Origin: a virus
Reading direction: 5' to 3' (one strand)
Length of the DNA: 28,437 nt
IMG/VR virus record: IMGVR_UViG_3300017971_000654
Location: 1-28,437 of that record
In this document: piece by piece, positions 1 through 28,437 of the stretch
Layout of the letters: the number at the start of each line of letters is the position of its first letter
How positions within the stretch are numbered: position 1 is the first letter of the stretch
The notes under the pieces: generated by a model
Databases searched by the model: none
Told to the model about the DNA's origin: nothing
Seen by the model: the letters and a program-made list of their open reading frames with translations, nothing else
Position numbers and translations under genes: made by a program

Positions 1-1045
1 AAAAAACACCACCAAAACTACTACCAGCTACTCGTTGTACCCATGTTATACCGTCTAAACTCGTTTGTATTTCGCCAGCAGTTCCTACAGCAACAAATAA
101 ATTTATACCAATATCAGCATTGTTAGAACATACAGCTTGAAAGTTTCCATTATACCCTACATCAAACTTCTGTTTTTCCCAATTTTCAACTTGCATACGT
201 TTTAGTTTATTTACTTCATCGAACCAATCAGAACCTAAATCAGATAAAGAATAATTAATAACATTTTGATTATCTGTTGCATCACTTGGAATAGTTGGCG
301 GACTTCCTGAACCAGCACCAGTCACATATCCTATATACCAATAACCCGCAAGTGCGTGCAATGTTTGATCGCTCTGTCTCGATACAGTTGGACCTAACAT
401 CAATACCGTATAATCCGCCGCCGTTTCACTTACTGTAGACTGTCCAAGTAATCCAGTAGTTGTGATCGTATTATTTCCACCACTATAAGAAACAGTACAC
501 GTTTCAATAGCAATCGCTTCAGTTGTAGCACCTATCGCCGGTGTATTTTTCCAGACTAAACAACTCCGTCCGGTATGTTCACGATCACCGTATATCAACG
601 AATTAACATTGAATGTTATATTCGTTCCGTTGTCAGTTACAGAAGTCGGCGTACCTGATTCACCTATCGTTTCTTCCCACTGAAGATATTCTGGATAAGC
701 TGTTCTAGCATTTATCTGTATACCACTTGGTTTAACATCATATTTTAACGCTATATCGTAATTTGTTGAATTGACATTTTCTATTTGAACATCTGTACAA
801 TAAACATTACTAGTCAAATCATGTCCAGAACCATCAGTACCACTTTGACTTGTGAGATCTATTTCATCATTTCCTGAAGCCGATATGACTACTTTTGTAC
901 TTCCAAACGTACCATCATCATCGTAAACCCTACTCAATACGTTCGCTAAAGAATTATTCAAATAATCCAGAAAGTAATCTTTAAAACTTTCTGTACCTAG
1001 TAACTTTTTAGTTACTATATTAGTGTATTTATCTCCAGTAGTCAT
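1..1045 (-). CDS. Tail-appendage-like protein, 3' end missing at window edge
   Basis: An open frame runs from an ATG at 1045 to position 1 without a stop, giving 348 codons of a longer protein. The N-terminus (MTTGDKYTNIVTKKLLG) is helical. The rest is rich in Ser, Thr, Gly, Asn and Asp with alternating hydrophobic residues, typical of beta-rich virion fibre proteins. Near the cut end it reads INLFVAVGTAGEIQTSLDGITW, and SLDGITW fits the Asp-box (S-x-D-G-x-T-W) of BNR/sialidase-type beta-propellers. A propeller therefore probably begins here and continues outside the window. The gene starts 19 bases after the stop of the 117-aa gene, last of the visible tail cluster, which suits a receptor-binding or host-surface-degrading role. 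That role is inferred; catalytic residues cannot be judged. The open frame is certain, the function moderate. Confidence 0.75.
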   Translation of the reverse strand, partial: MTTGDKYTNIVTKKLLGTESFKDYFLDYLNNSLANVLSRVYDDDGTFGSTKVVISASGNDEIDLTSQSGTDGSGHDLTSNVYCTDVQIENVNSTNYDIALKYDVKPSGIQINARTAYPEYLQWEETIGESGTPTSVTDNGTNITFNVNSLIYGDREHTGRSCLVWKNTPAIGATTEAIAIETCTVSYSGGNNTITTTGLLGQSTVSETAADYTVLMLGPTVSRQSDQTLHALAGYWYIGYVTGAGSGSPPTIPSDATDNQNVINYSLSDLGSDWFDEVNKLKRMQVENWEKQKFDVGYNGNFQAVCSNNADIGINLFVAVGTAGEIQTSLDGITWVQRVAGSSFGGVF

Positions 1046-1064
1046 AACTAAACACCATTCCTAT

Positions 1065-1418
1065 TTAACTAACTTTTCCAAACTTAGGTAGAACATTAAC
1101 AACCATTTCGAGATTACCTGAACCACTAGTATGATCCCAAGCAATTCTAGCATATCTATATTTACAAACTACCTCTTCATAACCAGAACCAGGTGTACCA
1201 CCTGGATTGATAGCGAATGTAAACGGTATCTCTTGCCAACCTACACCACCACCGGCAAGAGAATCGTCGTTTGTGACTTCTAAATCAAAATCGCCAGATA
1301 AATCGTTTGTCCAAGTATACGTGATACTAAATTCGTCAGAATATCTTAAATCAATAACTAAACTGTTTGTATCGGCGCCTATAACACCACCGTCAAAAAT
1401 AGTTCCTGCTGTTTTCAT
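1065..1418 (-). CDS. Small beta-rich virion protein, function unknown (117 aa)
   Basis: This small protein has no signal peptide or membrane segment and is predicted to be mostly beta strand (LVIDLRYSDEFSITYTWTN, GDFDLEVTNDDS, CKYRYARIAWDH, NLEMVVNVLPKFG). The pattern resembles a single beta-sandwich or jelly-roll domain of the kind used as decoration or fibre tip in phages, but I do not recognise a family. The ATG is preceded by a good Shine-Dalgarno (TAGGAGAAATATAAA-ATG). It lies 12 bases after the stop of the gpI/fibre fusion gene and just before the truncated appendage gene, so it is probably a tail appendage or its chaperone. Functional assignment is weak; the coding call is strong because of the SD and tight spacing. 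Confidence 0.8.
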   Translation of the reverse strand: MKTAGTIFDGGVIGADTNSLVIDLRYSDEFSITYTWTNDLSGDFDLEVTNDDSLAGGGVGWQEIPFTFAINPGGTPGSGYEEVVCKYRYARIAWDHTSGSGNLEMVVNVLPKFGKVS

Positions 1419-1430
1419 TTTATATTTCTC

Positions 1431-4400
1431 CTATGTTACAGAATACGGTAAAGAAACTTTACCAAAAACATTTGCATTGCCGTCTAATTTGCTACCTAAA
1501 TAAAAAAACATCACTGTCTGAACGTATTGAGCCCAACGATTAGTCGTATCAGATACACCGCCGGTTGTAGCGCCCTGTACTTCAATCGTCCCAAGTGTTG
1601 GATCTAACGTTATAACCATCGGTTGATAAGCACTAAACGTTATTACTGTAGTATCGGCAACTAAAGATCCGTTTGCATACATTTCTATTTTACCGGCAGC
1701 ACCGGCAGCACTATTATATCTCAAAAATACTTCTTGCCCTGTAGTTGAATTGTATAAAGTATAAATATAAAAGTCTTGTTCCGGTGCTTCGGTTGTTCCG
1801 AATTCTGGCTCCCATAAAATCGAATGCCTTTGTTTACTTATACTTGTAGAAAAACTACTTAAAGCTAAACTCGCCGTTCCAGCTTTACGCATACAAGGTT
1901 CTTCTCTGTCAGCAGGTTCTGAATTTGGTTCTACCCTAGCGTGCCATAAATATAAACCACTTGAACCATCACCTTGATAACTATTAGAACCATCCTCGTC
2001 TGCCAAGTATATATAAACAGAACTCGAACCAGAAGAAGTAGTTGTGTCAACTATCCAACACCTATACCAATCATCACCTACATATTCTATACCAGAACTT
2101 TCAAGATTAGTTGTTGTACCTACGGCGCCGTTTGTTAAATCAAAATATGCTGATGGTAAAGCACCACCGCTAAACTGTCCGCTTGAAGCAAAGTTTATTC
2201 TGATAAAATCGCGTTCGCCGGCTTTAGCATATACACTAAATACATACTGTGTAGCATCAGAATAAGAAATACTAGCAGAATAAGCAGCATGAACGTCGTC
2301 TGAAGAATCTTCTATCAGTTTATCTGCCGTAAGTGTTCCATTCGGTGAAACTATAGAATTCTCTGATATAGTCGCTTGCGCTTTAGTCCAGTCACTATCA
2401 TCAAGTTCATTCGGATGTGTTACCATATTTACTGTTGGTAAACTGATAACACTAGGACGATCGCCGATCTCTAGTTTAGCATTCCATAAATACAAACCAC
2501 TTGAACCATCGCCGTTATATGATTCATTTCCTTCAGTGTCACACAAATAAAATGTACATGGCGTAGACGATGCAAGATTAGATTCCTGTGATATATAACA
2601 TCTATACCAACCACCACCAACATCTTCTATTCCATAATTGCTTGGACTACCTTGTGCACCTGGACTAGTACCTATAACACCATTAGTTAGATCAAAATCA
2701 ACATTTGTTTCATCTGTAAACCCTGTTGTTGCTATATTCATTCGTAACCAAGTTCGTTCACCGGCTTTAGCGTATACACTAAAACAATAATCCGAAGAAC
2801 CGTCCGGCGTTTTATATTGTTGCATTACATGATTGTTTGATGATGTACTATCCTCTACTAGTTTATCTGCCGTAAGCGTTCCATCCGGTGCCCTTGTAGT
2901 ATTCGCCGTCACAGTAGTTCTAGTTTTTGTCCAGTCACTATGATTAAACTCTTGAGCCCTTGTAAAAAGATTTGTGTTTGTATGTATTGGACTTGTCGGA
3001 AAATAACCTTTTTCTATTTGTGTATTCCATATATAAGCACCACTTGATCCATCGCCTAAATATGTTACTGTTTCGTCATATTCTGTCACATATAAATAAG
3101 CTGATGTTGCTGTTTCTGAATCACTAGTTGCTATAACCCAACATCTATACCAATCATTTCCAATATCATATATGCCAGAACTATCTATTCCGGCACCCTC
3201 TGTTCCTACTTCGCCGTTTACTAAATCAAAATGGCAATATGTATTAACCGGGAAACCGGCAGAAAGAACTATTTGAATATCACGTCCATTACCTTTAGCA
3301 TACACACTAAAACAATATTTTGAACTACCATCAGGAGTAAACGCCGAACTTTGGTATACTGTATGTGAAGAATTACTAGAGTCTTCTCTGATTCTACTAG
3401 CTGTTTCTGTATTGTTCGGCGCAGTTATAGTAATGCTAGGAACATCAACATTACCAACAGACCAAGTAGAACCATCTAAACGTTGCGATTGATCTAAATA
3501 GTTAGATGCTTCACCTTCACTTAGTAAAGCTAATCTGTTATATAGCCTACCATAAATAGCCATATTAGAATTATAATAATCACTTACTGAATTTTCGTTA
3601 ATGTTATACCTTGGACCTAACCAATTACTATAACTAACATCTAAAATATCGGCATAGCTTTCTAATTCAGTATCAACTGTATCTATTGATTCTATTTCTT
3701 CACAACATATGTAACAATCACGTACAAGAAAACCAACACCATCAGGGTAAACTAATGGTGAATAATCTGTAGTTTCAATAACCAGATTACCGTCTATAAA
3801 AATACTTATCTTTAGTTGGATGCCTTCCCAACACAATTGAACTCTAAATCCATAATATATATCCTCATATAGTTCTATGGTTGTAGAGGTGAGAATTTCA
3901 GATAAATATCTACTTTTATCATAATACTTTCTTATATATAATGTGTTCGGTATATAGTTTATACAATAACCATTTACGATATAAGATTCAAAATTGCTAC
4001 CAGTTGTTTCAGACTTGTTTATAAAAAGGTTTATATTAGGATTTGTATCTGTTTCATGATATTTAATTCTAGCATACGTAATCTGAGATACCCATTCTGA
4101 AGATACTACATTATTCCATGCAACTTCTATATCATCATTATCATTTTCACCTACTTGCATATAACCATCTTCAACAGTTATAGAATATGTACTTGAATCG
4201 CTCCATTGTGAATCATCACTGTCTATAATAAAGCGATCTAAAAATCTTAGATACGTAATCTCCCATGATTCACCAGTCGCACGGAAAATATTATTCATTA
4301 AATTTTCAACTAATGTTCTGTTCAAACTACCTGAATCAACTATTCTTAGATTAGATATATATTCGCTACCTAATTCATCTGGATCTGGTAAAGCTATACA

Positions 4401-4838
4401 CCAAGGATCAACGCCTTCATGTTCTTCACCGGGGCCGGTTTCATCTAACACCCATCTGAAATCAAACCAATTCCATATAAGATTACGTCCACCAGTTACA
4501 TAGTATAAAACTTCTTGGATTATATCTTCTGAACCACGTTCCTTCCAAAGTTCAGCAGATACCACGATCAAACGACGTAATTCATTATAAGTCAAACCAG
4601 AAGTTATATTATCTAGGTTATCAGTCCAACCAACAATATTTTTTAAGTACTGTAAATACTCATCTGGACAATCCGAAACAGACCACAAATCCGGTATTGT
4701 CTGTATAATATTTGCGTTTGTTTCCCAAACACTTTGTGGTCCTGTTAAGTAACGTTCTAGAAACTGTAATCCCTCGCGCTGATCCGCCATACGGATTGCG
4801 CCGATTATAAAATCATATATTTGTCTAGGTACAGTCAT
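1431..4838 (-). CDS. gpI-like baseplate protein fused to a modular tail-fibre region (1135 aa)
   Basis: Residues 1-200 look like the P2 gpI family (phage tail protein I), the baseplate component to which fibres attach: helical, with IGAIRMADQREGLQFLERYL, LQYLKNIVGW and LRRLIVVSAELWKERGS. P2 gpI itself is only about 180 aa, so this protein is a large fusion. Residues 200-390 form a LamG/jelly-roll-like domain (IFIDGNLVIETTDYSP, DGVGFLVRD). Residues 446-618, 621-798 and 802-977 are three homologous modules sharing DWTK, GTLTADKL-ED, FSVYAKAGER, FDLTNG-VGT, GxxWYRC and GDGSSGLYLW. Residues 985-1135 form a beta-rich end domain. The ATG overlaps the stop of the gpJ-like gene (TAATG) with GGCGGGA as SD. 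The likely role is to bridge the baseplate and carry a receptor-binding fibre. Confidence 0.85.
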   Translation of the reverse strand: MTVPRQIYDFIIGAIRMADQREGLQFLERYLTGPQSVWETNANIIQTIPDLWSVSDCPDEYLQYLKNIVGWTDNLDNITSGLTYNELRRLIVVSAELWKERGSEDIIQEVLYYVTGGRNLIWNWFDFRWVLDETGPGEEHEGVDPWCIALPDPDELGSEYISNLRIVDSGSLNRTLVENLMNNIFRATGESWEITYLRFLDRFIIDSDDSQWSDSSTYSITVEDGYMQVGENDNDDIEVAWNNVVSSEWVSQITYARIKYHETDTNPNINLFINKSETTGSNFESYIVNGYCINYIPNTLYIRKYYDKSRYLSEILTSTTIELYEDIYYGFRVQLCWEGIQLKISIFIDGNLVIETTDYSPLVYPDGVGFLVRDCYICCEEIESIDTVDTELESYADILDVSYSNWLGPRYNINENSVSDYYNSNMAIYGRLYNRLALLSEGEASNYLDQSQRLDGSTWSVGNVDVPSITITAPNNTETASRIREDSSNSSHTVYQSSAFTPDGSSKYCFSVYAKGNGRDIQIVLSAGFPVNTYCHFDLVNGEVGTEGAGIDSSGIYDIGNDWYRCWVIATSDSETATSAYLYVTEYDETVTYLGDGSSGAYIWNTQIEKGYFPTSPIHTNTNLFTRAQEFNHSDWTKTRTTVTANTTRAPDGTLTADKLVEDSTSSNNHVMQQYKTPDGSSDYCFSVYAKAGERTWLRMNIATTGFTDETNVDFDLTNGVIGTSPGAQGSPSNYGIEDVGGGWYRCYISQESNLASSTPCTFYLCDTEGNESYNGDGSSGLYLWNAKLEIGDRPSVISLPTVNMVTHPNELDDSDWTKAQATISENSIVSPNGTLTADKLIEDSSDDVHAAYSASISYSDATQYVFSVYAKAGERDFIRINFASSGQFSGGALPSAYFDLTNGAVGTTTNLESSGIEYVGDDWYRCWIVDTTTSSGSSSVYIYLADEDGSNSYQGDGSSGLYLWHARVEPNSEPADREEPCMRKAGTASLALSSFSTSISKQRHSILWEPEFGTTEAPEQDFYIYTLYNSTTGQEVFLRYNSAAGAAGKIEMYANGSLVADTTVITFSAYQPMVITLDPTLGTIEVQGATTGGVSDTTNRWAQYVQTVMFFYLGSKLDGNANVFGKVSLPYSVT
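1908..3503 (-). repeat. Three tandem protein-coding modules of about 175 codons
   Basis: Module 1 is encoded at about 3503-2985, module 2 at 2978-2445 and module 3 at 2435-1908, all within the gpI/fibre fusion gene. They align through DWTK (modules 2 and 3; more diverged in 1), TADKLxED, FSVYAKAGER (FSVYAKGNGR in 1), FDLTNG (FDLVNG in 1), WYRC and YxGDGSSGxYxW. DNA identity is only partial, so this is an old duplication, not a recent array. Modules 2 and 3 are closest to each other. Confidence 0.85.
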
Positions 4839-7021
4839 TATCCCGCCGTTATAACAATAGTTCCGGCAACCGGCAATTCTCTAGATAACAATTCTAGATT
4901 AGCGGCAAACCCGTTGATAGTTAAATTCTCTACCCTTGTAATATTTGAATCTGAAGCAAATATTTCATGAGTTATTCTTGATAAATAAACATCCTCACCA
5001 AACTGCCATTCAAATTCAACACCGTCTGATTTTCTTGTATCAGGTTGTAGTAATGCTGTAAGACTATCCTCTATAGCATCTACATCTAAAGCATCATAAA
5101 CAGTAGCGGTGATATTCACAACCTTTTGAGTATAGTTTGTAGAAGTAATCTCTTGATTAGCTACAAGTCTTTTAGGTTTTACCGGTGACGAATACCGATC
5201 ACCGTTGAAATATTCATCTAACGCCGATAACTGTGCAGAAGTAGCAACCCCACCGCCGGCAGTTACTACAACTAATTCAACAGTCTTAGGACCAAAACCA
5301 CCTTCAACGGCATAACCTCTTATAAATATTTTTGAATTCGTGTTTTCATCTATGTAATCCAACAACATAGATTCTATATCGTCTGGACTAATTGCAACCG
5401 TTTTAGTTCTCAAAGATGCTGGACCAGATATTTTTGCAAGTTCTAAACTCTCTGTACTTGCCGATTGCGATTCTTGCCAACCAACCGCCGGCCTTGGGTT
5501 CCATACTGAAGACACATCGGTTAAACCAGACTTGTCTACCACTATAGTGTTTGCACCAACATTACCATCAGCATCGGCATCATAACGATATACAGAAGCT
5601 ATAGTTGATCCACTTCCTGGTATCTTTCCTCTAATCCCATCACCAAAAGTAAATGTTGCCCGATCGTCTTCACCTAGTGAAACAGTGTAATGTTTACTGA
5701 CAGATGTACTCTGTAGAAAATCATCAACCCTAGTCCATTCAACAGAATCAACCGTTACAGTTTCCGATTCATCTATAAAACCTGTTTTTACAGTAGAAAA
5801 TTCTTGATCCGCTGAACCATCAGAAGTACCCATGTTAGATTCTGTAAACGTTTGTCCCTGGATCATAGATACTTTAACATATTGATCACCTTGATCAATT
5901 ACTATTCGATCTATTATAGGTGCTGTTCCGTCAGTATAAGATATAACACGATAACGTATCCAGTAATTTGTTTCACCGTTTATCTCTGCCGTTTCCCAAC
6001 TCTCTGTTAAATTTTCTGGTAAAGTATATTCAACAGTATCAGAAGAAGATAGATTAGATGTGTTATCTGTAACGTCGCTTATTTCTTTCCAAGCACTACC
6101 TACAGTATAATGAGTTTCATCGGTATCAAGATCGGCAAGTTGCTGTCCTAATAGTGTTGTGGTTGTTATATAATTCTTGTTTCCTTCTCCGTAATCTGCC
6201 CATTCTGAGATTACATCTTCATAAGTACCTGAAGCGTCTAGCTGAACCCTAACAGATGTACCTGTCCGTTCGCTAGTGCCAAGAATACCATCAACGGCAA
6301 AACGTAAAGTTGAACCTACAAGAGTAACATCATCTGGATTATCATCTAAATAATCGCCGTCGTAATACTCCCATAGCCCAACTAATCCACTTGAACCTGT
6401 GTCAAGTGTTATATCTAACTGATCCCACATCACCCCGCTATGTCCTATATATAAACAGTCTCGATTAGCAGGAACAGACCAAGGTGTAAAATCGTCGCCG
6501 GGTGCGCTGTTTGCTTCTGTTGTATAATCTGTATATGTATCTGTACTTTGATCGTATGCAAACACGTTTGTAAGATCACCTGTTTCACTTGCGGCGACAG
6601 TTAAAGCCGTTAACGCTTCATAATATATAGTGGTTCCTGTAACTTGCGCTTTAGTTGCTACTTTTGAATTCGCTGAAACTACTACTGTAGAAGCCGATAA
6701 AGCACCGGTTAATTTCATAACTATATCGACTTCTGCCGGTGATACCGAACTCAAATCATAGTCGATTAGCTTCAACATGTTCCTGATATTTTCTGGTAAC
6801 TGTGCTGTGACTAATGTGCTCTCATTAGCTACCATATCAGCAAGTGTATTATTTAAATGTCCTACAAGGGCAAACGCCCTTAGTAATTGTATCAAAGGTT
6901 CTTGTGGAGATTCATCTGTTAATTCAGGTAAATTAATTCTTTTAAACTGGATTAGTGATTCTAAAATTTCACCGTAATAAAATGAAGCCCAATTAAAACT
7001 AGGTATTGAAATAGTTGTCAT
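4838..7021 (-). CDS. Baseplate wedge protein, gpJ/gp6-like (727 aa)
   Basis: This is the main wedge protein linking the central hub to the baseplate periphery; in Mu/P2 it is gpJ (Mu gp47), in T4 gp6. The diagnostic part is residues 455-490, ATFTFGDGIRGKIPGSG followed by IASVYRYDADADGNVGAN, matching the family pattern of a GDG-x-G-x-x-P loop and a YR...G..GN motif. The N-terminus (ESPQEPLIQLLRAFALVG, then ENIRNMLKLIDY) is also typical. At 727 aa it is more than twice the length of P2 gpJ, closer to the large gpJ/gp6-type proteins of big myophages and contractile injection systems; the extra length is a beta-rich region around residues 150-440. It follows the gp25-like gene by 3 bases with SD GGAGTGTAACAA-ATG and overlaps the gpI-like gene, the classic W-J-I order. 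Confidence 0.92.
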   Translation of the reverse strand: MTTISIPSFNWASFYYGEILESLIQFKRINLPELTDESPQEPLIQLLRAFALVGHLNNTLADMVANESTLVTAQLPENIRNMLKLIDYDLSSVSPAEVDIVMKLTGALSASTVVVSANSKVATKAQVTGTTIYYEALTALTVAASETGDLTNVFAYDQSTDTYTDYTTEANSAPGDDFTPWSVPANRDCLYIGHSGVMWDQLDITLDTGSSGLVGLWEYYDGDYLDDNPDDVTLVGSTLRFAVDGILGTSERTGTSVRVQLDASGTYEDVISEWADYGEGNKNYITTTTLLGQQLADLDTDETHYTVGSAWKEISDVTDNTSNLSSSDTVEYTLPENLTESWETAEINGETNYWIRYRVISYTDGTAPIIDRIVIDQGDQYVKVSMIQGQTFTESNMGTSDGSADQEFSTVKTGFIDESETVTVDSVEWTRVDDFLQSTSVSKHYTVSLGEDDRATFTFGDGIRGKIPGSGSTIASVYRYDADADGNVGANTIVVDKSGLTDVSSVWNPRPAVGWQESQSASTESLELAKISGPASLRTKTVAISPDDIESMLLDYIDENTNSKIFIRGYAVEGGFGPKTVELVVVTAGGGVATSAQLSALDEYFNGDRYSSPVKPKRLVANQEITSTNYTQKVVNITATVYDALDVDAIEDSLTALLQPDTRKSDGVEFEWQFGEDVYLSRITHEIFASDSNITRVENLTINGFAANLELLSRELPVAGTIVITAG

Positions 7022-7024
7022 TTG

Positions 7025-7405
7025 TTACACTCCAGATGAAAATGTTTTCTGGAAACTAAAAGGAGTATCTGTTTCTAAGTTTATAAAATTACAACTTAAA
7101 GTCAATTCGTTTCCTTCAGTATTTGAATTGAATTTTACAGTATTCATCATCAACTTGTATAGTTTGTCTTCTTCAAACTCTTTTGATATTTTACGCAATC
7201 GGTTTACAATACTTGCCCTAAGTTGTGTATTATTCAAACCAAAAATCATAACCTCACCTAAAGCAACATCCTGTTGAAAAGCATTTTCATTGTCACCATC
7301 ACCAAGCGCAAGATTTATAATCTTTCTAGCTTGATCGTCACCGTCTGTAGTATCTGTACCTCCTAATGAATTTACTCTTAATGGTAATGATAAACCTTTA
7401 GCCAT
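7025..7405 (-). CDS. Baseplate wedge protein, gp25/gpW-like (126 aa)
   Basis: A small baseplate protein of the T4 gp25 / P2 gpW family, which forms the inner wedge and is thought to help trigger sheath assembly. Its length is normal for the family. Visible features are LSLPLRVNSLGG at the N-terminus, a central GEVMIFGLNNTQLRASIVNRLRKI segment like the family's conserved 'P..G' to helix region (though with GLNN where E-P-R motifs are more usual), and a C-terminal strand pair (NELTLSCNFINL). It lies between the spike and gpJ-like genes, exactly the usual position, with SD GAGGTATAATT-ATG. The family call rests on position, length and pattern; the sequence is divergent. Confidence 0.75.
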   Translation of the reverse strand: MAKGLSLPLRVNSLGGTDTTDGDDQARKIINLALGDGDNENAFQQDVALGEVMIFGLNNTQLRASIVNRLRKISKEFEEDKLYKLMMNTVKFNSNTEGNELTLSCNFINLETDTPFSFQKTFSSGV

Positions 7406-7414
7406 AATTATACC

Positions 7415-8074
7415 TCATAAACTTGTAACTAACTGTGAATAAACCGTAGGTGGTAATGGAATAGCCGGTGGTCCACTTGGTCCCATCATTGTTGGGTGTG
7501 TATGTGCATCAAAAATAGCTTTAAATAATTGCCCTAACACTATAGGCTCTGTAGCATTTTCACCTAACTGTATCGAATTATCAGAAATAACTATTTTTAC
7601 AGCACCGTTATTATAAGAAATTGTAATCGTACCTGCTGAATTATCCATAATAAACTGATGCCCACCTACACAGTTTATCGTAATCAATTCAGAACCTTCA
7701 GTATCATCAAAAATAAATGTATGCCCAGCAGGAGTAGCAAAACCACGGCGTTTACCATAGTTAGTCAGAAACTCTTCGTTTATAGGTGTATCAGAATTAT
7801 AATATCTTTTACCAAGCCAACACGGATTAGGCGCTTCAATAAATGCTTGCCCATAACTCTGATCTTTATCGCTACCAGTTACAACTTCTATTTCAACTTC
7901 TTCCCCTATATCTGGAATATAAAACCAACCCCAATCCAATTTCGGATAGATCCAAGTATTATATTTCACCTCATCTGAACCAAATAAACCAACACAAGAA
8001 ACCTGAATACCGCCACGCTGATCAGGATCTTGGTTGTCTAATACAGTTGCATCATATGTTTCTATATTATTCAA
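7415..8074 (-). CDS. Baseplate spike / central puncturing protein, gpV/gp45-like (219 aa)
   Basis: The trimeric spike at the tip of the tail tube that pierces the host envelope. Residues 8-85 fit the OB-fold of gpV/gp5/VgrG-type spikes (DATVLDNQDPDQRGGIQVSC, then WFYIPDIGEEVEIEV). Residues 110-175 have the short-strand repeats of the spike beta-helix (ATPAGHTFIFDDTEG, GGHQFIMDN, AVKIVISDNSIQLG). The end, AHTHPTMMGPSGPPAIPLPP, is the His-rich/Pro-rich tail common in gp45-type spikes. No lysozyme domain is present. I accept the TTG start: it has SD AAAGGTG six bases upstream, overlaps the hub stop by four bases (TTGA), and no ATG lies early in frame. Confidence 0.9.
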   Translation of the reverse strand: MNNIETYDATVLDNQDPDQRGGIQVSCVGLFGSDEVKYNTWIYPKLDWGWFYIPDIGEEVEIEVVTGSDKDQSYGQAFIEAPNPCWLGKRYYNSDTPINEEFLTNYGKRRGFATPAGHTFIFDDTEGSELITINCVGGHQFIMDNSAGTITISYNNGAVKIVISDNSIQLGENATEPIVLGQLFKAIFDAHTHPTMMGPSGPPAIPLPPTVYSQLVTSL

Positions 8075-9264
8075 TCTATCACCTTTCGCGCTGTGAAATC
8101 CAACTTATAACCTTCGGTAGCTGTAAAGTAATGTCTAACCCTAGCAAAATAATAATCACCGGATAAACTTATATCTGGTAATTCTAATTTATGTATTTGC
8201 CGTGCAAATATATCTTTAACACCTATCGAAGTGCCACGTCCTACGATGAAGTTTTCTCGCTTTTTTCTCCACCACATCTGAGCCCAAACTTTAGCTTCTG
8301 CCGGTGTCTTAAACTTTATATCCGAAACAACCTCTATCGCATAATCTCCAAAAAATAATTTCATAACAGATCCGCCGGTTGTATAAGTGTCACCAATCGT
8401 TTCTGTTGCATCACCTGTATATTCCATATCAGGAACAGATTCACTATCATTGAACTCTTCTAATACAGTTTGTGGCGCTTCTTTTGTTGATCCTTGTATC
8501 CTTCCCTGTACTTGTAACTTTGTAACCGCACCAGATAAAGCTAACTCCGGTCTAAAATCTATAATCGCACCATTAGTTCCAGGACCATATTCAAGAGTGT
8601 ATTTTTCTTCTTGTTCTTTTTTTAAAGTGGCTGGGTCTCTAAAATGTAAAACCCAACCGTCGCCAAGTTGAAAGTCTACCCAGAATACATACCCCATTAC
8701 ATTCGCCATTGATTCCACATACTCATAATCTGTCATATCTACTTTTTGTGGTGTTACATATCTATTCGGCGTTTCGTCTATATCTAAATGTCCAAAGCTA
8801 TATGGATCTCTATTCGCTACCTGTTCAACGGCTTCATGAATCAAAACACTTTCACCGACGATTCTTTCTTTACTTTTTTCAACCGCCGGTTTGTGTTGCA
8901 TCATTAAAAAATCATGAGTATGCCCTATAATTTCTATCGTTGGAAAGCCAGATGAAGGATAAGCAATTTGAACGTTTGTAATAATTGTACGCCCTATAAA
9001 ACTTAAACTAGAACCATAACCAAAGAATATATCTAAAGGATTTCCAGGTTGCCATAACTTAGAATCACTTAAAATAAAATCAGGGTTTATCAAAGTTACT
9101 CTAGCTTCATCAGCAATACCATCAGCACTTTCATATTCTAAACTCACAACAAACTTAGATAGATTAAGTCCTAACTCTATTTCACCTACAGAAACATCAA
9201 AACGCGGCGCTTCAAAATCCGTATTCTCAGAATCTAATATCGATGTTATAGGTGATAACTTCAT
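8071..9264 (-). CDS. Baseplate hub protein, gpD/gp27-like (397 aa)
   Basis: The hub protein (P2 gpD, late control D family; T4 gp27; VgrG N-terminal part) forms the ring that connects tube to spike. Family-like features are an early strand-rich half (VSLEYESADGIADEARVTL, PLDIFFGYGSSLSFIGRTIITNVQ), the TIEIIGHTHDFLMM segment, a middle helical region with YEYVESMANVMGYVFWVD, and the late KTPAEAKVWAQMWWRKKRENF segment, which recalls the 'A...A.a.l.......g..' region of the family. Length is normal (P2 gpD is about 390 aa). It overlaps the LysM gene by one base (TAATG, SD AGGTTTG) and precedes the spike gene, the standard hub-spike pair. No lysozyme or other enzymatic domain is seen. Confidence 0.9.
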   Translation of the reverse strand: MKLSPITSILDSENTDFEAPRFDVSVGEIELGLNLSKFVVSLEYESADGIADEARVTLINPDFILSDSKLWQPGNPLDIFFGYGSSLSFIGRTIITNVQIAYPSSGFPTIEIIGHTHDFLMMQHKPAVEKSKERIVGESVLIHEAVEQVANRDPYSFGHLDIDETPNRYVTPQKVDMTDYEYVESMANVMGYVFWVDFQLGDGWVLHFRDPATLKKEQEEKYTLEYGPGTNGAIIDFRPELALSGAVTKLQVQGRIQGSTKEAPQTVLEEFNDSESVPDMEYTGDATETIGDTYTTGGSVMKLFFGDYAIEVVSDIKFKTPAEAKVWAQMWWRKKRENFIVGRGTSIGVKDIFARQIHKLELPDISLSGDYYFARVRHYFTATEGYKLDFTARKVID

Positions 9265-10172
9265 TACAAACCTGTTGGAACAATTCCAGATATATAATTA
9301 GAACTATTGCGAGTAAACGCTGTTTCCCTTAACGTTCGCTGATCAGTTTCTTTAGCTCCAAATCCACCTTTGAATGTTATAGATTTCTGTGTAATAACTT
9401 CTTTACTTATTGCACCTACAGATGGTAACATTATAATTTCACCTTCACTTATAACCTGTTTTTCAGGATGTAATCTTCTTATTACATCACCTAGTAAAGG
9501 TGCTCTATATTCTTGGTATGCTAGCATCTCATAATAATCACCTTCTTTAGCGTTATGATATCTAGTCCAAGGGTTAAATTTTGCTTCTAATGAAAACTCT
9601 GGTGCGCTACGTATTGTAATAGCACATCTAACACCACGTATACCACCCGATGCTTTAGGTGGATCAAAATATCTAATCGCACCTAGTTGTAAATAACCAC
9701 GATCAAGAGAAACACTACCGTCGCCGTGTATAAAAGATACATGTGGTGGACGTTTGAGATCATCGTTATACTTACTCCATTCTTTCAGTTTAGCAATTCT
9801 ATCTGCCGGGGTTGTATCATCATCGGCGACAAAACTTTCAACAGAAAATGAAGCGGCGGCAGTGACTACACCTGTAATGCTTTCCGGCGGTCCTTCATGT
9901 AACGCAAAAAAGAAAGCATCAAACGAAATAACATCCGGTTTACCATTAGTAAACTGTACGATCGGTTGAGTTTGGCCTAACGAAACAAACTCAACAAAGT
10001 TTGATCCGACTTCTTCGGATAAATTTTCAGGACCAAACTGTCCTACAACTGGATCTTCATCAAAGTCTAAATTTTTTATCACCCAAACGCTAGGGTCGTT
10101 AGATAGTAAATCGTTTATAACTCCTGCTATAGCGCCGGATGCTACTTGCCCTATTGATCTTGATAAACTCAT
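9264..10172 (-). CDS. LysM-containing baseplate hub/tube adaptor (302 aa)
   Basis: Probably the LysM-type adaptor between tube and wedge, equivalent in role to T4 gp53-type and Afp7-type proteins of contractile systems. Residues 30-195 are beta-rich and contain FDAFFFALHEGPPESIT and VSFIHGDGSVSLDRGYLQLG, consistent with a tube-like domain. Residues 206-252 fit a LysM-like fold: NAKEGDYYEMLAYQEYR, then APLLGDVIRRLHP, then SEGEIIMLPSVGAI. The C-terminal 50 residues are polar and may be flexible. It follows the tape measure by 3 bases (SD GAGGTAAGTT-ATG) and overlaps the hub gene, the usual place for this protein. The LysM here is structural and need not bind peptidoglycan. The domain call is by eye. 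Confidence 0.8.
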   Translation of the reverse strand: MSLSRSIGQVASGAIAGVINDLLSNDPSVWVIKNLDFDEDPVVGQFGPENLSEEVGSNFVEFVSLGQTQPIVQFTNGKPDVISFDAFFFALHEGPPESITGVVTAAASFSVESFVADDDTTPADRIAKLKEWSKYNDDLKRPPHVSFIHGDGSVSLDRGYLQLGAIRYFDPPKASGGIRGVRCAITIRSAPEFSLEAKFNPWTRYHNAKEGDYYEMLAYQEYRAPLLGDVIRRLHPEKQVISEGEIIMLPSVGAISKEVITQKSITFKGGFGAKETDQRTLRETAFTRNSSNYISGIVPTGL

Positions 10173-10175
10173 AAC

Positions 10176-12605
10176 TTACCTCGCAACCGGCATTCCACCG
10201 TGATAAACTACCGTTCCAGGTTGCCAATTCTTTTCACGTCCACCGCGCCGTTGTATATCTCGTTCAGCTTTTGAATTAGCCTTTGCAACCTCTCTACCAT
10301 CTATATTTATTCTAGTGCATTTCTCTTTGTTTACAGAATCGGCGGCGGCTTCAGCAGCTTCGGCGGCTTTTCCGGCAGACTCCTTTAAATGCTCATGAGA
10401 AATGCCGATTTGTTTAGCTAAATCCATCATAAACTTACCTGAATTTTTCTCGGCTTCTAAAATATATTTTTCTGGTGATAAATCTTTAGTTTCTAATTCA
10501 GCTTTATGAGTTTTAAAAATCCTAGATTCTTGTTTCATTCTTTCAGGTATATTATCTACATATCCCCTTTTTATTTCTTCATGTACTGTAACCGCAATCT
10601 TTTTCTTCGGTGGTACATAATACGCTGCTCGTAATGCGCTATCTACTTCATCCTTCCAATCTCCAATACCTAAAGTATCCATGAATTGAGCAAAACGCAA
10701 TCTAGCAAAGTTAAACTTCTTTACTAACCAGTCTATACCATCAACAATCATATTAACTATATTCATCCAAAGTTCTTTTATATAGTTACCCCATGACTGT
10801 TTTTCACGTTTAAAATAAAACAATGCTGCAACTAAAGCGCCAACGGCGGCAACAACTAAACCAACGGCGGCGGTAGCGGCTACAACACCAACAGTTAAAG
10901 ATAAAAAGAATGCTTTAACTGCCGCCGTCGCCGTTACCAACCAAGTTGTTATATTAAATAAACCTGTAACAACTAATCTGGTTATACCTTGCGCAAATGC
11001 AAATCTTATGGCGCTTCCAACTGCTATAAAAGCAGTCTTTAAAGGTGCAAGTAGAGTGAGTAAGAAACCAAAAAACCCAGAAAATACTTTCCATAAACCT
11101 ACTACAGCCATTTTTATAGGCCAAAATGCTATACCTAAAGAAACCAATGCGGCACTTATACCCGCAAGCGTAACTCCATATTCCATCATTTTTGCTTTTG
11201 GACTATCACCAAAAGCTTCACCGGATATAAGTCCTATTCTGTGTAATACCCAATGTATCTCACTCATTATTGTACTTAAATTCTTTAAACCTTTTTCTAA
11301 ACCGATCACTCTTTGTGTCGTACTCTCGCCGTACTTATCAGATACTTCTTGTAAACGCATCCATTGCGTTTCATTTTCTTTCATAGGTTCACGTAAATCT
11401 TTTAATGCATACAAAAAATGATTTAATGATTCTGTTACACTTTTGAATGCCGCTTTTCCACTTTCTAAAAATGGACCAAATATACCAATTGCTAAACTTT
11501 CCATTGAAGATTTGAACAGAATAAACGCGCCATGTAAATTGTCTAACTTAATTTCCGCCGCTTCTGTTGACGCACCCATACCGTCAACTATATTTTTTTG
11601 CAATTCTTTAGTTGCTACAGAACCAGTTTTAGCTAAAGCAATATACGCCCTTGATGCTCTTTGCGGAAATAAAACGGATTCAATTCTTGCACGTTCAGCA
11701 AAGTCAGGTATCTTATCTAAAGCTTCATGGAAATCAGATACAACATCTACCAACGGTCTAAACCCACTGTTATCAGTTTTAACTAAACTAACCCCAAGTT
11801 GTTCCATTGCTTTTTTAGCTTCGCTAGTAGGATTAACCAACCTATCAACTATATTCCTTAACAACATTCCACCAGTTGTGCTCTTATGCATTTTATCAGC
11901 TAGTTTACCTAATACAGCAACAGTTTCTTCTAAACTCATCCCCCATTTTATAGCCCCAGACGCGCCATAAGCAATCGCTTCTGCCATTTCCGGCAAAGTA
12001 GTTGCCGATTTCTGTGATGCTACCGTCAACGCATCGGCAACCCTTGTCGCTTCTTTTACTTCTAAACCCATTGCCCTTGTAACACCGCCAATAAACTGCG
12101 CAGCTTCACCTAGCTCAATACCGGCAACGGCGGCGGCATCCAACGTCGGGCCTACAGCAGATAAAATCTCGCTTGTATTAAACCCTAATATACCTAATTT
12201 TTCCATCGCAACTGCCGATTGCGTCGCACTGAACACAGATTCAATACCTAACTGTTTAGTTTTATCAATCAAGATTTTCATTTCTTCATCAGAAATGTCA
12301 CGCATAACAGCTTTAATACTTGATAGTTGTTTCTCGTATTGTATAGCCTGAAAAGCACCAGCACCCATCGCGGCGGCAGCAGGCAAACCAGCCATTGAAA
12401 ATTGACGCAACCCATCGGAAATACTTTTTGCACTAGCTTTGATACGATTAAACGCTTTAGATAAAGAACTCTCTATTTTAGTTCCTGTTTGTGATGCTGA
12501 TGTTTGTAATCCCTGGAACGAACGTTTACCACGATTAACACCAGCTTCTAACTTCGCCGGATCTAACATAAGAATCGCGCCTAATCCCATTTGTTCAAGT
12601 GCCAT
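10176..12605 (-). CDS. Tail tape measure protein (809 aa, TP901-like core)
   Basis: Sets tail length, fills the tube lumen and is ejected at infection. Residues 80-360 resemble the TP901 tape-measure core (EKQLSSIKAVMRDISDEEM, SATQSAVAMEKLGILGF, DAAAVAGIELGEAAQFIG, VADALTVASQKSATTLPEMA, IAYGASGAIKWGMSLEETVA). Residues 475-600 hold several long hydrophobic stretches, presumably for membrane passage. Residues 740-758 are an Ala-rich helix. The C-terminus ends with NIDGREVAKA followed by a basic stretch, a pattern seen at other tape-measure C-termini. No peptidase or muramidase domain is visible. With the rule of about 1.5 A of tail per residue, 809 aa suggests a tail of very roughly 120 nm; contributions of the ends are unknown. 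It starts 7 bases after the frameshift extension stop, with SD AGGTTTGTT-ATG. Confidence 0.95.
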   Translation of the reverse strand: MALEQMGLGAILMLDPAKLEAGVNRGKRSFQGLQTSASQTGTKIESSLSKAFNRIKASAKSISDGLRQFSMAGLPAAAAMGAGAFQAIQYEKQLSSIKAVMRDISDEEMKILIDKTKQLGIESVFSATQSAVAMEKLGILGFNTSEILSAVGPTLDAAAVAGIELGEAAQFIGGVTRAMGLEVKEATRVADALTVASQKSATTLPEMAEAIAYGASGAIKWGMSLEETVAVLGKLADKMHKSTTGGMLLRNIVDRLVNPTSEAKKAMEQLGVSLVKTDNSGFRPLVDVVSDFHEALDKIPDFAERARIESVLFPQRASRAYIALAKTGSVATKELQKNIVDGMGASTEAAEIKLDNLHGAFILFKSSMESLAIGIFGPFLESGKAAFKSVTESLNHFLYALKDLREPMKENETQWMRLQEVSDKYGESTTQRVIGLEKGLKNLSTIMSEIHWVLHRIGLISGEAFGDSPKAKMMEYGVTLAGISAALVSLGIAFWPIKMAVVGLWKVFSGFFGFLLTLLAPLKTAFIAVGSAIRFAFAQGITRLVVTGLFNITTWLVTATAAVKAFFLSLTVGVVAATAAVGLVVAAVGALVAALFYFKREKQSWGNYIKELWMNIVNMIVDGIDWLVKKFNFARLRFAQFMDTLGIGDWKDEVDSALRAAYYVPPKKKIAVTVHEEIKRGYVDNIPERMKQESRIFKTHKAELETKDLSPEKYILEAEKNSGKFMMDLAKQIGISHEHLKESAGKAAEAAEAAADSVNKEKCTRINIDGREVAKANSKAERDIQRRGGREKNWQPGTVVYHGGMPVAR

Positions 12606-12612
12606 AACAAAC

Positions 12613-12798
12613 CTATTTTGTTTTATTTTTTTTAGCCTTATCTTTTAAATGTTTGATTAATCTTTCTAAATACTGTTCTAAATGTACATACGGCATTTCC
12701 ATTGCTTCACTATAACTAACTGCACCTTTAGAAAAATATGTTATATTAAATATTTGATCACAAACCTCCTGTTCTGAGATTATCGGGAAGTAATCGCA
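12613..12798 (-). CDS. -1 frame extension of the tail assembly chaperone (61 codons, made by frameshift)
   Basis: In the -1 frame relative to the chaperone gene, an open stretch runs from the slippery site at 12798 to a TAG at 12613-12615, just before the tape measure start. If ribosomes slip on T TTT TTT, the product is the first 267 residues of the chaperone plus 61 more, 328 aa in total. The extension starts CDYFPIISEQEVC and continues through a charged helical part (HLEQYLERLIKHLKDKAKK) with a very basic end. It has no start codon near the SD-like AGGAGG at 12765-12770; its first ATG is at 12702 without a good SD. Expression therefore most likely depends on frameshifting, like lambda G/GT and the paired chaperones of many tailed phages. 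It fills the 174-base gap before the tape measure gene. Confidence 0.8.
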   Translation of the reverse strand, partial: CDYFPIISEQEVCDQIFNITYFSKGAVSYSEAMEMPYVHLEQYLERLIKHLKDKAKKNKTK

Positions 12799-12804
12799 AA
12801 AAAA
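12765..12804 (-). promoter_or_regulatory. Programmed -1 ribosomal frameshift signal (U UUU UUU heptamer plus possible RNA structure)
   Basis: On the minus strand the codons AAT TTT TTT GCG (chaperone residues N265-F266-F267-A268) contain an in-frame X-XXY-YYZ heptamer, T TTT TTT, at 12804-12798. Downstream, ACTTCC (12791-12786) can pair with GGAGGT (12769-12764, one G-U pair) after a 6-base spacer. Alternatively, GATTA (12795-12791) pairs with TAATC (12782-12778), and its loop could pair with GGAGG to give an H-type pseudoknot. The zero frame ends 15 bases after the heptamer at TAA (12782-12780). The heptamer is certain; the structure is hand-drawn. Confidence 0.75.
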
Positions 12805-13598
12805 TTGTCATATGTCCAATCTATGGCAATCTTCCATTCATAACCACACATAGGACTGTTACACACACAATCTATAGACATATCAGGACCAATTGAATTA
12901 TTGCCAGTTAAATAAAGTATTTCTTCAAAATCTCTTTTACCTATTTCATCTAAATCACCATCAACTAAATCCATAGGTTGTCCGTTAACTTCAAAAATAG
13001 AACCAATAACTATCATCGATTCTATTTTTGATTCATCTATAGGTTTAGACCTTTCAATAGAAGACCATCTTACAGGTTGAAAACTCAATGATTCAACCGT
13101 CATATCACGCAATGGAAACGGATCTTTCAAATCATATTTCCATTGCGCATCAACTAGAGTTTCTGCCGTTCTTACTGGTAATGTATTCAAATCACCACAA
13201 AAACTAAACTTATTATTACATCTCGGACATTCAATGTCTGTATAAATATCTTCTCCCATAGCATCACGACGTAAAGCCATATATGCAAACATAACATCAC
13301 CATGGTACATTTTATATATCTCAAGAATACGTTCTGAACTGTTCATTGATTCAAAATTATGTGGTCCTATTCTAGTGCACATTTCACTTAAAACAATTGC
13401 GGCATAACGAAACATAGACATCGGACCTTTGCCTTTTTGTTTCTGTTTCTTTCTTAGCTCTTCATTGCGTTTCAAATTCCAACGCCGAAAAGCTATTTCT
13501 CTGGAATATCCCCCACTTTGATCTATAATACCTAGCGGTAAATTGTCCCCCTGTTCTTCTAACGTTTTTATTATTATATTCGTTTTGTTTTCTGACAC
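12780..13598 (-). CDS. Tail/baseplate assembly chaperone with zinc motif, T4 gp26-like (272 aa, zero-frame product)
   Basis: Lies between tail tube and tape measure, the slot of tail assembly chaperones. Two cysteine clusters, C124-P-R-C127 with C134, and C244-x-C246-x4-C251, look like a split zinc-binding site. This agrees with what I recall of the T4 baseplate hub assembly chaperone (gp26-type) family, whose members have CxxC motifs in the middle and near the C-terminus followed by a conserved FF. Here FF is F266-F267, encoded by the slippery heptamer. Residues 33-58 are strongly basic (FRRWNLKRNEELRKKQKQKGK). The GTG start at 13598 is supported by SD GGAGG seven bases upstream. The zero-frame product ends AITSR; the frameshifted product has 61 extra residues. 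It should act during assembly and be absent from the virion, by analogy. Confidence 0.75.
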   Translation of the reverse strand: MSENKTNIIIKTLEEQGDNLPLGIIDQSGGYSREIAFRRWNLKRNEELRKKQKQKGKGPMSMFRYAAIVLSEMCTRIGPHNFESMNSSERILEIYKMYHGDVMFAYMALRRDAMGEDIYTDIECPRCNNKFSFCGDLNTLPVRTAETLVDAQWKYDLKDPFPLRDMTVESLSFQPVRWSSIERSKPIDESKIESMIVIGSIFEVNGQPMDLVDGDLDEIGKRDFEEILYLTGNNSIGPDMSIDCVCNSPMCGYEWKIAIDWTYDNFFAITSR

Positions 13599-13653
13599 AG
13601 TACACCTCCAATCGGTTTATAAAACCTTGATAGGCCCTACTGCCGGGCATTTA

Positions 13654-14094
13654 TTATATAGGCATAATATCATCGGCTTGGAATGTATACGTAATGATAG
13701 ACATTTCGCCCTCATTCTCCATATCCGCGCCAGCAACATTGCGCCCAGAAACAAAAAGATTAGTAAAGCTAAACGGTCTTGCAGTACCATCATTACGATA
13801 ATAAACCAACGTGCCGGCTTTACGGTATCCAGCTTGAACAGGTGATTGCCCTGACTTATACCATGCTTCTAATGCCGCTACCTCAACATCATGATGCATA
13901 GGAACAGCACCGGTAAATTCAACCGGTGTTGTTTGCCCGCCACTTCTTTTAGTTCTATCCGGCATTGTTACTACTTCTAAACTCTCTTCAATGTCGTCTA
14001 TTTTCGTCAAAGTAAGCACCGGAAGCCCAGTAACAACCAATTCGAAACTGTTGTTCGGAATATGATTTTCGTTTATTTTACCTTGTAAACCCAT
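13654..14094 (-). CDS. Tail tube protein, T4 gp19-like (146 aa)
   Basis: The tube protein polymerises into the inner channel. The sequence has the length and order of the gp19/Hcp-like tube fold: SFELVVTGLPVLTLTKID near the N-terminus, a loop with a Gly/Thr-rich PDRTKRSGGQTTPVEFTG, the MHHDVEVAALEAWYKSG helix that is characteristic of tube proteins, then RKAGTLVYYRNDGTARPFSF and a C-terminal strand ending in ITYTFQADDI. It stands after the sheath gene and before the chaperone/tape measure genes, as in most contractile phages. Its own strong SD (AGGAGAAAACAATA-ATG) and the leader gap suggest high expression. Family assignment is by pattern and position together. Confidence 0.88.
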   Translation of the reverse strand: MGLQGKINENHIPNNSFELVVTGLPVLTLTKIDDIEESLEVVTMPDRTKRSGGQTTPVEFTGAVPMHHDVEVAALEAWYKSGQSPVQAGYRKAGTLVYYRNDGTARPFSFTNLFVSGRNVAGADMENEGEMSIITYTFQADDIMPI

Positions 14095-14148
14095 TATTGT
14101 TTTCTCCTATTAGCTAGTTCGCTCTTTACAGCGCCTATCACTATCAGA

Positions 14149-14607
14149 TTATGTTTCAACCGTAATATCAGGTTTAATAACAGCAGTCGCCGCAAGATTT
14201 GAACCCGCCGTAGGTGCGGCAGATACAACCAACTCCACATAGTCACCCTCAGCTAAAGCAACCGCAGAAGATAATTCTACATCTTGTTTGGTTCCATCGG
14301 CGTCATCATGTGCCGTTGTAGCTTCGGCACCTGTAACAGCACTACCATTCAAATGCACTTGTACAGTGGTACTATCCGCCGTTCCACAAACGTCAATTGA
14401 AGTACGTAAACCTACAAGTTTACACGCTCTATTGATAATCTTTCCACCGATCGATGCAACGGCAATCGTTCCCTGGAAAGCATCTAACCCAATATCAGCA
14501 TGAGCTAATTCAACCAACACATCGTACAACCTTTGATTTGCATATCCGCCGGATTCATCCATAAACGCACCGGCTTTTCCTAGATCCTTTTTGAGAGTAG
14601 CTGTCAT
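14149..14607 (-). CDS. Small beta-rich protein between sheath and tube, function unknown (152 aa)
   Basis: I do not recognise a family. The N-terminal 50 residues are helical (QRLYDVLVELAHADIGLDAF); the remainder is small-residue-rich with alternating strands (STTVQVHLNGSAVTGAEATT, DVELSSAVALAEGDYVELVVSAAPTAGS), resembling a jelly-roll or Ig-like fold. It has an excellent SD (AAAGGAGAATTTAAA-ATG) of the same type as the sheath and tube genes, so it is likely made in high amounts and is probably a virion component. Most contractile phages have sheath and tube side by side, so an extra gene in this place is unusual. It could be a tail surface decoration protein or a second tube-like protein; I cannot tell. 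Confidence 0.8.
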   Translation of the reverse strand: MTATLKKDLGKAGAFMDESGGYANQRLYDVLVELAHADIGLDAFQGTIAVASIGGKIINRACKLVGLRTSIDVCGTADSTTVQVHLNGSAVTGAEATTAHDDADGTKQDVELSSAVALAEGDYVELVVSAAPTAGSNLAATAVIKPDITVET

Positions 14608-14638
14608 TTTTAAATTCTCCTTTAGCTATTAACTATAA

Positions 14639-16963
14639 TTAACTAGACGCTTCAAAAATACCGGCTTTGCCGATACGTATTTTAAACCTTTCAACAGTAC
14701 CAACCATCCTTAGTCTGATATCAGCATATAGATCGCCGGCTTCTTTTGTAACATCTGTATTATTTTCACCATCTACCTTTAATAGAACTGCTTCTTCAAA
14801 TGTATACGCTGTATCAAATGCACCGTTATTGTATTCTTCTCTAAAGAAACCTCGCAAAGATGCCAACGCTAACTGTTGAGTTCTTACATTGTTTAGACTG
14901 AAAATAATCCAATCAAAAGACTCTTGTAAAACATGTTCATAATAGGACATCGCTTCCCTTTGATGCTTCCAACGCCATGTTGGATCAGTAGCAGGAATGC
15001 GATCGCCCCATATAACAAAGTTACCCTGTTTCTTTATAATAACAGGTATACCACGCGGATTGAGTATTTCTTGATCAAGAATCCTGTCACCAGTTGGTAG
15101 TTTCAAAATAGACGGCAGAGTTGCTTCAACACCGGCGGCAGCTTTGTGATAACCGAAATTATCAACTGCCATTCTAGCTTCCCTACCATGTACCATTCCG
15201 GTTACAGTTACTAACTTTAAAGCACCTTCATTGTTACCTTCCGGATCTGCCATATAAGCATAACTAGGAAAGATCCAAGCTGAATAAGTACTACGTCCGA
15301 TAGTTGTATTTACATATGTATCAGCAGCATCATCAGTAGTAACGTTTGACGGTATTTCACACCTATACTGATGATTTTTAGCATCGGCGTAAGCTTTACC
15401 GGCATTCTGAACGGCAGTAGCCGTAACACCTGGAGTAGCAAACTTAACCAGACCCATATTCCTATCAGCTATTTGATTGAATGGTGAAGTGTCTACATCC
15501 CAAAGTTGACTGGTATAATCGGCATCTGCAATCTCCGATGCACCATCCCTACCGCCTTCAAGTTCGATCGGCGCAACTACCATAAAATCATCACTGGTAT
15601 CAGCAACTGCTGTCATATCTGAACCATCGGCGACAGTGATAACCTGATTAGTATTCGCTGTAATCCGAAATTTAGTTTTTGCATCGGCAGAGTTAGTCTT
15701 ATCTGGATAAAGATACCCACCTACCAACTCATCAGGTTCAAACAGAATATAGTTTAGAACAATGGTATCACTAGCAGATAACGCCGTTCCACCTGCCGTA
15801 ATCGTAAACGCCGGCACCCATTTAACTGAATCAAACGCACTTCCTAAAGTGCAAGTACCGATAGCACCTAGCACATCAGAAACCACATTTCCTTCGGTTG
15901 CACTAGTCATTGTGATCGTTATAGTCTGCGCAATGTTATCAGCAGAGAATACACTTGCATGAGTAGGATCACCACCACCTGGACTATTGATCGTATATAT
16001 ATAACCAATCGCCGTTAATGTTGTAGCTGTAACAGCACTGTTTTTACTATATCCGTTTGATGGACGTGCCGCCGGTACAATAGCGCCGTCATATGAATCA
16101 GCAGCTACAATTTCATAGTTTGCGGTATCATCGTTTATAATATTTACCCAATACTTTGAAGAAGTATCGTCCATTGAAAGATTAGCATATGTAGTCACAA
16201 GATTACCGTCTACATATACATCAATTGCAAACTCATTATCTGGATCTTCTTCACCGTCACGAATCCTAAACGATACAGCTTTGGCTTCGTTTTCTCTAGT
16301 TAGATAAACTTGCATATCTGTAGGTGTAGCACCTAGATCCGTTGACATAGTTGAATCAGCAGTAACAGTGAAATCCCATTCGCTATTCCCATCATTCCAG
16401 GCACTACTGATGATCTTATACTGTGTAGAACCTACCTCGCCAAACTGAATGTAACCACCGTTATATTCATCCGGTTTAAACGTACCTTCTACAACCGTCG
16501 GAGATTCCGTTGCACCTAAAGATAGAATGGTTTCAGTAACCTGGTTTACATTATTCAGAGTAGTAGTGAACCGTTTCCTTTTACCGCCCCATCTTCCACC
16601 ATTATGCGCCGTAATCGTACCAGCAGCTACAAGGGCAGAGGAGTTCCGAGTATAAATAGTCTTCTGTGCTGCAACTTCGTTTCCATCTGTAGCACGTACC
16701 GCTACAATTCCACCGGCACCGGCAGCGTTTTTATAATATTCATATATAGCATCAGGACATTGCCCTTCAGTTATATATTTACCAACACGCCTTTCAGCAA
16801 TTTCTTTTGAAGACAACCAAATCAATTCAGAAGTTGGACCTTTTTCCAAAAGTCCGCCATAACCTACCCAACCTTTAGCACCTGGAGTAATAGGTTTATC
16901 GCCTTCAACCTCTTGAATTTGAGTTCCGGCGCCCCTTATTGGACCATAAACTTTTGTAGCCAT
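14639..16963 (-). CDS. Tail sheath protein (774 aa)
   Basis: The contractile sheath subunit. The N-terminal part (IRGAGTQIQEVEGDKPITPGAKGWVGYGG, then GQCPDAIYEYYKNAAGAGGIVAVRA) and the C-terminal third (IPSNVTTDDAADTYVNTTIGRSTYSAWIFPSY, then ARMAVDNFGYHKAAAG, NPRGIPVIIKKQGNFVIWGDR, QESFDWIIFSLNN, ASLRGFFREEYNNGAF) match the conserved polymerising domain of phage and R-pyocin sheaths. Typical small sheaths have about 390-500 aa; here the middle (about residues 105-470) is a long beta-rich insertion expected to protrude from the tail. That insertion contains a repeated motif, FKPDEYNGGY (162-171) and FEPDELVGGYLYPD (408-421). Strong SD TAGGAGAAAATAAAGAA-ATG. The gene is followed by the 152-aa gene and the tube gene, consistent with a co-expressed tail module. 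Confidence 0.96.
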   Translation of the reverse strand: MATKVYGPIRGAGTQIQEVEGDKPITPGAKGWVGYGGLLEKGPTSELIWLSSKEIAERRVGKYITEGQCPDAIYEYYKNAAGAGGIVAVRATDGNEVAAQKTIYTRNSSALVAAGTITAHNGGRWGGKRKRFTTTLNNVNQVTETILSLGATESPTVVEGTFKPDEYNGGYIQFGEVGSTQYKIISSAWNDGNSEWDFTVTADSTMSTDLGATPTDMQVYLTRENEAKAVSFRIRDGEEDPDNEFAIDVYVDGNLVTTYANLSMDDTSSKYWVNIINDDTANYEIVAADSYDGAIVPAARPSNGYSKNSAVTATTLTAIGYIYTINSPGGGDPTHASVFSADNIAQTITITMTSATEGNVVSDVLGAIGTCTLGSAFDSVKWVPAFTITAGGTALSASDTIVLNYILFEPDELVGGYLYPDKTNSADAKTKFRITANTNQVITVADGSDMTAVADTSDDFMVVAPIELEGGRDGASEIADADYTSQLWDVDTSPFNQIADRNMGLVKFATPGVTATAVQNAGKAYADAKNHQYRCEIPSNVTTDDAADTYVNTTIGRSTYSAWIFPSYAYMADPEGNNEGALKLVTVTGMVHGREARMAVDNFGYHKAAAGVEATLPSILKLPTGDRILDQEILNPRGIPVIIKKQGNFVIWGDRIPATDPTWRWKHQREAMSYYEHVLQESFDWIIFSLNNVRTQQLALASLRGFFREEYNNGAFDTAYTFEEAVLLKVDGENNTDVTKEAGDLYADIRLRMVGTVERFKIRIGKAGIFEASS

Positions 16964-16982
16964 TTCTTTATTTTCTCCTATT

Positions 16983-18224
16983 TTAGATTATTGCATCAAT
17001 GTCACCTACAAGATTGAAATTTTGTACTAGGTAACCGTCTTCAGAATCCTTTGCCCAAACGCAAAAATCCATAACTCGAAAAGTAGCAACCCACGAATGT
17101 AAATCATTTTCGTTTGTGGTTCCTGCTTCTTCAAATTCTTCTACTAACCAAAGTCTATATCGTTCGTCAAGTCCTGTCGATACAATTATCTTATTATTTG
17201 CAAAATATCTTTTTATTTGATTAGATAAACGATAATGATCTACCAGTTTATCCGTTACACACCTTAACGTAAAGAACAAATCACCCTGTATTGGACCAGG
17301 TACTATTATTGCGGAACCATCCGACTTATTACCACAAAAATCTTCACCTGGTAACTGAATCGCGTTTAGAAACGTTACGTTTTCCAGTATAATCTGTGGT
17401 ATATGTTCAACTTCATACCAATCACGACTAGTAGCACTAGCAATGATAGGGCGGTATATCAATCTAATCCACAATACTACACCTGTATTCACCGAACCTG
17501 TTAGCGTAATTACCTTGGTTCCACTATCATAACTATCCAAAATATCAGTGTCATGTTCTGAATCAGTATCATGATTGAACACTGAATCTACATCAATAAT
17601 ATTATAGTCTACATCAATCGGGTAACCATCTAGATCAAGAGTTGTTCCAGTTGTTTGCATAGTAACCGGAAATCTTGCAATACAAGAAACATTACTTGTC
17701 ATATTTCGGATTACCGATCTCAAAACTATATCTTCTTCTTCTGAATCTAAAAGTGCACTATAGGCAACTACAATTTCCTCTAGTTCAGGGGTTTCTGTCT
17801 CATCTGTAGTGCTCAAATTGACAATCACTTGTAGTTTACGTTCTGTAACTGGAAAGGTGGTAATATTGTTCGCAATCTCGGCTTCTGTGTTCCAGTTGGT
17901 TGTATCTATCTCCCAACTGTCACCATCCCAATAATATTGATCAGTACCATCACCTAAACGAAACCCCGCGCTTGTAACCTGTGAATTGTTGACTGTTTTA
18001 TGATCGATTACAGCGTAGAAACCTAACCACTGCTTTACCGCCGTTGGATTAGCAATCCATGATTTCACATACAAATCGTCATCTGTTGGGTAGGTATCTG
18101 TACCATATGTACCCAATTGCGCTTTATTGGTTATAGGATTCAATCTGGTATTCGCACCTAAAGTGATCCTGTTTCTATCCTGTTCTCGCCATGTGAAATG
18201 CTTTATAAATTTTCTTAAATCCAT
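16983..18224 (-). CDS. Probable tail terminator / neck protein with extra beta domains (413 aa)
   Basis: Lies between the tail-completion gene and the sheath gene, the position of the tail terminator in many phages. The C-terminal 130 residues (GPIQGDLFFTLRCVTDKLVDHYRLSNQIKRYF, then VEEFEEAGTTNENDLHSWVATFRVMDFCVW) show the strand, long helix, strands pattern of terminator proteins. Typical terminators have only 130-200 aa, so the first 280 residues are additional: an acidic N-terminal part with YYWDGDSWEIDTTNW and a beta-rich middle (IDVDYNIIDVDSVFNHD, KVITLTGSVNTGVVLWIRL). These could form a collar or whisker on the neck. It begins 1 base after the previous stop (SD CAGGTAAGTAAG-ATG). The functional call is an inference from position and C-terminal pattern. 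Confidence 0.6.
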   Translation of the reverse strand: MDLRKFIKHFTWREQDRNRITLGANTRLNPITNKAQLGTYGTDTYPTDDDLYVKSWIANPTAVKQWLGFYAVIDHKTVNNSQVTSAGFRLGDGTDQYYWDGDSWEIDTTNWNTEAEIANNITTFPVTERKLQVIVNLSTTDETETPELEEIVVAYSALLDSEEEDIVLRSVIRNMTSNVSCIARFPVTMQTTGTTLDLDGYPIDVDYNIIDVDSVFNHDTDSEHDTDILDSYDSGTKVITLTGSVNTGVVLWIRLIYRPIIASATSRDWYEVEHIPQIILENVTFLNAIQLPGEDFCGNKSDGSAIIVPGPIQGDLFFTLRCVTDKLVDHYRLSNQIKRYFANNKIIVSTGLDERYRLWLVEEFEEAGTTNENDLHSWVATFRVMDFCVWAKDSEDGYLVQNFNLVGDIDAII

Positions 18225-18225
18225 C

Positions 18226-18879
18226 TTACTTACCTGCTTTGCTTGCTATTTCTTTAAATGCTTGTCTTATTGATGTATTCCATTCTTTTTCAACTTCTTT
18301 TTTTAATCCAGGATCACGCATAGCATTCCTAATAAAAGGACGCGCCGGAATAATTATAGCTTTAGTTTTCTTAGACAATGGATAAAACTTCTTTTTTGCC
18401 GCTGTATCCCATAATTTTTTAGCTCTACCTTCTAAAACTTCAGGGCTCATATCACCTTTACTTACTAAATATAACAACCAAAACATATGACGCATCTCAT
18501 TGGTTACTTTTATTATAGCACCTTGATGTAACATTAATGCAAGATTATATTCTTTATTCGTTCTTTTTACACCTATAAACGCTAAATCCCAATCCTGTAC
18601 ATCATAAGTAATCGCATTAAAAAGATCACCTTGATCAACTAATGGTTTAGCTCGATTGCCACGATTACCTTTTATTGTTTTTGTTAAGGCGGCATTTTGT
18701 GGTTTAACTCCACTTCTAATACCTTGTCTTATTCTACCTTGTAATCTGATAGCGTTTCTTTTTGTTGCTCTTCTTACATGTTTTTTAAATACATTTGTAA
18801 TCTGTCTTGGGGTTAACCCTTCAATTGTGGCTTTCCAGCCATCCGGTGTTAACTTTATTTCAAAAACCTTCGGCGGCAT
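18226..18879 (-). CDS. Tail completion protein, HK97 gp10 / Mu gpG-like virion morphogenesis family (217 aa)
   Basis: A neck or tail completion protein needed to join tails to heads. Family-like features: a basic helical N-terminal half (NVFKKHVRRATKRNAIRLQGRIRQGI), a central PLVDQGDLFNAITYDV strand motif, a further strand AFIGVKRTNKEYNLALMLHQGA, and the strongly conserved PARPFIRNAM motif before a C-terminal amphipathic helix. The protein is very basic overall. It starts immediately after the stop of the head-closure gene (TAA-ATG, SD GGAG) and is followed one base later by the probable terminator gene. The length is slightly longer than Mu gpG (156 aa) because of an insertion around residues 125-165 (MRHMFWLLYLVSKGDMSPEVLEGRAKKLW). 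Confidence 0.82.
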   Translation of the reverse strand: MPPKVFEIKLTPDGWKATIEGLTPRQITNVFKKHVRRATKRNAIRLQGRIRQGIRSGVKPQNAALTKTIKGNRGNRAKPLVDQGDLFNAITYDVQDWDLAFIGVKRTNKEYNLALMLHQGAIIKVTNEMRHMFWLLYLVSKGDMSPEVLEGRAKKLWDTAAKKKFYPLSKKTKAIIIPARPFIRNAMRDPGLKKEVEKEWNTSIRQAFKEIASKAGK

Positions 18880-19281
18880 TTATGAACTCCGATGCTTCGC
18901 CGGTTGTCTATCAGCGAAATGTGCTTTAACCAAAGTATGTCCATAACTTGGATAATGCCCTAAAGGTTCTAACCTGGTAATATAACAATCATGTTCTACG
19001 TTTCCTATCTGTGTAATCCGATCATTTACTCGTAACGTTACAGATTCAGAATCTAAATCGCGTTTTCTAAATAATACATATCCGCGCTCTTCTTCTCTTG
19101 GTCCGCCGGAAGACGGCGTTTGATCGTCACTAGATCCATACTTTACTTGACCCGGCAACACAACAACCGTGCTTCTCGCCGCTTGCTGCACAGGTTCACG
19201 CGCTTCTGTATCATATATTGTATTATCGTAATCAATACAAACTAATCTGACATTAACAGCATGTAACAACCTTGGATACAT
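18880..19281 (-). CDS. Probable head-closure (stopper) protein, SPP1 gp16-like (133 aa)
   Basis: A small beta-rich protein in the slot of the head-closure/stopper protein between the adaptor and tail-completion genes. Strands are visible (VRLVCIDYDNTIYD, STVVVLPGQVKYG, RGYVLFRKRDL, SVTLRVNDRITQIG, DCYITRLEPLG), with a pattern like the barrel of gp16/HK97 gp7-type stoppers (a 'd.i..iG....y.v...eP.GhY' end). I chose the ATG at 19281 because it overlaps the upstream stop by one base (TAATG), the coupling used elsewhere in this cluster; the longer in-frame alternative would need a TTG at 19296 inside the upstream gene. It ends directly against the next ATG. Family assignment is moderate. Confidence 0.68.
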   Translation of the reverse strand: MYPRLLHAVNVRLVCIDYDNTIYDTEAREPVQQAARSTVVVLPGQVKYGSSDDQTPSSGGPREEERGYVLFRKRDLDSESVTLRVNDRITQIGNVEHDCYITRLEPLGHYPSYGHTLVKAHFADRQPAKHRSS

Positions 19282-20375
19282 TAGTAATAACTCCAATTGC
19301 TAGGTGTTGCGATCCCTATCGGCGCTTTATATAGTTTTATTATATCAAGTATTTCCTGATCACCAGTTAAACCAGATAATCCAACCCTTCTAGCAGCCAT
19401 GCTACTTGATGCATATTTTATCATATGCCCGTCAGTTCTTTCTTCAACTACAACGCCCGCAATAGTTAACGGCGCCGGTGCGGGTGCACTACCACCTAAA
19501 GGCACATAAAGCGGATTAGTAAGTTTCTCGATTACTAACTTCAATAGCGCCCTTTTAATTAGAAGTGGTGTAGAACCATCAGATTCAGTGAAACCAAAAT
19601 CCCCACTTATTATTTGATTCTGATAACCCTTTACAAACTTTAATCTTTCAGGTGAATAAGGTGCTGTAAAAACGCTTCTTGTATCTTCAGATCTTATAAG
19701 TTTTACTCTAGGATTACGCCGATCATCTGGATACGTTCTAGAATTATAAACTTTATAGAGATCAGTATCTAAATCTGTAGTTGAACTGTTTATCCTCAAA
19801 TAATCGCAAGTTATTATTGGTACACCTAAATGTATTGTGTCTGTATCGTCACCATCGAAACTTATTGTAAGACTACGTGAATAAAACCATTGTCTACAGG
19901 CGCGCTCTAAAGCAGATTGCCAAGTGGTTATTGCTGCATTAACTGTAGCATCCGGAAAATCTTCCGCCGTTAACCCTTCCGCCCTAACATCGTCTACAGT
20001 TATATAATATTCACCAGGTAAACCCTCAACGTCTAACAACTCAAAATCTTCGGCGCCGGTTTGCCAGTCTGAACCTTCTAGATATTTCCACCTCCAATAT
20101 ATACGATGTGTACCTAAAGTTGCATCTAATTCCGGCGTCCATCCTTGCGTATTAGTATTATCATACGCATAATAAGAACCTGTTTCAAATCTACCCGGCG
20201 AATCTGTAACATCTTCCCAGTCTGAAGAAGGAAACACTTGATCACCGGGCAAACCGCCTTCAATATTGAAGATACGAAATTCAACAGCATACATATTTGT
20301 TTTATTACCGTTTACAGTAATAAACCAATTGATGTTACTGGTTATATTCTCTTCACCTCTTGCAATAGCTGTCAT
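19281..20375 (-). CDS. Head-tail connector adaptor with extra N-terminal beta domain (364 aa)
   Basis: Residues about 123-345 look like the adaptor family (HK97 gp6 / SPP1 gp15 type) that binds under the portal: YITVDDVRAEGLTAEDF begins the helix pair, AAITTWQSALERACRQWFYSR is the long helix, followed by LTISFDGDDTDTIHLGVPIITCDYLRIN, the typical strand pair with its V-P-I motif, and late helices (LLIKRALLKLVIEKLTNPLY). The first 120 residues are an extra beta-sandwich-like domain (NWFITVNGNKTNMYAVEFRI, GSYYAYDNTNTQGWTPEL, THRIYWRWKY), which the HK97 and SPP1 proteins of about 100 aa lack. It overlaps the upstream 89-aa gene by four bases (ATGA) and the stopper gene by one. The extra domain may reach outward from the neck. 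Confidence 0.8.
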   Translation of the reverse strand: MTAIARGEENITSNINWFITVNGNKTNMYAVEFRIFNIEGGLPGDQVFPSSDWEDVTDSPGRFETGSYYAYDNTNTQGWTPELDATLGTHRIYWRWKYLEGSDWQTGAEDFELLDVEGLPGEYYITVDDVRAEGLTAEDFPDATVNAAITTWQSALERACRQWFYSRSLTISFDGDDTDTIHLGVPIITCDYLRINSSTTDLDTDLYKVYNSRTYPDDRRNPRVKLIRSEDTRSVFTAPYSPERLKFVKGYQNQIISGDFGFTESDGSTPLLIKRALLKLVIEKLTNPLYVPLGGSAPAPAPLTIAGVVVEERTDGHMIKYASSSMAARRVGLSGLTGDQEILDIIKLYKAPIGIATPSNWSYY

Positions 20376-20641
20376 GGTAAAACCCCATCTGGATCGAACG
20401 GCGAACCAACCGCAACTTCTTCAACGTAAAAACCTTGCATTATAGTTCCAGTTAACGGCGCCGTTGTTAACGTCACTTGTGTACTACTATCCTCAACACA
20501 ACCAAAAGTATCATCATCTTGGTTGTATACACTACCATTCCAAATTGGCCTAAAAGTACCTGATTCAAAAGCCGTTGGGGTTGTAAAAACCCTATTTGAT
20601 CCGTTTACTGTTCCTGTTAAATCTTTTATTACTGTAGCCAT
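20372..20641 (-). CDS. Small phage beta-domain protein (89 aa)
   Basis: Pattern DLTGTVNGSNRVFTTPTAF, then GTFRPIWNGSVYN, STQVTLTTAPLTGTIMQGFYVEE is a recurrent small phage domain with the form 'DL.G..NG.N..FTT...', 'NG', 'tvtLt..P..Gt.i...Y', found in virion and fibre proteins. It is usually one domain of a larger protein; here it stands alone. The gene begins with SD GAGGTTTC before ATG and its stop overlaps the adaptor start (ATGA), so translation is coupled to a neck protein. It may be a neck or head decoration. The domain pattern is recalled, not searched. Confidence 0.72.
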   Translation of the reverse strand: MATVIKDLTGTVNGSNRVFTTPTAFESGTFRPIWNGSVYNQDDDTFGCVEDSSTQVTLTTAPLTGTIMQGFYVEEVAVGSPFDPDGVLP

Positions 20642-20665
20642 TTTTGAAACCTCTAAACCTTATTA

Positions 20666-21457
20666 TCACGGCGTGTATGGGAAATCTACCCACGATCCAT
20701 TATTTCTTACCTGTGCAGTGCCATCTGTTGTGTTATAGATAATCATACCGTCTAAAGCCGTTAAAGCGTTACGTTGCGTTGTAGTTAAACGTGGTAATCG
20801 TGGTACGGCTACCGTACCCCTAAAATCTAAAGATACACTTGTATCAACGGCAGACGGCGAAGCCGCACTATCGCCGATCGACATATAACCCCTATGATGC
20901 CAATCTACCGTTAAAGCTGTATTGCCAGATATAACGTCGCCATCACCAGAACTAGTGTTTATATTTACTTCACCTATTCCTTGTAACCATAATGTACCAC
21001 CTGCGCCGTTTGCAACATCACCATTGCCACCTGTAGACGCTCTAATATGTACTTCGCCTCCATCGCCGCCTGTACCACCTGTGCCTATTACAGCAGCGCC
21101 ACCTGCACCACTCCAAAGTTGTATTCTACCACCATCACCGCCATCTACACCTTCAGCACTACCGGCGCCACCAGCACCACAATATCCAAAAAAACCGCCA
21201 CCTGTACCGCCAACATAAGAAGCGTTTGAGGCGTCGCCACCATCACCTAAATTTACATATATACCACCACCGTCACCACCGTTTAGCACTGTACTATCAC
21301 CACCGTTTCCAGTGTCTATCGTCCACTTTGAACCGTCACCACCACTTGTACCATCAGAACCATTACCTAAGTTCCAATCCATATGTTGTGCATTATTATT
21401 AGCATTATCTGGCGTAAATATTCTTAAGTTCAATAACTTAGCTCTACTGATAGCCAT
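20666..21457 (-). CDS. Glycine-rich repeat adhesin-like protein (263 aa)
   Basis: Residues 30-165 are unusually Gly-rich, with short hydrophobic strands separated by Gly/Asp/Ala runs (GGDGGGIYVNLGDGG, GGDGGRIQLWSGAGG, GGDGGEVHIRASTGG, GAGGTLWLQG) at about 20-28-residue spacing. This could fold as a beta-solenoid or polyglycine-type stack; glycine-rich adhesins of phages such as S16 gp38 use polyglycine layers, but I do not claim homology. The C-terminal 45 residues (LTTTQRNALTALDGMIIYN, ending NNGSWVDF) repeat a motif present twice in the 1001-aa fibre-like protein. SD GGAAGGGT before ATG. It probably forms a fibre or decoration. The Gly-rich part makes plus-strand open frames look long, but they are shadows. 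Confidence 0.78.
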   Translation of the reverse strand: MAISRAKLLNLRIFTPDNANNNAQHMDWNLGNGSDGTSGGDGSKWTIDTGNGGDSTVLNGGDGGGIYVNLGDGGDASNASYVGGTGGGFFGYCGAGGAGSAEGVDGGDGGRIQLWSGAGGAAVIGTGGTGGDGGEVHIRASTGGNGDVANGAGGTLWLQGIGEVNINTSSGDGDVISGNTALTVDWHHRGYMSIGDSAASPSAVDTSVSLDFRGTVAVPRLPRLTTTQRNALTALDGMIIYNTTDGTAQVRNNGSWVDFPYTP

Positions 21458-21462
21458 CGTTC

Positions 21463-21948
21463 TTACCCTTCCGCAAAACCCGCTTCTCTATTCGTGCGTT
21501 CAAGAAGGTCTAACCAGTTTTTCTTCGAGACTTTCTTTCGAATAAACTTTCCCATATCTTCTTCTGACATAAGATTACTCATCAGATAAATAATCACAGG
21601 CACGATCTCTATGCCAAACTTCTGTAGCTTTATGCCTATGAAACGCATGACTACCCTATCAACTGTCGTATGTGTATTATATTTTATTCGAAGCCTCGCT
21701 TCTTCAAATTGCTCCTCTAAGTTCTCATGAATCTCTACACCTGCGGCCTCTATCATCTGAGATAACACTCTTATCCCCAACTCATTGTCTCTAGCAGCTA
21801 TACTGTTTAAAAGATAACCTGATGGAGCGTTTTTGTAAAAATCATCAGGACCTTTGCATTGTGCTACCCAACGAACCGCTTCTTTACATGATGAATTATT
21901 ATTTACAGATTTCCACCAATCCATTCTTTGAAAGTTATATTTTTTCAT
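21463..21948 (-). CDS. Helical protein of unknown function within the adhesin block (161 aa)
   Basis: Unlike its neighbours, this protein is largely helical and charged, with WWKSVNNNSSCKEAVRWVAQC near the N-terminus, a central helix (NLEEQFEEARLRIKY) and a hydrophobic segment (IGIKLQKFGIEIVPVIIYLM) before a basic end (KFIRKKVSKKNW). I do not recognise a family. The ATG at 21948 lies 2 bases after the upstream stop with a TTAGGTTAGTT SD-like sequence; a longer in-frame reading would need a TTG at 21969 inside the upstream gene, so I take the ATG. In this position it could be an assembly chaperone for the neighbouring fibre-like proteins or a regulatory protein; both are guesses. Confidence 0.75.
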   Translation of the reverse strand: MKKYNFQRMDWWKSVNNNSSCKEAVRWVAQCKGPDDFYKNAPSGYLLNSIAARDNELGIRVLSQMIEAAGVEIHENLEEQFEEARLRIKYNTHTTVDRVVMRFIGIKLQKFGIEIVPVIIYLMSNLMSEEDMGKFIRKKVSKKNWLDLLERTNREAGFAEG

Positions 21949-21950
21949 AA

Positions 21951-24900
21951 CTAACCTAACTGTATCCAATTACTTGTACCATCTGACACAAATACCGCCC
22001 ATTGATTGTCATCATCTAATACAAATATTTTTATTTCATCTATTGTATCTGCACCATTCGGAATTACATCTATGTCATACCCAGGCTGACCATTATAATA
22101 TGCTTTTACAGCTATAGCTAATCCTTTATTCGACGCCGCAATTGCTGGTAAATTTACAGTTATCTCCCCTCCACCACCTGACTGTGGGTCGGCTCTTACC
22201 AGTTCGCCTATACTAGCTGTATAGGGACTATCCGATGAATCTATCTGGGTCACTACATCCCAACGTGCGCCTGGAATAGAGCCTAACGTGATGCTCTTTT
22301 TACTATAACTATCCGCTGCATCTTCAATCAATAATTCATCTGTTATCGTCGGAGTTGATTTTAAAGCTATTGCAGAAATTTCACTGGAACTATTTGAGAT
22401 TAAAGAAGCATCTGAAACTGCACTATTCAATTGTGCCAAAGTCCCTGTTCCAATGTTAGCAATACTAGTGCTGTGCGGATTAGCTGTACTGGAAATATGT
22501 GAATCTATTTGCGCATGGGTATTTGTACCGTCATTTAATAGATCACCATGATCGATCTGGGAACCATCATTTCCCGTGCCACTATGGGTATGCCCAGCGG
22601 AATCATCAAATTGAACCATCCCCTCAGTTAAAACTATCCATTCCATTCCCGTAGACGTAGCGGAGTTCGCCCACAAAAACCGATAATCCGATCCTATAGC
22701 CAGTCGATCATGATCCGTTGAATATGTAAACAAATCACCTTTAGTAGTTGTAGGAAATATCGCCCCTATTGTTGTACGCTTTTTATTATTACTATCTTCA
22801 GTGTCTTCTATCAAAAGATAATCGGCAGATACAGGATTAGATTTTAAACTTATCGCCGCTATTTCTCCCGCTGTATCATCATGAATAGAATTACTATGAT
22901 AATGTATTGTGCAATCACCAGAACCCGTTAAAGATACATATTGTGAATTTGTTAATGAACTAACCCACCCACCGTTTTGATATTCCTGGAAAACTCCAAG
23001 TGTACTATTATAAATATACATCCCATTTTCAGGAGTTATCGCGTTCCGTTGTGTTGTGGTAAGTACATTCGGCATAAACGCGGCATCAGTTTCAGCACAA
23101 CGAATAGATGCATCACCACTCATAGCACCTGAACCACCTATACGCACTCTACCATTAGCACTATCAAAAACTAAATTTGCACTACCAGCAACATTAGTTC
23201 CAGAACCATAAAGAATTTGTGTATCACTAGCTGTACCTGGAATGCCATCTAAATCTGCTATACTTACTTCATCTGAACCACCGTTTTCATGTGTTGAAGC
23301 GTGCGCTGATGGAACAGTAGAAGTTAAATCTACCTCTGAACCGGCAGCATCAGGTAACCAAAACAAACCATCATCACTAGTCTTCTTATATAACCTACCT
23401 AAACCCGCACCTGGATTACTCGGCGCCGATATATCAGCTAATTGGTAATAACCTGTATTTGTAACATTTACAGCGCCAGATATGTTATTTGAATCATCTA
23501 TTGTAATCCCAGAATCTTGAATGCCTTTAGCGCCACCGTCACCTCTTACAATCGTGTTATCTGTTATATTTAAAGCAGCCGTAACATCACCTTGGTTACC
23601 AGGTATATTCTCCCATGAACCACCATTTCTAGCCTGTATAGTACCAAGCGTACTATTATAAATAATCATTCCGTTTTCAGCAGTTAAAGCATCACGTTGT
23701 GTTGTAGTAAGTACATTCGGTATAAACGCGGCATCAGTCATAGCCAATCTAATCGATGCATCACCCCACGTTCCAGGTATACTACCGCCAATCTGAATAC
23801 GTTCAGTATTCATATCACCTAATATTATATTGCCTATATTTAACTCTCTATCTATATTAACCGCAGACGCATCTAACCCATTACCGATTATAATATTTAA
23901 CTGTCCAGATGTAATGTTATCACCGGCACGACTACCAATTAATGTATTACCTTGCCCATACGCAAGCATACCGGCTCTAAAACCAACAGCAGTGTTGTTG
24001 TCAGTATTTATAGCACCTTGTAATGAATATGCGCCGATTCCTGTATTATTGTCACCACCTTCAACACCTTCGCCAGAACCATAACCATACCATGTATTAT
24101 TAGCACCTGAAGCCGTCCCAATATTTCCAGGTAAACCATCACCCATTGCAGTACACCGTGTAGAATAACCTATAGATATCAACCCTGTATTAAGTGTAAT
24201 CCCATCTGTACCATCAAAGGTTAAATTTGCACTGCCGGCAATTGTATCTGAACCTGATCCATAAGCTATTTGACTTGACGCTATTGAACCACCTATACCA
24301 TCAATAACATCTGTTATATTTATAGGTGTACCATCATTACCAGATCCGCTATGTGTATGCCCGGTTGAATCGTCAAATCCAACCATTGATTCAACTAAAG
24401 TAACCCAATCTAAATATGTGCTATTTGATGTATTTACTCTAAAAAATTGGTTATTCGTTCCAATCGGTTGACGTGTATCGCCACCCGCATCATGAACATA
24501 AACATCGCCTTGACTTGTTAACGGCGAATACATACCGCCACCACCATCGTCAACGGCGTCAATTATTTCTTCAAAGTCTACAAGAAAACCTTTTCCAGGA
24601 TATTCATACAGTTCACCCATCGCTGGTTTTCTTAAGGATAAATACCTAGTGGAAAACGCTACTGCATTTGTTAAAACTTCACTTGTACCGTCTAAAGTTA
24701 CACGAATTAAATAAGTGCCGGATACATCAGCGGTAGGTGTAAATGTAGGCGATGCTGCCGTTTCACTTGATAATGTAGCAGAAGCACCAACAGGCTGATC
24801 AACTATCTCCCATGTATACCCAGTAACACCAGTATCATCATCAATTGAAAGTGTAACTAAAGGCGGAGTAGGTGATACAACAGAGTATGCATACTCTAAA

Positions 24901-24956
24901 GCTACACCAGGTGAACCAGGGGTTTGCCCTTCTACGCTTATTATAATCTCAGCCAT
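21951..24956 (-). CDS. Large modular fibre/adhesin-like virion protein (1001 aa)
   Basis: Residues 1-100 form an Ig/PKD-like domain (TLSIDDDTGVTGYTWEIVDQ, then SPTFTPTADVSGTYLIRVTL). Residues 140-250 are a stalk-like segment with GHTHSGSGNDG. Residues 285-345 show Hep_Hag/YadA-head-like repeats (NNTGIGAYSL, NNTAVGFRAG, GNTLIGSRAG), which in trimeric autotransporter adhesins form a beta-roll. Then come two copies of a TTTQRDALTAENGM-type motif (417-448; 633-664), a second stalk with GHTHSGTGNDG (740-802), and a C-terminal tip region (900-1001) with VIPNGADTIDEI and VFVSDGTSNWIQL, typical of phage fibre ends. Several segments are internal duplicates. No membrane or signal sequence, so it is a virion protein, probably trimeric. 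Its place before the neck genes suggests a head or neck fibre. Confidence 0.85.
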   Translation of the reverse strand: MAEIIISVEGQTPGSPGVALEYAYSVVSPTPPLVTLSIDDDTGVTGYTWEIVDQPVGASATLSSETAASPTFTPTADVSGTYLIRVTLDGTSEVLTNAVAFSTRYLSLRKPAMGELYEYPGKGFLVDFEEIIDAVDDGGGGMYSPLTSQGDVYVHDAGGDTRQPIGTNNQFFRVNTSNSTYLDWVTLVESMVGFDDSTGHTHSGSGNDGTPINITDVIDGIGGSIASSQIAYGSGSDTIAGSANLTFDGTDGITLNTGLISIGYSTRCTAMGDGLPGNIGTASGANNTWYGYGSGEGVEGGDNNTGIGAYSLQGAINTDNNTAVGFRAGMLAYGQGNTLIGSRAGDNITSGQLNIIIGNGLDASAVNIDRELNIGNIILGDMNTERIQIGGSIPGTWGDASIRLAMTDAAFIPNVLTTTQRDALTAENGMIIYNSTLGTIQARNGGSWENIPGNQGDVTAALNITDNTIVRGDGGAKGIQDSGITIDDSNNISGAVNVTNTGYYQLADISAPSNPGAGLGRLYKKTSDDGLFWLPDAAGSEVDLTSTVPSAHASTHENGGSDEVSIADLDGIPGTASDTQILYGSGTNVAGSANLVFDSANGRVRIGGSGAMSGDASIRCAETDAAFMPNVLTTTQRNAITPENGMYIYNSTLGVFQEYQNGGWVSSLTNSQYVSLTGSGDCTIHYHSNSIHDDTAGEIAAISLKSNPVSADYLLIEDTEDSNNKKRTTIGAIFPTTTKGDLFTYSTDHDRLAIGSDYRFLWANSATSTGMEWIVLTEGMVQFDDSAGHTHSGTGNDGSQIDHGDLLNDGTNTHAQIDSHISSTANPHSTSIANIGTGTLAQLNSAVSDASLISNSSSEISAIALKSTPTITDELLIEDAADSYSKKSITLGSIPGARWDVVTQIDSSDSPYTASIGELVRADPQSGGGGEITVNLPAIAASNKGLAIAVKAYYNGQPGYDIDVIPNGADTIDEIKIFVLDDDNQWAVFVSDGTSNWIQLG

Positions 24957-24959
24957 TTT

Positions 24960-25280
24960 CTATTTTTTTCTTTTTGTTTTCGTTTTTCTATTCTGTGTTA
25001 TCCCTTGTACCTTACCACCTTCTAATATGTTTCCAGGTGAAACAAGTAATTCCTCTATTTTATTTATCAATAGTTCTTGCGCTTTAGGTTCAAATACACT
25101 GTCTAGTTTTATAGTCTGTACTATCGCCGGCGCTTTACCTTCGGCAGCAACATCTTTATCTTTAAAAAACGCTATAGTAACAGACACAGAACCATCCCTT
25201 AGAACCTGAAAAGATTCAACACGTATATATTCACAAAACAATCCAGTGTTATTTATTTCCTTTGATTTTATTATAGCCAT
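24960..25280 (-). CDS. Small protein of unknown function (106 aa)
   Basis: A soluble protein with an N-terminal strand region (LFCEYIRVESFQVLRDGSVSVTIAFFKDKD), a middle helix (KAQELLINKIEELLV) and a highly basic C-terminus (QNRKTKTKRKK). I do not recognise a family. It lies between two fibre-like genes; the ATG has SD AAGGGA and the stop lies 3 bases before the next ATG, so it is part of the same transcript. The 'dgsVsVtiaffkdk' pattern recalls small virion proteins that precede fibre genes, but this is only an impression. Basic tails often contact DNA or an acidic partner. Confidence 0.72.
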   Translation of the reverse strand: MAIIKSKEINNTGLFCEYIRVESFQVLRDGSVSVTIAFFKDKDVAAEGKAPAIVQTIKLDSVFEPKAQELLINKIEELLVSPGNILEGGKVQGITQNRKTKTKRKK

Positions 25281-25295
25281 TCTCGTTTTTCCCTT

Positions 25296-26519
25296 CTATA
25301 TAAACCTACCAAAAAACAAAGCTTCTTCTATTGCCGCTTCTTCATATTCTGGTTCAAAAAGTAAACCAAAAAAATGATCGGCGTTACTCGAAGATTGCCC
25401 TAAATAAACATCACCATCGTCTGTACTCCATGATGTTCCTGAATGTGTACCGTTACCAGTAGTGAATAGTGAAGTTATAATATCACCTTCCCCGGGGTCG
25501 ATTACTATCTTTAAAATTTGCCCTCTGGACCAGGTGTGATTCCCTGAAGTGACAAGAGCACTTGCCCCATCGACTACTATCCGGCCAGTGTCGGCACTCG
25601 TCCCGGGTTCCAAATATATTTTGATATCCTGGGTGGCATCATCGAAGTGGAGTAACACCTGCTCCTCGGTGCTTGTATCGTATAACTGAGCGCTTCCGAA
25701 TTCTGGGATTATATATAACGTAATCTTTCCTCTTAGATTCGAAGTTACATCCGTCGAATCCCAATACCCGTTAGCTGCCGCCCTAGTGACATCTGATGTT
25801 CCAGAATTCGGGATAATCGACGAAGGCCACTCACCGAATTCAAACTGTGCCTGCCATCCCCAAAAAGCACTGGACCCGTCCCCTGTGAAGTAATAATCCG
25901 TCCCATCTAATGCTAAAAATTCAGACCGCAACCATTCATAAGCAGCACAGTCGTTTATATCGCGAGTATACCAGCAGAAGCACCATCCGTCGCTCGCATC
26001 GTCCGCACCAGAATCTATTATACCACTTGTACTCCCAACCGACTTCGCACTAAGATCATAGTTTACATCTGTTTGATCACCGGTATGCTGGTGTCTCATC
26101 CGCAAATCATAGCCGTTGTCTTTGCCGAATATCGATGCTGCCCACGTCCCTTCTGGCGTGTTTTCATCAAACGTAGTGATCCATTTGCGGATGAAGTGGT
26201 CGTTATAGTTTGTGCTCGGAACTACTTCATCAGCAGTGTTTGTCCCGAGTGGGTCATCAGTACCTGTGTCATTAGTATTTACGGTAACCTGATCAGTGTC
26301 ATATTGATCAAATTGTTGCGAATAGAATTGAACGTTAGTCCGCGATCCTTCTATTAATATACCTGTACGGGTAGCCCCATCTACAGTCATGTCAACCGTC
26401 GCTTTGACATTTGAACCGAACGACCCCAGCACCTCTTCGATGGACGTGCCGATCGGTCCAATATAACGCGTACTAGAACAACTAAATGTTAAATCATCAA
26501 AATCTGCTGCAATTGCCAT
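25296..26519 (-). CDS. Fibre-like protein with module and C-terminal domain shared with the gpI/fibre fusion (407 aa)
   Basis: Residues 57-235 contain one diverged copy of the module found three times in the gpI/fibre fusion: IEGSRTNVQFYSQQFD, NTADEV, DGWCFCWY, YFTGDGSSAFWGWQ. Residues 263-385 match that protein's end domain (ITLYIIPEFGSA versus HSILWEPEFGTT; TSTEEQVLLHF versus NSTTGQEVFLRY; IVIDPGEGDI versus VITLDPTLGTI; DVYLGQ). The interior (about 25490-26470) is much richer in GC than both ends and the neighbouring genes (52-57% in hand-counted lines against about 35%), suggesting a recent import by recombination. The likely role is receptor or surface binding. Start ATG at 26519 has only a weak SD (GGATAAG). 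Confidence 0.8.
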   Translation of the reverse strand: MAIAADFDDLTFSCSSTRYIGPIGTSIEEVLGSFGSNVKATVDMTVDGATRTGILIEGSRTNVQFYSQQFDQYDTDQVTVNTNDTGTDDPLGTNTADEVVPSTNYNDHFIRKWITTFDENTPEGTWAASIFGKDNGYDLRMRHQHTGDQTDVNYDLSAKSVGSTSGIIDSGADDASDGWCFCWYTRDINDCAAYEWLRSEFLALDGTDYYFTGDGSSAFWGWQAQFEFGEWPSSIIPNSGTSDVTRAAANGYWDSTDVTSNLRGKITLYIIPEFGSAQLYDTSTEEQVLLHFDDATQDIKIYLEPGTSADTGRIVVDGASALVTSGNHTWSRGQILKIVIDPGEGDIITSLFTTGNGTHSGTSWSTDDGDVYLGQSSSNADHFFGLLFEPEYEEAAIEEALFFGRFI

Positions 26520-26528
26520 AACTATATC

Positions 26529-27053
26529 TTATCCAATCTCCGGTTCAAGACATGCTTCTATAATTCTATCACCAATACCTATATTACTACCAACACTAGG
26601 CCATAATTTTACAACCGATGCATCACCAATTGTTATAGGTGACAGTTCTGTAGGCTTTGTTACTGGTTTCGTTGTAACTCGAATTGCAACGTTTTCAAAT
26701 CGTACTTCTTCTTTGTTTTCAGGCAATACATCTGGATCAGGATCTAGTATGTCAAAATTACAACGGTAAGTTTTCCAATCGCTATTTGATCTCTCATAAT
26801 CTTCTAATGCATCACCTTTATTTGTTTTATCAATAGTTTTCCAATCAGAAGATTCGGCAAACACTGCGAACAATCCATAATCATCCTCCCACACATAACA
26901 AAGCAACGGATGAAATTTATCACTAGACTGCGTTTTAGGACCGTATATACTCCACCAATTACTATCCTCTTTTACATGACCATGTTTAGAATCTGCGCCT
27001 GGAATATTAGGTTTTCCATCTACATAACCTAGTTTTAATATACGACATTCCAC
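26529..27053 (-). CDS. Protein of unknown function (174 aa)
   Basis: I do not recognise a family. The N-terminal half is rich in Trp, Tyr and charged residues (SNWWSIYGPKTQ, PLLCYVWEDDYGLFAVFAESSDW), and a short motif occurs twice (SSDWKTIDK at about 88 and NSDWKTYRC about 23 residues later). The C-terminal third (EVRFENVAIRVTTKPVTKP, ITIGDASVVKLWPSVGSNIGIG) is beta-like. The start is a GTG at 27053 with a weak GTGGGTGAATT leader; I see no ATG that would fit better. Compact spacing to both neighbours (9 and 11 bases) supports a real gene. It belongs to the fibre-like block by position only. Confidence 0.65.
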   Translation of the reverse strand: MECRILKLGYVDGKPNIPGADSKHGHVKEDSNWWSIYGPKTQSSDKFHPLLCYVWEDDYGLFAVFAESSDWKTIDKTNKGDALEDYERSNSDWKTYRCNFDILDPDPDVLPENKEEVRFENVAIRVTTKPVTKPTELSPITIGDASVVKLWPSVGSNIGIGDRIIEACLEPEIG

Positions 27054-27064
27054 AATTCACCCAC

Positions 27065-27838
27065 TTATGTCCAAGCTGTTAAAACTCCTGAAACTTGGCA
27101 AACGGCGTCTGTACCGTCTATTTTGCATACCATTTCACATTGTGCACTAGCGGCGGTTGGAAACGTCGGTTCAGTTGTGCCGGTATAGTAAACAGTACCG
27201 CCAGAAATTGAAGCCGATGTTATTGCCCTACTCCCTGTAGCATCTTGTTTAACTCTAAGAGTATAAACACTGCTGGCATCTGATGGTAATCCTGTAGTAC
27301 TTATCGTCAAAGCAACACTATCAGAATTTAATGTCACCTCTTGATGTTGCCCGTTTGCTAAAGTCCAAGTAAACGATGCAGTAGAATTACCATTATCATA
27401 AACCGCATCAGCATTTATAGTCCCTACGTTTATGATTTCGTTAGTCTTGAAATCTATAGATGATACTGTCGTACCACTTCTAGTTATTTCAAATACATCA
27501 TCGCCAGCGCCCAACGCATCTGTTAAAGTTACTAATTGTAAAGCACCACCTACAGATCTTAAATCCCATATTTTTTCGTTACTACCACCATCATTCTCAT
27601 TAATGCGTAAAACCGGCGCGTTGTCAGATATTTCTAATATGCCGTCAACTTGAGCATCACCCATACAACGAATAAGAGCACTTGTGCTTCCTAATCTTAA
27701 TTCGTCTGAACCAAGAGTAGAACCAACTAACAAATTACCAGATCCAGCAAGTCGTTCAAATAGATCGGCTTGAACGGATTCAGTAGTTTGAAGATTACTT
27801 AGATCGCCGTTGGTTCCTCTCTTTAGTGGTATCGACAT
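27065..27838 (-). CDS. Fibre/appendage-like protein, head-fibre type domain (257 aa)
   Basis: A beta-rich virion-type protein. The first 55 residues (MSIPLKRGTNGDLSNLQTTE) resemble an attachment segment. Residues 65-135 have the shaft signature seen in phage fibres (ILEISDNAPVLRINENDGG, WDLRSVGGALQLV, FEITRSGTTVSSIDF). Residues about 150-257 contain a common phage end domain (WTLANGQHQEVTLNSDSVAL, LRVKQDATGSRAI, GTTEPTFPT, CKIDGTDAVCQVSGV). It has no enzymatic motif. SD AGGA before ATG, overlapping the upstream stop region. Its place right after the PEEPK gene suggests a head-associated fibre or decoration. The fibre-like character is fairly sure; attachment to head or tail is not. Confidence 0.75.
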   Translation of the reverse strand: MSIPLKRGTNGDLSNLQTTESVQADLFERLAGSGNLLVGSTLGSDELRLGSTSALIRCMGDAQVDGILEISDNAPVLRINENDGGSNEKIWDLRSVGGALQLVTLTDALGAGDDVFEITRSGTTVSSIDFKTNEIINVGTINADAVYDNGNSTASFTWTLANGQHQEVTLNSDSVALTISTTGLPSDASSVYTLRVKQDATGSRAITSASISGGTVYYTGTTEPTFPTAASAQCEMVCKIDGTDAVCQVSGVLTAWT

Positions 27839-27840
27839 CT

Positions 27841-28437
27841 TTATCCTGTTACTTTCGATTTAAGAACTTCAGGTAACGGAATCCTTGAATCTTTATTTCC
27901 TGAACTAAATTTACAAATAATAACCTGTTCTTCAGGAATAATTCGATCGCCGGAATAACCATCTGGTAGTTTGTCTTGTATAAAATCAAGAATCTCGTTT
28001 ACTACCGTCACCTGTCCTCTATACGCTTCTATATATTCTACACTGTTTTTAAAAGCAGTTTGAACATCTTTTTCTAGCTGTTCTTGTGCTTTCTTTTTTA
28101 CTAATTCAAATTCAGCTTGCGCTTCATCTATCAACGGTTGTTTGATTTTATTTGCTATCTCCTTTGTTTTCGACTCTTTAGCTAAAAGTTTATAAGAAAA
28201 CAATTCACCAATTTCTATTCTTATTTCTTCTTTATTTCCGTTATTCTTTTCTGTTTCTTGTTGTCTAGCTTTGTTCCTTTTTTCTCTTGCTATAGCCCTC
28301 AATTCACTAGCGGTTAACTCTTTAGGTTCTTCTGGTTTAGGTTCTTCTGGTTTAGGTTCTTCTGGTTTAGGTTCTTCTGGTTTAGGTTCTTCTGGTTTAG
28401 GTTCTTCTGGTTTAGGTTCTTCTGGTTTAGGTTCTTC
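27841..28437 (-). CDS. Protein with PEEPK repeat and coiled-coil region, 5' end outside window
   Basis: The frame is open to the window edge (198 codons visible). It starts with nearly eight copies of P-E-E-P-K, then ELTASELRAIAREKRN, a long charged helical segment (KTKEIANKIKQPLIDEAQAE, VKKKAQEQLEKDVQTAF) likely to form a coiled coil, and a C-terminal part with VVNEILDFIQDKLPDGYSG and PEEQVIICKF. A TTG at 28302 could be read as a start, but the in-frame repeat upstream shows the gene is longer. I do not recognise a family. It is upstream of the fibre-like block, so head genes such as capsid or scaffold may lie just outside. The PEEPK part should be an extended, stiff linker, like a proline-rich spacer. 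Confidence 0.82.
   Translation of the reverse strand, partial: EEPKPEEPKPEEPKPEEPKPEEPKPEEPKPEEPKPEEPKELTASELRAIAREKRNKARQQETEKNNGNKEEIRIEIGELFSYKLLAKESKTKEIANKIKQPLIDEAQAEFELVKKKAQEQLEKDVQTAFKNSVEYIEAYRGQVTVVNEILDFIQDKLPDGYSGDRIIPEEQVIICKFSSGNKDSRIPLPEVLKSKVTG
28321..28437 (-). repeat. Perfect 15-bp tandem repeat, 7.8 copies, running off the window
   Basis: The unit TTTAGGTTCTTCTGG (plus strand) is repeated seven times plus 12 bases without a single mismatch. On the minus strand it encodes PEEPK in frame with the following helical protein. Perfect identity, including third codon positions, points to recent expansion by slippage. The window ends inside the array, so total copy number is unknown. 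Direct in-frame repeats without spacers rule out a CRISPR array. Confidence 0.97.

Follow-up and report, generated by a model that had tools for sequence, protein, structure and literature searches.

A slip signal and a conserved -1 frame extension at the end of a gp26-like tail assembly chaperone gene

In the window, a 28,437-base IMG/VR record, the gene that immediately precedes the one for the tape measure protein raises the question of whether one gene encodes two tail assembly chaperones. The original prediction, made from this DNA, had proposed a short and a long product, the latter formed by -1 frameshifting near the 3' end of the gene. We consider it very probable that the short and long chaperones are produced in this way, at a T TTT TTT heptamer. 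The presence of the slip signal and of the -1 frame extension as real features is confirmed.

The chaperone gene and its neighbors

The zero-frame gene is located on the minus strand at positions 12780-13598. It starts with GTG and encodes the short tail assembly chaperone (TAC-N), a protein of 272 aa. The 3' end of the gene reads ...GAC AAT TTT TTT GCG ATT ACT TCC CGA TAA, with the stop codon at 12780-12782. The heptamer T TTT TTT (12804-12798, minus strand; zero frame AAT TTT TTT GCG) encodes an FF motif and is in the phase for tandem -1 slippage. It is separated from the TAA by 15 bases.

The -1 frame on this strand is open from 12807 to a TAG codon at 12615-12613, and contains 61 codons past the second Phe residue. 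This extension (TAC-C, 12613-12798, minus strand) would be joined to the short chaperone by a single -1 slip, giving a predicted long form of 267 + 61 = 328 aa. The position of the heptamer on the FF codons, its distance from the zero-frame stop, the 61 open codons, and the expected products of 272 and 328 aa are all as originally predicted. One detail is corrected here, as the -1 frame stop had been placed seven bases before the Shine-Dalgarno region of the tape measure gene. It is located seven bases before the start codon of that gene (ATG 12605).

The extension has a coding score of +11.0 in the -1 frame, based on the codon usage of the window's own genes. For reference, genuine gene pieces of 60 codons have scores of 15.7 +/- 6.1, and the mean scores in the two wrong forward frames are -43 and -53. 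The length of the frame also exceeds what chance would readily give, with p about 0.005 for 61 open codons in the local composition.

The chaperone gene is positioned between a putative tube gene, assigned by its location, and the tape measure gene. The tape measure protein (10176-12605, minus strand, 809 aa) matches PF10145 (PhageMin_Tail, E 1.2e-37) and phrog_1533 (tape measure, E 6.8e-58). The probable tail tube protein (13654-14094, minus strand, 146 aa) is encoded directly upstream of the chaperone, between it and the sheath gene. This protein has no family match in Pfam or PHROGs, and its counterpart in the relative L002 is found in the same place and has the same length (146 aa). The tail sheath protein (14639-16963, minus strand, 774 aa; phrog_17610 tail sheath, E 3.4e-12) is that of a contractile tail.

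Relatives and membership in the gp26 and gp51 families

When phages, plasmids and IMG/VR were searched directly with the proteins of the chaperone, tape measure and tube-like genes, no close relative was recovered. A baseplate J-like protein led to L002, and a two-sequence alignment of the sheath protein then led to 14 loci. The family set consists of the window and 13 distinct relatives (L002, L004, L006-L009, and L011-L017). L010, which is the L002 contig recovered a second time, and L005, which ends before the gene, are left out of the counts. The genome collection gave one weak match, L018, which was unsuitable for use. The chaperones of the relatives are 19-39% identical to that of the window.

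The heptamer is found at the FF or FL codons in all 14 loci, as T TTT TTC in 11 of them, T TTT TTA in two, and T TTT TTT in the window alone. In every locus (14/14, including the window), the -1 frame runs without a stop from the slip site into a homologous extension. In the 13 diverged IMG/VR relatives the extension is always in the -1 frame and is conserved as protein, with the family pattern FFRxFFPI...ELxEExFALTYxxKG...Y.D...M...R.W.L.RL. Searches by tblastn with the extensions recover those of the relatives, with E values down to 1e-12. With the amino acids fixed, the probability that all 14 loci would have a preceding codon ending in T and TTT as the first Phe codon is about 1e-10, the loci being treated as independent though they are related. 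The strongest single locus is L013, which has TCT TTT TTC despite a GC content of 67%, with TTT making up 8% of Phe codons and T-ending codons 14% of Ser codons. Homologues with a broken heptamer or a closed extension frame, which the original prediction had named as the evidence that would speak against it, number zero among these loci. The remaining doubt about the reality of the feature is removed because it is conserved in the relatives.

By family, the short form is a gp26 (T4_baseplate) protein, and its extension corresponds to the gp51 C-terminal domain. The window chaperone matches Pfam T4_baseplate (PF12322) with an E value of 3.5e-6 and 27.3 bits, above the curated cut-off of 24.5, and 10 of the 14 family members match this entry. 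In PHROGs, its match is phrog_150 (baseplate hub, E 2.7e-5). The family profile aligns with a T4-like gp26/gp51 profile through to the C-terminal FF (E 1.7e-9). An AlphaFold2 model of the chaperone has a pLDDT of 88.5, and its best viral fold matches include predicted baseplate hub proteins annotated as T4-like. The proposal of a gp26-like chaperone is thus borne out by PF12322, by the gp26 profile, and by the location of the gene directly before the tape measure gene. The family profile of the extension matches T4-like extensions, which correspond to the gp51 C-terminal domain, with an E value of 1.3e-8 and a probability of 95.6%. In addition, the extension of L002 matches phrog_634, 'baseplate hub assembly catalyst' or gp51 (E 5.7e-4). 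These matches come from the family profile and L002 only. An HMM scan with the window's extension alone gave no gp51 family match. Single T4 proteins gave no credible match to the family profiles, for which the comparison of alignment with alignment was needed.

Several other matches are taken as chance. They include Pfam matches of single extensions (BRCC36_C, RLIP76 and others), which are scattered with one member each, PDB matches by sequence and by fold, and an Rfam match (SCARNA7) far below its cut-off.

The same signal is present in T4-like phages. In cyanophage Bellamy, the 3' end of the gp26 gene reads AGT TTT TTC GCG TAG, and the annotated gp51 is in the -1 frame, which is open from before the heptamer. 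All 81 Bellamy-type (cyanophage) gp26 loci have T TTT TTC at the same codons together with an open -1 frame (81/81). The preceding codon is TCT, AGT or GGT in the 80 loci with tabulated codons, while just 62% of Ser codons elsewhere in the genes of these loci end in T. The same heptamer, again followed by an open -1 frame, is found in pf16, ZPAH1, Aeromonas 65, Yut3, K571, C48C1, S-H34, P-SSM7, Aeh1 and KVP40, and T4-like phages of Aeromonas, Vibrio, Stenotrophomonas and Pseudomonas are thereby among those with the signal.

The annotations of several of these isolates omit gp51 (Aeh1, ZPAH1) or give it as a stub of 81-105 bases (Aeromonas 65, P-SSM7, C48C1). Aeh1 (L118:1878-2087) and ZPAH1 (L106:2190-2369) have an unannotated gp51-like domain in the open -1 frame behind the T TTT TTC at the end of gp26. 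A survey from 2010 reported gp51 to be missing only in Aeh1 and cyanophage gp51 to have about 20% of the normal length (PMC3037559). Both observations arise because coding continues in the -1 frame.

Other arrangements are found at the ends of some gp26-like genes. In Streptomyces phage BRock (L019:11400-11660) and in pSt2308 (L021:3680-3937), the gene ends with ATC CTG TTT CGC GAA CTC and the stop codon, and a gp51-like domain is open from before the stop in the +1 frame, not the -1 frame. This domain is annotated as a separate gene starting from TTG in BRock and is unannotated in pSt2308, and the TTT C is a candidate site for +1 frameshifting in both. Streptococcus phage vB_SagM-GXN1 (L110:2132-2500) has an unannotated gp51-like extension (FSLTYYGNYSVTDIESMSISDF) in the +1 frame after its gp26-like gene. 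Three Vibrio Ackermannviridae, D506 (L109), BX-1 (L113) and 207E48.1 (L114), are without T TTT TTY, and the ATG of the extension overlaps the stop codon (TAATG), which suggests that translational coupling replaces the slip in these phages.

T4 itself has no frameshift. Its gp51 matches phrog_150, the gp26 family, over the whole length (E 2.6e-84) and phrog_634 at the C-terminus, and T4 gp26 and gp51 align with each other (E 2e-6). T4 gp26 is without the extension, and gene 25 comes next. T4 therefore has short and long genes, 26 and 51, instead of a slip. Frameshifting is reportedly conserved in several T4-like groups, with T4 said to use genes 26 and 51.

The downstream hairpin and alternative explanations

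A candidate stimulatory hairpin is located downstream of the heptamer (12764-12791, minus strand), with ACTTCC (12791-12786) pairing with GGAGGT (12769-12764) after a 6-base spacer and across a 16-base loop. As placed, this stem is modestly better than in synonymous-codon shuffles (p 0.025), and the 70-base RNA region around it folds no better than shuffles (z 0.31). Most relatives have stronger equivalents, with longer stems in L002 (CTTCTTCCC/GGGAAGAAG), L009 (TTCTTCCCG/CGGGAAGAA), L012 (TTCTTCCCAG/CTGGGAAGAA) and L015 (ATTTCTTCCGTGT/ACACGGAAGAAAT). Among the 14 loci that were compared, L016 has no hairpin. Over these loci the hairpin is better than in synonymous shuffles with a combined p of 8e-7, where the loci are treated as independent though they are related. 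In eight loci with a common register, pairing is seen in 74 of 88 cells, as compared to 40-55 when the arms are slid by 1-3 positions.

The arms of the stem overlap in part with the conserved FFP and REE codons. The coding of these residues alone is insufficient to account for the stem because the 3' arm is on different codons in L004 and L015 than in most of the loci. The ACTTCC/GGAGGT stem with its 6-base spacer, as originally drawn, exists and has family-wide equivalents, but it is weak in the window itself. An upstream Shine-Dalgarno stimulator is not evident in the window. Among the T4-like phages that were tested, S-H34 has the strongest hairpin (L115:2206-2245), a perfect stem of 10 bp (AATGATGCAC/GTGCATCATT) that begins 7 bases past its heptamer. 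The stem is weak in most other cyanophages.

An AGGAGG sequence (12763-12768, minus strand) just past the chaperone stop resembles a Shine-Dalgarno sequence and shares bases with the 3' arm of the stem. Its location is one point in favor of the first alternative, in which the extension is a separate small gene that has its own start or is reached by termination and reinitiation at the chaperone stop. The three Vibrio phages with the TAATG start of gp51 and no heptamer, and the many cyanophages with an ATG 5 or 14 bases past the gp26 stop, also fit this explanation. However, the GTG behind the AGGAGG in the window is in the zero frame, which is closed after six codons. ATG is found in the extension frame solely at codons 35 and 37 (counted from 0 in the 64-codon frame), and there is no GTG or TTG, in agreement with the original statement that the extension has no usable start. 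The first of these ATG codons is beyond half of the conserved domain. In L008 the extension frame has a single start-type codon, TTG, at position 57 of the frame, and therefore the conserved domain cannot be made by initiation of its own. Starting at either position, codon 35 in the window or codon 57 in L008, the conserved first half of the extension would be lost. Moreover, an early gp51 start is absent in P-SSM7, C48C1, ZPAH1 and Aeromonas 65, the conservation of the protein starts at the FF of the slip site, and reinitiation leaves the heptamer unexplained. We reject a separate gene on these grounds, leaving it a small chance of being correct.

Slippage of RNA polymerase on the T run, with the long form made from edited transcripts, has a somewhat smaller chance still. 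The window has the seven Ts that such a mechanism might use, but most relatives have only six, followed by C, and six Ts are short for efficient polymerase slippage. Tandem slippage of tRNAs agrees better with the phase, which is always X XXY YYZ over two codons, and with the hairpin downstream.

Even less weight is given to an error of sequencing or assembly in the T run, with the true gene being one continuous frame. Homopolymers are error-prone and the window is a metagenomic contig, but the arrangement is equally out of frame in many isolate genomes and in the 13 relatives, each assembled independently, mostly with T6C, and at the level of the family an error is ruled out by these relatives. 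An open frame arising by chance without function, although 61 open codons do occur with p about 0.005 in the local composition, is equally improbable in view of the coding score and the protein-level conservation over deep divergence, and is refuted by the conserved extensions in the relatives.

The preferred reading is translational frameshifting on the heptamer. In this mechanism, most ribosomes would read 12780-13598 to the TAA and produce the 272-aa short form, which is similar to T4 gp26. In a minority of cases, both tRNA-Phe would slip back by one base on T TTT TTT at the two Phe codons, and translation would continue in the -1 frame to 12613, so that the product of 328 aa carries an additional domain that is helical and gp51-like. 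If lambda G/GT is taken as the model, the tape measure protein that is encoded next may be coated by many copies of the short form and few of the long one. The short part would bind this protein, and tail tube subunits would be recruited through the additional domain.

Comparison with known systems

As cited in two later papers (PMC10885494, PMC12846349), Vladimirov, Gautam and Davidson (2022, Virology 566:9-15) described gp26 and gp51 as tail assembly chaperones. A passage of the PRFect paper (PMC10885494), citing the same study, states that some T4-like phages have a short gene and a longer fused gene, and a passage of the Adele paper (PMC12846349) treats poly-T as a known -1 signal in T4-like short chaperone genes. 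A review from 2016 had described the lambda-type frameshift as conserved in long-tailed phages 'except T4' (PMC5009743). The T4-like observations made here are largely a rediscovery of the 2022 work. The original prediction had regarded the combination of the heptamer with a gp26-like chaperone as a hidden feature of this DNA. The long form is indeed missed by gene callers in the window's clade, but the combination is not unique to the window and was published in 2022. T4-like phages that fall outside the T4 group proper usually have such a slip site in a gp26-like chaperone gene.

The window shares with the T4-like phages a homologous gp26-type short chaperone, the gp51 C-terminus as the added domain, the poly-T slip site at FF codons, the -1 frame, and a long form that consists of the short form and the extension. 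In contrast, the tail of the window's phage is otherwise not T4-like as far as tested, a PhageMin_Tail tape measure gene is located directly next to the chaperone gene, and the loci of the window's family have in addition a TTCTTCCC/GGGAAGAA type of hairpin.

The lambda G/GT system, and also P2 E/E+E' and Mu, have the same gene position between the tube and tape measure genes, a -1 slip near the 3' end, an extension that ends just before the tape measure gene, and short and long products. The comparison with lambda G/GT in the original prediction holds for the short and long pair, for the gene directly before the tape measure gene, and for the conservation of the extension in the -1 frame. The differences from lambda are in the heptamer, which is G GGA AAG in lambda G/GT and T TTT TTT in the window, and in sequence, as the family scans found no homology to lambda G or T.

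Pakpunavirus / Vandenendeviridae and Andersonviridae also have a poly-T slip site that ends the short chaperone gene and an open -1 frame missed by annotation (PMC12846349). Their motif is GTTTTT, as compared to T TTT TTY here, and the likeness to the window concerns the signal and the missed frame.

T4 gp26 and gp51 are hub assembly chaperones whose mode of action was long unclear. The location of a gp26/gp51-type chaperone gene immediately ahead of a standard tape measure gene speaks for the published interpretation, in which they are the counterparts of lambda G/GT. What is new here is an unstudied clade, recovered in this analysis from uncultivated contigs only, with the PhageMin_Tail tape measure gene directly downstream and the family hairpin. 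We see an even chance that this clade represents gp26/gp51-type -1 frameshift chaperones in contractile phages that are not T4-like, placed before a standard tape measure gene and equipped with a conserved TTCTTCCC/GGGAAGAA hairpin of their own. If so, the T4 pair and the lambda-type arrangement would be joined in one clade, and genes 26 and 51 would be tied to G/GT by gene order and sequence.
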